A stretch of 64,000 nt of DNA from Candidatus Thorarchaeota archaeon (GTDB taxonomy: Archaea > Asgardarchaeota > Thorarchaeia > Thorarchaeales > Thorarchaeaceae), in NCBI GenBank assembly GCA_003345595.1, contig PRDI01000099.1:1-64000 (forward strand), read 5' to 3'. A program made the translations under genes and the position numbers. The notes below the pieces were generated by a model. It ran no database searches and had not been told where the DNA came from. It saw only the letters and a list, made by a program, of their open reading frames with translations. Each line of letters opens with the position of its first letter. Positions within the stretch are counted from its first letter, which is position 1. Of the stretch, positions 1 through 64,000 are shown piece after piece.

Positions 1-369
1 CTTATTTGCCTATCTGCAAGAGGGGTGCGGATATCAATGTGCGCACTACAATCATCCATCAATGCAGACGAGGATCACTCCATCGCACACCTCGGCATCT
101 TCTTCACGAGTTTCCTGCTCTCACCTCCAATCCCTAGGATGAGGTGTCAAGAGAGCATTGAAACCAGAATGAATCCGCAGATGGAAGGTATGGCTCGCAC
201 AGTATCTAGAGTTGTCAATAGTAGGACGCCTCCACCCTCTGGACTTCTTTTTCTTCTCCTTCCATTCTTGTTCGGATCGGTTGGCATGACGTCTGTCAGT
301 GATGGGCTGTCTCATCAGGTCTAGCTCTACCAAGCTGGTTTCAAGACCTCAGAACTGAGTGGGCCGACT

Positions 370-1221
370 TCACGTTTGTTGGTCTCTCTTAATCGAGTCA
401 ACTCCACCAGAAGCAAGACAAAGGAACTCAAACACCCCATAGGCTTCGGTCATGTTGGCTGCCGTAAACTCGACGGTGCGACCATCGATTCTCCTTACCA
501 AGGGAAGCAACTCAGCGGCATCGGCGAAGTACGTCGACTGAAAGACCACCCTCATCCTGACTGGACGGTCTGCGACGAGAGCCTTTGCTCTGTGCTCCTT
601 CAGATTCGCCATTGCGCTCTTCACACCTGCCCTGAGTTCCTTCTCTATTCTACCTAGCCCGAAGCTTCCTGCGGAGCTTCGACTGAGGGATCGTTTGAGC
701 GCAACAGTCACAGTCCATGGGGCGTACCTCTTCACATCGTCCTCAAGAAGCTGGTAATCCCCGGCGACGAGTATCACGGGCACCTTCAGGTCTCCTAGAT
801 AGTAACCATTGAGGAGGAACTCACTCACCTCGACGCGATTGATCTCTAGTCGGTGAACAGAGAGGCTGTTGTAGGTATGATCGAACGTAGACTTAGCAGT
901 GCCTGCCTTTGAGTGATATCCGAGGAAGAGCCCTGCGTCACATCCCTCTGCTCCAGCCACCATTGAGGAGGGCCTAGGGTAGCCTCTGATGAGTTCTACA
1001 TACTCAGGCAGCTCATCCACCAACAGATTGACCATCGGGCCGTGGCTGTCTGCAACAACTATCTCATCGGCTCCGTTGTTATGTAGCTCGTCCATAGCAA
1101 TGAGCGAAACCCTTGTAGCAATCTTTCTGGCCTCATCATACAGAGTGCCTTTCAGAGTCAAGTGTCCAGGTATGACAACATAAGGCATACCCTCAAGGTC
1201 AACTGAAATGAATACTCTCAT
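370..1221 (-). CDS. M55 family D-aminopeptidase (DppA-like)
   Basis: ORF starts MRVFISVDLEGMPYV, with ADSHG and LGYHSKAGT motifs typical of M55 DppA peptidases. Confidence 0.88.
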   Translation of the reverse strand: MRVFISVDLEGMPYVVIPGHLTLKGTLYDEARKIATRVSLIAMDELHNNGADEIVVADSHGPMVNLLVDELPEYVELIRGYPRPSSMVAGAEGCDAGLFLGYHSKAGTAKSTFDHTYNSLSVHRLEINRVEVSEFLLNGYYLGDLKVPVILVAGDYQLLEDDVKRYAPWTVTVALKRSLSRSSAGSFGLGRIEKELRAGVKSAMANLKEHRAKALVADRPVRMRVVFQSTYFADAAELLPLVRRIDGRTVEFTAANMTEAYGVFEFLCLASGGVDSIKRDQQT

Positions 1222-1289
1222 AGGAAAGCCTCGGCATCTCCCGGATTAGTGCGTAGCTGACGAAAAAGCCTTCCGGACCAAAGGGAGCA

Positions 1290-1682
1290 ATGTGGGTCGG
1301 ACCCATGGTCGAATCATTTATGGGCTGGGAGAATGGTGCGAATCGTGGAGGCTCAAGTGTATTGAGTCTAAGTGGACCCCTCCGCCAGCGCAAGAGTTAC
1401 CTCAAGTTGGTTCTACGTCCTAGGGGCATCACGTTGGAGGACGTACGCAACAAGTACGTTTCAGAGGTCACATCCTTCTACGAGTTCGTCTGGGACACCC
1501 CGACAGGCGATCCTCTCATTGAGGCTCTCAGATCGGTGCTTCAGACGCGTATGCCTGACTTATCCTTCTTTGTAGTGATGAGCTCACTCAGAACCCAAGC
1601 GGTCACTTCGCAGAGAGGCCCAAAGACAGCTAGTCACAGATATCGGCACATTGCTGAGGTAGAAGTCACCAAGACTGTATGA
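1290..1682 (+). CDS. Hypothetical protein, start uncertain
   Basis: 130-aa ORF in an otherwise uncovered region, upstream of an aspartoacylase-like gene; no family recognised. Confidence 0.4.
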   Translation: MWVGPMVESFMGWENGANRGGSSVLSLSGPLRQRKSYLKLVLRPRGITLEDVRNKYVSEVTSFYEFVWDTPTGDPLIEALRSVLQTRMPDLSFFVVMSSLRTQAVTSQRGPKTASHRYRHIAEVEVTKTV

Positions 1683-1786
1683 GCGTTTGCGGCAGGCTGA
1701 ACGGTCAGGTGCCTTGTCTAGCTCGTGTTGCAGTTTCAAAAGGGTTATGTCTGGGTCAATGCGCCGGACCATCCAAGGTCAAGATA

Positions 1787-2824
1787 ATGCCTGAGAAACT
1801 CAAAGTCGGGACTGCGACTGCCAAGAGAGGCGAGCTGCAGAAAGGTATGATGAAAGGAATTGAGCTCAACACCACTACTAGCATCGACATCCCGGTTCTC
1901 GTGATGAATGGGATGAAGGACGGCCCCACCCTTCTCATAGTTTCCACGCAGCACGGAATCGAGATTCAAGGCACTGAGGTGGTCCTCAAGATCATGAGGG
2001 AGAGGATCGACCCAAAGAAGCTGAGGGGTGCGATAATCGGAATCCCTGTCGAAAACCCTCTCGCCTACATGCACCACCAGTATCTGTCTTGGATTGACAA
2101 CCTAGACTTGGGCGGCGGAGGAAGTGGAAGTCTGCTCACTGCCGACAGACCCCTGGGTGGAGCGACAGAAAGACTTGCCTACGCGTTGTGGCAGGAGGCA
2201 TGGAGTCAGGCTGACATTGTCATCAACATCCACTGCAATACTCGCCCCGATTCTCTATTCTTCCAAGAGATCAACACCGGCAACCCGAAGACGAGAGAGA
2301 AGCTTGAGCGAATGGCAAAGGCCTTTGGAGTGACAACCCTGATTGTCAACGAACCAGTGAAAGACGATGCACCTTCCACGTTGGCAAACATGGCGGCGAA
2401 GAAGGGTGTACCTGACATACTCATCGAACTGATTGATGGCCGCTGGATATCCGAGCCTTCCACTTCAGTGGGTGTGAGGGGCGTTATCAATATCATGAAG
2501 ACCCTCGACATGATCGACGGTCAGATAGAACCACAGCAGGGGATTCAGATCGTACAAGGGCCGTGTAAGGAATGGGGCATTGTTCGAGCCAACAGAGGAG
2601 GCCTGGTCCGTTTCCTCAAGAAGCCAGGCGTCTTCATGAAGAAGGACGAGGTCTTTGCAGAGATCTACGACCTGTATGGTGACGTGCTCGAGAGGGTGAA
2701 GATGCCGGTGGATGGATACACGTGGGCATACCCATGCGGCGACATCTTGGGCACCAACTCAAGTCTGCAGGCTGTTCAGACTGGTGCTAATGTTGCCTAT
2801 GTCTTCACAGAGGAGAACAAGTAG
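1787..2824 (+). CDS. Succinylglutamate desuccinylase/aspartoacylase family protein (M14-like)
   Basis: Motifs STQHGIEIQGTEV and INIHCNTRPDS fit this zinc carboxypeptidase-like family; ATG at 1787 (MPEKLKVGTA) is preferred over the listed 1679. Confidence 0.82.
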   Translation: MPEKLKVGTATAKRGELQKGMMKGIELNTTTSIDIPVLVMNGMKDGPTLLIVSTQHGIEIQGTEVVLKIMRERIDPKKLRGAIIGIPVENPLAYMHHQYLSWIDNLDLGGGGSGSLLTADRPLGGATERLAYALWQEAWSQADIVINIHCNTRPDSLFFQEINTGNPKTREKLERMAKAFGVTTLIVNEPVKDDAPSTLANMAAKKGVPDILIELIDGRWISEPSTSVGVRGVINIMKTLDMIDGQIEPQQGIQIVQGPCKEWGIVRANRGGLVRFLKKPGVFMKKDEVFAEIYDLYGDVLERVKMPVDGYTWAYPCGDILGTNSSLQAVQTGANVAYVFTEENK

Positions 2825-2886
2825 GCTAGCAGGTCTTTGCTGGGAATCGACAGGTCATTGTGAACCTGCTGAGCTAGGTCTTGATG

Positions 2887-2921
2887 TAGCTCTGAGCCGG
2901 TTCGAGCGCGGCTCGGAGCTA
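2887..2921. other. Long intergenic hairpin (13-bp stem, 9-nt loop)
   Basis: TAGCTCTGAGCCG-gttcgagcg-CGGCTCGGAGCTA; all 13 positions pair with one T.G wobble. Confidence 0.7.
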
Positions 2922-3004
2922 GTGCAATTCCTCATTGATCCTTCACGACACGAGTTGGAAAGAGGCATTCAAGGCCAGGGGGAGTACTTAATCCTTAATA
3001 CAAC

Positions 3005-3550
3005 ATGCACGAATGCTGCTCAACTGAGTGGAGCGCGAGGATGTCCGTGAGCTCGTCTTCGCAGTCTGTGCAAAGGCCGATGATTTCCGGGTTTCTATTG
3101 ATACTGATAGTAGTCCTCCTCATTGTGCCGCACACACTCAAGATCGAGCTTTCAAACGGCACTGACAATTCCTATGTTAGGTGCGACCTGATTGCATTAT
3201 CATGGGCCCTGATTCGTGCTTATGGAAGGACGATTGCTGGACCCTTGAACACAGTAAGCCTTTCATTGCCAGACGGGATGGCACTTCTCTGGGGCGAACT
3301 TGCTCTTGCAGCGAGCATTCTTATCTTTCATGCAGTGCGACGGATTTCTCCTAGAGTCCCTGTTAGCAGACTCGGCTGGGCTGTTGTAGCTTGGGTCGTC
3401 CTTTGGGTTGTCATATTGCCCGGTGTGACGGTGATTGCAGCTGTTGAATTCTGGGCGCAGACTGTGATTCCCTTCGCACTGCAGCAAATCAGTACGGCCG
3501 TGGTTGCATGGTACTATCCTTCTGACAAACAGGAGGGTCGAGAAACCTAG
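3005..3550 (+). CDS. Predicted multi-pass membrane protein
   Basis: 181-aa ORF with several hydrophobic segments (FLLILIVVLLIVPH, WAVVAWVVLWVVILPGVTVIAAV). Confidence 0.6.
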   Translation: MHECCSTEWSARMSVSSSSQSVQRPMISGFLLILIVVLLIVPHTLKIELSNGTDNSYVRCDLIALSWALIRAYGRTIAGPLNTVSLSLPDGMALLWGELALAASILIFHAVRRISPRVPVSRLGWAVVAWVVLWVVILPGVTVIAAVEFWAQTVIPFALQQISTAVVAWYYPSDKQEGRET

Positions 3551-3717
3551 ACGCTCCCGCTTGACAACGCTTCATTGACCTTGAAATCACCACAGGTGAT
3601 ACGCACCGTGCGAAGTTTCGTTTTCGACCATTTCAGAGTGCCACCCTTTGTCATGCCCGCGGCGAATCCAAGATAGGCACATCTATCTGAGTTTCCCCCA
3701 TTTCAGCGCGAGTTGAG

Positions 3718-4419
3718 ATGAAGGCAATGAGCAAGGCCATTCGGAGCATGTTCGATGAGGTGTCGCCGACCTATGAGCTCGTCAACCACACCATCACGTT
3801 CGGCTTGGACACGGTATGGCGAAGATTGGCCGCTGTTTTCGCCGCAAGGAAAGGGGGAGCAGTCTGGGTTGATGTGTGCAGTGGGACCGGTGAGATGGCT
3901 CTGAGTCTTCGTCATTTTGCTGCTACACATACAAGGGTGATTGGAGTAGACTTCAGTACGCCTATGCTCAAGAAGGCCGCAAGCAAATCGGAGGCAGGCG
4001 GAGTGCTCTTCATGCTTGCCGATGTGAAGACGCTCCCCCTTCGCAGCAGCTCACTTGATGTTCTAACAGTCGCTTTTGCTATTCGGAACCTCCACATGTC
4101 GAAACGAGCGCTGGTTGGGACTCTCGAAGAGTTCCACAGAGTCCTGAAACCCGATGGGCTCTTTATCAGCCTAGAAACCAGTCAACCATCTTCCAAGTTG
4201 ATCCGATGGCTGTTTCGTTCCTATGTCAAGTGGCTCGTCAAAACGATAGGCCGCACAATCTCCAGTTCGAGCTCTGCTTATTCTTACCTATCATCTACTG
4301 TGCTTCGCTTCTATGGCGCAGAGGATTTTGCAGAGATCATTCGAGAGGCGGGATTCAGTCGTATCAGGTTCTATTCCATGATGTCCGGAATCGTCGCCAT
4401 TCATGAGGCCAGAAAGTGA
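3718..4419 (+). CDS. UbiE/MenG-like class I SAM-dependent methyltransferase
   Basis: FDEVSPTYELVNHTITFGLDTVWRR, VDVCSGTGEMAL and FAIRNL motifs match UbiE/COQ5. Confidence 0.88.
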   Translation: MKAMSKAIRSMFDEVSPTYELVNHTITFGLDTVWRRLAAVFAARKGGAVWVDVCSGTGEMALSLRHFAATHTRVIGVDFSTPMLKKAASKSEAGGVLFMLADVKTLPLRSSSLDVLTVAFAIRNLHMSKRALVGTLEEFHRVLKPDGLFISLETSQPSSKLIRWLFRSYVKWLVKTIGRTISSSSSAYSYLSSTVLRFYGAEDFAEIIREAGFSRIRFYSMMSGIVAIHEARK

Positions 4420-4484
4420 TTGCCTTAATGCGTCCATTAGTCGCATCTGGCGAACAGAAGATGCTCCTATATGATTCTGCAATC

Positions 4485-5630
4485 TCATCTCTGCTTGGTC
4501 GACCGAAGCACGTCATCGATCATGAACTGGCGCTCTGTTCGCCACGAATGAGTGTTCTCGTCAAGTGTTTCGGGCCACACGTAGTACAGGTAGGAGTGCG
4601 TGTAGTCCAAGAGACAGACAGTCATCTGTTTCAGAGAAGAGAACAGATTGGTCAGAACTGGTGAAAGATGGCTCGGTTGGAGCCTGATGAACCAAAAGAG
4701 CTGGTTGCCGGACACTCTCATCGTAGACTCAAAAGGAATCGGATTTCTCACCATCTTCGTTCTTAGCCTTTGAAGAAACGCACTTCCACCTGTGCCCAGA
4801 ATCAGAACGTTTGTGTAGATGTCGAAGGCAGATGGATCGAAGGTCACACGGAAGCCATCTATACATTCGTCCCGTATCATGCGGTAGCGTCTGCTGAAGG
4901 TCTGAGGAGTGAAATATGTTCCATTCTTTCTGAGCGTTTCTATGAGGTCACTATTCTTTCTTCGAGCCCCTTTCATGAGCTCCTGCAGGATGGAGAGGTC
5001 ATTCTTTGTGAGCCAAGACAATGACTTGCCTGGCCACTCTTCTCTCTTCACTGGCTCGTCCACAATGGTTTCTGCTGTGAACCACTTATCCCAATCGAAC
5101 TTCCAAGTGAGTGTCTTTGAATCCCAACCATCAATCCTCAGGGATGAATAGACCGTGGGTTCGTCTTCCTCGGGAAGGAACCTGTAACCAGTCACTGCGC
5201 CCTCATCCGAAATCTGCTTGACCATCGCCTCTATGAGAGGACGTGTACCGACAGGTGTCCGAAACTGGAGAAGCTCTCCGTTCATAGCCCCGTAACAGCG
5301 ACTCCGATAGGCAGTGTACGGGTGTCTTGTCGCAATGTCTTCCAGTCTGAGAATTCCTTCAAGGTCATTGGTTTCCAGAAGCACATCAACAGACTCGTAG
5401 CCAAGGTTATGATGGCTGAGAAGCGGCTTGACCACGAAGTAGGCCATCTCTTCGGCCTTTCCCTTAGGGACAATGGCTGAACGTTGCCCCTGAAGCTCCC
5501 TGAGCCGCTTTGCAGCTGTCGGCTTGGAAACCCCTGCTCGACCGGCCAGCTCATCAATCGTGGCAAAGGGGTTTTCCTGTATCGCAATGAGGAGTGATAG
5601 GCTTTGACTGGGTAGCGCGTTCAGTTCCAT
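4485..5630 (-). CDS. HTH transcriptional regulator (Lrp/winged-helix type)
   Basis: N-terminal HTH NPFATIDELAGRAGVSKPTAAKRLRELQ in a 381-aa ORF. Confidence 0.7.
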   Translation of the reverse strand: MELNALPSQSLSLLIAIQENPFATIDELAGRAGVSKPTAAKRLRELQGQRSAIVPKGKAEEMAYFVVKPLLSHHNLGYESVDVLLETNDLEGILRLEDIATRHPYTAYRSRCYGAMNGELLQFRTPVGTRPLIEAMVKQISDEGAVTGYRFLPEEDEPTVYSSLRIDGWDSKTLTWKFDWDKWFTAETIVDEPVKREEWPGKSLSWLTKNDLSILQELMKGARRKNSDLIETLRKNGTYFTPQTFSRRYRMIRDECIDGFRVTFDPSAFDIYTNVLILGTGGSAFLQRLRTKMVRNPIPFESTMRVSGNQLFWFIRLQPSHLSPVLTNLFSSLKQMTVCLLDYTHSYLYYVWPETLDENTHSWRTERQFMIDDVLRSTKQR

Positions 5631-5676
5631 CCACTCACCATACTAATCGGTCAGGCAGACACGTTTCTGATTGTAG

Positions 5677-6261
5677 CTAGTACATCACTTCGACTGTCAG
5701 TATTTCAGCTAACGGCGGTCCTGGATCTCCACCTGTTGGTGGGTCAAACGCAACAGATGAAGAGCCATAATAAATGTTCGATTCCCCAATCAAGAATGAC
5801 AACACACTAAATGTGTACCAGCCCGATTCCGTGACTACATTCAACCATCCTATGGTGAGAGTGAGTTGTCGATACTCACCTTTGACTCCGATCACTAGAA
5901 TGAACCCGCTTCCAGACGGAAGAATCAGATGGCAGTAGATCTGGGTTCTCTTGAAAACAACCTCATCCGACAAGACTGTAATCCGAAAAGTGGTTACTAT
6001 GTCATCTTCACTGCCATCTCTATCCAGGTCACAGTAGTCAGCGTTCTTGATGACAACCTGCAGCGGGTCATCTTTCTGACCACTTCCGTCGGCGCGAGCC
6101 TGATTTGGCACCATGGCGAGAAAGCATGCTGCCACTAGTGCAAACACCAACATCCTTCTCAAACTTATCATAAGCGACACCTGTCGATAGAAAAACGAAC
6201 CCGTTCGATGCTTCTTTTGCTTTTCTATCACATCCCCATTGCTGGGAATCTCAAGAACCAA
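5677..6261 (-). CDS. Predicted secreted protein
   Basis: Hydrophobic signal segment RRMLVFALVAACFLAMVPNQARA; remainder unrecognised. Confidence 0.55.
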   Translation of the reverse strand: MVLEIPSNGDVIEKQKKHRTGSFFYRQVSLMISLRRMLVFALVAACFLAMVPNQARADGSGQKDDPLQVVIKNADYCDLDRDGSEDDIVTTFRITVLSDEVVFKRTQIYCHLILPSGSGFILVIGVKGEYRQLTLTIGWLNVVTESGWYTFSVLSFLIGESNIYYGSSSVAFDPPTGGDPGPPLAEILTVEVMY

Positions 6262-6972
6262 CCCGTCAGTGGGAGTAAAGTAAAACCTTATATAAGTTCG
6301 GTTTACATTACTACCACAACCATTTGGACAGATGACTCATTCGGTGATAGAATCTTGGGACTGAAAGATGATGGCCCTCTCAAAGGGCACAGAATATCCT
6401 CCTCTGAAGAACAGAAAACAGTCGTTCCCCGAGCAGATATCAAGAATCAAGCGCTGAGTGTGTCCGGTCCCTCCCAGATGTCGGTTGTTCAAACCGAACG
6501 CCTGCTGGCCTACGAAAGCCCAAGCAAGGCGCCTGACGGCCCGGGGCATGATCGCGGCCTATATGCATCCTCTTTGCAGTCTGTTCTGTCAAAGGGCTAC
6601 GAGCGTCGGCCGAGGATTGTCACTCCCAGAGATGTTCGCAAGACCAATGCGCTTGACCGACAAATGTGTGTTGAATCCATCGACCTACTAAAGAGCTATC
6701 TGGGCGGCCATCGGAACATCTCGTTAGCGGTCCGTATGGTAACCGGAAACGCAAAGCCCGTGATTCACGCAACGGTGAGCCTGGTTGTTATCAGCCCAGA
6801 TGGTGAACTGTCCCGGTTGTCAGAATCCACCGACGACAATGGCATTGCGTTCTTCAGGGTCAATGATGCAGTCCCGGGCGAATGGGGAGTCGTGGTCACA
6901 GAGGTCATTCACCCCTCATACATTTTCAGCAGATCTACTAGTGCCGAAGTGAGTAGGGCGGCCTTCCTTTGA
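6208..6972 (+). CDS. Hypothetical protein with C-terminal Ig-like/carboxypeptidase-regulatory-like region; start probably downstream of the TATA-like sequence near 6291
   Basis: 254-aa ORF; C-terminal KPVIHATVSLVVISPDGELSRLSESTDDNGIAFFRV resembles a beta-sandwich adhesion/regulatory domain. The first ~50 residues overlap the divergent gene and are probably untranslated. Confidence 0.5.
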   Translation: MLLLLFYHIPIAGNLKNQPVSGSKVKPYISSVYITTTTIWTDDSFGDRILGLKDDGPLKGHRISSSEEQKTVVPRADIKNQALSVSGPSQMSVVQTERLLAYESPSKAPDGPGHDRGLYASSLQSVLSKGYERRPRIVTPRDVRKTNALDRQMCVESIDLLKSYLGGHRNISLAVRMVTGNAKPVIHATVSLVVISPDGELSRLSESTDDNGIAFFRVNDAVPGEWGVVVTEVIHPSYIFSRSTSAEVSRAAFL

Positions 6973-7042
6973 CAAGCCTACGGGTTTCCTTCCCAAGCAG
7001 TTAGAATGCTCACAATTGAGAAACACCATCAATCTTAGTAGA

Positions 7043-7798
7043 CTAGGGCCATAGTATACTTGAGCCGGTTTCACGGTAGATGCACCGTTCGTCAGCTGCG
7101 AAAAACACACCCTCAAGTGTCTGTGAGAGGTCTAGTCCATCCAATTCGTCGACTGGATACCAGGACAATTGACTATGAGTCCACTCTTCATTGCCGTGGA
7201 CTGGCATTCCGAGGACTGGTTTTTCTTGGGCAATCATTTCGATCAAGAGAATGACCCCCAGCCTGCCATGCAGCTCACCTAGAACAGCTAAGAGGTGTTT
7301 TTCAGATGTCACTCCAACCGCAGCCTCTTCGGTGAGCTCTCTGGAACACGCTTTCTCCAGTGGGCCTTCCGCATCCTTTGCTTCAAGCATTCCACCGGGC
7401 ACCGAGAGGAAGAGGGGACAATACATCGAATCGCCTGCACGTTCTCCAATCAAGATACTCTGACGATCAGGCGACAGGAGGATTATTTGACAACCGAGGC
7501 AGCCATAGCCTGAAAGACCCAACCCAAGACTATCTAGGGTTACGACTCTTGAGAACCTGATTGTGCTAAGGTCAAGATGTACGCCGGTTGACGAAACCTG
7601 TAGCTCGTCTAGGACCAAGAGTGACCCATCGTACGCGCTGGGATGTTCCAGTAGGGCCTTTTTCCAGATGTCCTCTCTCTTTGCTTCCAGTCTGGGCTGC
7701 AGCAGAACCTCTTTGTTAGGATAACATCGCCACGACACATACTCAAGTGGTACACGTCCTTTCCAGTGAACTGTGAGCCGAAGCTGTGTATTGACCAT
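7043..7798 (-). CDS. NUDIX hydrolase domain protein
   Basis: Nudix box-like GGMLEAKDAEGPLEKACSRELTEEAAVGV. Confidence 0.85.
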   Translation of the reverse strand: MVNTQLRLTVHWKGRVPLEYVSWRCYPNKEVLLQPRLEAKREDIWKKALLEHPSAYDGSLLVLDELQVSSTGVHLDLSTIRFSRVVTLDSLGLGLSGYGCLGCQIILLSPDRQSILIGERAGDSMYCPLFLSVPGGMLEAKDAEGPLEKACSRELTEEAAVGVTSEKHLLAVLGELHGRLGVILLIEMIAQEKPVLGMPVHGNEEWTHSQLSWYPVDELDGLDLSQTLEGVFFAADERCIYRETGSSILWP

Positions 7799-7908
7799 GG
7801 AATCACCGGGCCGCCGTCGTTTCTAATGGTCGTCAGTCGTTCTATGAGGACGTGTCGATTCGTTAGAGCCACGCCCTAGATGAAGTTAGAGTGCCTCTTG
7901 GCTTGCAC

Positions 7909-8661
7909 TCACAGACCGCCCGTGCCTTTGCCCTTGAGATCCCTCAGGAGATCGCGAATCTCACGCAGAGTCAACAGCATCTCATCATCAAGGCTGTCTT
8001 CCATCCTTGGCACGGGTTCCTCATGAGGAAGAACCACTTCAGTCCCGAGCGTGTAGGGCTCTCGGAACTTCCTCAGTTCTCTGAGAATGAAGTCCCTGAC
8101 TTCCTCATAGAACACTATTCCTTCGAGCTTCTGTTCGGGCCCCTGCTGCCTGGGCCCAGAGAAGCCCGCAGTTTCAATCTCGACCGTGCCTATCCCAAAG
8201 AGCCGATCGAATACTCCAGCCCTGCTCGAGATGTTTGTGATGGTCCTGAAGGGAACATGCTTTCTCGTCACGTTCAATATGCCCTGTTTCACGTAAACCT
8301 CGGGCATCGTTTCGCCTGACTCTGAGATGACCGAGTACTCTATCGAGTTGATGTAAATGGGCGTTAGCACGAGTGCCGGAATCAGCCATATCAGGTTGAA
8401 GATCCACACGCCGACGTTTATGAGTAGCGACCACTGACTGACCCACAGCCCATAAACAGTCACTTCGGGGTTTTCACCTGTCGACATCATGTATACTACC
8501 CCTAGGACCATCAGAATGATGAACGCCCAGAGTGCGACAGCTATTGAGATTTCAATCGTCCAGTTCTTGTTTCTGAACGCCTTTGATGGTCTGAAGACCT
8601 TCCCACTGAACATCTTCTCAGCAGGCGGCCTGATCACCTTCGTTTCCTCATCGTGTGTCAT
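7909..8661 (-). CDS. bPH2 (bacterial PH)-domain membrane protein
   Basis: Two TM helices, then YSVISESGETMPEVYVKQGILNVTRKHVPFRTITNISSRAGVFDRLFGIGTVEIETAG, typical of YdbS/bPH2 proteins. Confidence 0.82.
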   Translation of the reverse strand: MTHDEETKVIRPPAEKMFSGKVFRPSKAFRNKNWTIEISIAVALWAFIILMVLGVVYMMSTGENPEVTVYGLWVSQWSLLINVGVWIFNLIWLIPALVLTPIYINSIEYSVISESGETMPEVYVKQGILNVTRKHVPFRTITNISSRAGVFDRLFGIGTVEIETAGFSGPRQQGPEQKLEGIVFYEEVRDFILRELRKFREPYTLGTEVVLPHEEPVPRMEDSLDDEMLLTLREIRDLLRDLKGKGTGGL

Positions 8662-8663
8662 GC

Positions 8664-9437
8664 TTATCTGCCTCCTCTCCTGTCGAGTTTCTCGTCCATT
8701 CTCTGGAGAATGTCCCTCATCTCGCGGAGAGTAATCAGTATCTCATCAGTGGTGGCATTCTCAGCTAAGGCCACAGGGCGCTCTTGAGCGTACCCGGTCT
8801 TCGTCGGTTGCACGACCTCCGTGCCAGTAACATATGGCGCGCCAAGCTTTCTGAGCTCTCTCAGTATGTAGTCTCTGAGCTCCTCATAGAAGACCACGCC
8901 CTCAATCTTCTCTTCGGGTTCTGTAGCTCCTGCTGCTCCCACTGAGGCACCTGCGGTTTCAATCTCGATATTGCCTATCCGAAAGAGCCGATCGAATGGT
9001 CCCGCCGTGCTTGCGATGTTTGTGATAGTTCTCAGGGGTACATGTTTCTTCGTGATGTCTATGATGCCTTTCTTGACATATATCTCGGGGAGACTCTCGC
9101 CCGACTGTCCCAACACAGAGTACTCAATTGAGTTCACGTAGACCTGAATTAATGCCGCGGTTGGAATGGACCAACAGGCATTGATGACCCAGATCCACCA
9201 GCTCATCTGGACCCACTGGTGCTCAAGCAGGTTCCAGAAATCCGGCAGACCCACAGACTGGAAGAGATATGCGATCCCGTAGAACATCAGAATCGTGATT
9301 GCCCATATTGTCACTGCGGTGAAAGCTACAGTGAACCAGTACTTATTCCTCAGCCGCTTCGATGGCCTGAATACTTTGCCGCTTGTCACCACTTCGAAAG
9401 GCGGCCTGATCACAGTCACACCTGTTTCGCCGTTCAA
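8664..9437 (-). CDS. bPH2-domain membrane protein, tandem paralog of the downstream gene
   Basis: YSVLGQSGESLPEIYVKKGIIDITKKHVPLRTITNIASTAGPFDRLFRIGNIEIETAG, closely similar to the adjacent ORF. Confidence 0.82.
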   Translation of the reverse strand: MNGETGVTVIRPPFEVVTSGKVFRPSKRLRNKYWFTVAFTAVTIWAITILMFYGIAYLFQSVGLPDFWNLLEHQWVQMSWWIWVINACWSIPTAALIQVYVNSIEYSVLGQSGESLPEIYVKKGIIDITKKHVPLRTITNIASTAGPFDRLFRIGNIEIETAGASVGAAGATEPEEKIEGVVFYEELRDYILRELRKLGAPYVTGTEVVQPTKTGYAQERPVALAENATTDEILITLREMRDILQRMDEKLDRRGGR

Positions 9438-9976
9438 TTCTGCTCACCTGGCTCAGTCTTTCTCTTGTAACGCGGTACTTCTTTCGCTGCTAGCTTGTTG
9501 AAAATGGCAACAGACTGCAAGGTCATTGGCAATGCCTCCTCGTCAGGCCTGAGCGTTATGTCGTACTCCTGCATGATGGCGTCTAGAGTTTCTCTGCACT
9601 CGGGCTCCTTTGGACATTCAGGACATAGCTTTCCAGCGTAAGAATCATGTCTATACCATACTATTATTCCGAACTTCTCGGTAAAGACAATGTAGACCTG
9701 TGCATTCGCCTGATAGTCAAAGCCGATCAGCAGACCCTTGTAGTCAAGGAGGCTCTCGATATCCAACCGATGGCTGTTCGCATGGTCCCTGAGGGTCTTC
9801 GCAATCTTCTCTCTGGCTCGGTTCAAGACCCGAGATACATAGGCCGGGCTCCACTTCTCCTCACCGCTATCCTCGGCTATCTCGCTAGTGCTTTTCCCCC
9901 TCTGAAACTCGCGCCAGACGATTTCCTCATGAGCCGAGAGTAGTCCCACTCTGTTTTCCTCGCAGTCTTCAATCAT
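9434..9976 (-). CDS. HTH regulator (sigma70-region-4/Tfx-like) with CPECPKEPEC motif
   Basis: N-terminal HTH GKSTSEIAEDSGEEKWSPAYVSRVLNRAREKIAKTL; 4-nt overlap with the bPH2 gene implies an operon. Confidence 0.6.
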   Translation of the reverse strand: MIEDCEENRVGLLSAHEEIVWREFQRGKSTSEIAEDSGEEKWSPAYVSRVLNRAREKIAKTLRDHANSHRLDIESLLDYKGLLIGFDYQANAQVYIVFTEKFGIIVWYRHDSYAGKLCPECPKEPECRETLDAIMQEYDITLRPDEEALPMTLQSVAIFNKLAAKEVPRYKRKTEPGEQN

Positions 9977-9988
9977 CTACTGAGAGAT

Positions 9989-10048
9989 GGTAATTCTTGA
10001 CCACGTAGATGTAAAGATTTATATATAAAGTTCGTGGTCTATGATACC
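9989..10048. promoter_or_regulatory. Divergent promoter with TATA palindrome inside an interrupted inverted repeat
   Basis: GACCACG (9999-10005) and CGTGGTC (10033-10039) are exact reverse complements flanking TTTATATATAAA (10018-10029); outer GGTA/TACC at 9989 and 10045. Confidence 0.6.
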
Positions 10049-10071
10049 AAGATTCGGTAAACATTTACCCG

Positions 10072-10854
10072 GTGATCTATGAAATGAAGAACAACGGAAT
10101 CTGTATTCGAACTGAGAAACTGAACAAGACTTTCGGGACGGTCCAAGCAGTGAGAGATCTGGACTTGGAGGTGTCGTCAGGAAGCCGCTTCGGCTTTCTA
10201 GGTCCCAACGGTGCAGGAAAGACAACAACTGTCCGCATGCTATCAGGACTGATGAAACCGACAAGTGGTGCTGCCACTGTCATTGGCTTTGACATCGAAA
10301 GGCAGAGGGATGACATCAAGTCCGTGACAGGCTTGCTCCCCGAGAGCCCGGGCCTATACTCCAAGCTCTCTGCAGTTGAGTTCTTGGAATTCATAGGGGC
10401 TCTGAAGGGCATGACTGGCGCAGTTTTGAACCGACGAATTGAGAAGCTGCTTTCGATGCTTGGGCTTGAGGGCAGACGAGATGACCTGCTTGAGTCCTAC
10501 TCATCAGGAATGAAGCAGAAAGTACTGATCGCTTCGACACTGCTGCACGAACCAAAGCTTGTCTTCCTTGACGAGCCGACTTCCCGTCTGGACCCGAGCG
10601 CTGCCGTTCTAGTCAAGGACATCATCCTGGTACTCGCAGAAGAAACCAGTACGACCTTCTTCATCTGCACACACCAGACCTCATTTGCGGAGGAGGTGTG
10701 TGACATGGTTGGAATACTCAATCAAGGCCAGCTTGTGACCACTGGTCCTCCTCATGCAATTGTCGAGTCCTCAGGAGCACACGACCTTGAGGATGCATAC
10801 CTGAAGATCGTTGGCGGCAAAGTCGATCGCGAGTCACTTCTCTCTTGGAGGTGA
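10072..10854 (+). CDS. ABC transporter ATP-binding protein
   Basis: Walker A GPNGAGKTTTVRML, signature SYSSGMKQKV, Walker B LVFLDEPTSRLDP. Confidence 0.95.
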   Translation: MIYEMKNNGICIRTEKLNKTFGTVQAVRDLDLEVSSGSRFGFLGPNGAGKTTTVRMLSGLMKPTSGAATVIGFDIERQRDDIKSVTGLLPESPGLYSKLSAVEFLEFIGALKGMTGAVLNRRIEKLLSMLGLEGRRDDLLESYSSGMKQKVLIASTLLHEPKLVFLDEPTSRLDPSAAVLVKDIILVLAEETSTTFFICTHQTSFAEEVCDMVGILNQGQLVTTGPPHAIVESSGAHDLEDAYLKIVGGKVDRESLLSWR

Positions 10855-12523
10855 AACTGTGGTCCATACATGGTACCACATAGCGAAGGCCGAGTACTTC
10901 GTTTTGACCAGCGGAATGAGGAAACACAGGGGCTCCCTAGCTGTGGCTCTGTTCCTTCTTGCGACCCTATGGGCAGTTGAGATCGCACCGGCAGTCATCA
11001 GTGCTGCCCTTGGTGCTCTCATCCCAATGTCGCAGCTCCGATTTCTACTGCTGATCATCTTCCCGGGAGTGATGCGTGCTGCCATGATGTTCCTGTGGAC
11101 CGCGCTCCTGCTCTTCCCGCTGTCGACAGCCCTCCAAGAAATCAAGGTTGGCCAATGGGAGCTATTCCTCTCACATAAGGTAAAGACGAGGGACATAATG
11201 ACTGGGACTTTCCTGGGCAAGATGCCACTGTACGGGCTACTGGTCCTTATCTTGTCCCCACTATTGATCTCGCCCTTCATGATGGCATTCGATGTGAGTT
11301 TCGCCGGCCAAGTACTAGTCTATGCGGTGATAGCACTCTTGACAATCACGACGATCTGGTTGTCGAACTTCATTACGGCTGTCGTGCAAGCCCGGCTTGG
11401 CGATTCCTCCCGAGGCAATGACATTGCCAAGGCTCTCTCCCTTATAGTGGCCATGGTTGTCATCATACCAATGTACGGGATGATGTTCTTCATGCAGACT
11501 CTATCTCAGATTCTTGGCATGAATCTGTTCCTGTTGATGCCCTTTGCTTGGACAGCAGATTTGGTCAGCTGGCTCACGATTGGCTTCAATGGCATTGGAC
11601 TGACTGAGTTGCAGATAGCGGCTTTCACGGGTGTGCTTCAGCTCAACATGTTAACGAACGCATTGTTGATGGGTGCCTTCGGGGTTCTGATTCTCATTGT
11701 CGGACTGACATTGGCGGACCGTGTGTTCACTATAAACGTTGGAGCTCGTACCGAGAAGGTCACGACAGTGGGTCGCGAGAACCTGCTGCTGCGTGGCATT
11801 CGTGCTATGGTCCGTGGACCTACGGGTGCTCTCATCGTTGTCAGTCTCAAGGACTTCGGCAGGAAAGCTCAGAATCTCTCCAAGGTGTTCTATGGATCAG
11901 TTCTAGCTCTAGTGATGCCGATAATGATGCGACAGGTGATGGAAGTGGAAGGCTCAACTCTCGAATTCGTCGGAATCCTGGCAGAGTTTGGCATGATGAT
12001 CGCGATTCTTGGTGTCATTCCCTTCGCCGGGAGCGGCTTCTTAGAGAGCAAGGACCAGCTATGGATGATTCAGAGTGCGGCAAAGGGCGCGTCGCATTTC
12101 ATGATGGCGCGACTGGCGTCAGCTCTGCTGATTGCACTCCCTACAGTCATTGTTCCTCTGGCTGCGGTGGTATACATCTTCGGACTGACTGTAACGGAGT
12201 CGATTCAGCTACTCATCTTTGCATGGGCAATTGTATCCGGGGCGGTGATGGTGAGCATTGGTGTCACAGCACGAAACCCGAACTATGAAGATACCAAATC
12301 ATCTGCTCACCAAGCAGTCATGATAGTCGCAACGATGTTGGTGATGCTCAGTATCCTGGCACCTATGTTCCTAGACATAATCTGCTTAGTGGCAGGCATC
12401 GACCTGTTCCAGCACGTCGGGCTAGAAGCACTCATGATGGTCGGCAGTCCTACAATCGTGTTCTTCGTCGGTCTTCTGATGATGCGTCTTGGGATCGGGA
12501 GTCTGTCGAAGCCTCAAACGTGA
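10811..12523 (+). CDS. ABC transporter permease (many TM segments); true start may be near 10850
   Basis: Highly hydrophobic 570-aa ORF directly after and overlapping the ATPase. Confidence 0.8.
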   Translation: MAAKSIASHFSLGGETVVHTWYHIAKAEYFVLTSGMRKHRGSLAVALFLLATLWAVEIAPAVISAALGALIPMSQLRFLLLIIFPGVMRAAMMFLWTALLLFPLSTALQEIKVGQWELFLSHKVKTRDIMTGTFLGKMPLYGLLVLILSPLLISPFMMAFDVSFAGQVLVYAVIALLTITTIWLSNFITAVVQARLGDSSRGNDIAKALSLIVAMVVIIPMYGMMFFMQTLSQILGMNLFLLMPFAWTADLVSWLTIGFNGIGLTELQIAAFTGVLQLNMLTNALLMGAFGVLILIVGLTLADRVFTINVGARTEKVTTVGRENLLLRGIRAMVRGPTGALIVVSLKDFGRKAQNLSKVFYGSVLALVMPIMMRQVMEVEGSTLEFVGILAEFGMMIAILGVIPFAGSGFLESKDQLWMIQSAAKGASHFMMARLASALLIALPTVIVPLAAVVYIFGLTVTESIQLLIFAWAIVSGAVMVSIGVTARNPNYEDTKSSAHQAVMIVATMLVMLSILAPMFLDIICLVAGIDLFQHVGLEALMMVGSPTIVFFVGLLMMRLGIGSLSKPQT

Positions 12524-12593
12524 AGGATGGCGAATTCGCCACCAAACGTCTAAGAGCGGCCAGGGGTACTCTACTGGTTGGGATATGCCAACA

Positions 12594-13355
12594 TCACTGC
12601 CGGGCGCGCACGACTAGGTCCCTGGCCGTCAGTCTCTCGAAGGGGGACTCTTGGTAATCGGAGAAGAAGTCTACAGAACGGAATCTGGCCGCGAGGACCG
12701 TACTCTTGATTGCCTCAGGATTGAGGTTCAGGACTCTCTGCGTAGAGGTTGCCGCTGACCACTGAGACCCGATCTTTGTGAAGGCAGAAATCACAAGCGA
12801 GGACGCCGTCCCGTCGGCCGAGTGTTCGAAGAATCTTGTGAAGACGGTTTCTTCTCCATTGGGCATTGTTCCTGCCTTAGTCGGGAAGAATCTAAAACCC
12901 GACTTACGAATCTCCTCGAAGTTGAGCACTTGAAAAACGAAGCTTCCTGCTGGAGCAAGCTTGAGGTAGACCGACGCGATTACTTGTCGAACATCCTCAA
13001 AGGTTGGTAGTAATGCAAGTGAGTTGCCCAAGCAGATGACCAAGTCGAGCTTGTGCTTCACCGCCTTCTCAACATCCCTCATGTCTGCCACCAGAAACTC
13101 TGCATTGACCCCTTCCTTCTCTGCAAGAGCTCGAGCTGCACTGATCATGCCTATGCTGCTGTCAAGGCCTATGACGTCTGCTCCTTTTTGTGCCAGAGCT
13201 ACTGCGTGTCTTCCGCTACCACACGCCATATCTAGTACCCTGGGGCGTTTCGACATAGGCAGGCATTTCAACAGGAAAGGCATTTCCTTACCCAGTCGGG
13301 CTGCCCAGTCGATTGAGCTGTCGTATGCGATGGAAACCTCGTCGAATGAGCTCAT
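12594..13355 (-). CDS. Class I SAM-dependent methyltransferase
   Basis: RVLDMACGSGRHAVALAQKGADVIGLDSS motif I/II. Confidence 0.88.
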   Translation of the reverse strand: MSSFDEVSIAYDSSIDWAARLGKEMPFLLKCLPMSKRPRVLDMACGSGRHAVALAQKGADVIGLDSSIGMISAARALAEKEGVNAEFLVADMRDVEKAVKHKLDLVICLGNSLALLPTFEDVRQVIASVYLKLAPAGSFVFQVLNFEEIRKSGFRFFPTKAGTMPNGEETVFTRFFEHSADGTASSLVISAFTKIGSQWSAATSTQRVLNLNPEAIKSTVLAARFRSVDFFSDYQESPFERLTARDLVVRARQ

Positions 13356-14182
13356 GCTTTGTCGCTGTCTCCACTATCTCCCGTCAGGTGAATCTCTTCA
13401 GGCGCAAAGAGAACCCTTCCTTCCATTCCGCCCGCGATGGTAACAGCTTGACCGCTGATATGCCCTGATAGAACGTCAGAAGACAGGAACAGGATGGCAT
13501 TGGCGATATCTGCAGGCACTGCTGTCTTTCGCATTGGAATAGTCTGGAGTATCCTCTTGACCTTCTTGCTGTCCTTCAGGGTATCCTCAGACATAGGTGT
13601 CAACGTCCATCCCGGGTTGACAAGGTTCACCCGTCCTTTCGGCGCGAGATGCACTATCTCGTTCTTTAGACTCATCAACAGCCCATACATTGCAGCCTTG
13701 GAAGTTGAGTAGTCACAGAACCATGCTTCTCCAAACAGTCCTGCCGTCGAGCCTACAAGAATCAAGGACGCACACTCACTTCTGAAGCGCCCGAGGTTCT
13801 GGAAGAAGTACTTGGCAGACAGAAAAGTACCTGTGAGATTGACGGCAAGAGTGTTTTCCCATTGCTTGAGATCCATCTGATTAATGGGAGCCCTTTCCGG
13901 GTTTGCTATGCCTGCATTCGCGACGAGGACGTCGACCCTGCCGAAAGCCGTATTGGCTTGCTCAAAGAGTGACTTGACCTCGGTTTCATTCCGGATGTCA
14001 GCTCCAACCATTATCGCCTGTTTGGGCCAGTCATGTATGATGCGTTTCAGCTCAGTGGTTGAGCGATGATATGCAGCGGTCACCCGTGAGCCTTCGCTCA
14101 GAAACAGTCTGGCGAGCTCAATGCCAATTCCTCCGCTTGCTCCTGTAATCAGCACATGCTTGTTCTTCAGACCCGTTTCCAT
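13352..14182 (-). CDS. Short-chain dehydrogenase/reductase (SDR)
   Basis: ITGASGGIGIELARLF, NAGIANP and YSTSKAAMYGL motifs. Confidence 0.92.
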   Translation of the reverse strand: METGLKNKHVLITGASGGIGIELARLFLSEGSRVTAAYHRSTTELKRIIHDWPKQAIMVGADIRNETEVKSLFEQANTAFGRVDVLVANAGIANPERAPINQMDLKQWENTLAVNLTGTFLSAKYFFQNLGRFRSECASLILVGSTAGLFGEAWFCDYSTSKAAMYGLLMSLKNEIVHLAPKGRVNLVNPGWTLTPMSEDTLKDSKKVKRILQTIPMRKTAVPADIANAILFLSSDVLSGHISGQAVTIAGGMEGRVLFAPEEIHLTGDSGDSDKA

Positions 14183-14352
14183 TGAGTTCTGCCACCACCA
14201 GTCGGTATGTTTCCATGAATTCTGAAACGCCTTTGAAGCATTCGCAGGATCTATCTCGGTTTCAGTTGAGGAGCGCGGTCAGATGCCAAGTCCAAGATTC
14301 GTAGTTGCAGCTTGACATGACCATGAGCGAGATGAAGTGACAGTCGCTGGTC

Positions 14353-14832
14353 CTAGCGTCCCTTCCACAGAATCGTATGGTAGCGATCCACCAAGACCTC
14401 TGGCCAGTTGCCTATTGACCTTAGCATTAGGTCCGCTGTCAGTGAAACGTCGGAATCAACTTGCAGGTCCTGAAGCTGAGGGCAGTGAAAGAGAGGAGAA
14501 ACGTCGATTCGCTTGAGCAGGTTGTTCTTGAGCACAATCTCCTGTAGGTCGCGACACTCGCTCAGGGGGGTTAAGTCGATTTCTTCCAGAAGATTGTGGT
14601 TGAGTTTCAGCCCCTTCAGGCGAACGCATTTGGCCAGTGGAGTGAGGTCTATCTCTGACAGACGGTTATACCGCAGGTTTAGGTACTCTAGGTCTGAGCA
14701 CCATATCAGAGGTAGCAAATCAACCGAAGCAGCATCGCGCAGGTCCAAGCTGACACTTGTTTCATCAGTCCGGAAGACTTCACATTCCTCGGTGCCTACA
14801 GTGGTTGAATACCTGATGAAGACCTCTGTCAT
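14353..14832 (-). CDS. Leucine-rich-repeat protein
   Basis: About 22-aa repeats LEYLNLRYNRLSEIDLTPLAKC / LKGLKLNHNLLEEIDLTPLSEC / LQEIVLKNNLLKRIDVSPLFHC. Confidence 0.85.
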   Translation of the reverse strand: MTEVFIRYSTTVGTEECEVFRTDETSVSLDLRDAASVDLLPLIWCSDLEYLNLRYNRLSEIDLTPLAKCVRLKGLKLNHNLLEEIDLTPLSECRDLQEIVLKNNLLKRIDVSPLFHCPQLQDLQVDSDVSLTADLMLRSIGNWPEVLVDRYHTILWKGR

Positions 14833-14939
14833 AGCGGAGCCCTCCGCCCAAGACTTTGGCTCTGACGACCAGTCTGCTGACTCATGAAGAGCAACCTACA
14901 TCTTCAAGAACCAGCACTTAAGGACTCCTCATCGGTTCC

Positions 14940-15932
14940 ATGTCCGAGGCAAAAACGATATCATCCGCCTTGACGTACTTGGGGACCAGACGGCTTGAGA
15001 AGAAGGAGAGCGGCCGAATGAGAAACAGAATGAGAAGTCCGGTCTATTGTGTTGCCTCCCCTCGTCTGTCCACGTTCTCGATAGTCGCAAGAGACGCTGA
15101 CAACGGTGATCTAGGTGTCGTAGTCCAGTCCAAGTTCCCTGCAGTCGGAGCTATAGTGCCCTCGGCAGCAGCCGGGATAGGCGCGATTGCGAGTCAGGCC
15201 TGGGCCAACTCATCGTATGGCCGTAGAGGTCTTGCACTGATGAAGAAGGGCCTAACGGCGACACAGACACTCAAGGGTCTTCTCAAGTCTGACAAGATGG
15301 CAGAGCATCGCCAAGTCGGCATTGTGGACTCCAAGGGTCGCGCTGCTGCACACACGGGCAGCGAGTGTATGGAGTGGGCAGGGCACATGGTTGGCAAGGG
15401 CTACAGTTGTCAGGGTAACATTCTAGCAGGCGAGTCTGTCGTAACAAGTATGGCTGAGGTCTTCGAACAGACCGAAGGTGATCTCATAGATAGACTGTTT
15501 GCAGGCTTGAAAGCTGGGCAAGCTGAGGGTGGCGACAGACGAGGAATGCAGTCTGCCGCGATACTGGTTGTCAGAGACAAAGGTGGATACGGCGGAGGAA
15601 ATGACAGATATGTCGATGTTAGAGTCGATGATAATCCACGTCCCATCGAGGAATTGGAGCGCATTTTCAAGATATACGAACTGTGCTTACTCAGCAGAGA
15701 ACCCTCAACCCGACTTGTCAGACTTGAGGGCGATGTTGCTCAGAAGGTCCAACAAGCTCTAGTCGCTCTGGATTACTTGACTGCCGTCGAGAAATCGGGG
15801 TTCCCACCCGAGGCCGCAGACGCTCTCCAGAAGTACATCAATGTCAGCAACTTTGAGAACAAGCTGCGCAGCGATGGAACTATCTGGCGAAGCGTCTTGG
15901 AGTATCTCTTAAATGAAGCAGGTCTGAGCTGA
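14940..15932 (+). CDS. DUF1028 family protein (Ntn-hydrolase-like); start may be 15018
   Basis: FSIVARDADNGDLGVVVQSKFPAVGAIVPSAAAGIGAIASQAWANSSYG is the DUF1028 N-terminal signature. Confidence 0.88.
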   Translation: MSEAKTISSALTYLGTRRLEKKESGRMRNRMRSPVYCVASPRLSTFSIVARDADNGDLGVVVQSKFPAVGAIVPSAAAGIGAIASQAWANSSYGRRGLALMKKGLTATQTLKGLLKSDKMAEHRQVGIVDSKGRAAAHTGSECMEWAGHMVGKGYSCQGNILAGESVVTSMAEVFEQTEGDLIDRLFAGLKAGQAEGGDRRGMQSAAILVVRDKGGYGGGNDRYVDVRVDDNPRPIEELERIFKIYELCLLSREPSTRLVRLEGDVAQKVQQALVALDYLTAVEKSGFPPEAADALQKYINVSNFENKLRSDGTIWRSVLEYLLNEAGLS

Positions 15933-15963
15933 GCTACTCTGCATTTCATCTAGGTACAAAGAA

Positions 15964-16788
15964 CTACGAGTACAGCCGGTTTTCTCCTCTGATCAGCTCC
16001 AGTCCTCTCTGAAGGACGTACAGTTTCTTGTACTGACCTGTCTGTTTGGCCTCGGCCATCTCATCGACGAGAGTCTGCTCCACGTAGTGGCTCATGTCTT
16101 TCATCAAAGAGTCCTGTATCAGCTGGATTCTCTCAGGCCCCTTATGGCTTTCCAGCAGCTCCACAAACAGGGCATTCTTGATCTTCTCAATGACCAGAAG
16201 AGGATCCATCTCCTCATGACTTGTGAACCATCTCAGTCTGCGCTGTAGGCGCATCTCATCAAGTGGCCTCGGCCTACTCCTTCTTGCTCCGAGCTCCTGA
16301 TCTGCTACTATAACGACCACTGTATCCACATCGATATTAGCAAGATTAGGGCAAAAGAATAGGGGTGAGGCATCGATGCTGCGCAGCGGATTCACAATCA
16401 GTGACAGTCTGCGAAGTTCTTTGCATGTTATGAGTGGCCATAGGTCGACCTCTTCCAACAAGTTGTGCGACAGATCAAGAGTCTGGAGGTTGCCCAAACG
16501 TCCGACTGGCGAGAGGTCCACTGAGACGATTCGCTTGGACGACAGATCGATGACCTTAGTGTCAGGACTCAAACTTGAGCTAGTGTCAGCGCCATCTCTC
16601 GTTACATATCTGATGACGGAATCAGCCACGGATGAGCCTCCCGGAGTTGTGTCATGGCTGCTGATGATGGCACTCGAACTAGATTCTAACCTCCTAATAA
16701 CTAGTATCGATGATGGTCTGCAAGCCTTCAAATGGTCCTGCGTTAGAACGCTGTCACTTATCTGAACGAGTAACGCTCTTCTCGCCAA
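15964..16788 (-). CDS. Leucine-rich-repeat protein with C-terminal helical region; start may be downstream
   Basis: LQTLDLSHNLLEEVDLWPLITCKELRRLSLIVNPLRSIDASPLFFC, same repeat type as the 14353 gene. Confidence 0.8.
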   Translation of the reverse strand: MARRALLVQISDSVLTQDHLKACRPSSILVIRRLESSSSAIISSHDTTPGGSSVADSVIRYVTRDGADTSSSLSPDTKVIDLSSKRIVSVDLSPVGRLGNLQTLDLSHNLLEEVDLWPLITCKELRRLSLIVNPLRSIDASPLFFCPNLANIDVDTVVVIVADQELGARRSRPRPLDEMRLQRRLRWFTSHEEMDPLLVIEKIKNALFVELLESHKGPERIQLIQDSLMKDMSHYVEQTLVDEMAEAKQTGQYKKLYVLQRGLELIRGENRLYS

Positions 16789-17492
16789 GGGTCCGCTTCA
16801 TTGTGATAGCCTCTGACCTCCCAGTACCCGGGCTCGTCTGACTCGACGAACTTCAGCCCGACCAACCACTTGACGGACTTGTAGGCATAGATTGAGCTTA
16901 TGACGCTCCGAAGCGGGCCTCCGTGCTTTGGCTCCAGTTCCTTACCTCCCCACCTGTAGGCGAGGATTGTATCATCCCTCAGAAAGGCGTCGATTGGCGT
17001 GTTGCTGGTGTATCCTGAGTCAGCAATCATGACGACATGTCTCGCAGTAGGCCTAATCTTGGCCGCTTCACAGATGGTTCGCCCCAAGACGCCTTCCCAT
17101 TCATTGTCCAACCTGCTCCAACCAGTCACACAATGGAAGTCAGCAACCAGCTTGCATGAGGGCATGGCCAAGAACTGGTCCCAAGTCAACTCGAGGGGAC
17201 TATCGACTTCACCTGTGACTCGGAAGCGCCACTTCTGGCGATCAAACTTCATCGGCCGCTCAACGTTAAGAACCGGGAAGCCATCAGTCTTGTGCTGTCC
17301 AGGTGGGATTCTTTCTCTCTTCATCACAACCACATGCTGCTGATTTCCGGCTAATTTCAACCTGTTGAAGGGCTCCTTGTCAAGCAAAGTTGTATCGGAT
17401 GGGCTAAAAGGTGGAATTCCGAAGTCGATGGTGTGCCCATCGAGTCTGACTTCCGCAGGAAATGGATAATCTCCGACAGCCACAGAGGACAT
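16758..17492 (-). CDS. Sulfite-oxidase/YedY-like molybdopterin-dependent oxidoreductase, no evident export signal
   Basis: WDQFLAMPSCKLVADFHCVTGWSRLDNEWEGV (Mo-ligand Cys context) and HGGPLRSVISSIYAYKSVKWLVGLKFV. Confidence 0.88.
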   Translation of the reverse strand: MSSVAVGDYPFPAEVRLDGHTIDFGIPPFSPSDTTLLDKEPFNRLKLAGNQQHVVVMKRERIPPGQHKTDGFPVLNVERPMKFDRQKWRFRVTGEVDSPLELTWDQFLAMPSCKLVADFHCVTGWSRLDNEWEGVLGRTICEAAKIRPTARHVVMIADSGYTSNTPIDAFLRDDTILAYRWGGKELEPKHGGPLRSVISSIYAYKSVKWLVGLKFVESDEPGYWEVRGYHNEADPWREERYSFR

Positions 17493-17505
17493 TCAGTCTG
17501 GGAAG

Positions 17506-17777
17506 TGAAGGGTGGCGACAAGGGCACAATCCACGGGACGAGGGTCGGAGTCCACATGAAGTCATGTATTGCCTGCATGAAGTGCTTGACTGCGTGCCCC
17601 ACGAGTGTCTTTGCGGAGTGGGAAGATGAATCCAACCGCCAAGTCGTGGACCCTGCGCGCGAGTTCGACTGCATAGAGTGTCTGATATGCGAACTCGTTT
17701 GCCCCACGCATGCGATTCACGTCGAAAGGGAACATGGCTCGGAGGCCACTCTGGACTCATTGCTGCAGGGCCGCTGA
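17506..17777 (+). CDS. 2x[4Fe-4S] ferredoxin; listed start 17433, GTG at 17506 possible
   Basis: CIACMKCLTACP and CIECLICELVCP motifs; the 5' part of the longer ORF overlaps the divergent gene. Confidence 0.78.
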
Positions 17778-17917
17778 TGGCAGATGACATCATTGACCTG
17801 AAACTGGGACTCACCAGTATGATTGGACATTATGTATTTGTTCGTGAGGTCCGGCACTGGGAAACCCTAGAGTCTTTATTGCACGGTGTACAGTCAGATT
17901 GCTGTGGCGGCAGTGTT

Positions 17918-19180
17918 ATGTTCGAAGTACTGTTGACAGATAGTGAGAAGAGAATTCGCGATGAGGTGCGTGCCTTTGTCCGAGACAAGGTCGACAGGTC
18001 TTTGATTCTGAGCATGGACTCTCGCGAGAAAGAGTATCCATACGAGTTCGTGAAGGCCCTAGGGCAAGCAAACCTGATCGGGTTGCGTTTTCCTAAGAAG
18101 TATGGCGGTCGAGGTCTTGGATGGGTTTCCGAGATGGCGGCGATAGAGGAAGTTGGCGTCCTTGGTATTGCCCTCGGATGCGCCTACTCGTTACCAAGCA
18201 TAATCGGTGAGGGAATCAACAAGTTTGGGACTGAGGAGCAAAAGCGCAATTACCTGCTTCCTACACTGCGTGGCGAGAAGATATGTGGAGAGGGCTTGAC
18301 CGAGCCACGTGGTGGTTCTGACTTCTTTGGCACCAACACGGTCGCTGTCAAACGAGGGGAGAGGTTCGTGATCAACGGGGAAAAGCGTTTCGTGGCCGGG
18401 GGTGTTGGTGCGGACTACTTTCTGATATATGCGAAGACTGAATTCACTGGTCCGCCTCACAAGTCGTTGAGTGCCTTCTTGGTGAATCGCGATTCAGGAG
18501 TGAAAGTCGAAGAGGAGTACGAACTCATGGGATGCCGTGGAATGGGTGCAGCGAGAATAGTGCTAAACAACATTGAGGTTTCCGAAACAGATCTCGTTGG
18601 GGGCCCGAACGCAGGGAATGATGTGTTCAATGCAATGATGGTCCCCGAACGTCTGACTTCAGCAGCGGGGGCAATAGGAATGGGTCGAGCGGCGCTCGAG
18701 ATAGCGGTGAGATACTCTGACAAGAGGGAAGCGTTCGGCCAGAAGATAAGCCGCTTTGAAGGTGTGAGCTTCAAGGTGGCTGACTGTGCCACTCAGCTGG
18801 ACGCAGCCAGGGGACTTGTCTATCATGCGGCCAAGAAGGCAGACACAGGTGCCTGGTGCCGCAAGGAGGTATCTCAGGCAAAGGTGTTTGCAACCGAGGC
18901 AGGTTTTCAAGCCATCCACGAGTCGATGCAGATGCTCGGAGGGATTGGCTACACAAACGTGTACCCTATCGAGAGGCTGTTTCGTGACTCTCGGTTAGGA
19001 ATCACTTGGACGGGCAGCAATGAGGTTCAGCGCCTAATCATCCAGAATGAAGTGTACAAAGAGATTCTGTCCGAGGAACGAGGTCTCAAACGCGACGTTG
19101 AGTTAGACACTCCGGGTGCACACAAGACGGCTGAGAAGGTCTTCAGCGAACCCGCAGACAAGTACCTGAAATCATCTTAG
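17918..19180 (+). CDS. Acyl-CoA dehydrogenase
   Basis: GEGLTEPRGGSDFFG, YSDKREAFGQKISRFEG and MQMLGGIGYTNVYPIERLFRDSR; ATG at 17918 preferred over listed 17678. Confidence 0.92.
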   Translation: MFEVLLTDSEKRIRDEVRAFVRDKVDRSLILSMDSREKEYPYEFVKALGQANLIGLRFPKKYGGRGLGWVSEMAAIEEVGVLGIALGCAYSLPSIIGEGINKFGTEEQKRNYLLPTLRGEKICGEGLTEPRGGSDFFGTNTVAVKRGERFVINGEKRFVAGGVGADYFLIYAKTEFTGPPHKSLSAFLVNRDSGVKVEEEYELMGCRGMGAARIVLNNIEVSETDLVGGPNAGNDVFNAMMVPERLTSAAGAIGMGRAALEIAVRYSDKREAFGQKISRFEGVSFKVADCATQLDAARGLVYHAAKKADTGAWCRKEVSQAKVFATEAGFQAIHESMQMLGGIGYTNVYPIERLFRDSRLGITWTGSNEVQRLIIQNEVYKEILSEERGLKRDVELDTPGAHKTAEKVFSEPADKYLKSS

Positions 19181-19302
19181 TTTCACGTGCTAGCCAAGAG
19201 TTTCCATCCGATTCATGTGCCCACAGCATCAACTTCATAAGGTCCTCTGGTTAAATATAGTTAAGACTGTGGAATCAGTCTAAGCCAATAGGTGTGAGAA
19301 GA

Positions 19303-19470
19303 ATGGCAAAGCTCGTATGTCAGAAATGTGGCCAAGAAGTAGCCGTACCGATTCATTGTGGAAAGGAGATGCATCAGGAGGGTCATGAGCTCGTATGCTG
19401 GATGGGGCCCGAGTGTGGGCATCAAGCGATCCCAAGACATCACGGTGTTCCGATGGTCTACAAGTCATGA
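19303..19470 (+). CDS. Small Cys/His-rich putative metal-binding protein (55 aa)
   Basis: MAKLVCQKCGQEVAVPIHCGKEMHQEGHELVCWMGPECGHQAIPRHHGVPMVYKS, below the ORF-track cutoff; TATA-like ttaaatata upstream at about 19251-19259. Confidence 0.65.
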   Translation: MAKLVCQKCGQEVAVPIHCGKEMHQEGHELVCWMGPECGHQAIPRHHGVPMVYKS

Positions 19471-19564
19471 ATGCTGACTTGTGAAACCATCCTCCCCCTA
19501 GATGTGACAGACCAAAACGCAAAGGGTTATCTCTTGGCGTGGTGGTGCTTCGGCAGGCGGTCCC

Positions 19565-19936
19565 ATGCTGTCCCAGGTGACGTCTGAGCTTTTCTTGATA
19601 CTATATGGCGTTCCTGCCCTCTTAATAGGACTCTTAGCTGGTTATAGTTTCGGGGGTCATAAGAGTCTCACACGGGCCGAGCGGCTTGGCTTTGGTCTTG
19701 TCATCTGTGTATTGAGCGGTCTAGTGATGACATTCCTTCTGGCTCCCTTTGCGCCTGTAGCCATGCCCAATGTCCTTGTGCAAGTGCTCTCCTTTTCTTT
19801 TGGCTACGTATTCGGGGCGTTTAACAACTGGGCCCCCATTGAGTCCCGAGCGCCAAAGCGCCATGTCGTCTTCGAACCCGAAGATGATGATGAGTTCGAC
19901 AAAGAGGTCGACAAGGCTCTCGGATCCAATCGTTGA
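19565..19936 (+). CDS. Small predicted membrane protein
   Basis: 123 aa with 3-4 hydrophobic segments and an acidic C-terminus. Confidence 0.6.
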   Translation: MLSQVTSELFLILYGVPALLIGLLAGYSFGGHKSLTRAERLGFGLVICVLSGLVMTFLLAPFAPVAMPNVLVQVLSFSFGYVFGAFNNWAPIESRAPKRHVVFEPEDDDEFDKEVDKALGSNR

Positions 19937-20050
19937 CACAGATTGCTCTGAGAACATGAGGATTGCATCAGTCCTAAGGTAGACCACAGAAGCGTTAATA
20001 GAGACCTTGGAGGAAGGAACTCCATCGTATCTCGTTAGGGGACACTGAAA

Positions 20051-21277
20051 ATGAGAAAGACCTTGCCGCCTCTGATTTCACTTCTGTTGGTCACATGCAT
20101 GTTGTGGTCTGCACTGATAGTGCCATTGGAGGCTGCGCCGCCACCGGGCTGGAGCGGCGATGACAACTTGGCATTCCTGCTCGAACTGAACGGGACATCT
20201 GCTTATTACTCCAATTCGAGCCATCCAATACCTGTCGACTTGTCGACCAACCTGACCATGGAACTCTCAATAGACGTAGGCGCCGCCCTGAAACTCTGGA
20301 GTGGTCTTTTTGTGATGAAGTACTTGGCCATACCCATAGTGAATCAGCCCTTCGAGTTCCTCGGGCTGTCATTGCCTGCAGGCTTGGAAGAAGTGTTGAT
20401 CAACACTTCGTTTCCGCTGTTGGGCGAGTTGGGTGGGCTTAATCTGATCACTGGAACAGTCGAAGGTGTGTTCTCATTTGTCTATGAACTTGATTCGGAT
20501 CCGGGGACGAACGTCACAGTGAGTCAGAACTTTGTTCTTCAGCTTGGGCCCGTTGGCCCGGCAGCACTCCTGTCTGTTGCCGGCCTCATAACTGTCGGGT
20601 TCACGATAACATCTGTCTTTGGTCTGCTGCTCTCACTCGATGAGTTTCAGCAAGGGATAATGGCCGCAAGGAAGATGAGAGGAGCCAAGAAGGCCTCTGA
20701 TGTTGGTATATTCCCACGTGCTGTCGTCCTCAGAAGGCATCCGAAGAAGGACACAGAGAAGGTCAGCAAGGAGGAACTCGTGAGGCGCGTAGGCGAGGCC
20801 GCCCGTGGAGGATGGGACGGGAAGCGATGCCCGAAGTGCGGCAAGAAGTGGACTCCTGAAACCACAAGCTGCCCCAAGTGCAAGCTGGATCGTCAGTCGG
20901 CAGTGGCCTACTTCTCTCAAGATATCGCGGAGTATGCTCCTAAGGCCCTCAACGTTGTGAAGCCAAAGTCCAAAATACCAGTTGGACGATTCTCAAGGCG
21001 ACTCAGACTGAAGCCCGAGAAGGGTGGGGCATTAGCCGCGGCGTTGACTGACATGGGTGTCTTCCAGACACGGAGTGTCAAGACTCCACTTATGAAAGTG
21101 GCACTGTCTGGGATGACCCTCTCCGGTGTGTACTTGAGCTGGACGCAGGTCATTGGTGGGGCCATTCCTTCCTGGCTAGACATATTGCTGTTCACATGCG
21201 CCGGACTAGTGATTTCGGTACTCGTGGCCTACTTCATGAAATGGCTTGCACGTATTCCAAAGCTTGGTTATGACTAG
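20051..21277 (+). CDS. Membrane protein with signal segment and internal zinc ribbon
   Basis: N-terminal signal LISLLLVTCMLWSALIVPLEAA; CPKCGKKWTPETTSCPKC; C-terminal TM helices. Confidence 0.65.
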   Translation: MRKTLPPLISLLLVTCMLWSALIVPLEAAPPPGWSGDDNLAFLLELNGTSAYYSNSSHPIPVDLSTNLTMELSIDVGAALKLWSGLFVMKYLAIPIVNQPFEFLGLSLPAGLEEVLINTSFPLLGELGGLNLITGTVEGVFSFVYELDSDPGTNVTVSQNFVLQLGPVGPAALLSVAGLITVGFTITSVFGLLLSLDEFQQGIMAARKMRGAKKASDVGIFPRAVVLRRHPKKDTEKVSKEELVRRVGEAARGGWDGKRCPKCGKKWTPETTSCPKCKLDRQSAVAYFSQDIAEYAPKALNVVKPKSKIPVGRFSRRLRLKPEKGGALAAALTDMGVFQTRSVKTPLMKVALSGMTLSGVYLSWTQVIGGAIPSWLDILLFTCAGLVISVLVAYFMKWLARIPKLGYD

Positions 21278-21281
21278 AGTG

Positions 21282-21302
21282 AGAGGGCTTTCACGGCCCT
21301 CT
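21282..21302. terminator. Hairpin downstream of the 20051-21277 gene, between convergent genes
   Basis: AGAGGGC-tttcacg-GCCCTCT, 7-bp perfect stem. Confidence 0.5.
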
Positions 21303-21371
21303 AGCCCCGGTCTAGAGGTGCTGCCACAGACCGACAATATGGCTGAGTGTCGAAGACCACCAGGATCCCCA

Positions 21372-22733
21372 TCAGGGAACGATTGTCAGTGTGATTTGCA
21401 GGAAGGTCTGTTCGAGCCAGAGGATGGTTGACGCAGTCACTACTTCCAGCAAAGATAGTACTGATCCAACCTTGAGGTACTCTCTCAGAGATATCTCAAG
21501 ACCCTTCCTTTTCATGGTTCCCAGCCACATGAGTATGGCCAGTGAGCCTAATGGAAAGAAGTGGGGTCCTAGGTTATTACCAATGATGTTGGAGAATATC
21601 AAGCTCGTACTGGCCTGTGCACTCAAGCCTGCAGTGGAGATCGCCTGCTCGACAGACAGGAGTCCCAGCATCGTCATTGGCCAGTTGTTCATAGCGCTTG
21701 CACCCACAGTGACGATGAGACTGGGGACCAGAACGGAGAGCACAGCGGGCAAAGTCAAGGACGCAAGAAAGAGAGCCGCAAAGAAGTCGATTGCACCCGC
21801 ATGCCTCAGCCCTTGGACCACAAGGAATATCGCAATCATAAAGAACAGGATGTCCCAATTGACCCTCCTCAACACATGCACTGGGCCATTCTCCACTCCT
21901 GTCGTTGTATGATTAACCCTGTATGTCAGGGCGTAGAGTGTAAGCAGAAAGACCGCACCGGAGAGTATGACGAACGAAACTGGTATCCTGTTGAGCGAGG
22001 TCAGAACATAACCCACATCTATGGCGATTAAGGTGACAATGCTCGTTCTCAGGTGCATGGGCTTAGGGCTGGTCTTGATCAGGTCCTCCACTGTTTCGGC
22101 TGCATAGGTTCGAGGAATCCGTTTCCTGAAGAATAGATAGACCACCAGAACGCTCTGGACTACTGTGACCAGTCCGACAAGACCCATGAACATCATATGC
22201 TGGATGAACGTGTATCCGAAGTAATCAGCACTCACAATGTTGACCGGGTTGCTCGTGATCAGTGGCATGGCCGCAGTGTCTGCGATGAGTCCCGCTCCGA
22301 ACAAGTAGGCCAAGCTGCCCTCTCTGCTTGTCTTCAGCTCCTTGACCATCTCCATGACTAGAGGTGTCAGTATCAACACTGCGCTATCATTTGCGAAGAG
22401 TATGCTGACCGAGGCTGTGAAGAAAGAAACGAAGAAGAATAACCTGATGCCATTTCCATGTGCTAGTCTTGCGACTCTGAGCGCAGCCCACCGGAAGAAG
22501 CCCATGGCATCGAGAGTGACTGACATCATCACTATTCCAAGAAAGGCGAGCGCCGCGTCCCATATGTTGCCCAAGGCATTCAGAGCATCAGTGATTGTGA
22601 CCGTGCCGACAAGAAGAGAAAGCAGTGCTCCTATTCCCGCCGCGACACCCAAGTTTATGCCTTTCGGCCGCCTGAGCATCAAGAAAAGGGTAGTAAGGAA
22701 TATGCCAATTGAAGCTGCCGCGGCGTAGTCCAT
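21372..22733 (-). CDS. ArsB/SLC13-type permease
   Basis: 453-aa polytopic protein; SILFANDSAVLILTPLVMEMVKEL and SNPVNIVSADYFGY resemble ArsB/IT superfamily. Confidence 0.85.
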   Translation of the reverse strand: MDYAAAASIGIFLTTLFLMLRRPKGINLGVAAGIGALLSLLVGTVTITDALNALGNIWDAALAFLGIVMMSVTLDAMGFFRWAALRVARLAHGNGIRLFFFVSFFTASVSILFANDSAVLILTPLVMEMVKELKTSREGSLAYLFGAGLIADTAAMPLITSNPVNIVSADYFGYTFIQHMMFMGLVGLVTVVQSVLVVYLFFRKRIPRTYAAETVEDLIKTSPKPMHLRTSIVTLIAIDVGYVLTSLNRIPVSFVILSGAVFLLTLYALTYRVNHTTTGVENGPVHVLRRVNWDILFFMIAIFLVVQGLRHAGAIDFFAALFLASLTLPAVLSVLVPSLIVTVGASAMNNWPMTMLGLLSVEQAISTAGLSAQASTSLIFSNIIGNNLGPHFFPLGSLAILMWLGTMKRKGLEISLREYLKVGSVLSLLEVVTASTILWLEQTFLQITLTIVP

Positions 22734-22937
22734 GCATTCTCGTGCCGAGGGATAGCGTGTATAATACTATCTGTGCCGTTGTCTAGACGCTAGTGGACCT
22801 GTCATGGTATGACTTAACAGCCCCTGCGTCAAATCAGTCGCTAGTTCGGTCTTCGGCTGCATCGGCTGTCTTGGCGTCATTGCCATGCCGGTTCGTACGT
22901 GCGCGAAGACTAGGACCAGAACGGGACTTGGTGTCAG

Positions 22938-23738
22938 ATGCGCAAATCCTTGCTACAGCACACGAGCGTATGGGAGAATGATGAGCTTCGAGTTGATGTT
23001 CCGTACAGTGCAGCCGGCGTGAGCACAACTGTCTTGCTGACGTCGAAGTTCACAGGCAAGATGATGCTGATGGACGTTGGCGACGGTGCTCTACGGGATC
23101 TACTCTCATTTGGCAGCACCGCGTTCGTCAATGAAGCTGATCCAATTGCTATCACACATGGTCACTTCGATCACATAGGTGGCATTCACACAATACTTGG
23201 ATTCATGAGGATGCTGAAACGTTCGAGTCCATTGAACATACTAGTTCCTGTTGGCTGCACAGAGGCGATAAGCTTGGTCGGAGCCTTCAAACAGTCGTAC
23301 GCTGGGAGTCACCCATTCAGAATCCAGATTCACGAGATTGAGGATCTTTCTGGTTTCGACACAGACTTCTTCAAGATTCAGGCCGTCGCAGTCGAGCACT
23401 ACGGCTTGGAGAACACATCCGACGAGGAGGTTCTGATGCCCGCTCTTGGTTTCAGAGTGAGAGTAGGCAACACAGTCGTGGGCTATACCGGCGACACCAG
23501 AATGTGTCAAGGCGCTGAGAGAGTGGTCAAGGACGTTGACATCGCAGTCATTGAAGCTACGAGGAAGGATACCGACCCCGTAGACATCCCTGTACACCTC
23601 TCGGAATCGGAGGCCAAACGTCTTGGAACGCTGGCCAAACAATACATTCTGATTCACAGGACTCCCACAATCGCAGAGTCATCTACCGGAAGCACCAGGG
23701 CCACTAGGTCAAAGCGAGAAAAGTGCACTCCTGACTGA
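22938..23738 (+). CDS. MBL-fold metallo-hydrolase (RNase Z-like subgroup)
   Basis: THGHFDHIGGIHTILGF HxHxDH-type motif; GYTGDTRMC. Confidence 0.88.
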   Translation: MRKSLLQHTSVWENDELRVDVPYSAAGVSTTVLLTSKFTGKMMLMDVGDGALRDLLSFGSTAFVNEADPIAITHGHFDHIGGIHTILGFMRMLKRSSPLNILVPVGCTEAISLVGAFKQSYAGSHPFRIQIHEIEDLSGFDTDFFKIQAVAVEHYGLENTSDEEVLMPALGFRVRVGNTVVGYTGDTRMCQGAERVVKDVDIAVIEATRKDTDPVDIPVHLSESEAKRLGTLAKQYILIHRTPTIAESSTGSTRATRSKREKCTPD

Positions 23739-23755
23739 CATGCATGTCTGGACAG

Positions 23756-25540
23756 TCAATCCTCGACGACGGCTCGTATCCTCATCAGTCCTGCGCCGAT
23801 GCTGTCCTGTTTTGTGATTCTGAAATGCTTCAAGACTCCGGTGTGCTCAACGTGAGGCCCGCCACAGACCTCCTTACTGAAGTCATCTATTGTGTAGACA
23901 GAAACCTCATCACCGTAGGTTTCCCTGAAGAATGCAAGGGCTCCCTGTCTTACGGCCTCGTCCAGTTTCATGAACTCGTGAGTCACCGTCAAATCCTTCT
24001 TGATGGCCTCATTGACCAAATCCTCTACCTGTTTCAGTTCCTCGGTAGTGAGTTTCCTCGGGAAGGTGAAGTCGAACCGAAGACGCTCCTTCGTTATGTT
24101 GCTCCCGTTCTGACGCACTGAGTTTCCCAAGACTTTTCTGAGAGCTGCTTGAAGGAGATGGGTGGCCGTGTGGAGCTTTGTGATCTCTTCGCTGTGATCC
24201 GCCAAGCCGCCCTTGAACTTACCCTCCGTTGCCGTCCTCGATATGTCTCTGTGCTGCTCGAACTGCCTTCTGAACTCCTCCATGTCAATCTTGATGCTCC
24301 TCTCGGCTGCGAGTTCCGCCGTCATTTCTAGAGGCAGACCGAAGCTTGTGAACAAGACAAAGGCATCCTTTCCTGTGATAGTACCATTCTCTTCAAGTAT
24401 CTGTTCGAATTTCCTGAGGGCCTTCCCCAGAGTTCCCCTGAACTTGTCTTCTTCAGCCACAAGGTTTTGCATCACGAAGTCACGATTCCTTTGGACTTCT
24501 TCATACACGTCCTTGTAGAGCTCTACTACGACATCCGCTAGGTCTGCCAGGAACCCCTTACCCATACCCAGCTCGTCTGCGCAGCGTATTGACTTCCTCA
24601 GGAGTCTGCGTACGATATAACCGTGTTCCACGTTAGATGGAGAAATGCGTCTGTCATCAGACATAATCATGACAGCAGATTTCACATGGTCTGCTATGAT
24701 CCTAATCCGCCTTTGGTCTGCCTCAGTCAGCTCCCTCTTTCCCGAAAGCTGCTTTATCCGGTCTATGATTGGTGTGAACGCCTCGGTTTCATAGAAGTTC
24801 TGGACTCCTCTCAGGATGGCAATCGTTCGTTCCAGACCCATGCCGGTGTCGACGTTCTTCTGCTTCAGCAGCTCGTATCCTCCGTCCTCTCTCTTATTAT
24901 ACTGCATGAAGACATCATTCCAGATTTCCATGTAATGCCCACAGGAGCAGCCTGGTCTACAGTCAGGACCGCATTTTGGAGTCTGGCTGACCTCAATGAA
25001 CATCTCTGTACAAGGGCCGCACGGCCCAGTTGTGCCTGCAGGTCCCCACCAGTTGTCTGCCTTTGGAAGATAGAACACCCTCTCCTTGGATATCCCTAGA
25101 CCCATCCAAACACTCACAGACTCCTCATCTCGGGGCGCATCAGAATCACCAACAAACACGGTCACCGAGAGCGTGTCTGGATTGATACCAAGCCATTTCT
25201 TGGAGGTGAGGAACTCATAGCTCCAAGTGATGGCCTCCTTCTTCCAGTAGTCGCCGAGACTCCAGTTGCCCAACATCTCGAAGAACGTGAGGTGACTATT
25301 GTCACCGACGCTGTCTATATCGGTAGTCCGAATGCATTTCTGACAGCTTGTGAGACGCTTTCCTTGCGGATGTGGTTGCCCCAGCAAGTATGGAACCAAC
25401 GGATGCATGCCTGCCGTCGTGAACAACACGGTCGGATCATGTTCTGGCATCAGTGACGCAGAGCCAACCACTGCATGTTTCTTCTGCTTGAAGAACTCGA
25501 TGTACTTCCGACGCAGTTCGTCCATTCGCATAACTGTCAC
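23756..25540 (-). CDS. alaS: Alanyl-tRNA synthetase, short bacterial/CPR-like form lacking the C-Ala region
   Basis: TTAGMHPLVPYLLGQPHPQGKRLTSCQKCIRTTDIDSVGDNSHLTFFEMLGNWSLGDYWKKEAI; editing HTATHLLQAAL and CGGPHVEHTG; protein ends directly after the editing/SAD region (594 aa). Confidence 0.95.
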   Translation of the reverse strand: MTVMRMDELRRKYIEFFKQKKHAVVGSASLMPEHDPTVLFTTAGMHPLVPYLLGQPHPQGKRLTSCQKCIRTTDIDSVGDNSHLTFFEMLGNWSLGDYWKKEAITWSYEFLTSKKWLGINPDTLSVTVFVGDSDAPRDEESVSVWMGLGISKERVFYLPKADNWWGPAGTTGPCGPCTEMFIEVSQTPKCGPDCRPGCSCGHYMEIWNDVFMQYNKREDGGYELLKQKNVDTGMGLERTIAILRGVQNFYETEAFTPIIDRIKQLSGKRELTEADQRRIRIIADHVKSAVMIMSDDRRISPSNVEHGYIVRRLLRKSIRCADELGMGKGFLADLADVVVELYKDVYEEVQRNRDFVMQNLVAEEDKFRGTLGKALRKFEQILEENGTITGKDAFVLFTSFGLPLEMTAELAAERSIKIDMEEFRRQFEQHRDISRTATEGKFKGGLADHSEEITKLHTATHLLQAALRKVLGNSVRQNGSNITKERLRFDFTFPRKLTTEELKQVEDLVNEAIKKDLTVTHEFMKLDEAVRQGALAFFRETYGDEVSVYTIDDFSKEVCGGPHVEHTGVLKHFRITKQDSIGAGLMRIRAVVED

Positions 25541-25679
25541 CAGACCATCAAGATGCCGATTTGTCGGCGTTCGACTTGTCGTATTTTAATGCTTTTGCTG
25601 GGTCGCATTCTATCAACAGGTGGAGCCGCTGTGCCATGGGCGAAGTATTGAAACAGTTCAGTACTCTGGCCAAAGAGTA

Positions 25680-26168
25680 TCAGACTAGTATGAGTCCGGA
25701 GGGCGACATCCTGTACCTTCTCAGCCTAGATGGCAGCCATGGAAACCTGTCAATCCAATCTAGGAACCTGTCATTGCTGACTATGTCTGCTCCCTTCTCC
25801 TCAGCGGTCCTTATGATCAGAAGGTCGTCATCAGTACCCTTTGGTGCCTGGATGACCTGTCTTTTGGATATCATGTCTGCAAGAGCTTCATCTCTGTCGA
25901 TTTGATGAATCAGGGCCCCTGAAACAACAACAATGGGGACAAACCCTACACTGGCAAGACTACGACTGGCGGTCACAATGTTCTCGAGTCTTGGCTGTCC
26001 GTCAGTGGAGAGGTAGTATGCCACATTGCTCCCATCGATGATGACTACCTTTCTCACGGCTCTTCCTCTGGGAGCATTTCTCTCCTGTCTGCACCGCATG
26101 ACATGCTCGTCCAACATGTCCCGACGGAAGAGCTTGTCGCAGTAAGGACATCGTGCCCGTTTTGACAA
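25680..26168 (-). CDS. NYN/Zc3h12a-like ribonuclease with N-terminal C2H2/CCHC-type zinc finger
   Basis: CPYCDKLFRRDMLDEHVMRC finger, then VVIIDGSNVAYY, GTDDDLLIIRTAEEKGADIVSNDRFLDW. Confidence 0.8.
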   Translation of the reverse strand: MSKRARCPYCDKLFRRDMLDEHVMRCRQERNAPRGRAVRKVVIIDGSNVAYYLSTDGQPRLENIVTASRSLASVGFVPIVVVSGALIHQIDRDEALADMISKRQVIQAPKGTDDDLLIIRTAEEKGADIVSNDRFLDWIDRFPWLPSRLRRYRMSPSGLILV

Positions 26169-26337
26169 TGGCTCAGCCTCTCATACGTTGCGACCTACAG
26201 AGCTGTTCCCAATAAGAATCCGCTTGTGCTGGCGACGAGCGCAGCCCATGTCCAGTCACTCATCACATGAGCAGTTGAGCACCGGTTCCGGACGTGCTAA
26301 CTAAAGATAATTAAAGAAATGATTACATAACATCTTA

Positions 26338-26394
26338 GGCGTCCAATCTCCGTTGTGCTCGTCCTCCCGGCGGCATATCGCGGAGGCGGACGCC
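26338..26394. ncRNA. Candidate structured element (nested stems), function unknown
   Basis: Outer stem GGCGTCC (26338-26344)/GGACGCC (26388-26394), inner CTCCG/CGGAG; adjacent AT-rich TATA-like tract on the left. Confidence 0.4.
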
Positions 26395-26446
26395 ACCGTC
26401 TTCTTGTCAATTCCATAGAAATCGTGGAATTACTGTACACAGATTC

Positions 26447-27358
26447 TCACGGATGATTCCCGTAGGGGAGGTCTGCACATATGTCCCCCTCTACAAAGCC
26501 CGGTACCTCTACAGTATCGCCGTTGATGTCAATCTGGGCGACAGCCGCGCGGACTAGATCAGTGATTCCCTCGTCGGATGGTCTACCATACCCTAGAGGA
26601 ACAGTCAATGCCGTGATTGGCCCTATCTGCGCCTTCTTCCTGACATGGCTGTGACCAGAGATGGACAGTCTGACCCTAGTATCCTTCAGAAGAATCTTGC
26701 CTGTGCTTTCCGCTCCCATGAAGGCCGAGAAGAAATCCCATGGCAGTCTGCCCTTGTAGAAGGATAGCTCTCGAAAAGGAATGTGATGTGACACATAGAC
26801 TACGCGTTCAATTTCACCAGGCAGGTTAGAGAGGTCATACTCAAGTCTTCTGTTGAACAATTCTGTCGCCTCACAATCGCTAAAGTCCCACTCTATGCTG
26901 AAGGCATCAAACCAGACCTCTCCTCTGAACTCCTTCTGCTCATACGCGCTGTCAGGAATGCGCAGATCATGGCTTCTTAGCGAGTAGTCATACCAACCGA
27001 TGCTGCCCACAAACGCCAGGTCATCAACGATGTATGGATTGTCCGGTAGATGAATGAACCCATTTGCCCGACAAGTTTCTCCTATCACATGGGAATACTT
27101 CTCAAGTGAACTGAAGCGGTTGTCTTCCTCAAGCCACAGGTCGTGGTTGCCCGCCACGTAAAGATTCTCGCACTCTGGAATGCTAAGTTTCGCCAGTGTC
27201 TGCGAAAGCATTTGTGACCTGTCACTGATGTCTCCCGCTATGATAAACACGTCCGGTGACAACTCCTCAACGCGCGCCCGGATTCCGTCCACAAGTGCCT
27301 TGTCGCTTCCGTCGCTGCGGACATGTAGGTCTGAGATAGCTGCTATCCTCATGGTCAT
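26447..27358 (-). CDS. Calcineurin-like metallophosphoesterase
   Basis: ISDLHVRSDG, IIAGDISDRS, VAGNHDLW, VSHHIPF and SGHSHVR motifs. Confidence 0.93.
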   Translation of the reverse strand: MTMRIAAISDLHVRSDGSDKALVDGIRARVEELSPDVFIIAGDISDRSQMLSQTLAKLSIPECENLYVAGNHDLWLEEDNRFSSLEKYSHVIGETCRANGFIHLPDNPYIVDDLAFVGSIGWYDYSLRSHDLRIPDSAYEQKEFRGEVWFDAFSIEWDFSDCEATELFNRRLEYDLSNLPGEIERVVYVSHHIPFRELSFYKGRLPWDFFSAFMGAESTGKILLKDTRVRLSISGHSHVRKKAQIGPITALTVPLGYGRPSDEGITDLVRAAVAQIDINGDTVEVPGFVEGDICADLPYGNHP

Positions 27359-27485
27359 CCCTTCAGTTTCAGCAACATCCCTGAGCGTATGGCAACCATT
27401 CGGTGGGCGTCTTGGACCTGTTGGTGTGATACTGTTTCCCTATACAAGTTAGTAATAGGCGGACATACCACAGCTTTGATATCCT

Positions 27486-29192
27486 GTGCCCAGAGTGACC
27501 CCTGTCAATCGTTCGATGGTGGACACGATGGCCAACGAGATCAGAGCATACAAGCCCAGAGATGCTGACTTATCGAAGATGAAGGTGGTCACAGACCCCA
27601 AGGAGATAGCTGACAGCTACGGGCTCTACCTTGATGATGAGTCTCATTCATTTGATGGCCATGCCGATCAGATAGTCTTTCCATCGACTGAGGAAGAACT
27701 GGCAACAGTTCTTAAGAACGCATATGGGCGTGCTCAGCAAATCACTATTCAAGGCGGGCGGACGGGTCTCACTGGAGGAGCAGTTCCACTGGGAGGAGTG
27801 GCTCTGAATCTGGAGAAGATGAAGCAGCTGCTCTATGTTAGTTACTCCTCCGAGGAGCAATTCTACTCAGTGGCAGCACAATCCGGGATGTCGCTTGAGG
27901 ACTTAATCAAGGCAGTCACATCAAAAGCACTTGGGGTTCTGAGGGGGAAGGGAACCAGAGAGCAGCAACAGGCACTTGAGAAGTTCCTTGCCGATCCTCG
28001 GAGCTATTACTTCCCTGTCGACCCAACGGAAACAACTGCTTGGCTGGGTGGACTCGTAGCCTGCAACGCATCAGGAGCGAGGACCTTCAGGTATGGGGCA
28101 GTCAGAAACTGGGTACGCAGAATCAAGGTCGTGCTGGTCAATGGTGACGTCCTAGATATCGAACGCGGTAAGGTGTTCGCTCAGGACCGCAAGTTCCGAG
28201 TGGTCCTCAGCAATGGGTCAAAGATCGAGTTCTTGGTGCCGAGCTATTCAATGCCGAAGACCAAGAATGCGGCTGGCCTTTACACAAAACCAGACATGGA
28301 CCTTATCGATCTGTTCATTGGTTCTGAAGGAATACTTGGCGTGGTCACTGAGGTTGAACTCATCTTGGCGGAGATGCCTAAGAACATAATGTCAGTCATG
28401 GCATTCTTCCCCAGTGAGGATGACGCGGTTGGTTTTGTCTACGATGCCAGATCTGACAGTTCAAAGGTGAGAATGGACTTCCTTGAGTACTTCGGACCTA
28501 CCGCCTTGAAGATGATTCGTGAAAAGGCCAGCTCAGCCGGAATCAAGGTCCCTGCAATGACCGACCGCACACAAGCAATCGTGTTTTTCGAGTTTCCATA
28601 TCGTGACGAGGAGATGGAGGAGAAAGTAATGGCTCTCGAAGAGATGCTGAATAGCCACAACTCCTCCTCTGAGTCAAGCTGGGCGGGACTCGACCGGACA
28701 GAGTTGGAGAAGATGAAGGTGGTGCGCCACTTCGTGCCTGAAACCATCAACGCCATCATCGCGAAGCGCAAGCAAGAGTATCATGAAGTGCACAAGATTG
28801 GAACTGACATGGCAGTCCCCGATCAGGCACTAAGAGAGTACCTCAAGTTCTATCACGATACACTTGAGCGGCAGGGCATGGAATACGTTGTTTTTGGTCA
28901 CATTGGGAATAACCACTTACACGTGAACATGATGCCACGAAACAATGAGGAGGTCGAACAGGGCATGGAAAACTACATGCTCTTCGCAAGGAAGGCAGTC
29001 GAGCTAGGCGGTACGGTCGCCGCCGAACATGGAATCGGGAAGCTGAAACGAGCCTTCCTCGAAATGATGTACGGCCCAAAGGGAATCTCTGAGATGCAGG
29101 CAGTGAAGAAGGCACTCGATCCGAAGTGGTTGCTCAATCCTGGCGACATGGTCCCAGTCCCGCGCGAGTTCAGCCAGAGGAAGGTCCAGTAA
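27486..29192 (+). CDS. FAD-binding oxidase, GlcD/D-lactate dehydrogenase type
   Basis: TIQGGRTGLTGGAVPLGGVALNLEKM, GSEGILGVVTEVEL, FGHIGNNHLHVN, EHGIGKLKR. Confidence 0.92.
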   Translation: MPRVTPVNRSMVDTMANEIRAYKPRDADLSKMKVVTDPKEIADSYGLYLDDESHSFDGHADQIVFPSTEEELATVLKNAYGRAQQITIQGGRTGLTGGAVPLGGVALNLEKMKQLLYVSYSSEEQFYSVAAQSGMSLEDLIKAVTSKALGVLRGKGTREQQQALEKFLADPRSYYFPVDPTETTAWLGGLVACNASGARTFRYGAVRNWVRRIKVVLVNGDVLDIERGKVFAQDRKFRVVLSNGSKIEFLVPSYSMPKTKNAAGLYTKPDMDLIDLFIGSEGILGVVTEVELILAEMPKNIMSVMAFFPSEDDAVGFVYDARSDSSKVRMDFLEYFGPTALKMIREKASSAGIKVPAMTDRTQAIVFFEFPYRDEEMEEKVMALEEMLNSHNSSSESSWAGLDRTELEKMKVVRHFVPETINAIIAKRKQEYHEVHKIGTDMAVPDQALREYLKFYHDTLERQGMEYVVFGHIGNNHLHVNMMPRNNEEVEQGMENYMLFARKAVELGGTVAAEHGIGKLKRAFLEMMYGPKGISEMQAVKKALDPKWLLNPGDMVPVPREFSQRKVQ

Positions 29193-29514
29193 AGGAGCAC
29201 ACTTCATCCTCGACCTGTCTAATCTTATCACACAAGTCGGGTTCCTCTTGACACAATCGCTTCATATCCCTGATACCGACAGCAGTCCAGTATTGCTTCA
29301 AGGCGTTTTCAGTGCTCTGACAGCAGCCATCATGGCATTGTGAAAGACTGCTACGAATCTCGTCAACGATCTGGTCGATGGGCATCTTCCTGATTCTCAC
29401 TCGTGTCCAGTAGTCACAGTCCTTGCCTCGGCAGGGCCCTTTCACAATGACACACCAGGCCATCAGATACCATCCCAGTGGGCTTACCAACCAAGGGAGA
29501 TGTTTCTTAAGCAT
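29170..29514 (-). CDS. Small Cys-containing hypothetical protein
   Basis: 114-aa ORF, convergent with the GlcD-like gene by a 23-bp overlap. Confidence 0.45.
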   Translation of the reverse strand: MLKKHLPWLVSPLGWYLMAWCVIVKGPCRGKDCDYWTRVRIRKMPIDQIVDEIRSSLSQCHDGCCQSTENALKQYWTAVGIRDMKRLCQEEPDLCDKIRQVEDEVCSFTGPSSG

Positions 29515-29712
29515 TATTAACCAGACCGAGTCGGTTCTGATTCCTTCAGCGGGGCTCAGCTTGTCGTGCTGGACCAGCCTCCAATCTCCTTTTGCTGATA
29601 GCTAGGCACCGTGAAGGTACAACCGTTCTCACTTGGCGACAGGCCAAGAGCTACACATCTTGAAGCTCGTATTCTCATCATGGCCAAGTGCCTATTCGCC
29701 GCCCACAACACA

Positions 29713-29736
29713 TGTGACTGTGTGGAGGCAGTCACA
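29713..29736 (+). promoter_or_regulatory. Inverted repeat with a GGAGG Shine-Dalgarno-like loop just 5' of the wHTH start codon
   Basis: TGTGACTG-tgtggagg-CAGTCACA, ATG at 29738. Confidence 0.55.
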
Positions 29737-29737
29737 C

Positions 29738-30043
29738 ATGATTAAATCAAATCCTCGAAGGCGTATTGTCCAAACAAAACAGGTGTTTGATGCAACTATG
29801 ATGGGAGATGAACAACTGGCGGCGGAGCTGAACAGTCGGAAGCTCACGAAGAGCCAGTCAATTGTGCTGCGCATCTTGCGAGAGAACGGCATGCGTGGAG
29901 CCACTCCAAAGCAGATCGTAGACGAGGTTTCTTTTGCCCCTCGAACCGTCAGATATGCTCTGAGAAAGCTTTTGAAACGAAAGCTGATTCGACGTATTCC
30001 GTGTCTGCAGGACATGCGCCAGTATCTATACTTCCCGGTATAG
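29738..30043 (+). CDS. Winged-helix HTH transcriptional regulator
   Basis: VLRILRENGMRGATPKQIVDEVSFAPRTVRYALRKLLKRKLIRRIP; ATG 29738 chosen over 29633 because of the adjacent GGAGG. Confidence 0.75.
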   Translation: MIKSNPRRRIVQTKQVFDATMMGDEQLAAELNSRKLTKSQSIVLRILRENGMRGATPKQIVDEVSFAPRTVRYALRKLLKRKLIRRIPCLQDMRQYLYFPV

Positions 30044-30090
30044 ATTCCACAAGTGAGAGAGGACGGCATTTCAGACCGCAAGGTCCCCTC

Positions 30091-31506
30091 TCAGGCCTTG
30101 CGAATCTCGATTCTGCCCATTAGGCTATCTTTTCCAGCGAACAGCACCTTCCCGTGTGCCTTGACAAGCTCAGAATAGACATCTATTGGGTTGTCGATCC
30201 TCGCCAGCATGTCGGCACTGTAGGCACATATTGCAATCATTGGGATGTCGAGGAAAGTATGCAGTGCCTGCTCGTACTGAATGAGTTGGGGGACCATCTG
30301 ATGCTGAATGAAGCAGCCCGTTTCACCCGTGACCCTCATGCCCCGGAATCCATCTGTCATGGCCTCTCTGTAGAGATTGTCCCATGAGGTCATGACTTCT
30401 GGCATGCTGAACTCGCCGTTTCTAATGTAGAAGCCATCGTAGCTCAGGACATCAAGTGCACCAGACTTTTCGTACTCCCTTACTTCGACACCGAATTGCT
30501 CCATTCCTCGTCTTATTTCATCTGGGGTTTCTTCTGAACATATGTACTTCGCGGCCTCGCCGTTCTCCAAGCCTGCCTTGATGTAGTTGAAGAGCGTGTT
30601 CCGCTTTGCGACTTGAGAGTCGTAGACAAGGATCACATGGTCTCTCGGCCTGAGTCGTTTGAGTATACGAGTGATCTTCTCAGATGACGAGAGTCTGAAG
30701 GTCTTCCAGTCCGTTGAGGTTCGGAAGTGGTCTTCGAAGTCTCTCTCTATGAGCCCAAGCAGACTGCCATCACTGGTCCACAGACACTTGCCTTCTGCCG
30801 CCCCGCCTTCTGTGGACGTGACAATCATGGCCTCCCTTCCGTCGAACACAACGTAGCGACTAGGGAACCCATCACCGTACTTCAGAGAGAAAGAGTGTCC
30901 CGGGAAACATTTGTCCAGCGTCCTCGGAATCATCTGCTCGTCGTCAGGACAGTCCGTGAGGATGCGGACCTTGACGTTCCTACTCTTGAGTCTCCCGAAA
31001 TCGTCTGCATAGGATGAGAGGAGCCGAGCGACGTTCTCGCTTGAGTCCACAATGTCAATCGAACTCTTTGCACCTGCAATCAGAGAGGCGGTTCTCTTTG
31101 TCATTGCATCCCTCTCAGATATCAGCACGAAGTTTGAGATTTCCTCATTCTTGTCTATCTCCTCGTCGGTTCCCCTGAAGGTGCTCAGGACATCGTTCTT
31201 CTTGGCAGTCAGTTCCAGTATGTGCCTATCCGACTCCTCTTTCTTGCGTGCAATCAGTTTCGACAGGGCATCTTCAAGGGGCAAGGCCTTCACTTTGACA
31301 GGTCTGCCTAGCACTCTGTCTACCAATCCCCCCTTCTCGAGCTTCGGCAGAGTTCTGTAGACTTCCTCTCGACGAATCCTCGCGAGCTTTGAGATCCTAC
31401 CTGCGGAGGTCGTACCCAGCTTAACTACGGCCAGATAGACCTTGGCCTCATATGGTGTTAACCCGAAATCCGAGAGCATCTTGGCGCTCTGTTCCAGCTC
31501 AGACAA
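30091..31506 (-). CDS. TrmB-family regulator fused to a MEDS sensory domain
   Basis: N-terminal TrmB HTH (LGTTSAGRISKLARIRREEVYRTLPKLEKGGLV); C-terminal DHVILVYDSQVAKRNTLFNYIKAGLENGEAAKYICSEE is MEDS-like. Confidence 0.8.
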   Translation of the reverse strand: MSELEQSAKMLSDFGLTPYEAKVYLAVVKLGTTSAGRISKLARIRREEVYRTLPKLEKGGLVDRVLGRPVKVKALPLEDALSKLIARKKEESDRHILELTAKKNDVLSTFRGTDEEIDKNEEISNFVLISERDAMTKRTASLIAGAKSSIDIVDSSENVARLLSSYADDFGRLKSRNVKVRILTDCPDDEQMIPRTLDKCFPGHSFSLKYGDGFPSRYVVFDGREAMIVTSTEGGAAEGKCLWTSDGSLLGLIERDFEDHFRTSTDWKTFRLSSSEKITRILKRLRPRDHVILVYDSQVAKRNTLFNYIKAGLENGEAAKYICSEETPDEIRRGMEQFGVEVREYEKSGALDVLSYDGFYIRNGEFSMPEVMTSWDNLYREAMTDGFRGMRVTGETGCFIQHQMVPQLIQYEQALHTFLDIPMIAICAYSADMLARIDNPIDVYSELVKAHGKVLFAGKDSLMGRIEIRKA

Positions 31507-31657
31507 GACAGAATCGACTCCTTGCAGCGAAAGTTATCCGAATAATGTATCACTGTGTATTTGAGAGTATTGGCTCAAGTTGTGTGAGAGTTTCTCTGGG
31601 CCTACCTAAGCAGAGGTTGGGCACCAACACTTATCTCTTGGACTCAGTTTATTCATA

Positions 31658-33436
31658 GTGGGCGGAAGGAAGTTGCCAAGGGAACCACGATACATCGCAC
31701 TCTTCATACTGTCAGTCGTTCTTGCATCGGCAATCTACATGGGCTGGTCTGCTGAGAGAGCTCTCGGAGAAGTCGCTGTGGGAGACTTCCAGATTGTTCG
31801 GGCGAATGGCAGAACCGTCGATTTCTCTGTTTTCAAGCCCCGCACACAGACCTATAGCGGTCCCTTGCCCGCAGTCTTGACCATCCATGGAATCTCTGCA
31901 TCAAGGGATGCCATGCTGCCCTTCAACACTGAATTGGCACGAAGGAACTTCACAGTCGTGTCTGTGGACCTGGCTGGCCATGGGGTGTCCTCTGAAACGT
32001 TCAGCTTCTCTACGTTCCTAGAGGTCGCCAAAGATGCTTACGAGGCTGTTCGCTATGTCCAGCTGAGCGATCCTGGCACCAGCAACTTCACCTATGGTGT
32101 CCTTGGACACTCACTGGGTGCTGGTGTCGCACTCCTCATGCAGGCGATGCCTGTACAGCCCAATGCCACAGTGATTATTGGTGGAGGGATAGGTGAGAAC
32201 TTCGGAGGACTGTCGTTGCCCCTCAATCAGACTCATCCTCAGAATCTCATGATTGCTTGCGGCCTGTACGACGAGCTGGTATCTCCGGCATCAGCCATCG
32301 AATCGCTGAAGACCGCAACCGGGCTGTCAGATGTCAATGAGAACACAACCTACGGCAGCTTTCTGAACGGGACCGCAAGGAAGCTTGTGCTGAGCAACAC
32401 CGATCATCTGTTCGAAATGTCTGATCCCGTGATTGTCACTCAGTCAGTTGACTGGATGGGACGTTCGCTTCAGGGAGTACACCAGCTCGAACAACACACA
32501 CTTTCACCATCTAGCCACATCTACCAGTACGCAACCATTGCCGTCGCGATTCAGTCATCATCTGTTCTGTTGGCAGTCCTTCCCCTATTCCTCATTACGT
32601 ACTCAATACTACCATTGAAGCTCAGGCCAACACGGGCACAAAATGACCTGCCCGAACTCTCGACGAGGAGGAGTCTTGAGTCCAGTTTCCTGATTGGAGT
32701 CTTTGCTGGCGTTCTGTTTCTTTCGATTATGCTGATGGGTCTCATGCTTGAGTTCGCCGGATTGGCCCTCATTCCGGTATCGTTTGGCACTACTCTAACG
32801 CTCTACTCCATAATCATGTACTTTGTCGTTGGTTTCTCCGTGAGATGGCTCCTTGGTAGAAAGCCGGAGCACGCCGGCGACGATGCAGGTTCCGACGACA
32901 GACGTAAGCTGGCACTCCATGACCTCTCCAGGTCGCTTGTCCTCTTGATTCCGGTCATAGTCTGGTTGTTTCTCTGGTCTTGGTTGTCTTCATCATTAGC
33001 TGGAATCAGGCTTGCCGCTACCCCTCAGACGACAGGAGCTGCCAGTCTAGAAAGAGCGGCATACACTGGGGTCTTGACTCTGACACTCCTCCCTCTTTTC
33101 TATGCAGATGCAGTGTGGCTAGATGGAGTAGCCAAAGTGACCTCGGGTTGGTCTTCGCTCTTCTCGTTGTCTAAGAAGTGTGTGGGTGTGATTGTTTACA
33201 GGTTGGCTGGATTCGGTATCGTGGTGGGACTGCTCTATATCCCGTTTCTTGCTGGGGCCCAACTGGGATTCATAATGTTCGTGGCACTACTCATGCTTCC
33301 CTTCGCTGTCCTATTCGGCTTTAGTGCACTGGTCACCCTATGGGTTGGAGGACTGACAAAGAACCTGTTGGCTGCCGCTCTGCTTAACGCATTTCTCTTG
33401 GCTATGATTGTGGCCAGCACGTTCGAGATCATCTGA
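31658..33436 (+). CDS. Alpha/beta hydrolase fused to polytopic membrane domain
   Basis: LTIHGISASRDAM and LGHSLGAGVALLM (GxSxG), then many TM segments. Confidence 0.8.
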   Translation: MGGRKLPREPRYIALFILSVVLASAIYMGWSAERALGEVAVGDFQIVRANGRTVDFSVFKPRTQTYSGPLPAVLTIHGISASRDAMLPFNTELARRNFTVVSVDLAGHGVSSETFSFSTFLEVAKDAYEAVRYVQLSDPGTSNFTYGVLGHSLGAGVALLMQAMPVQPNATVIIGGGIGENFGGLSLPLNQTHPQNLMIACGLYDELVSPASAIESLKTATGLSDVNENTTYGSFLNGTARKLVLSNTDHLFEMSDPVIVTQSVDWMGRSLQGVHQLEQHTLSPSSHIYQYATIAVAIQSSSVLLAVLPLFLITYSILPLKLRPTRAQNDLPELSTRRSLESSFLIGVFAGVLFLSIMLMGLMLEFAGLALIPVSFGTTLTLYSIIMYFVVGFSVRWLLGRKPEHAGDDAGSDDRRKLALHDLSRSLVLLIPVIVWLFLWSWLSSSLAGIRLAATPQTTGAASLERAAYTGVLTLTLLPLFYADAVWLDGVAKVTSGWSSLFSLSKKCVGVIVYRLAGFGIVVGLLYIPFLAGAQLGFIMFVALLMLPFAVLFGFSALVTLWVGGLTKNLLAAALLNAFLLAMIVASTFEII

Positions 33437-33466
33437 TCCTGGAAAGTAGTAGGCAGAAAGAGAACA

Positions 33467-33515
33467 GGCGCGTGCATCTGCTGTCGTTTCCTGATTGTGA
33501 TTCATCACACGCGCC
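33467..33515. terminator. Shared hairpin between convergent genes
   Basis: GGCGCGTG (33467-33474) and CACGCGCC (33508-33515) are exact reverse complements. Confidence 0.4.
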
Positions 33516-33535
33516 AAGAGCCACAGTTGCGGACA

Positions 33536-34804
33536 CTACGTGCCTTCGGCATAGGCCGTCGCATATGCCGCCTGCTCTCGAGTGAGTCGATCGATTTTGA
33601 TGCCCATGGTTTCAAGCTTGGCTAGTGCAGTCTGCCTGTCTAGGTCCTTCGGGAACTCATAGACTGCAGGTTTCAGATTCCTCCCATTCACTGAGAGCCA
33701 GAGCATTGCATTGAGCTGGGCAGCAAAGGACAGATCCATCACTTCAGACGGATGCCCCTCTGCAGCGACGAGATTGACAAGCCTGCCTTCGCCCAAAAGG
33801 TAGAGGCGTCGCCCGTCCTTTAGCATATACTCATCAAGTGCCGGACGCACTCTCTTCTTTCCCTCACTCAGAGCTGCCAAATCGTTTGTATTGACTTCAA
33901 CGTTGTAGTGTCCAGCGTTGCCGAGGATAGCTCCGTCCTTCATCGCCTTCATGTGTTCACCAGTGATTATATCCTTCATACCAGTGGCAGTAATGAACAG
34001 GTCCCCCTCTTTTGCCGCTTGCTTCATCGGCATGACTCTGTAACCGTCCATCCGCGCCTGTAGTGCCCTGACTGGGTCTGCTTCTGTCACGACAACATCT
34101 GCGCCCAGTCCGCGCGCTCTGGTCGCGAGACCGTGTCCACAGAAGCCGTAGCCAGAAATCACAACGGTCTTACCGGCAATCAGTATCGCGGAGGCTCGCA
34201 GCACACCATCGAATGAGCTCTGTCCTGTGCCATAGACGTTGTCGAACATATGTTTCGTGTCGGCATCGTTGACGGCCATGATTGGATACTTGAGCGCTCC
34301 ATCCTCAGCCATTGCCCTGACCCTGATCACTCCAGTGGTGGTTTCTTCCGAGCCGCCATACAGCTCTGGTATCATCTCCTCATGCTTCCTATGAAGAGTG
34401 AAGATGAGGTCCGCGCCATCATCGAGTGTGAGGTTCGGACGATGCTCCAGTGTCTTTTCGATGCACCAGTAGTACTCTTCTTTGCTCAAGCCGTTCCAAG
34501 CAAAGACTGGTATGTCATTTGCAGCCATAGCGGCCGCGACCTTATCGTTGGTCGAGAGCGGGTTGCAGCCAGACCATGCGACCTCAGCGCCGGCTGCCCT
34601 CAGGGTTTCGACCAAAACTGCAGTTTCCTTGGTAACATGGAGACAACCTGAGATTCTCATTCCCTTCAGAGGTTTCTTCTCAGAGTGCTGTTTCCTCAAA
34701 TGCATGAGCACTGGCATGTGCTTTTCCGCGTAGTCAACGAGCATCCTGCCTTCTTCGGCGAGCTTGATGTCCCTGACCTTATAGTCCACCATATGATTCA
34801 CCAA
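33536..34804 (-). CDS. ahcY: S-adenosylhomocysteine hydrolase
   Basis: GCLHVTKETAVLVETLRAAGAEVAWSGCNPLSTND, VVISGYGFCGHGLATRARGLGADVVVTEADP. Confidence 0.97.
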   Translation of the reverse strand: MVNHMVDYKVRDIKLAEEGRMLVDYAEKHMPVLMHLRKQHSEKKPLKGMRISGCLHVTKETAVLVETLRAAGAEVAWSGCNPLSTNDKVAAAMAANDIPVFAWNGLSKEEYYWCIEKTLEHRPNLTLDDGADLIFTLHRKHEEMIPELYGGSEETTTGVIRVRAMAEDGALKYPIMAVNDADTKHMFDNVYGTGQSSFDGVLRASAILIAGKTVVISGYGFCGHGLATRARGLGADVVVTEADPVRALQARMDGYRVMPMKQAAKEGDLFITATGMKDIITGEHMKAMKDGAILGNAGHYNVEVNTNDLAALSEGKKRVRPALDEYMLKDGRRLYLLGEGRLVNLVAAEGHPSEVMDLSFAAQLNAMLWLSVNGRNLKPAVYEFPKDLDRQTALAKLETMGIKIDRLTREQAAYATAYAEGT

Positions 34805-34844
34805 ACATGAGCCGGAGTATGACTTATATGAATGCTACATCCAC

Positions 34845-35816
34845 TTGTCGCATACAAAGCATCATGTTGGCTTGCGAATGTCCCATTCTATCACGGAAGG
34901 CGAATCATCTCTTCTGAGGCTGCTGCTGAAGAGCTCTCGCTCGACCACGGATTACTTGGGCGACCAGCTTGGCAAGAGCCGCAACTGGATCACTCGCATG
35001 ATGAAACGCCTAGCAGAGAAACATGTCATAATGGCATACGTCACTGTGTTTGACCCGGCCCAAGTCTTCAGTGAGAAAAGCACTGTTCTCCTGATCAAGA
35101 CAAATCCACGGGAGCTCAGGCTGAGCAAAGCACTTCTAGAATTGCCAGAACTCGAATCGCTTGATGGTATCTCTGGAGAACACTCTCTGCATGGGCTCCT
35201 CAGATTCAGGAGTCCAGCAGGATTCGATGCGTTTCTCAACAGAATCGATCGAATGCTTGCCATTTCAGACTCCCGGACTTACAAGCTGGTTCAGGTTCTG
35301 GCCACATACAAGACTCGCGGTTTTGTCATCGATAAGCCGCAATCGAAACAGCCACCTCTTACAACAAGCGAGCTGGATCTGATACGGGTCATCTATAGAC
35401 AGTCACCCTCGGATGAGTTTCCGATGCCCCTGTCACAGGAGGAGATAGGCCACAGGATGGACCCAAAGTTGAGCCAGCCTGCCGTGTCGAGAATAATGAA
35501 GCGTCTTCAGGAGAGAAGCACAATCGTAGGCTACACTGTCGATATCAGCTTTGGGCATGTGGGGCTGCCCGTCAAGTTCTTCCTACAAATCAAGACTCGT
35601 CCGGGCACAATAGCTGAAACCGCACGCTATGTGAGCAGAATGGACGAAGTCTGGGACCTGCACAGGACCAGTGAGGACTTCAGCTTGTTTGCAACAGTGC
35701 GCACAGAGAATGTCGACCACTACAATAGATTTCTGAAGAACCTATACAACAACGAGTCTGTTCTTGACACTCAATCACAGGTTTCACTTGAGGAATGGTT
35801 TGTTCCTGTGAGATAG
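34845..35816 (+). CDS. Lrp/AsnC-like regulator with two HTH segments
   Basis: HTHs SSRSTTDYLGDQLGKSRNWITRMMKRL and SQEEIGHRMDPKLSQPAVSRIMKRLQERSTIVGYTVD. Confidence 0.75.
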   Translation: MSHTKHHVGLRMSHSITEGESSLLRLLLKSSRSTTDYLGDQLGKSRNWITRMMKRLAEKHVIMAYVTVFDPAQVFSEKSTVLLIKTNPRELRLSKALLELPELESLDGISGEHSLHGLLRFRSPAGFDAFLNRIDRMLAISDSRTYKLVQVLATYKTRGFVIDKPQSKQPPLTTSELDLIRVIYRQSPSDEFPMPLSQEEIGHRMDPKLSQPAVSRIMKRLQERSTIVGYTVDISFGHVGLPVKFFLQIKTRPGTIAETARYVSRMDEVWDLHRTSEDFSLFATVRTENVDHYNRFLKNLYNNESVLDTQSQVSLEEWFVPVR

Positions 35817-35917
35817 CACAAGTGTCGTCCCGCTGGAAGTCCCTCAGAATGAAGGGAAAGGCCATATCGGTTCTCTCGTGATGTGCGAGTGTGATGAGCC
35901 ATTAGAGGAGGAGGACA

Positions 35918-36255
35918 TTGAAGTTCGATCCACTCTTCATAGGATTCTACTACCTTGAATCCTGACGGCCCTCTTCCTGACGCTTCTCTCGATGTCGCGC
36001 CGCGATAGCTCTGGCTCCACGAAGACATATGGATGGGGGTCAATTACGGCTTTCCTCACCGGTGGAGTCTCCTTCAGTGCTTTATCGCAAAGTCTTGGGA
36101 ACCACATTGGTACTATCGGTGGCTACTTCCTGATTCTTCTTGAAGTGTTCCAGTACTACTTTGACAGGCTGAAAAGTCGACGGGGCACGAAGGGAGTTTT
36201 TCACACTACCGGCCGGCATCCAGTCCAAACTAGGATGAACCAAGGTGGCTTGTGA
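35918..36255 (+). pseudogene. Small membrane protein gene apparently interrupted by a 1-nt frameshift
   Basis: GGAGG upstream of TTG 35918 (MKFDPLFIGFYYLES*), continuing after a -1-nt shift as ILTALFLTLLSMSRRDSSGSTKTYGWGSITAFLTGG... Confidence 0.4.
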
Positions 36256-36411
36256 AGTTCAGTTTTGTGAAGCAGGATTCTTCTGCAGGGGCACTCTCCG
36301 AAGTTGAGCACACGTTCACCGAAACAAGGATGCTAATGGAGGCCTTGACAGTCCCGCACTGACCTGTTCTGCATACACTCCCGGACATGTGTACCTTCGG
36401 TGTTTTATCCA

Positions 36412-37011
36412 TCATTGAATAGGCTCGTTCGAGGAAGCGGATGACTCTCCTAACAGCATGTTAGTCCAGAGTGAATGTCTGCATTTCCAGGCGATACCTA
36501 GCAATGCTACTAGCATCACTGAGCTCACCAGAGAGTTTGCAAGAGCAAACCCTGCCTGCAGATCACCCTCTGGTGCCAAAAGCAAGACGAGTATGCCAAC
36601 TATTGTGTACGGGTCTATCCAAGGCCACAGAACCGGATTGAACCAGTGCATGGGCAGGTCAAGTGCAAGGTGGCCGAGCAGACCGACCAGGCATGACAAG
36701 TACAGAGCTGTGCCCAATGAGCAAGCTTTGTTCAGCCCGAGTCGCTCAACTCGGAATATGTTGGCAACCAGAGGGGGATACAGATAGTGCGTTATGAGCA
36801 CTGAGAGGAGCATTCCGAGAGTGAGCAGGCCCAAGAGACTGTGCAGAATCAGGTGATCAGGAACTCCACGATCGAAGACCCACAAGATGGGCACCTCAAT
36901 GTCTGGTATGAATGAGCCCACAATTAGGCCGGGTAATGGTAATCTTCCTTGCAGCCTGTGTAGACCATATGCAACTGGATAATGTAAAGGCGTTAGCGGC
37001 ACTGCGGTCAC
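36412..37011 (-). CDS. DUF4184-like/metal-dependent-hydrolase-like membrane protein
   Basis: LTPLHYPVAYGLHRL, GSFIPDIEVPILW, DRGVPDHLILHSLLGLLTLG; polytopic. Confidence 0.7.
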   Translation of the reverse strand: MTAVPLTPLHYPVAYGLHRLQGRLPLPGLIVGSFIPDIEVPILWVFDRGVPDHLILHSLLGLLTLGMLLSVLITHYLYPPLVANIFRVERLGLNKACSLGTALYLSCLVGLLGHLALDLPMHWFNPVLWPWIDPYTIVGILVLLLAPEGDLQAGFALANSLVSSVMLVALLGIAWKCRHSLWTNMLLGESSASSNEPIQ

Positions 37012-37078
37012 CTAGCCTGACACTTGCGTAACATCCTGAAATGAATAACTGGGACAGTCCTCAAGAGTCTTATAGAGC

Positions 37079-37642
37079 ATGCGCCTCAGTACCGTTGGTG
37101 CCAGAGCGATGGGCCTGTACAGATTTGATGGTAAGATGCCAAAGATACACCCGGGCGCATATGTTTCTCCTCGAGCAGCAGTCATTGGAGATGTTGAGAT
37201 TGGGGATGGAGCCAGCGTCTGGGAGTTTGCTGTGATTCGAGGGGATATGAACAAGATACGAGTTGGCAAGAACACTTCCATACAGGACAACTGCACAGTT
37301 CATGCCACATTCACTGAACCGACTACCATAGGCAATCTTGTGACTGCAGGTCACAACTCAGTGATCCATGCGTGTGAGATAGGTGACAACGTCGTTGTTG
37401 GCATCGGTGCGATAGTTCTCAATGGTGCCAAGGTTGGAAGCGGCAGCGTCATAGGTGCAGGTGCTGTTGTTACGGAAAACACGTTGGTCCCTGAGAATTC
37501 ATTGGTACTGGGAATACCCGGCAAGGTTGTGAAGGAAGTCTCAGCTGACATGCACGAAACCTTCACGACCAACGCAGAGCTCTACATTGAGCTTGGAAGG
37601 AAGCATAAAGAGGAATTGGAGCGGTCCAAGAAGAGCAAGTAG
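37079..37642 (+). CDS. Gamma-class carbonic anhydrase-like hexapeptide protein; start may be 37109
   Basis: Left-handed beta-helix repeats; IRGDMNKIRVGKNTSIQDNCTVHA, GHNSVIHACEIGDNVVVGIGAIVLNGAKVG. Confidence 0.9.
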   Translation: MRLSTVGARAMGLYRFDGKMPKIHPGAYVSPRAAVIGDVEIGDGASVWEFAVIRGDMNKIRVGKNTSIQDNCTVHATFTEPTTIGNLVTAGHNSVIHACEIGDNVVVGIGAIVLNGAKVGSGSVIGAGAVVTENTLVPENSLVLGIPGKVVKEVSADMHETFTTNAELYIELGRKHKEELERSKKSK

Positions 37643-37832
37643 AGGAATCGCCGCCTGCTACAGGCATGCCTCTATTCATTCACGCGGCCATGCCTGCTCT
37701 TTGGTCAACAGAGGGGCCCGTTTTCTCAAGGTTCAGTAAGTAATCAAGCTGAAATCAGAAGCCTCTACCACGATTGGGTTTTTGCCAGAGCGCTACGTAA
37801 GGAGGCATGGGAAATTGGAAGAAAAACGAGGA

Positions 37833-37853
37833 ACGGGGCACACGTAGCCCCGT
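37833..37853 (-). terminator. Terminator-like hairpin followed by T-rich tract, 3' of the acyl-CoA ligase
   Basis: Minus strand ACGGGGC-tacgtgt-GCCCCGT then TCCTCGTTTTTCTTCC. Confidence 0.65.
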
Positions 37854-37860
37854 CCGACAT

Positions 37861-39618
37861 CTAGGCCTTGATGCCTTTCTTGTCGAGTTCCTTCTTCCGG
37901 AGCTCTCGTCTGAGTACTTTGCCCACTTGGCTCAAGGGTAGTGACTCCACAAACTCGATTTCTTTGGGTCTCTTGTATCCTGCCAGTCTACTCTTCGCCC
38001 ACTCAAGAATCTCATCTGGAGTTGCGGTCTGTCCCGGTTTCAAGACCACGAAGGCCTTGACGTACTCATCACCCGGGTCATCTTTCTTGGGCACACCAAT
38101 GACAGCAGCCATGGCTATCTTGGGGTGCTCATAGAGCGCGTCCTCAATCTCACGCGGATAGGCCTTGAGCCCTCCTGCGTTGATCATTTCCTTCTTCCGA
38201 TCGCTGATGATGGTGAAGCCCTCATTGTCCATGTAGCCAATGTCACCTGTGAGGAAGAAACGCTTCCCACCTATGGTTCTGAAGACCTCCTCAGTTTCCT
38301 TCGGTTTGTTCCAGTATCCTTTCATCACTTGAGGGCCGCTGACAGCAATCTCTCCCTTCTCACCTATTGGCATCTCCTTCATGCCAGTTTCGACGTCGAG
38401 TATCTTGCAGATGGTGTCAGGTATTGGCAGTCCAATGGATCCAAACTTGCGGTCTCGCCGGTTTGTCGGGTTGATGTGTGTGACTGGCGAGGTCTCAGTG
38501 AGCCCGTAGCCTTCGAAGAGGATTGCACCAGTGGCTTCCTCGAATTTCTTGGCCAGCTCAGGAGGCAATGGTGCTGCTCCGGAACTGCATACCTTGATGG
38601 ACCTCAGATTGTACTTCTTGACGTCGGGATGGTTGACAACTCCCGCATAGAGTGCCGGCACGCAGTTGAATATGGTTCCCTTGTATTCTTGCAAGTCCTT
38701 CAGGAGCGCGGTCATCGGGGGTTTCCCGGCTCTGGGGTCTGGGATACAGACGATCCTAGACGAGAGGTATGTCCCCATTAGCATAGTCAGCGTCAAGCCG
38801 TAGCTGTGGTACCATGGCAGAGCTCCTACAAAGACTTCGTCCATCTCCTGGATCTTCGGAGGCGCCTTGATGTCTTCAGGCGACAGGTTCACCCACTCAT
38901 AGACCTGATGCACGTTGGAAACCAAGTTACTGTGCGTCAGTGCTGCACCCTTGGGGGTGCCAGTAGTCCCGCCGGTGTACAGGATCAGGGCCACATCGTC
39001 GGGGTTGACCTTGACGTCTGGCGGCTTAGGTTCCGATTTGGCAATGACATCATCGTAGAAGAATGTCACGTCGGCTTGATACGAGGGACTTTTCGGAATC
39101 TTACCAAGAGCGCCGCCGAGCACTGCCTTGGCTTTCGGCAAGAACGACTTGACGCTGCAAACGACTACAGTCTTGACATCTGTCCCCTTGATGGCCTCGT
39201 AGCACGTTGGTGTGAATGTCGGATGGTCAAGCACAAAGACGGCAGTTGCACCTGAGTCCTTGAGCTGGAAATTCAGTTCCGCCACCTTGTACATCGGGTT
39301 ACAGGTCACGACGGTTGCTCCAGCTTTCAGTCCGCCGAAGAACACAGCCGGGAAGTGGGGCACATTCGGCAGGAAGAGGGCCACCCTGTCGCCCTTCTTG
39401 ATGCCTCGGGATGCGAGGAAGTTCGCAATCCTGTTGGCGTGATCACGGATCTCGGCATACGTCTTCGAGGCGCCCTCGAACAACGTGTAGGGCCGAGTTC
39501 CATTCTTGTCTGCTGCTTTGTCCAGCATGGCATAGATTGGCTCTTTCGGATAGTCCAGTTTCTTGCGGGCTTCCTTTGGCCACTTGAACTTGTACCAGAG
39601 ATAGGTTTCTTCTACCAA
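37861..39618 (-). CDS. AMP-forming long-chain fatty-acid/acyl-CoA ligase
   Basis: LILYTGGTTGTPKGAALTHSN, FEGYGLTETSPVTHINP, FFLTGDIGYMDNEGF, AGYKRPKEIEFVESLPLSQVGKVLRRELR. Confidence 0.95.
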   Translation of the reverse strand: MVEETYLWYKFKWPKEARKKLDYPKEPIYAMLDKAADKNGTRPYTLFEGASKTYAEIRDHANRIANFLASRGIKKGDRVALFLPNVPHFPAVFFGGLKAGATVVTCNPMYKVAELNFQLKDSGATAVFVLDHPTFTPTCYEAIKGTDVKTVVVCSVKSFLPKAKAVLGGALGKIPKSPSYQADVTFFYDDVIAKSEPKPPDVKVNPDDVALILYTGGTTGTPKGAALTHSNLVSNVHQVYEWVNLSPEDIKAPPKIQEMDEVFVGALPWYHSYGLTLTMLMGTYLSSRIVCIPDPRAGKPPMTALLKDLQEYKGTIFNCVPALYAGVVNHPDVKKYNLRSIKVCSSGAAPLPPELAKKFEEATGAILFEGYGLTETSPVTHINPTNRRDRKFGSIGLPIPDTICKILDVETGMKEMPIGEKGEIAVSGPQVMKGYWNKPKETEEVFRTIGGKRFFLTGDIGYMDNEGFTIISDRKKEMINAGGLKAYPREIEDALYEHPKIAMAAVIGVPKKDDPGDEYVKAFVVLKPGQTATPDEILEWAKSRLAGYKRPKEIEFVESLPLSQVGKVLRRELRKKELDKKGIKA

Positions 39619-39870
39619 TCTAAACTCACTCCACTACTCTCTCTTGAGGATTCTTGACTCCGAGTAGCAGTCAAAGACTGTTTGCGCCTACACGTTCGTG
39701 ACTGATATCTCTTCTGTCAGAAGAGGAACTGGCCTCAGACCGCAACATGCTCAATCTACGCTCCCCGGCTCTCCGATGGTCCAGATAGCACAACAGATAA
39801 GATGTGCCATGACGAACCATTCCTGTATTTGATGTTGTCACACGAAAGCCAATGACCGGGGATCGCCGAT

Positions 39871-41079
39871 TTGAGCTATGAGCAAGTAACCGTACAGTCC
39901 AATAGTCAGACGTTGAAGCCCACAGTGACAGACCGACTCACAATGGGCTATGTCTACCCACATGCCCCATTGGAGATCATCATGGCACATGGCCTGACTC
40001 CAACTCTGGTCCGCGCTCGACCAGGGATTGCTGGTGCGTTTGAAGCCAGTCTCCAGACGTTTGCCTGTTCCTATACCAGGAATCTGTTCAGTCAGCGCGC
40101 TAACGATCAAATGCCCGCCTCATCAGCACTCCTGTTTCCAGGCAACACGTGCGATTCTCTCCTGAACGTGGGTGATATCTGGCGTGTCCGCTTTCCTGAC
40201 GACATCATATTTCGGCTCACGTATCCTGCAGCGAATCAGGGCGAAGCAGCAGTCCACTATCTTGCAGACGAACTGAGAAGCCTGAGCCAGTCAATAGAAG
40301 CAGCATTTGGTCGCCCTTTCTCTGAGGAGGAATTCAGGGATGCTGCAGGTCTGACTCGGCAGTTTCGCAGTGCAGCCCAGTTCCTTTATGCAGCAAGGGT
40401 CGTAAGCCCTCAGGTACTCCGGTACTCTAAGCTGGCTGCACTGATACATACCTTTCTTCTGTCGCCTGACCAGAAGTCAGCTAACGAGATCACGAATGCG
40501 TCCACACAGGTTCAACGAGCCCTGGCTCGGTCGAGGCTTCTAGATTCTGCAAAGAAGATTCAGGAGCAACTGATCAAAAGGCATCTTACACCAGCGGCCC
40601 TCCCTCACGGTGCCAAGTCACCTCGAATCGCTATTGCAGGCGGCATGATTGATCCCGGTGCCATTGTTGCACTCTTCAACGCTGCGGGTATTCCTGAGGA
40701 TGCACTCGTTATGGATCTTTTCTCGTTCGGCTTCAAGACCGTGTTCACTCCACCCTGTGAAGTGGGACGAGACCCATTCGACAGCGTTGCAAGGTCTATC
40801 CTAGCATCACCCCTAGAACCAACCCAGGAGGGACTAGGAGTGCGTCTAGCTTTTCTGAAGGATGTCGTCACCAATCTGGCCGTCGATGGTCTAATCGTCT
40901 GTGAACAGTCCTTCTGCGACCCCGATGAATTCGAGGCGCCAAGTCTTGAGGCGGAGGCCTCTAAGTCAGGAGTGGCCGTGATGAGGCTCCCCATCGACCC
41001 CGAACTCTCAGACCGGGAGCGGCTGGGAGTTCGCCTTCAGAGCTTCCTCGAAACTATCAGTCCTAGGAGTGGGAGGTGA
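39871..41079 (+). CDS. 2-hydroxyacyl-CoA dehydratase/benzoyl-CoA reductase-like subunit
   Basis: D-component architecture; conserved Cys in FACSYTRNLF, GNTCDS and VCEQSFCDPDEFE; co-located with a second subunit and an activase. Confidence 0.82.
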   Translation: MSYEQVTVQSNSQTLKPTVTDRLTMGYVYPHAPLEIIMAHGLTPTLVRARPGIAGAFEASLQTFACSYTRNLFSQRANDQMPASSALLFPGNTCDSLLNVGDIWRVRFPDDIIFRLTYPAANQGEAAVHYLADELRSLSQSIEAAFGRPFSEEEFRDAAGLTRQFRSAAQFLYAARVVSPQVLRYSKLAALIHTFLLSPDQKSANEITNASTQVQRALARSRLLDSAKKIQEQLIKRHLTPAALPHGAKSPRIAIAGGMIDPGAIVALFNAAGIPEDALVMDLFSFGFKTVFTPPCEVGRDPFDSVARSILASPLEPTQEGLGVRLAFLKDVVTNLAVDGLIVCEQSFCDPDEFEAPSLEAEASKSGVAVMRLPIDPELSDRERLGVRLQSFLETISPRSGR

Positions 41080-42308
41080 CAACATTGGGACAGGAAGAAC
41101 GACATACTGAAGAGAAAGTGTACAGGCAGCTTCGCGCCAATTCACTACTCCAAGAGATCATGTTGCGCTACATGATGGAAGGCCAAGCCGCCAGTGAACA
41201 GGGCAAGCTGGCATGGGTTACGTCTGGCTTCCCCGTAGAGATTCCAGTGACAATGGGCGTCAATGTCAGTTACCCCGAGCAATACGGGGCTATCATCGGC
41301 TCACAGAAGGTTGGTCCGGAGATCTGCGGGTTTGCCGAAGAGTTGGGTTACTCCCAAGAGCTCTGCTCCTATGCCCGGTCTAGCATTGGTTCTGTGCGCT
41401 ATCCTGAGAAGAGCCCGTTGGACGGGCTGCCAAAGCCCCAAGCTCTGCTTGCATGCAACAACATCTGTGGAACAGTCCTTAGGTGGTACGACGCCGTATC
41501 CCAAATGACCGGCGCGCCTGTCTTTCTGTTTGACACTCCTCCCACGGAGGGCGACCAGCCATCACACCACAGGGAATACGTTCGCCAGAGCGTCCTGAGG
41601 CTCATTGATTTTCTTTCTCGTACCTTTCATACGTCCTTCTCAGAAGAACGCTTACGTAAGGTGGGTGAGCTATCAGGCGAAGCGATTGATCTGTGGACTC
41701 GCTCTCTGAAGGCTTGTCGCAATAGACCCAGTCCACTGAACTGCGCTGACAGGTTTCTTGCCATGGCTCCTATCGTAGCATTGCGTGGCACAGAACCGGC
41801 GATTGAGTTCTATCAGGCCCTCCTTGAGGAAGTGCAGGAACGCGTGTCGCAGGGTCTTGGAGCAATCCGAGATGAGAGAATACGTCTGCTGTGGGATGAT
41901 ATTCCTCCTTGGTTCACGATCTTCCGTTTCTTCAATGGCCTTGCAGCGAGAGGTGTCGTCTTCCCTGCAGACACTTACACTCACGCATGGTCCGGATCGC
42001 TCGCTGGTGCAGACCTGCTAGATAGTGTTGTGTCTGTCTATTCCAACGTCTACCTGAACAAGGGTCTCGAGGCCAAGGTCGACAAGATGTGCGAGTTGAT
42101 CAAGGAGTACTCACTCGATGGGTTCATCATGTTCTCAGTCCGTTCCTGCAAACGCTATTCCCTCGGGCAGCTTGTGTCAAAAGAGCTCGTCATGGAAAGG
42201 ACTGGCGTACCGGGAGTCGTGATTGAGGGTGATATGGTGGACAGTCGCCTCTTCAACGACGCACAGATTCAGACAAGGCTTGATGCGCTTCTTGAGATGT
42301 TTCTATAG
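41076..42308 (+). CDS. 2-hydroxyacyl-CoA dehydratase/benzoyl-CoA reductase-like subunit
   Basis: VTSGFPVEIPVTMGVNVSYPEQYGAIIGS, ELCSYARSSIGSV, LLACNNICGTVLRWYD, DGFIMFSVRSCKRYSLGQ; 4-nt overlap with the upstream gene. Confidence 0.88.
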   Translation: MTTLGQEERHTEEKVYRQLRANSLLQEIMLRYMMEGQAASEQGKLAWVTSGFPVEIPVTMGVNVSYPEQYGAIIGSQKVGPEICGFAEELGYSQELCSYARSSIGSVRYPEKSPLDGLPKPQALLACNNICGTVLRWYDAVSQMTGAPVFLFDTPPTEGDQPSHHREYVRQSVLRLIDFLSRTFHTSFSEERLRKVGELSGEAIDLWTRSLKACRNRPSPLNCADRFLAMAPIVALRGTEPAIEFYQALLEEVQERVSQGLGAIRDERIRLLWDDIPPWFTIFRFFNGLAARGVVFPADTYTHAWSGSLAGADLLDSVVSVYSNVYLNKGLEAKVDKMCELIKEYSLDGFIMFSVRSCKRYSLGQLVSKELVMERTGVPGVVIEGDMVDSRLFNDAQIQTRLDALLEMFL

Positions 42309-42320
42309 GGTGGCACTGAG

Positions 42321-43103
42321 TTGGCAAGACGCACAACCATTGGAATAGGTCTCGATATTGGGTCGACAACGACGAAAGGTATACTTGTAGACTCATCAGG
42401 CACTGTGCTCGCGGCCTCGCTCGTGACCACTGGTGCGTCGGCCCCTATCGCCGCAAGACATGTCATGGATGAGCTGTCACAGACATCGGGTAAAGAGCTG
42501 ACAGGCTTGCCTATCATTACCACTGGCTATGGACGGACATCGGTCGAGTTCGCCCATGAAACCGTGACTGAGATAACGTGCCATAGTATGGGTGTTCATT
42601 CACTGAACCCCGACATTCGGCTCCTTATTGACGTGGGTGGCCAAGACTCGAAAGTGATACGGATTGGACCAAACGGGCGTCCAACGGACTTCGAGCTGAA
42701 TGACAAGTGTAGTGCGGGGACCGGCAGGTTTCTAGAAGTAATGGCCAGAGTGCTGGAAGTCTCAATTGACGATTTGGGTCCCCTTGCTCTACGCTCCACT
42801 TCTCCGTCCACAATCAGCAGCACATGCACAGTCTTTGCCGAGAGCGAAGTTGTAGGCAGAATCGGGACTGGTGCCGCGCCAGCCGACATCGCTGCAGGAG
42901 CCCACTTGGCCATGGCAGGGAAGGTTGCCACTTTAGCAAAGAGGGTTGGCTTGGTCACTCCCGTGGGTGTGACTGGCGGCGTGGCTCTAAACCCTGCGTT
43001 TCGCCACTATCTCTCCAAACAGCTGAATAGTTCTCTTTGGATGCCGGACAAGCCCCAGCTGACTGGGGCCCTTGGTGCAGCGATTCTAGCAGTCAAACGA
43101 TAG
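42321..43103 (+). CDS. 2-hydroxyacyl-CoA dehydratase activator (ASKHA ATPase, [4Fe-4S])
   Basis: GLDIGSTTTKGILVD, IDVGGQDSKVIRI, NDKCSAGTGRFLEVMARVL, STCTVFAESEVV, TGGVALNP. Confidence 0.95.
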   Translation: MARRTTIGIGLDIGSTTTKGILVDSSGTVLAASLVTTGASAPIAARHVMDELSQTSGKELTGLPIITTGYGRTSVEFAHETVTEITCHSMGVHSLNPDIRLLIDVGGQDSKVIRIGPNGRPTDFELNDKCSAGTGRFLEVMARVLEVSIDDLGPLALRSTSPSTISSTCTVFAESEVVGRIGTGAAPADIAAGAHLAMAGKVATLAKRVGLVTPVGVTGGVALNPAFRHYLSKQLNSSLWMPDKPQLTGALGAAILAVKR

Positions 43104-43174
43104 GTTCCCATTTCTAGCGCTAGAGGCCGATTCAGCACAAATGCAGATTCATGATGTCATATCTGTCTGAACTC

Positions 43175-43732
43175 TCAGCTAGGGGCTTCGAGCGCCTTCT
43201 CACCGGCCTTGATTCCCAAGTCAAGAGCCAGGTGGTTGATCTTGACGAACTTCGGCCACCGTTCCTCCATCTGGTGTCTGAGGCCCTCGATCGACACGGC
43301 TTTCGTGATTGCAGCAAATGCCCCCATCATGACTACGTTGGCCGTCTGCTTGCTTCTAACTTCTTGGTCTGCGATGCGTGTGGCGGGAATACTATAGACT
43401 TTCACACCCTTCGGGAGTTCAGTTTCCACTTTGACAAGGTCACTGTCGATTATGAGTATGCCATTCTCTTTCAGACCGTGGACATACTCAAGATATGCTG
43501 CCCGGCTCATGACGACAAACACATCGGGTGCAAGGACCTTCGGGTAGTCGACCTCTTCATCACTGATGACTATCTCGCTCTTGCTTGCACCGCCTCGTGC
43601 CTCGGGGCCGTAAGACTGGGTCTGGACCACGTACTTCTTGTCGAAGAGAGCCGAGGCTTCCCCGATGACGACTGCCATAGTGACGATGCCTTGACCACCA
43701 AAGCCTCCTATCCTTACCCCATAGCGCACCAT
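43175..43732 (-). CDS. korC: 2-oxoacid:ferredoxin oxidoreductase gamma subunit
   Basis: VRIGGFGGQGIVTMAVVIGEASALFDKKYVVQTQSYGPEARGGASKSEIVISD. Confidence 0.92.
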   Translation of the reverse strand: MVRYGVRIGGFGGQGIVTMAVVIGEASALFDKKYVVQTQSYGPEARGGASKSEIVISDEEVDYPKVLAPDVFVVMSRAAYLEYVHGLKENGILIIDSDLVKVETELPKGVKVYSIPATRIADQEVRSKQTANVVMMGAFAAITKAVSIEGLRHQMEERWPKFVKINHLALDLGIKAGEKALEAPS

Positions 43733-43736
43733 GCAA

Positions 43737-44585
43737 TCACTTCCTGACCTTTGCGTGCATCTGTTTCAGGACATCAGTATATTCAGGCTTCTCAATATCG
43801 ACGAACTCACCGCAGACTATTCTCCTTGCGTAGTCGAGTTCTGCCTCGTGCGGTGGAAGGCCGTTCTGGATGTCAGTCACCTCTAGGAGGTGTTTGTGCA
43901 TATCGACGCCCTCGCCCAGCCTGTTCATCCTGCCATATGCAGTGGGACACGCGCCGACAATCTCAATGAAAGAGAGCCCCTGCTTCGTGATACCTTTTTC
44001 AATCGACTTTGTGGCACGACGAACCTGAACGGCTGTCCAACGTGCAACGAACGTCGCTCCAGAGGACGCGGCAAGCTTGACCAGATTGAAAGGATGTTCT
44101 ATGTTGCCAATCGGAGCTGGGCTCGTCTGTGTCCACTTCTCGTGCTCAGTAGTGGGTCCAAACTGGCCGCCTGTCATGCCGTAGTTGAAGTTGTTTATGC
44201 AGACAACAGTCATGTCGATGTTTCTCCGGCAGGCATGGATAAGATGGTTTCCACCTATTGCAGCAAGGTCTCCATCGCCTGCAACTACCAGAAGCTCGAG
44301 ATCAGGATTGGCAATCTTAACACCCGTGGCGAATGGGATGGCTCTGCCATGTGTCGTGTGAAATGTGCCTGTCTTGAAGTAGCCCGAAGTACGACCACTG
44401 CATCCAATGCCTGAGACGACGACCACCTTCGAGAAGTCGATGCCCAAGGTGTCGATGGCCCTTGTGATCATGCCTGTCACGATTCCTATCGAACAACCGG
44501 GACAGTAAATCCATGGCATCCGGTCCTCTCTGATGTACTTGGCCATCGGGTGCTTCAGTGTGACCTGCTCTGCTGTCGCAGTCAT
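43737..44585 (-). CDS. korB: 2-oxoacid:ferredoxin oxidoreductase beta subunit
   Basis: YCPGCSIGI, GIGCSGRTSGYF, THGRAIPFATGVKIANPDLELLVVAGDGDLAAIGGNH (TPP-binding). Confidence 0.95.
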   Translation of the reverse strand: MTATAEQVTLKHPMAKYIREDRMPWIYCPGCSIGIVTGMITRAIDTLGIDFSKVVVVSGIGCSGRTSGYFKTGTFHTTHGRAIPFATGVKIANPDLELLVVAGDGDLAAIGGNHLIHACRRNIDMTVVCINNFNYGMTGGQFGPTTEHEKWTQTSPAPIGNIEHPFNLVKLAASSGATFVARWTAVQVRRATKSIEKGITKQGLSFIEIVGACPTAYGRMNRLGEGVDMHKHLLEVTDIQNGLPPHEAELDYARRIVCGEFVDIEKPEYTDVLKQMHAKVRK

Positions 44586-45718
44586 TTAGCATGGACCTCC
44601 ATGATCTTGCGTAGAATTTCGTCAGGTAGTTGAGGTGTCCCGGCAGGTTTTGTCATGAGATGAACAGGTGTAGGCGCTGCAAAAGCCCTGACCATATAGT
44701 AGACCTGCCCCATGTTCTGTTCAGGCACTATGATGTGCTTGACATCTGAGGCGAGCTGTGCGATGGGTTCTTCGGGGAAGGGCCAGACGGTCTTCAATCT
44801 CAACATTCCCGCCTTGATGCCTTTTGCTCTTGCATCCTTAACGGCTCTCCTGGCGCTTCTAGCTGGAGTCCCATAGGCGACGATGGCGATTTCTGCATCG
44901 TCCAAGAAGTATCTCTCTACCTCGGTTATCTCATCGATGTGCCTGAGTATCTTCTCGTTTAGTCGAGTCACGAGCTCAATCTGGACCTCGTCACTATCAG
45001 TAGGATATCCACGCTCATCGTGTGTAAGACCTGTGGCATAGAACTGGTACTTTGTACCGAGCAAGGCCATTGGCGGCACAAGATCATCATCAGGCTTGAA
45101 GGGGAGATACTCGGAGGGTTCGCTCTTGGGCATCTTCCTGCTTACAAGCTTCAAACTCTTCTCATCAGGTATCACTAGTGCTTCTCTCATGTGTCCGACT
45201 ATCTCATCGGCCAGCAGGAACACAGGAACTCTGTATTTCTCTGATAGATTGAAAGCCCTGACAGTGAGGTCAAACATCTCTTGGACGGATGCCGGTGTCA
45301 GTGCGATTATCTGATAGTCACCATGGCTGCCCCACTTTGCCTGCAGCACATCACCCTGCTGCCCACGTGTGGGTTGACCAGTACTCGGGCCGCCACGCAT
45401 TATGTTAACGATCACGATCGGAGTTTCCGTCATGACGGCAAGACCCACAGCCTCCATCATCAGGCTTGCACCCGGACCCGAGGTCGCGGTCATGGCCTTA
45501 ATCCCCGCCCATGAGGCCCCAATCACACTCGTTATGGAAGCGATTTCGTCCTCATACTGAACATATGCTCCGCTCAGCTCAGGCATCCTGACGGCCATCC
45601 ACTCAGCTATCTCTGTCGCAGGAGTGATCGGATAGCCACCGAAGTATCTGCACCCGGCGCTCAGAGCCCCTTCAGCACAAGCGATATCACCCATTGTGAA
45701 CATGGTTCGTTCGGGCAT
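44582..45718 (-). CDS. korA: 2-oxoacid:ferredoxin oxidoreductase alpha subunit
   Basis: GDIACAEGALSAGCRYFGGYPITPATEIAEWM, QYEDEIASITSVIGASWAGIKAMTATSGPG. Confidence 0.95.
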   Translation of the reverse strand: MPERTMFTMGDIACAEGALSAGCRYFGGYPITPATEIAEWMAVRMPELSGAYVQYEDEIASITSVIGASWAGIKAMTATSGPGASLMMEAVGLAVMTETPIVIVNIMRGGPSTGQPTRGQQGDVLQAKWGSHGDYQIIALTPASVQEMFDLTVRAFNLSEKYRVPVFLLADEIVGHMREALVIPDEKSLKLVSRKMPKSEPSEYLPFKPDDDLVPPMALLGTKYQFYATGLTHDERGYPTDSDEVQIELVTRLNEKILRHIDEITEVERYFLDDAEIAIVAYGTPARSARRAVKDARAKGIKAGMLRLKTVWPFPEEPIAQLASDVKHIIVPEQNMGQVYYMVRAFAAPTPVHLMTKPAGTPQLPDEILRKIMEVHAK

Positions 45719-46069
45719 TCAGTGGGCCTCCTCCTTCTCGTCCTTCTTTTGATACTCAGGGACAATCGTGCCCTCCTCCACTGTTCCTGCTTCAAGCGCC
45801 GCCTCCGCCACCTTCCTATCAACCAGAAAGATGGCCATATCGGGACAAATCAGTTCACAAAACTCGCAATTCACGCAGGCGTCAATATCACAGGCAGTGA
45901 CTGGATGGTATCCCTTGCGGTTGTACTTATCCTCTGTCAAGCACAGGACGTGCTTGGGACAGAATTCCACACACAGACTGCATGCCTTGCACTGTTCCTG
46001 CAGGATGACGAGGACTTTCTCTCTAGTCCTCGGGGGTTTGGGTGTGATCGGCTTGCGAACAGTTGTCAT
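45719..46069 (-). CDS. korD: 2-oxoacid:ferredoxin oxidoreductase delta (ferredoxin) subunit
   Basis: [16 protein letters not shown] and [16 protein letters not shown]. Confidence 0.93.
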
Positions 46070-46274
46070 TCAGGCGCACTCCGTTGACAGTCTGCCGTAT
46101 GTCTTTGTCCCTAGATGGACTGGTCTGGACAGAGCCCGGTCTTAGTTGAGGTTGACCAGAAGTAGCAGGTATATGAGCCTTACCTTAGTGCTGCCGCACG
46201 GGTCGTGAAGTATGACCACAGTTAAGAGGTAGCACTACAAATCAGACGACAACACGATGATGGTGTGGTAGGCC

Positions 46275-46745
46275 TTGTCCGACGACGAGCCAAACGAGGA
46301 AGAGCTGGCCAAGTCGTTGAAAGGCAGGACCTTGCGGGTCTACTGGTACATGCTGCGTCATCCTGTGCCGATGACTGCACGGGAGATTCAGCGTGGTGCC
46401 GCCCTTTCCAGTCCCTCGCTGTCTATGCACCACCTTGAACACCTTAGGCTGCTAGGATTGGTGGATAAGGATGTTCATGGTCAGTATACAGTGAGACGGG
46501 ACGTGCGTGTCGGGGTTCTCAAGCTATTCGTCGGGAGGGGTCGGCTCATGGTGCCCCGATTTCTCTTCTACGCGACCTTCTACACCTCTGTGACTGCTGC
46601 ACTTGCCACGATGATACTGGGCACCGGCCACACCGATTCGTACTTGATCGTTCTGCTTGTCCTTCTGACATCAGTCTGTGTGGTCCTGTGGTACGAGTCA
46701 ATGAAGATATGGAGGGAACAGCCATTTCCAGAGCAAGAAGACTAG
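46275..46745 (+). CDS. Winged-helix HTH protein with two C-terminal TM helices (TTG start)
   Basis: MTAREIQRGAALSSPSLSMHHLEHLRLLGLV HTH, then RFLFYATFYTSVTAALATMIL and YLIVLLVLLTSVCVVLWYE. Confidence 0.72.
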   Translation: MSDDEPNEEELAKSLKGRTLRVYWYMLRHPVPMTAREIQRGAALSSPSLSMHHLEHLRLLGLVDKDVHGQYTVRRDVRVGVLKLFVGRGRLMVPRFLFYATFYTSVTAALATMILGTGHTDSYLIVLLVLLTSVCVVLWYESMKIWREQPFPEQED

Positions 46746-46828
46746 GTTCTAAGAGTAGAACTAATTGCCATATCGCGCAAGTCAATACGGACGGTTACTT
46801 TCCGGTGGTACTGTCCTGGAGTGAATCT

Positions 46829-47755
46829 ATGCACATCTTGCTCCGATCATTTGCCCTAGCTCCTATCCTGCTGCTCCTGCTGATAGGAGGAACACTGTTT
46901 CAGCCAAATCCTCTTTGTGCTACTGTCAGCGAGGAGTCCGCTGGTGGCGAAACCTTTGCCAACTATAGCGACAATCCGGATCTTTCACTCACGTATCACT
47001 CCCTATGGAACGAAACAGAAACCCCTGTTTATTCAGGTGACAGAATCTCGGGCGACAGGGTGGTTCTCACAGGTACTTGGTCGCCTTCTGGCACGGTTGC
47101 CGAGAGCTGGATTAACGTGAGCGCGACCGCAATCCCAATGAATATCTCTAGTCAGAACCCGTCCAGCTCAGTTTCGATTGACACGCGAGGGCTGGGGAAC
47201 AACGCCACCTGTATCATCACGGTCTTTGCATTGCTGCTTAACGGGTCCACTATCAATCAGACATTCAGCAATGTCTTCATTGGTAACTTCTTTGTTCCTC
47301 ATGTCAGGGTGCTATCTCCTAACGGTGGCGAGCACTGGACAGGCGCTAACAACGTGACCTGGTTTGGCTGGGACAACAACACTGACGAGTCACTGACCTA
47401 TGAAGTACTATTATCATCTGACTCAGGGACTAGCTTCCAGCTTCTTGCCACACATCTCTCGTCAACATCGTACCAATGGGATTGCACGGGTTTTCTCAAT
47501 CTGAGTACCTACATGTTCGAGGTTCGTGTCACAGATGGTATCTACGTGTCATTTGACAGGTCTGATGGGACTTTCACTGCAGGAAGCATTCCCATAACGA
47601 CGACCACTACTACTACGACCACGACCACAACCGCGAATACAACAACTACTACTATCGACAACAGTCTCATTGTTGGCTTCTTCATCTCTGCGGCCATGAT
47701 TTCGAGCGCGATTATGGCGCTCATAGTTTACTATGTGGCCAAGAGATGGTACTGA
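46829..47755 (+). CDS. Predicted secreted, C-terminally membrane-anchored surface protein with poly-Thr stalk
   Basis: Signal peptide-like ALAPILLLLLIGGTLFQ; TTTTTTTTTTTTTANTTTTT stalk; C-terminal TM VGFFISAAMISSAIMALIVYYV; ATG near 46829 preferred over 46688. Confidence 0.65.
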   Translation: MHILLRSFALAPILLLLLIGGTLFQPNPLCATVSEESAGGETFANYSDNPDLSLTYHSLWNETETPVYSGDRISGDRVVLTGTWSPSGTVAESWINVSATAIPMNISSQNPSSSVSIDTRGLGNNATCIITVFALLLNGSTINQTFSNVFIGNFFVPHVRVLSPNGGEHWTGANNVTWFGWDNNTDESLTYEVLLSSDSGTSFQLLATHLSSTSYQWDCTGFLNLSTYMFEVRVTDGIYVSFDRSDGTFTAGSIPITTTTTTTTTTTTANTTTTTIDNSLIVGFFISAAMISSAIMALIVYYVAKRWY

Positions 47756-47780
47756 TTCAATGCTTGATTGTCTGAACAGA

Positions 47781-48671
47781 TTAAAGAAATCTGTCAACAA
47801 GTGCATCTGTGCTGATGACATGTTTGTGAAGGCCAAGTTCCTCGGGATCTATCCCCATTGCCAGACCAAGCAGCTGCGTGTAGTAGAACACAGGAAGATG
47901 ATACCTGTCGCCAATCTCCTTGTTTAGCTGAGGTTGAGACATCTCGAACTGGAGGTGGCAGAACGAACAGACATCTACTATGCACTCCGCCCCTGCCTCA
48001 ATCATGTTGTCAAGCTTCTCACGTGCAATGTCTATGCTGACGGGCACATTTGACCCGCGGACTCCACCACCAGCGCCACAGCAGAGGAACTTCTCCTTGT
48101 ACTTCACACTCTCTGCACCCGTGACTTCGACAAGCTCATCAAGGAACGTGTATTTCTGAGTCTGCTTCCAAGGCCTGAGCTTGGTCGGCTTCAAGAGGTG
48201 ACACCCATAGTGTGTTCCGACCCTCAGCCCGTTCAGAGGGCGGGTCACCTTCTTGCGCAGGTTCTCCAACCCGAGGTTGTAGATGATCTCGACGAGGTGC
48301 TTTGCATCAGCCTTTGCCTCATACTTCACACCAACACTCTTGAGGATCCGCTGGACCTCCTTGAGCCTCTCGGGGTTCTCATGGACCACGTGGAGGGCCT
48401 CTTTGAATGTCCCATAGCAGCCATTGCAGCCTGTGAGTATGTCATGGCCTGCTGCTTCTGCGAGTGCGAGGTTCCGTGAGGCGAGGGCAAGCCATGTGGG
48501 CTCACTGAATGACCTGATCACCCCGGGGGCAGGACAGCAGCTCGCGCCCTGCAAGTCCTCTATGTCAATCCCAAGTTTCGGGAGCACAACCCTGATGCTC
48601 TTCTCCACATTGGGAAACCGGTTGGGCATGACGCATCCCAAGAAGAATGAATAGGTCTGAGCTTGCGTCAT
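47781..48671 (-). CDS. hdrB: Heterodisulfide reductase subunit B-like (HdrB-1)
   Basis: Two CCG domains: FFLGC...ASCCPAPG...GCNGC and YGCH...FLCCGAGGG...CSFCH. Confidence 0.93.
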   Translation of the reverse strand: MTQAQTYSFFLGCVMPNRFPNVEKSIRVVLPKLGIDIEDLQGASCCPAPGVIRSFSEPTWLALASRNLALAEAAGHDILTGCNGCYGTFKEALHVVHENPERLKEVQRILKSVGVKYEAKADAKHLVEIIYNLGLENLRKKVTRPLNGLRVGTHYGCHLLKPTKLRPWKQTQKYTFLDELVEVTGAESVKYKEKFLCCGAGGGVRGSNVPVSIDIAREKLDNMIEAGAECIVDVCSFCHLQFEMSQPQLNKEIGDRYHLPVFYYTQLLGLAMGIDPEELGLHKHVISTDALVDRFL

Positions 48672-48673
48672 CT

Positions 48674-49255
48674 CTAGTTAGCCCCTGCTCCCTCTCCCTC
48701 GACTAGAGCGTTGAACCCTGTCTGCCTCATTATCTCCTTGACCTGAGCGAGTGCCTGTTCGCTGGAGTGCGTTGTAGGAGGTATCTCGACGATGCCAAGT
48801 TCTCTCCGCATCTCTTGGTTTGCATCGTCTAGTGGGACTGCATGACCCGTCTGGAGCAGCTTCTGAGCCGACTTACGATGCTGTGGCAGCATGAACCCTT
48901 CCTTGACAGCCATGTTCCGCATTATGATGATTGCGTCTGTGACCTTGATCTGTCTTGGACACCTTTCGAGGCAAGTTAGGCATGTGGCACAAAGCCAAAG
49001 GTCGGGCGAACTCAGCACGTCCTCTTTGAGACCGAGCAGAGCCTTCCGCATGAGTTCACGTGTCCTGAATGCGGTTCGACGTCCGCTAGGGCAGACACTA
49101 GAACAAGTCCCGCATTGGATGCAGGTGCGTATTCTGTCTGCACCTGCTGCGACAATCTTGTCTACGAAGGTAGGGTCTATGTCTGCGCTCCGAATGGTTT
49201 CACGGCTGATGTCGCCCATTAGTATGTCCTTCGATGCAGTGGTGCTGTCAGGCAT
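48674..49255 (-). CDS. hdrC: Heterodisulfide reductase subunit C-like (HdrC-1)
   Basis: CIQCGTCSSVCP and CATCLTCLERCP; adjacent to HdrB-1. Confidence 0.92.
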   Translation of the reverse strand: MPDSTTASKDILMGDISRETIRSADIDPTFVDKIVAAGADRIRTCIQCGTCSSVCPSGRRTAFRTRELMRKALLGLKEDVLSSPDLWLCATCLTCLERCPRQIKVTDAIIIMRNMAVKEGFMLPQHRKSAQKLLQTGHAVPLDDANQEMRRELGIVEIPPTTHSSEQALAQVKEIMRQTGFNALVEGEGAGAN

Positions 49256-49309
49256 CTGAGTTTGCGTGATATAAGAGTGGTGCTGATGACAGAGCTCCTC
49301 AGAGTGCCC

Positions 49310-50395
49310 TCATTGGAAATTGTACTTCTCGCTTGACAGGAGACCTGCGTTTCCGATTCTGACATTAGTGAGGCCTGCGTCTTGAGCAGCCTTCACTGCC
49401 GCCTCTGCATGCGCTCTGCTAGTGCATGGCAGGTCACTCATCATATGGTGAGGGTAGAATCCTAGGAGCGCAGTCGGGACAGTTGGGTCGCAGGATGCAA
49501 TGAAGGCGGCAAGACTTCTGACCTCAGACAGGCCTATGTAGCCCGGGATGAGAAGTATGCTAGCAATGAGAAACTCTTCCTTGCGTTTCCTTCCCCGTTG
49601 CGCCAATGCTCTGAAGTTCCTGAGGACAGTCGTGTTGGACACACCTGTCAATGCAGTGTAGAGCTCAGGAGAGTACGCCTTCAGGTCGAACTTGATTGGC
49701 CCTCTGCTCTCCCAGACAACATCCGCAATCTGCTGTAGCCACTTGCCGGAGATCAGGCCATTGGTTTCATAGCATATCTTCACATCTCGTTCTTCGCGAA
49801 GGAGCTTCGAGGTTTCGACCGTGTGCCATGCATTACACGAGGGATCGCCGCCGAAATAGCAGACGCATGCGGTCCTGTCGTCAGCCACTGCCGCGAGTTC
49901 AGAGGGGGTCATCAGAGGAGTCCCTCTCCCCATCATGCCTCGATAGCTTATGTTCTGACAGAACAGACAGTCTGAGCTGCATGTGCCATAGAATACGGCG
50001 AGGTTTTTTAGATAACGTGCATAGGGGCTGTATGCCCCGTTGCAGTGAGTCAGCGAACATACCCAGTCTGCTACGCAGTTGGTGGGCAGCAGGTCGAAGT
50101 ACCACGACACAACTGCTTTGCCGGGATACCTCTCAGCGATTCGTGAGTCAGTAACGGTCCTCAGGTGACAGAATCCATTCTCGCCCTCGTCAAGCCTGCA
50201 ATGATTTGCACATTCCGGGCACACTATTGCGCCGCCCTTTGGGACTGTCGGGACTAAGCCATCGTTCTGTCTGCTGGCCCAATGCACTCTCATCACGCGT
50301 TTCAGAGATGCACTGTTCGCCTCTAGGCACTCAGGACAGCACCCTATGGACTTCGAAATGAGTCGCCCTTCAAGGGCGTGATTTGGACAAAACAT
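49310..50395 (-). CDS. Radical SAM protein (PflA/AmmeMemoRadiSam-related)
   Basis: CSSDCLFCQN cluster motif; extra Cys motifs CPECLEANS and CPECANHCRL. Confidence 0.85.
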   Translation of the reverse strand: MFCPNHALEGRLISKSIGCCPECLEANSASLKRVMRVHWASRQNDGLVPTVPKGGAIVCPECANHCRLDEGENGFCHLRTVTDSRIAERYPGKAVVSWYFDLLPTNCVADWVCSLTHCNGAYSPYARYLKNLAVFYGTCSSDCLFCQNISYRGMMGRGTPLMTPSELAAVADDRTACVCYFGGDPSCNAWHTVETSKLLREERDVKICYETNGLISGKWLQQIADVVWESRGPIKFDLKAYSPELYTALTGVSNTTVLRNFRALAQRGRKRKEEFLIASILLIPGYIGLSEVRSLAAFIASCDPTVPTALLGFYPHHMMSDLPCTSRAHAEAAVKAAQDAGLTNVRIGNAGLLSSEKYNFQ

Positions 50396-50557
50396 CTCAC
50401 GTACCGTGCCATAGCTACTGACTCTCTCCAGTCTATCCTTTCCAATATATCAGTATCATGGCCGCGGCGCACGATTGAGGAGGCAGCAGGAAAAGCTGGA
50501 GACTCCAACCGAATGCATCCAAGCCAGACGTGACTACTACACGGTGCGCCTCAGCTG

Positions 50558-51133
50558 CTAGCTGGGCTTGTATGCCATCGCCCCGATAATGGCAATAATG
50601 GTACTGGCTAGGAGAGTTGAGACTGGAAGGGTATCTACCTCGGCCATGTCCCCGCCAAATCCGATTAGGAGCCCGAAGAAGATGCTCAGAATCCCAAACA
50701 GGAGACCGTAGTATCGTGCACTGTAGGTCCCTCCTGAACTCCACCTACTCTCAGTCACAGTATGAACGCCGTCGGATCTCTGCTGATATCGTGTAACGCC
50801 CACGTAGCCAGGTGCCACGTGTACGGTCTTACCAGTGATGGCACATTGGAGTCCCCTAATCAGAGCAAGCGACATTATGCAGACAACGGCGTTGATGGCG
50901 AGTGCTGTTCCGGAAGCGCCGACTGCAAAGGCAATTCCTAAAGAACCATAGACCAGAATCAGGCTGATCACGTAAAGATAGGTTGTAACCGGACTTGCGA
51001 CCATGGCTTCGTTGCCTCCCGTTGTGCGAAATGACGGCAGTCTGTCTTCGTGTACTCTTGATGAAACACATGAGGCTCGTACGCGAACAGGAGTCTGCAA
51101 TATTATCGCATTCTCATTCGGTCCTTTATACAT
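50558..51133 (-). CDS. Predicted membrane protein
   Basis: 191-aa ORF with at least four hydrophobic segments. Confidence 0.55.
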   Translation of the reverse strand: MYKGPNENAIILQTPVRVRASCVSSRVHEDRLPSFRTTGGNEAMVASPVTTYLYVISLILVYGSLGIAFAVGASGTALAINAVVCIMSLALIRGLQCAITGKTVHVAPGYVGVTRYQQRSDGVHTVTESRWSSGGTYSARYYGLLFGILSIFFGLLIGFGGDMAEVDTLPVSTLLASTIIAIIGAMAYKPS

Positions 51134-51315
51134 TTTCCCATTTCCCGCAAGATTGGCCGCAAGAGCACAATGGCCTTAGTGTGATGAAACCTGTTTCTTC
51201 AAAGAATCAATCAACAGCCAGTTGCCTGATGTTTCCGACCTGACACTTGCAGCTGGGTTTGGATTGACACTTGCCACGAAGCAACGGATAAAAAGCCGAA
51301 ACGTCTGCTCCTCGG

Positions 51316-51903
51316 TTGCCTAGGTGGACAGACTTGACCGTGGCCGAAGAGAAACCTCCAGTCGACGTAGACACAGTGGACTTGGATTTCATCCAGATGA
51401 TCAAGAAGACAGGAGGGCCAAACATTCAGAGCTGTTATCAGTGCGGTACTTGCTCAGGATCGTGCCCCGCGGGTGCTCGCACAAACTATCTCGTCAGGGG
51501 AATCATCAGAAAGGCACTCCTCGGCCTGAAGAAGGAAGTCATCTCAGCTCCGGAACTCTGGTACTGCACCACATGCTACATGTGTACTGATAGATGCCCA
51601 CAGGACGTGAAGCCGACAGATGTCATCAAGGCGATTCGCAACGTTGCGGTCGAAGAGGGATATATGCTGAAACCCCACCAGGACGTTGCGAAGAAAGTCC
51701 TAGAGGCTGGACACGCGGTACCGCTCGACAAGGACACCTGGTCTGCTCTCAGGCAGAAGTCGGGTCTCGAGCCTCTGCCCCCCAACGGTTCGTCGAATCC
51801 AAAGGTGGCTGAAGAGATACGCAAGATGGCCAAGAAGAGTGGATTTGACAAGCTCATTGGATATAGCGATACACCTCCGCCGGCAGAGAAGAAGGAGAAG
51901 TGA
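51316..51903 (+). CDS. hdrC: Heterodisulfide reductase subunit C-like (HdrC-2)
   Basis: CYQCGTCSGSCPAG and CTTCYMCTDRCP. Confidence 0.92.
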   Translation: MPRWTDLTVAEEKPPVDVDTVDLDFIQMIKKTGGPNIQSCYQCGTCSGSCPAGARTNYLVRGIIRKALLGLKKEVISAPELWYCTTCYMCTDRCPQDVKPTDVIKAIRNVAVEEGYMLKPHQDVAKKVLEAGHAVPLDKDTWSALRQKSGLEPLPPNGSSNPKVAEEIRKMAKKSGFDKLIGYSDTPPPAEKKEK

Positions 51904-52838
51904 ACAACTTGTCGAAGAGGCCTGCGTACTATCATTTCTTGGGCTGCATCATTCCTCACCGGTATCCGAGCATCGAGAAAGCTGCCAAGTTGGTCTTCAA
52001 TGACCTCGGGATCGACTTGCTAGACATGGTGGGTGCTAGTTGCTGTCCTGCCCCCGGAGTCTTTGGTTCATTCGACAGGGTGATGTGGGCCACAATCGCG
52101 GCGCGCAATCTCACCATCGCAGAACAAGGCGGTCACCCACTTACCACAGGCTGCAACGGTTGTTTTGCCAGTCTCTGGGACGCGAATCACGAGCTGAAGG
52201 AAGACGAAGAACTTAGAGCGGCTGTCAACCGCAATCTGGCCGAGATTGGACGAGAGTTCAAAGGCACGACAGAAGTCACCCACTACATCGATGTTCTCTA
52301 CGGTGTTGCGGGTATGCAGAAGCTGAAGGAGCATGTCACACATCCATTCACTGGAGTGAGAATGGCACTTCACCCAGGGTGTCACTGGATGCGTCCAGCG
52401 TTGGTCAAGAAGAAGGACAATAGCGAGCGTCCTCACATATTCAGGGAGATCTGCGAGGCCACAGGAGCAAAATACGTTCACTACAAGGATGAGCTGATGT
52501 GCTGCGGAGCTGGTGGTGCAGTCCGCACAGCAGACGTCAAGATTGCGCTTGAATTCACAAAGCAAAAGTTCGACAGTATCCTCGCAGCCGGTGGTGCCGA
52601 TGTGATTGTGACTCCCTGCCCCTTCTGCCTCCTTCAACTGGACATGGGTCAAGTGGAGATTCAGAAGATCTTCGGGGTTGAGTACAAGTTCGACGTGATG
52701 CATGTTGCCGAGTTGCTCGCGTTGGCATTTGGGCATCAGCCAGAGGAGTTTGGGCTTGCGAGCCATCTACAGTACGCCCAGAGGAAGACCGAGCCAAACT
52801 GGCAGCGACTGAAACTGAGGGCCAAGGCAACCGCATAG
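51900..52838 (+). CDS. hdrB: Heterodisulfide reductase subunit B-like (HdrB-2)
   Basis: FLGC...ASCCPAPG...GCNGC and PGCH...LMCCGAGGA...CPFC; 4-nt overlap with HdrC-2. Confidence 0.93.
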   Translation: MNNLSKRPAYYHFLGCIIPHRYPSIEKAAKLVFNDLGIDLLDMVGASCCPAPGVFGSFDRVMWATIAARNLTIAEQGGHPLTTGCNGCFASLWDANHELKEDEELRAAVNRNLAEIGREFKGTTEVTHYIDVLYGVAGMQKLKEHVTHPFTGVRMALHPGCHWMRPALVKKKDNSERPHIFREICEATGAKYVHYKDELMCCGAGGAVRTADVKIALEFTKQKFDSILAAGGADVIVTPCPFCLLQLDMGQVEIQKIFGVEYKFDVMHVAELLALAFGHQPEEFGLASHLQYAQRKTEPNWQRLKLRAKATA

Positions 52839-52886
52839 AACATTTATGAAGGTCCGTTTCTCTGTTAGGAACGAGGTCCAACTGCT

Positions 52887-53774
52887 TTGAGAAACTGGCT
52901 AGATGAGATGGACTACCTGAGCCTAGGAAGACGAGTTCGATTGCACCGTTTGATGTATGAGCATGGCCCGGGCAATGGGCACATGTTGTTACTTCCCATC
53001 GATCAGGGCCTTGAGCATGGTCCTGCCGATTTCATACCCAATCCTCCGTCAGGCGACCCAGATTTTCAGTTCAGGCTTGCTTTGGAGGGCGGCTTCTCGG
53101 GAATCGCACTCCATCTAGGGCTTGCTCAGAAGTACGCGACAAAGTATGCTGGAACCGTGCCAATCATCCTAAAACTCAACGGAAGGACGACGATTCCTCC
53201 CGAGAGCTATCCAATATCCCCTATGACCGCCTCAGTAGAAGACGCGGTACGAATCGGGGCAGACGCGGTGGGCTATACTCTATTTGTTGGCAGTCCAAGG
53301 CAGTATGACGACTTCAACCAGTTCAGGAAAGTAAAGGCTGATGCAGACCGATATGGAATGCCAGTCATCATGTGGGCGTATCCAAGGGGACAGGCAGTCG
53401 ATGCCAAGGGCGGGCGTGACTCTCTCTTTGCCGTGGACTATGCAGCACGTGTTGCAAACGAGCTCGGTGCTGACGCAGTGAAGATCAGCATGCCTGCCGA
53501 GGACCCCAAGACGAAGTCGCTTCAGCCAAAACCGTATGACACGCTGAAACTGAGCTATGAGAAGTCCGTAAGGAAAGTCATAAAGTCGGCAGGCAAGACA
53601 CTCGTCCTGTTCTCAGGTGGAGGCAAGATCAGCGATGAAGAGCTGTTGCGCAAGGCGAGCGTATGTCTTGAGGAAGGTGCGGCTGGTCTGATTTTCGGCA
53701 GGAACATCTGGCAACGTGAGTGGAACGATGCACTGGCGATGGCTAGGGCTCTCAAGGACTTGATGGGGGCCTAG
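52887..53774 (+). CDS. Archaeal-type class I fructose-bisphosphate aldolase (FbaB/DhnA family)
   Basis: LLPIDQGLEHGPADF, YPRGQAVDAKGGRD, GADAVKISMP, SGGGKISDEELL, GLIFGRNIWQRE. Confidence 0.9.
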   Translation: MRNWLDEMDYLSLGRRVRLHRLMYEHGPGNGHMLLLPIDQGLEHGPADFIPNPPSGDPDFQFRLALEGGFSGIALHLGLAQKYATKYAGTVPIILKLNGRTTIPPESYPISPMTASVEDAVRIGADAVGYTLFVGSPRQYDDFNQFRKVKADADRYGMPVIMWAYPRGQAVDAKGGRDSLFAVDYAARVANELGADAVKISMPAEDPKTKSLQPKPYDTLKLSYEKSVRKVIKSAGKTLVLFSGGGKISDEELLRKASVCLEEGAAGLIFGRNIWQREWNDALAMARALKDLMGA

Positions 53775-53859
53775 TGCAGTTCCGAACAAGATGTTCTAGA
53801 TAACAAACGTTTTATCGTGCTATCCAGAAGCCGCGGACTATCACCCTCCAAGAGGACAC

Positions 53860-56800
53860 ATGATGGCAGAGGCCTCAGTAAAACCCGTCGTTATCATAGG
53901 CGCTGGGATCGCAGGCATTCGCGCAGCCCTCGATCTCGCAGGCATGGGCGTCAAGGTGTACATGGTTGAGAAGCAACCATCTATCGGCGGGCACATGGCA
54001 CAGCTCGACAAGACATTCCCCACACTGGACTGCTCCATGTGTATCATGGGTCCGTGGATGGTCGACTGTTCCCGACACCCGAACATCACAATCATGGCCT
54101 ACTCGGAGGTTGTTGGCGTATCAGGGGAGCGAGGGGACTTCAAGGTGAAGGTCTTGAAGCACACTCGCCGTGTAGACCCCAGCAAGTGTACTGGCTGTGG
54201 TGAATGTCAACGCGTATGTCCCATCGAAGTTCCCAACGAGTATGACCTTGGCCTGAAGATGCGAAAGGCCGCCTACATTCCATTTCCTCAGGCAGTGCCC
54301 AATATCGCGACGATCGACATTGAGAACTGCATCCAGTGCATGACCTGCGTGAATACCTGCAAGGCCCAAGCCATCAACTTTGAGATTTCTGATGAAACCG
54401 TTGAGATCAACGCAGGCGCTCTGATCGTCGCCACTGGCTATGCGTTACTAGATGCTTCAACCGTGCCAGAGTACGGCTACGGCCGGTTTCCTAACGTTGT
54501 CACGAGCCTTGAGTATGAGCGGATGGTTTCCGCAAGTGGGCCCACTGGAGGAGTCTTGGTGCGTCCTTCTGACGGTCGGGAGCCTCATCACATCGCCTTC
54601 ATACAGTGTGTCGGCTCACGCGATGTGAATCACTGTGCTTACTGTTCTAGGATCTGCTGCACTTATGCCACAAAAGAGGCCATCATCACAAAGGAGCACA
54701 CGCCAGACGTGCACATTGACATATTGTACAATGACCTCCGCGTCTTTGGCAAGGGGTTCGAGGAATTTCTGGTCCGGGGCGAGAAGGAGTATGGGATTAC
54801 ATACGTCAAAGGCCTACCGAGCGAGATATCCGAGGACTATGAAACACACGACTTGTCCATTCGACACAGTGACACCAAGGGGCGGGAGGTACTGCAAGAC
54901 AAGTATGACTTAGTGGTCCTTTGTCCTGCAATGGTGCCCAACGAGAATGGCGCCCTCTTCAAGAAGCTCGGCATTCAAGTCGACAACTACGGCTACGTAC
55001 AGGGTCTCAGCGAGCAGATTGACAGCGTCCAATCAGGCGTGCCCGGAATCAGCATCTGTGGGACCGTGAACAGGCCAAAAGATATTCCTGATTCTGTGAC
55101 GCAAGGCAGCGCAGCTGCTGCACTTGCTGCACTCGACGTGGTCATACCTAAAGCCGCCGAAACAGAAGTCCTGACAGAGAAAGACCTCGATCTCATGACT
55201 GCGGAGCCGCGGATTGGCGTGTTCATCTGTTCCTGCGGTATCAACATCGCTGGGACCGTGGATGTTGCGGAAGTCACCCGATATGCGGGTACTCTGCCAA
55301 ACGTTGTTCACTCTCAAAATCTGCTATACTCATGCTCATCTGATGCTCAAGTCGTCATCAAGGACGCCATCAAACAGCACAAGCTCAACCGAGTAGTAGT
55401 CGCGTCCTGCACTCCAAGAACCCATGAGCCCCTCTTCAGAGCGACAATCGAGCAGGCAGGGCTCAACAAATATCTCTTCGAGATGGCCAACATCCGAGAG
55501 CATTGTTCATGGATTCACCAGTCCGTCAAGGATGAGGCCACCTCCAAGGCGATGGACCTCGTGCGAATGGCAGTTGCGAAGTCAAGGCTGCTAGAACCTC
55601 AGGAAGAGGCGGTAACGAAGGTAGAGCCCGCAGCCCTTGTCATCGGTGCAGGGGTAGCCGGCATGTCTGCTGCGGAGCTGATTGCAGGGAAGGGCTTCAA
55701 GGTCTATTTGGTCGAGAAGGAGAAGCGGGTCGGAGGACTCCTGAAGGATCTACGTACTGTGAGCTTCGATTTCAAGCCCGCTGCAGAAGTCATTGGAGAA
55801 CATGAGTCCTCGATCAAGAACGCGCCAGGCATTGAGCTGATGCTTGGCTCTGAGGTGACAGAAGCAAAGGGCTCGATTGGTGACTTTGAGGTCACCGTCA
55901 CAACGGGAAAGAAGCAGAAGCAGCTGAAGGTCGGAGTGGTCGTCGTAGCAACCGGGGCTGTTCAGCTTGACGAGAAAGGCCTCTATGGTCTTCACAAGAT
56001 TCCCGACGTGATGACGGAGCTTGAGTTCAACCAATGGCTCGGGCAAGAGGAAGCGATGCAGGACGACCAGACCTTTGCAGTCATCCACTGTGCAGGATCG
56101 CGGGAGGATGAGTCGCTCGAAGGTGCCCGGACATGGTGCTCTGCTGTTTGCTGTACTGTTGCTCTCGAACATACACTCGAGCTGCTTGAGAAGCACCCCG
56201 GCTCACGGGTGTTCCACATATACAGAGACCTCAGGGTTTCCTATGCAGGTGAGGACAAGTATCGCGAAGCCCGGAAGAAGGGTGTTGTCTTCATCAGGTT
56301 TGACAAGGACTCTCCGCCAGAGGTGAAGAAGGGGAAGAACAAAGCACTCAGGGTCGAGGTCACTGACCAGATACTCGGGGCCAAGCTTCTGCTAGATGTA
56401 GATCACGTGATTCTGGCCACTGCCATGGTCCCCCGCGAAACAAACAAGCAGGTTTCAGAGCTGTTCAAGGTGCCACTGAACATGTCCGGCTTCTTCATGG
56501 AGGCCCACCCCAAGCTGAGGCCTGTAGACTTCCAGACTGACGGTATTTACGTCGCTGGCACTGCCACTGCCCCGAAGTCAATCGACGAGGCAATCTCTCA
56601 AGGCAGGGGCGCTGCTGCGAGAGCCCTTGTGCCCTTGGTCAGCGGGATAAGAAAGGCTGAGGCTATAGTCTCTGTCGTGGACCCCGAAGTATGTGTTGGA
56701 TGCGGGACTTGCGAGATCAACTGCGCCTACAACGCGATTGAGGTGGTCCCGGGTGAGGGCGGACACGATTATGCGGTTTCGAATCCTGTTTTGTGCCAAG

Positions 56801-57315
56801 GGTGCGGCCGTTGCGCAGCGGGGTGCCCAAGTTCCGCTATCACAATGAAGCACTTTACCGATGACCAGATACTCGCCCAGATACGCGCCGCTCTTCAGGA
56901 TGTGCCTGCCAACCAGTCACGCATACTCACAATTGTCTGCAACTGGTGCAGTTATGCAGGAGCTGACAACGCAGGAGTATCGAGACTGCAGCAGCCGACC
57001 AACGTGCGCGACATCCGTGTGATGTGCACAGGGCGTATCAGTGTGACACACATTCTCGAAGCATTCAGGCTAGGGGCTGACATGGTCTGGATATCAGGTT
57101 GCCACATCGGTGACTGCCACTACGTGGACGGCAATATCGCATTTGAGAGACGGTTCGCCATTGCCAAGAAGATCATTGAGAAGGCTGGGCTTGAAACCGA
57201 GCGCCTGCAGTTTACTCATATCAGTGCGAGTGAGGGCTCAATCTGGGCTGAAACTGTCAGAAAGCTGTCTGAGCTTGCTGACAGACTAGGTCCTAGTCCT
57301 CTCAGGCAAAGGTAA
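53860..57315 (+). CDS. hdrA: HdrA-HdrA-MvhD fusion (double HdrA)
   Basis: First FAD module VVIIGAGIAGIRAALDLAGMGVKVYMVEKQPSIGGHMAQLDKTFPTLDCSMCI; second module ICSCGINIAGTVDVAEV...ALVIGAGVAGMSAAELIAGKG; 2x[4Fe-4S] CVGCGTCEINC/CQGCGRCAAGCP; MvhD VCNWCSYAGADNAG...GCHIGDCHY. Confidence 0.95.
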   Translation: MMAEASVKPVVIIGAGIAGIRAALDLAGMGVKVYMVEKQPSIGGHMAQLDKTFPTLDCSMCIMGPWMVDCSRHPNITIMAYSEVVGVSGERGDFKVKVLKHTRRVDPSKCTGCGECQRVCPIEVPNEYDLGLKMRKAAYIPFPQAVPNIATIDIENCIQCMTCVNTCKAQAINFEISDETVEINAGALIVATGYALLDASTVPEYGYGRFPNVVTSLEYERMVSASGPTGGVLVRPSDGREPHHIAFIQCVGSRDVNHCAYCSRICCTYATKEAIITKEHTPDVHIDILYNDLRVFGKGFEEFLVRGEKEYGITYVKGLPSEISEDYETHDLSIRHSDTKGREVLQDKYDLVVLCPAMVPNENGALFKKLGIQVDNYGYVQGLSEQIDSVQSGVPGISICGTVNRPKDIPDSVTQGSAAAALAALDVVIPKAAETEVLTEKDLDLMTAEPRIGVFICSCGINIAGTVDVAEVTRYAGTLPNVVHSQNLLYSCSSDAQVVIKDAIKQHKLNRVVVASCTPRTHEPLFRATIEQAGLNKYLFEMANIREHCSWIHQSVKDEATSKAMDLVRMAVAKSRLLEPQEEAVTKVEPAALVIGAGVAGMSAAELIAGKGFKVYLVEKEKRVGGLLKDLRTVSFDFKPAAEVIGEHESSIKNAPGIELMLGSEVTEAKGSIGDFEVTVTTGKKQKQLKVGVVVVATGAVQLDEKGLYGLHKIPDVMTELEFNQWLGQEEAMQDDQTFAVIHCAGSREDESLEGARTWCSAVCCTVALEHTLELLEKHPGSRVFHIYRDLRVSYAGEDKYREARKKGVVFIRFDKDSPPEVKKGKNKALRVEVTDQILGAKLLLDVDHVILATAMVPRETNKQVSELFKVPLNMSGFFMEAHPKLRPVDFQTDGIYVAGTATAPKSIDEAISQGRGAAARALVPLVSGIRKAEAIVSVVDPEVCVGCGTCEINCAYNAIEVVPGEGGHDYAVSNPVLCQGCGRCAAGCPSSAITMKHFTDDQILAQIRAALQDVPANQSRILTIVCNWCSYAGADNAGVSRLQQPTNVRDIRVMCTGRISVTHILEAFRLGADMVWISGCHIGDCHYVDGNIAFERRFAIAKKIIEKAGLETERLQFTHISASEGSIWAETVRKLSELADRLGPSPLRQR

Positions 57316-57377
57316 CGACTCCTCAAGAGTGTAGAAGGGGTCGGTTGAATCTCTCTCGGTGCAATCGTCTGCCCGGA

Positions 57378-57395
57378 CAGGGCCTGGGGGCCCTG
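57378..57395. terminator. Hairpin 3' of the HdrA fusion gene
   Basis: CAGGGCC-tggg-GGCCCTG, with outer GTCTG/CAGAC pairing possible. Confidence 0.55.
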
Positions 57396-57428
57396 ACCAG
57401 ACAGGTTGTCTACTCTCTGGGTGACTGT

Positions 57429-58034
57429 TTAGGGCATGCTACCAAGAAACGAACCCAGAATCAGTAGCCCGATAATGACTAGAAGAAAGAATATGATGCA
57501 GATGCAGGATCCACAGCCACCGCGTCCTTTGAAGAATATCCTGTCAACAACGACCGCAGACGCGACGGCATGTAGCCAGTCCATGTAGTCCCCTACTGAA
57601 ACACGGAACTGGTCCCTGACCGCCAGTATCTTCTTGTCAAGCCGGAAGGCGAATGCACCCACACTGTTGTTTGCCTCAAAACCCCATGCCAACAGTCCGC
57701 CTTGGGCTTTCAACACGTCGTCACGATAGAAGATCTTGAAGTTCTTGCGGAGAGCAATCCATGGCCGCGTGAGCTTCGCGATCGTCTTTCCCTCGCGATC
57801 CTTGAGCCAGAAGGTCTTGTCAAAGAAGCCTCCCTTTGCAGTGAGAATCTTATTGCCTTGAGCATCCTCGAAATTAACTGTTGACCTGAAGATGCTGAAC
57901 CAAGTTTGCCTTGCAATCGCGATCTTCTCACCTGTCTGTTCATCATATATCTCGAATACAGGTCGCGCCGCTATAATCTTCTGAACGACCTTGAAGTTAC
58001 GGTGCCCACCTGGTGTGCTTTTGCCTACTTCCAC
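57429..58034 (-). CDS. LURP-one/phospholipid-scramblase-like protein with C-terminal Cys-rich TM tail
   Basis: FEIYDEQTGEKIAIARQTWFSIFRSTVNFEDAQGNKILTAKGGFFDKTFWLKDREGKTIAKL; tail GGCGSCICIIFFLLVIIGLLILGSFLG. Confidence 0.75.
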   Translation of the reverse strand: MEVGKSTPGGHRNFKVVQKIIAARPVFEIYDEQTGEKIAIARQTWFSIFRSTVNFEDAQGNKILTAKGGFFDKTFWLKDREGKTIAKLTRPWIALRKNFKIFYRDDVLKAQGGLLAWGFEANNSVGAFAFRLDKKILAVRDQFRVSVGDYMDWLHAVASAVVVDRIFFKGRGGCGSCICIIFFLLVIIGLLILGSFLGSMP

Positions 58035-58203
58035 TGATGATACCTCTCTTGTTGTCGCGCCTTACTATGCTATTAAACAATAGTCGTTTCTCTAGGTCCG
58101 AACCAAGCCCAGCGAGGTGTCTGCCCATCCCGGCGCGGCCAAGACACTACTGATATAAGAGGGCGGTTTTCCGTCGGCTCCGTCATTGCTCCGAGGTGGA
58201 ATC

Positions 58204-58725
58204 ATGGCGACTGAGACCTGGGGCCAGCTCAAATCCCTTGAAGGCAGCAAGCTCGAAATCCTTGACGCTGAGTTCACCAGAGAGGTGTCAAAGATTATCG
58301 GAGGTCAGGACCTCACTGCATGCTTCCAATGTGCGAAGTGCAGTGGTGGATGCCCCGTTTCTGACAAAGTGAATGTGCAGGTACATCAACTGATGAGGAT
58401 GCTTCTCTTCGGTCTTGAAGAAGTCCTCAAGACAGACATGGTCTGGCTATGCACAACTTGTTACCAGTGCCAACAGAGATGTCCTCAAGGTATCAACATC
58501 ACTGACATAATCTTCGGTCTCAAGAATATGGCCTTTCGTAAGGGCATTAACCCACCCGGCTATGTTGCATCACGGAAAGCACTGTACGACTCGGGCAAGC
58601 TCTATGAACCGACTGACTGGGAGCGAGATGACCTTGGTCTGGGTCCGGTCCCGCCTTTGGATGTCGCCGAGACAAGGAAGGTCTTAGACAAGACTGGGCT
58701 GATGAAACTCCGGGAGGGCGAGTGA
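58204..58725 (+). CDS. hdrC: Heterodisulfide reductase subunit C-like (HdrC-3)
   Basis: CFQCAKCSGGCPVS and CTTCYQCQQRCPQG; ATG 58204 preferred over 58186. Confidence 0.92.
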   Translation: MATETWGQLKSLEGSKLEILDAEFTREVSKIIGGQDLTACFQCAKCSGGCPVSDKVNVQVHQLMRMLLFGLEEVLKTDMVWLCTTCYQCQQRCPQGINITDIIFGLKNMAFRKGINPPGYVASRKALYDSGKLYEPTDWERDDLGLGPVPPLDVAETRKVLDKTGLMKLREGE

Positions 58726-58744
58726 TACGACTCAGACCTATGAG

Positions 58745-59602
58745 GTGTTCCTCGGGTGCGCGATTCCCAATCGTTTCAATAACTATGAGGCATCAATGAG
58801 GGCGGTCGCGAAGGAGCTGGAAGTCGAGCTTCTGGACTTTGAGGGCGCATCATGTTGTGGGACGGTAGTTCTGAAGTCCATCGATGAACCTAGCTGGCTG
58901 GCCCTGTCGGGGAGGAACATCGCACTTGCGGAGAAGCGCGGACACGACATAGTCACCCCCTGCAATGGCTGCTTTGGATCGCTCAAGGATACTGCTCACA
59001 TCTTGAACCATGATGAGGCTGTGCGGAAGACGACTAACAAGACGCTGATGGCACTCGGGCTCAAGTTCACAGGCAGGGCCAAGATACGACACTTTGTCGA
59101 GGTTCTGTACGACATGAGAAACGAGATCAAGGGCAGAATCGTGAAACCACTCACTGGACTCAGAATTGCGTTTCACCCGGGATGCCATCTTCTACGACCC
59201 TCGACAGTTGCTGGTTTCGACGACCCTGAGCTTCCTCACAAAGTCGATGAGCTTCTGGAGCTGACTGGTGCGAGGAGCATACCTTGGGGGCTCAAGTTGA
59301 GATGCTGCGGTTCGCCTCTGCTCATTGCCAGCGAAGCCGTTGCTTCAAGCGTGCTGAAGGAGAAGATGATATCAGCGAGAGAGGCCGGCGCTAGTTGTGT
59401 CGTCACCAATTGCCCTGCATGTCACACACAGTTTGACGTTCAGGTCCTCGGACTGAAGGATGAGGGCGGTCAGCCACTTGAATTGCCCGCGCTGTTCGTG
59501 ACCCAAGTTCTTGGTCTGGCCATGGGTCTGGAGCCCGACAGCTTGGGCCTTCAACTGAATAGGGTTTCACTTGACCCAATTCGTGATGTGCTTGGTATCT
59601 AG
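58745..59602 (+). CDS. hdrB: Heterodisulfide reductase subunit B-like (HdrB-3); 5' end ambiguous
   Basis: FLGC...ASCCGTVV...PCNGC and PGCH...LRCCGSP...CPACH; homologous sequence TTQTYEV extends 5' of the only in-frame start. Confidence 0.9.
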   Translation: MFLGCAIPNRFNNYEASMRAVAKELEVELLDFEGASCCGTVVLKSIDEPSWLALSGRNIALAEKRGHDIVTPCNGCFGSLKDTAHILNHDEAVRKTTNKTLMALGLKFTGRAKIRHFVEVLYDMRNEIKGRIVKPLTGLRIAFHPGCHLLRPSTVAGFDDPELPHKVDELLELTGARSIPWGLKLRCCGSPLLIASEAVASSVLKEKMISAREAGASCVVTNCPACHTQFDVQVLGLKDEGGQPLELPALFVTQVLGLAMGLEPDSLGLQLNRVSLDPIRDVLGI

Positions 59603-59644
59603 GTTCGGAATAAGTGGTTTTGACCCAGATGGTCTACTTGTACA

Positions 59645-60214
59645 CTACGGGTTGAGCTTACTGTCACCATAGAATAAGTCTGCCAGGCGTCTTCTGGCAT
59701 CGCGCACGCATTCTTTCTTGCCACTCACCTGCAGGTGTCTGTCACCATCGAGCGATATACGAACGCGACAGTCCTCGGCGAGTTCTGAGATGACTTCGAC
59801 TGGTATCTCCTCAGGCAGTTTGATGCGGAAGAATGCGATATCTTTCTCTCTTGGGAGGTCAGTTATTGGTGTCTTGGGCTCCTCTGGCAGACGCCGACCC
59901 TTCCCTGCCACAGCATCATCGAATCTCCTCTCCCAAGTCCGACGAACTGCTTGACCGTCTTTCTGCTCGGCCCAGATCATCAGGGTTTCCTTGAGTCGGA
60001 GCATCCGGAGTTCCATCTCAGACCTCAGCTCTTCGTCTTGGCTGCCCTCAGAAGAAATCTCATGCTCGAATGCCCTGAGGTACTCAATGGACATCTTACT
60101 GTTCCTCAGGTCCGCGTAGGTGAGGTCGGGTATGAACACACCTTTGCTCCTCAGGTCGCCAAGCAGGTCATTCAGGACCATCCAGCCTGCAAGTAGAGCC
60201 TCTGCAGAAGTCAC
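59645..60214 (-). CDS. Conserved archaeal hypothetical (DUF2096-like, tentative), C-terminal KH-like segment
   Basis: LAGWMVLNDLLGDLRSKGVFIPDLTYADLRNSKMSIEYLR; family recalled from memory only. Confidence 0.5.
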   Translation of the reverse strand: MTSAEALLAGWMVLNDLLGDLRSKGVFIPDLTYADLRNSKMSIEYLRAFEHEISSEGSQDEELRSEMELRMLRLKETLMIWAEQKDGQAVRRTWERRFDDAVAGKGRRLPEEPKTPITDLPREKDIAFFRIKLPEEIPVEVISELAEDCRVRISLDGDRHLQVSGKKECVRDARRRLADLFYGDSKLNP

Positions 60215-60267
60215 ATTATCACTCCTTCAGCATCGCTTCAATCTCTTGGATATGCTTGTCGGTTCAA

Positions 60268-60444
60268 TCACTTTCCAGAGCGGAGTAGACAGACAGCCAT
60301 GCCAATCAGGATGACTCCGGCGACGAGCGACAGAGCATTCCAAGTGGGGTCATAAGGAACCGTGCCCGGAGTGAACCCAGCAAGTATCACCAGTACAATT
60401 CCGAAAAGGACGAGCAGAATGCTCGGTAGCGCTAACCTTCTCAT
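60268..60444 (-). CDS. 58-aa two-TM small membrane protein, overlapping the upstream gene's stop codon
   Basis: MRRLALPSILLVLFGIVLVILAGFTPGTVPYDPTWNALSLVAGVILIGMAVCLLRSGK*; ATGA overlap; below ORF-track cutoff. Confidence 0.65.
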   Translation of the reverse strand: MRRLALPSILLVLFGIVLVILAGFTPGTVPYDPTWNALSLVAGVILIGMAVCLLRSGK

Positions 60445-61727
60445 GTTCCAATCGCCTTCGACTCGATTTCCTTTGGAGGTTCATGTGATTCCTCGTGCGA
60501 TTCAGGAGTGCTGTCTGACGACACGTACCTTCGTGTCCATAAGAAGCCGATCGATGCACAGAATAGGGACAGGAAACACACGACAGCTACATTCCCTATG
60601 GAGTTACGGGGAATGATCCCCCCACCAGATAACAGGGGGGATGGACGAAAGCTCTCTCCTGTACGTGCGTCCACTGAGTACTCAGATACACTCACTCCCC
60701 ACGGCCCGGTTACATTATACTCGAAAGTCCATGTGAGTCTGAACTCCCAAGATTGCGACGTAGGTATGGCATACGGCCAGGGCTCAAGCCGAAGGCATAC
60801 CCGTCTCTCCGAGTAGCTCGCCACATACGAGATTGCCACGTTTCTGGCAAGACTCACATCAACAAGCCCTTCTGTGCCAGCTTTCGGAATGTCAAGAGCC
60901 ATGTATCCAAAATAGAAGACTCGTCCAGTTATTGCGTCGATTTCTATCAGCACGCCTTGAAGCCACTTGACTGGAAAAACCTCACCGGTTGGTATCGCCA
61001 ATTCGATGTGGTATACCGGACGTGAGTAGTTCTCAGGCGGGCCGGGTTCTGTGTCGACCTGTCGGTACTCCAACCTAGTGTCAATCAACCTTGTAGAGCG
61101 GGGAAGTGTGTAGTTATGTGAATAGAGGAAGTCGCGAGAAATGACTCGTGCTTGGCTCGGGTCTATCACTCTGCCATCTGGGTTCATGGGGGTAAGAATC
61201 CAACTATGATGGGACGAGAACTCGGATGACCAAACCTCGTAATACATAGCGACCTTCCCTGACACAGAGTTCACAGAAACACGAACGTAGAGCCCATGGA
61301 GCATCATTGGCCCCGTATATGAGTCGTTAGTGAACGTGTAGTGCCAGAGTCGTCCTTCCATACCGCCCTGTGGATTGTCAAGGACTCCATCGCTGACTAG
61401 TGACTTGAGATTACTGTCGATGAAGGCATTTGCTAGATCAAGACCCGCAGTGTCCGAGATGGCTGGCTCATCAAGGGTCAACAGGTAGGTGTGTGAGAAT
61501 CCTAGGGCCTCCTGCCATTCACCAGTGAAGATGACCGAATCACTATCATTGGCCGCCAGCGATGCATACACAGTCTCCGATATCGGTTCCCCCGGCAGAG
61601 GGATTGTTAGGGCATCATTCCTGGTACTCTGATAGATTGTATAGGGAACTAGCATACCCATGACTACAGAAACAAGCAGTACGGCGGTGATGGGAGTCTG
61701 GAAGCCTACTGAAGACATAGGAATCAC
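60441..61727 (-). CDS. Membrane-anchored extracytoplasmic hypothetical protein
   Basis: 428 aa with N-terminal TM (ITAVLLVSVVMGMLVPYTIY), long exported-type region, C-terminal TM (IGNVAVVCFLSLFCASIGFLWTRR). Confidence 0.65.
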   Translation of the reverse strand: MIPMSSVGFQTPITAVLLVSVVMGMLVPYTIYQSTRNDALTIPLPGEPISETVYASLAANDSDSVIFTGEWQEALGFSHTYLLTLDEPAISDTAGLDLANAFIDSNLKSLVSDGVLDNPQGGMEGRLWHYTFTNDSYTGPMMLHGLYVRVSVNSVSGKVAMYYEVWSSEFSSHHSWILTPMNPDGRVIDPSQARVISRDFLYSHNYTLPRSTRLIDTRLEYRQVDTEPGPPENYSRPVYHIELAIPTGEVFPVKWLQGVLIEIDAITGRVFYFGYMALDIPKAGTEGLVDVSLARNVAISYVASYSERRVCLRLEPWPYAIPTSQSWEFRLTWTFEYNVTGPWGVSVSEYSVDARTGESFRPSPLLSGGGIIPRNSIGNVAVVCFLSLFCASIGFLWTRRYVSSDSTPESHEESHEPPKEIESKAIGT

Positions 61728-61838
61728 GATTGCCTAACGATGCCGTATGTTGACGTGTGCGGGAATAACTCTATCATTAGAGCTGCCAAAGGCATCAATG
61801 ACCTAGTTTTAGAGCTGATCGGATTCATCACCATGAAT

Positions 61839-62333
61839 CTATGAACCAGTGCGCGCGTACCTCCAAAGGCTCAGAGTTTCAAACCAGAACACGCACACCG
61901 AAAACACCAGTACCACCGTGAGAAGGAGAAAGGCCGGTGTTGGAACCCAGTCAAAGAGCAGCAGAGTGGCTATCAAGAAGCACGTTGTGAAGACTGCGTA
62001 GAAGACGTAGCGTGGGATGAGGAGCCTTCCTATGACAACAAAGAATGTGAGTATCCCTGTCTTGACCACCTTGGCTGCAAAGAAGCCCTCTTGAACATCC
62101 CTTTCCACTAGGCCGAGTTTCTCCAGCTTGTCCAGATGATACAGAGCAAGGCTGGGGCTAGAGATATTGGTCCTGCGCTGAATCTCCCTCGCGCTAAGGG
62201 GCTTGTTTTGTCGCAAGAGAAAGATGTAGACCGCCAGAGTCCTGCCCTTGACCTGATCGACATTTCCTGGAGCGCCCAAACGAAACATACTCCCGCTTGG
62301 CGCCGGGTAGATAGACTGGAAACTTATGAGCAT
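61839..62333 (-). CDS. Winged-helix HTH protein with two C-terminal TM helices, paralog of the 46275 gene
   Basis: LSAREIQRRTNISSPSLALYHLDKLEKLGLVERDV and RLLIPRYVFYAVFTTCFLIATLLLF. Confidence 0.75.
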   Translation of the reverse strand: MLISFQSIYPAPSGSMFRLGAPGNVDQVKGRTLAVYIFLLRQNKPLSAREIQRRTNISSPSLALYHLDKLEKLGLVERDVQEGFFAAKVVKTGILTFFVVIGRLLIPRYVFYAVFTTCFLIATLLLFDWVPTPAFLLLTVVLVFSVCVFWFETLSLWRYARTGS

Positions 62334-62509
62334 TCCGCATTTCCAGAGTTACGATTGTGCTCCAACTTCGAGCTGTACAAGCTAGGACAAAGAGCACACA
62401 CGCAAACTGATTACGGATGTCCACCCGCACGGCTCGGAATGTTGACCATATCCAAGTCAATCCATCTAGGGCCACAGCTGCTCGGGCGAAGTTTCCTAAT
62501 AAGCTAGGT

Positions 62510-64000
62510 CTATTCCTTGAGCATTGCCTCTATCTCTTCCATGTAGCTCTTCTCACGCCACCAACGCAAATCACGAGCACCTGTCGGGCAGATTGCAGCA
62601 CATGCACCGCAACCCTTGCACCTCATTTCATCGGTCACGCTCTTCTTGACCCCCGGCGAAACCTCCATCATGGTGATTGCGTCGTAGGGGCAAATCTCAG
62701 AGAAGTGACAAAGATCACAGCCGACACATAGATCCTGATCTACTTCTGCGGTGAGCAGTTCAATCTCGACCTTGCCTAGATTGAGCGGGATGCAGGTTTC
62801 ACTAGCCGCGGCACGACCCTGATTGATCGAGTCTGCCACGTTCTTCGCATATGTTGTACCCAAGAACACACCCGGTACTGTGGTTTCAACAGGTCGGAAC
62901 TTCATGTGCATCTCACGCAGGAACCCATCCTGTCCCCTGTTGATGCCCATGGCCTTCACGAGGTCAGCCACATCATGCGGAGCTTCAAGGCCCACTGCAA
63001 GCACAACCATATCTGACCTGATCTTGAATGCCTGCTGCGACAGAGTGTCATAGACTGTAACTATCGCCTCATCTGCGTCTGGCGCCTTCTCTACGGTGAC
63101 GGGCCTCTCACGGACCCATCGAAGATACGTGACGCCCTCCTGCCTGTTCTCACGCCACATCTCCTCCATTCCAGTTTCATAGGGCCGGATGTGCTCCTTG
63201 AAGGCTGAGAATACTCTGATGCTTGGAAACATCTCCTTGAGCTCATGCTGCATGGCCACAATCGCAGAACAACAGACTCTGGAGCAGTATCTGTTGCCCT
63301 CACCCGGATTCTGTCTTGAACCCACACAGTGTATGAAGATGGGGTTCTTGGGCGGTGTCTTGACCTCATCATTCCTGAGCTTCTTCTCAAGGTCTAGCGT
63401 GGTCATGACCCCCGGCACCTCACCCCACCCGTACTCGCCCTTCTTGGGCTGATAGGTGTCAGTGCCAACAGGCATGAGAATCGAGCCGACCTTGTACGTT
63501 GTTCGTTCCTTGGTCGCGACGTTCTCGACTGCCACATCGTAGTTCCCATACGCCCCTTCAAGCCCCATGGGTCTTGAGTTCAGAACAACCTTGATTCTCT
63601 TCTCTTTGCCCACGCGAGCCGTCAAATCGTCCACAATGTCCTTCGCAGACTCCATCTTCGGAAACAGTCGATGCAGTTCGTTAAGTCTTCCACCAAGGCG
63701 TTCAGACTTCTCAACTAGAATGACATCGAAGCCCCGTCTGGTGATATCCAGTGCCGCCGTCATCCCAGACACTCCGCCACCGACGACCATCGCGGTTCTG
63801 ACCACGTCGATGGACTTCATTGGGATGACTTCATTGTTGATTGCCTTTGCCACGGCGCTACGGATCATGTCCTGAGCTTTCTCTTGGCGTTCCTCAGCGG
63901 TCGCTCTGGCGTTCACAAGAGAGAGTTGTTCCCTCAGACCCACAGGACCGACGAAGTAGTATCTTGAGAGACCTGCTCTCTCCAGTACACCTCTGAAAGT
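62510..64000 (-). CDS. HdrA-like FAD/Fe-S protein, truncated by the window edge
   Basis: GGGVSGMTAALDITRRGFDVILVEKSERLGG, CVGCDLCHFSEICP and CKGCGACAAICP; the frame stays open to 64000 (TFRGVLERAGLSRYYFVGP upstream of the listed GTG start). Confidence 0.9.
   Translation of the reverse strand, partial: TFRGVLERAGLSRYYFVGPVGLREQLSLVNARATAEERQEKAQDMIRSAVAKAINNEVIPMKSIDVVRTAMVVGGGVSGMTAALDITRRGFDVILVEKSERLGGRLNELHRLFPKMESAKDIVDDLTARVGKEKRIKVVLNSRPMGLEGAYGNYDVAVENVATKERTTYKVGSILMPVGTDTYQPKKGEYGWGEVPGVMTTLDLEKKLRNDEVKTPPKNPIFIHCVGSRQNPGEGNRYCSRVCCSAIVAMQHELKEMFPSIRVFSAFKEHIRPYETGMEEMWRENRQEGVTYLRWVRERPVTVEKAPDADEAIVTVYDTLSQQAFKIRSDMVVLAVGLEAPHDVADLVKAMGINRGQDGFLREMHMKFRPVETTVPGVFLGTTYAKNVADSINQGRAAASETCIPLNLGKVEIELLTAEVDQDLCVGCDLCHFSEICPYDAITMMEVSPGVKKSVTDEMRCKGCGACAAICPTGARDLRWWREKSYMEEIEAMLKE

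Follow-up and report, generated by a model that had tools for sequence, protein, structure and literature searches.

A fused HdrA–HdrA–MvhD protein of Thorarchaeia with the electron-bifurcation signature at the first but not the second flavin site

The fused gene and its neighbourhood

The window, a 64,000-nt stretch of a metagenome-assembled genome (MAG; 2.73 Mb in 129 contigs, 83% complete) of Candidatus Thorarchaeota, contains an intact open reading frame (53860–57315, + strand, ATG start) with a product of 1151 aa. Profile and PDB searches placed an FAD/thioredoxin-reductase domain at aa ~8–425, an HdrA N-terminal domain at ~449–585, a second FAD domain at ~589–925, two [4Fe-4S] clusters at ~935–1000 (domain 935–1012) and MvhD/FlpD at 1022–1144, giving the order HdrA (FAD + inserted ferredoxin) – HdrA (N-terminal domain + FAD + C-terminal ferredoxin) – MvhD. 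The two HdrA modules are referred to as half 1 and half 2. The tandem HdrA–HdrA–MvhD layout proposed by the first-pass annotation, including its 2x[4Fe-4S] plus MvhD end, was thereby confirmed. Cys194, Cys197, E356 and K409 are numbered as in the reference for ligand mapping, Methanothermococcus thermolithotrophicus HdrA (5odc_A, its sequence assembled from the PDB-match alignment). The features of the locus are as follows:

53860–57315, + strand: fused HdrA–HdrA–MvhD (ORF; Pfam/NCBIfam; PDB sequence matches to HdrA and MvhD; orthologs)
53881–55134, + strand: half 1 FAD/thioredoxin-reductase core, aa 8–425 (PDB match, 5odc_A mapping)
54022–54042, + strand: TLDC58SMC61, the Cys194/Cys197 equivalents (5odc_A mapping; role of Cys197 published)
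54166–54372, + strand: inserted ferredoxin, aa 103–171, eight Cys at 110–167, putative low-potential exit path (Pfam, 5odc_A mapping)
54607–54660, + strand: half 1 thioredoxin-reductase-domain cluster, C250/C262/C266/C267 (5odc_A mapping; invariant in a 38-row alignment)
55204–55614, + strand: HdrA N-terminal domain, aa 449–585 (PDB match, 5odc_A mapping)
55624–56634, + strand: half 2 FAD/thioredoxin-reductase core, aa 589–925 (5odc_A mapping, alignment of relatives)
56029–56031, + strand: N724, replacing E356 in half 2 (ortholog comparison, 5odc_A mapping)
56167–56169, + strand: E770, replacing K409 in half 2, a charge reversal (ortholog comparison, 5odc_A mapping)
56662–56895, + strand: C-terminal 2x[4Fe-4S] ferredoxin domain, aa 935–1012 (Pfam, 5odc_A mapping)
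56917–57309, + strand: MvhD/FlpD domain, aa 1020–1150 (PF02662, 1e-42, match at aa 1022–1144)
47781–48671, − strand: HdrB3 (PF02754, conserved)
48674–49255, − strand: HdrC3 (profile match, conserved)
51316–51903, + strand: HdrC1 (TIGR03290 above cut-off, conserved position)
51900–52838, + strand: HdrB1 (TIGR03288 above cut-off, conserved position)
58186–58725, + strand: HdrC2, conserved downstream partner (NCBIfam, conserved position)
58745–59602, + strand: HdrB2, two CCG domains, conserved downstream partner (Pfam/NCBIfam, conserved position)
62510–64000 in the window, ending at 65656 of contig C99, − strand: HdrAA2, a second fused HdrA–HdrA without MvhD, 1048 aa (ORF, conserved)

The protein starts with a Rossmann motif and the open frame extends only ~20 codons further upstream; therefore no N-terminal domain is concealed upstream of half 1. 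Full-length orthologs (73–86% identity) occur in most of the same-family genomes searched, the nearest named match being Candidatus Thorarchaeota archaeon C14-20 (77% identity over aa 2–1151), followed by relatives from other Asgard lineages. Split versions of these genes are known, one of them in the same genome, as might be expected had assembly or gene calling fused two adjacent genes, but such an artefact of assembly or frame is refuted by these unbroken orthologs, which come from independent genomes and share the same fusion points, and it can be given practically no credence.

In the loci examined, the conserved cluster comprises KorAB/ferredoxin, HdrB3–HdrC3, HdrC1–HdrB1, HdrAA–MvhD, HdrC2–HdrB2, a DUF2096 gene and HdrAA2. 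HdrB1 and HdrB2 each match HdrB along almost the whole sequence and retain two CCG domains, and the HdrC–HdrB pairs are predicted partners of the fused protein. HdrC2 begins no more than a few bases from the fused gene in most relatives; here a 201-aa gene (57429–58034, − strand), with a LURP-one-like match below the Pfam cut-off, separates the two, and it was not detected at the locus of a same-genus relative (L041). No electron donor gene was found beside the fused HdrA at this locus, and no RNA or tRNA features were found within the window. Pyrrolysine at an in-frame TAG in HdrAA2 (C99:62510–65572) was ruled out, because no stop interrupts the 1048-aa ORF, which places the counted TAG outside it. 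Near the Hdr cluster (39871–43103, + strand) lie two 2-hydroxyglutaryl-CoA dehydratase D-component/benzoyl-CoA-reductase-like genes and a BadF/BcrA-type ATPase, a candidate low-potential electron user. Genes for the alpha and beta subunits of a 2-oxoacid:ferredoxin oxidoreductase, with a small ferredoxin-like ORF (43737–46069, − strand), stand beside the Hdr cluster in several relatives.

Complementary ligand sets of the two halves

Mapped on 5odc_A (51% identity for half 1, 42% for half 2), half 1 holds C58/C61, equivalent to C194/C197, the eight cysteines of the inserted ferredoxin, and E220 (= E356) and K272 (= K409), and lacks both the N-terminal domain and the C-terminal ferredoxin. Half 2, in turn, carries the four cysteines of the N-terminal-domain cluster (457, 459, 492 and 517), its own thioredoxin-reductase-domain cluster (C744, C760, C764 and C765), the FAD motifs and a C-terminal ferredoxin with eight Cys at aa 945–989, and lacks the inserted ferredoxin and C194/C197, with P640/E643 instead. 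Taken together, the halves add up to exactly one HdrA complement of Fe-S ligands; the FAD and the thioredoxin-reductase-domain cluster next to it are the sole elements present twice. For the rest, each half lacks what the other has: Cys197 without an N-terminal domain in half 1, the reverse in half 2. The first-pass annotation had described part of this division, with a cluster motif and ferredoxin insert in the first module and, in the second, an N-terminal HdrA domain and FAD motif without the equivalent Cys. Its quoted motif (...MVDC) holds for C58 and C61, the latter being Cys197, but C70 has no cysteine counterpart in the reference. The claimed inequality of the FAD sites stands for the other ligands and for two flavin-tuning residues, and had to be narrowed on alignment of both halves, as the FAD motifs and the thioredoxin-reductase-domain cluster cysteines are kept in both.

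In canonical HdrA, each subunit contributes Cys197 as the bridging ligand that completes its partner's N-terminal-domain cluster (PMC9012536). The missing Cys of half 2 is this known complementarity, half 1 lending Cys197 to the half 2 N-terminal-domain cluster, and not degeneration as such. Across 38 diverse fused proteins, the FAD-motif glycines and the four thioredoxin-reductase-domain cysteines of half 2 are invariant, which rules out a pseudogene-like remnant; the invariant cluster shows that the surroundings of the second flavin (FAD-2) are not simply decaying.

The same division recurs in adjacent separate genes, where all A genes (8/8) lack the N-terminal domain and carry Cys197 and the inserted ferredoxin and all B genes (12/12) have the N-terminal domain and lack the other two. 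One such pair lies in the same genome on contig C125 (locus L020), where an HdrA without the N-terminal domain overlaps one with it by 4 bases, followed by mvhD and further genes including a match to a [NiFe] hydrogenase large subunit. Upstream of this pair and hydrogenase, a 922-aa HdrA with a long insert (L020, 6534–9302) resembles the published type III HdrA with a GltD/NfnB insert. The trees, built from quick searches, set off all half-2 domains together with 5/6 split B genes by a branch (SH-aLRT 98) and group all half-1 domains with 5/6 split A genes (SH-aLRT 97), standard HdrA adjoining half 1, so the two halves come from two distinct HdrA lineages. The split pairs support a heteromeric logic that fusion has merely fixed in one chain. 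Two HdrA proteins with both an N-terminal domain and an inserted ferredoxin and without Cys197 (L026, 2053–4101; L039, 10887–12842) fall outside the simple A/B division.

When the whole chain was modelled with AlphaFold2 (mean pLDDT 84, pTM 0.86), the model's best PDB matches were HdrA chains (5odc_A, TM 0.79 by target length); PDB sequence and structure searches found no solved structure of a fused HdrA. We infer that the halves pair within one chain, in which case Cys61 of half 1 would be lent to the cluster of the N-terminal domain of its own half 2. Pairing in trans between two chains could also occur. In such a domain-swapped homodimer, Cys61 would complete the N-terminal-domain cluster of another chain and each dimer would hold two bifurcation units, an arrangement in keeping with the split gene pairs, which imply the same pairing between separate products, and with canonical HdrABC complexes, which are dimers (PMC12350162). 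We consider it unlikely, given that one chain already has a complete complementary ligand set and that a single confident whole-chain arrangement is predicted, though a single-chain prediction is itself compatible with swapping.

Signature residues and the bifurcating site

Published work distinguishes bifurcating HdrA by the residues E356 and K409 (PMC12054007, PMC9430772). The alignment of K409 is safe because the position lies five residues past the CC pair, ungapped, in both halves; that of E356 was anchored on the preceding V-x-T-x-L/E-x motif. Site 1 has both residues (E220, K272) and site 2 neither (N724, E770). Among fused proteins, K409 of half 1 is conserved throughout (113/113), with no change on the tree, and E356 of half 1 in 99/113, the 14 exceptions all being D in Thorarchaeia HdrAA2, while parsimony requires at least nine changes on the tree for each of the two residues in half 2. 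In the Thorarchaeia orthologs of this protein (20 distinct sequences), both residues are invariant in half 1 and both are lost from half 2 in every one (E to N/S/G; K to E/T/G, with K to E in 17/20), and mean pairwise identity is 71% for the FAD-2 core compared to 78% for the FAD-1 core. These 20 sequences amount to one or a few events because of their shared history, and the general argument is borne by independent losses elsewhere. As to which site bifurcates, left open by the first-pass annotation, conservation points to half 1 and suggests that, of the two flavin sites, only the first may be able to split electrons.

Both residues are kept in half 2 in 59/80 of the fused proteins from outside the Thorarchaeia, and E356 and K409 occur in 75% of type II sequences, for which two events have been proposed (Lyu 2025, PMC12054007); both signatures are also reported in Moorella HdrA and in the Geobacter benzoyl-CoA reductase HdrA homologue (PMC9430772). 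Bifurcation at both FAD sites, with two coupled events per polypeptide as suggested for type II HdrA generally, is nonetheless very improbable for the protein described here, whose half 2 lacks Cys197 and the inserted ferredoxin and has lost E and K, mostly with the K to E reversal, as in all of its Thorarchaeia orthologs.

An electron-transfer flavoprotein complex that does not bifurcate, passing electrons between MvhD, ferredoxin and HdrBC, is also improbable, if to a lesser degree. Such HdrA complexes exist, and the Sporomusa ovata relative, with one signature site, gave no ferredoxin/NAD(P)+ co-reduction in published assays (PMC9430772). Neither McrA nor an McrA N-terminal domain was found in the genome, which is 83% complete, and heterodisulfide is therefore no obvious acceptor. 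Against this reading, E356 and K409 of half 1 are unchanged in every ortholog, and the inserted ferredoxin and the HdrBC partners are kept.

In the published system, the mobile arm consists of the N- and C-terminal HdrA domains and the MvhD homologue and acts on FAD' of HdrA' (PMC12350162). All of these donor-arm domains lie in half 2 of the fused protein and the entire receiving core lies in half 1. The protein is thus probably a single-chain asymmetric HdrA pseudo-dimer (type II HdrA + MvhD) that stands in for one half of the symmetric dimer, with bifurcation confined to FAD-1. Half 2 would act as the donor arm (N-terminal domain, C-terminal ferredoxin and MvhD) with a supporting FAD domain, and half 1 as the receiving core, with the bifurcating FAD, the adjacent cluster leading towards HdrC/HdrB, the inserted ferredoxin as exit and Cys197. 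FAD-2 is probably structural or a one-way relay, because its bifurcation residues are lost and it has neither an arm nor an exit of its own; with no arm or exit serving it, we infer, FAD-2 would have been free to lose the signature residues.

A more specific extension seems doubtful as it stands: the Thorarchaeia protein may be an obligately one-sided bifurcase, its FAD-2 (K to E) converted into a relay that does not bifurcate and feeds a second HdrBC arm, within an asymmetric multi-arm electron-routing complex that combines three HdrCB pairs and the second fused HdrA and serves non-methanogenic acceptors. HdrAA2 itself (62510–64000, − strand, and L040, 6511–9657; 14 Thorarchaeia sequences) is one-sided in a way that differs from the HdrAA–MvhD pattern, with E356 changed to D and K kept in half 1, and E kept and K changed to A/T in half 2.

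Known relatives and distribution

With two FAD/thioredoxin-reductase domains in one polypeptide (Pfam, 5odc_A alignment) and a C-terminal MvhD fused to the double HdrA (PF02662), the architecture has been described before, as type II HdrA of class A3+MVH (Lyu 2025, PMC12054007), with which it shares two thioredoxin-reductase domains, two HdrA lineages (half 1 resembling A6 and half 2 A12) and eight domains including the fused MvhD. The members described there are from methane/alkane archaea and mostly have E356/K409 in both halves, whereas the Thorarchaeia half 2 has neither. A 2024 fusion/fission survey (PMC11237513, cluster 77) includes a Thorarchaeota duplicated HdrA + MvhD of the same lineage and domain sum, listed there as a fusion, to which the ligand, residue and neighbourhood analysis is added here. 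The ANME HdrA3/HdrA4 fusions and HdrA5/6 and HdrA12/13 pairs (Chadwick 2022, PMC9012536) likewise divide Cys197 and the N-terminal domain between partners by complementary loss, and a self-heterodimer was proposed for them; in HdrA3/4, for which MvhD fusion is not mentioned, that paper gives the N-terminal-domain half first, whereas here and in the relatives collected the Cys197 half does.

The HdrA of the Sporomusa ovata MetVF-HdrBCA-MvhD complex (PMC9430772) likewise has two thioredoxin-reductase-like domains with E/K in one (E160/K216), so a one-sided signature is already known; likened by description only, it differs in having MvhD as a separate gene and MetVF as a partner. The canonical HdrA of MvhADG-HdrABC (5ODC) and of Elp-Hdr (PMC12350162) agrees in that the cofactor ligands are all mappable and the arm acts in trans, but forms a symmetric homodimer with two complete units, compared to one unit in one chain here. 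A literature search of incomplete coverage found no earlier report of either the clade-wide E/K loss from half 2 in Thorarchaeia or the cluster with three HdrCB pairs.

Novelty of the architecture, as implied by the first-pass annotation, was thus ruled out by these descriptions (PMC9012536, PMC12054007, PMC11237513) and by its occurrence in many lineages. A scan of one genome per species gave at least 583 candidates, and the 79 best loci included bacteria (among them Desulfobacterota, Chloroflexota, Bacillota, Planctomycetota and Armatimonadota) and archaea (among them ANME, Methanosarcina, Archaeoglobi, Thermoplasmata, Bathyarchaeota and Asgard lineages). The fused set was gathered by similarity to this protein and then restricted to one domain order, [FAD-inserted Fd][NTD-FAD-C-term Fd]. 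It comprises 124 ORFs from many phyla, in some cases the same gene counted more than once from overlapping loci, and in all of them the Cys197 half comes first, as the filter prescribes. MvhD is fused in 36/124, all in Asgard genomes in this sample, with two state changes on the tree by parsimony.

Fused HdrA proteins are common in anaerobes, and the Thorarchaeia clade offers a natural experiment: because one flavin site has kept the bifurcation signature and the other has lost it, the question of whether type II HdrA performs one or two bifurcations becomes directly testable. The division of arm domains in one half and receiving core in the other also provides a rule for reading split and fused HdrA genes. 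In many further relatives an in-frame TGA shortens the ORF; of 25 relatives with shortened ORFs examined, 24, from several phyla, have the TGA exactly at the half 1 Cys197 position (TNDCSMU; loci include L098, L116, L106, L073, L118 and L127). The bridging ligand Cys197 of half 1 is likely a selenocysteine site in these TGA-bearing relatives, consistent with the HdrA selenoprotein already known (PMC11227280, PMC2702500).
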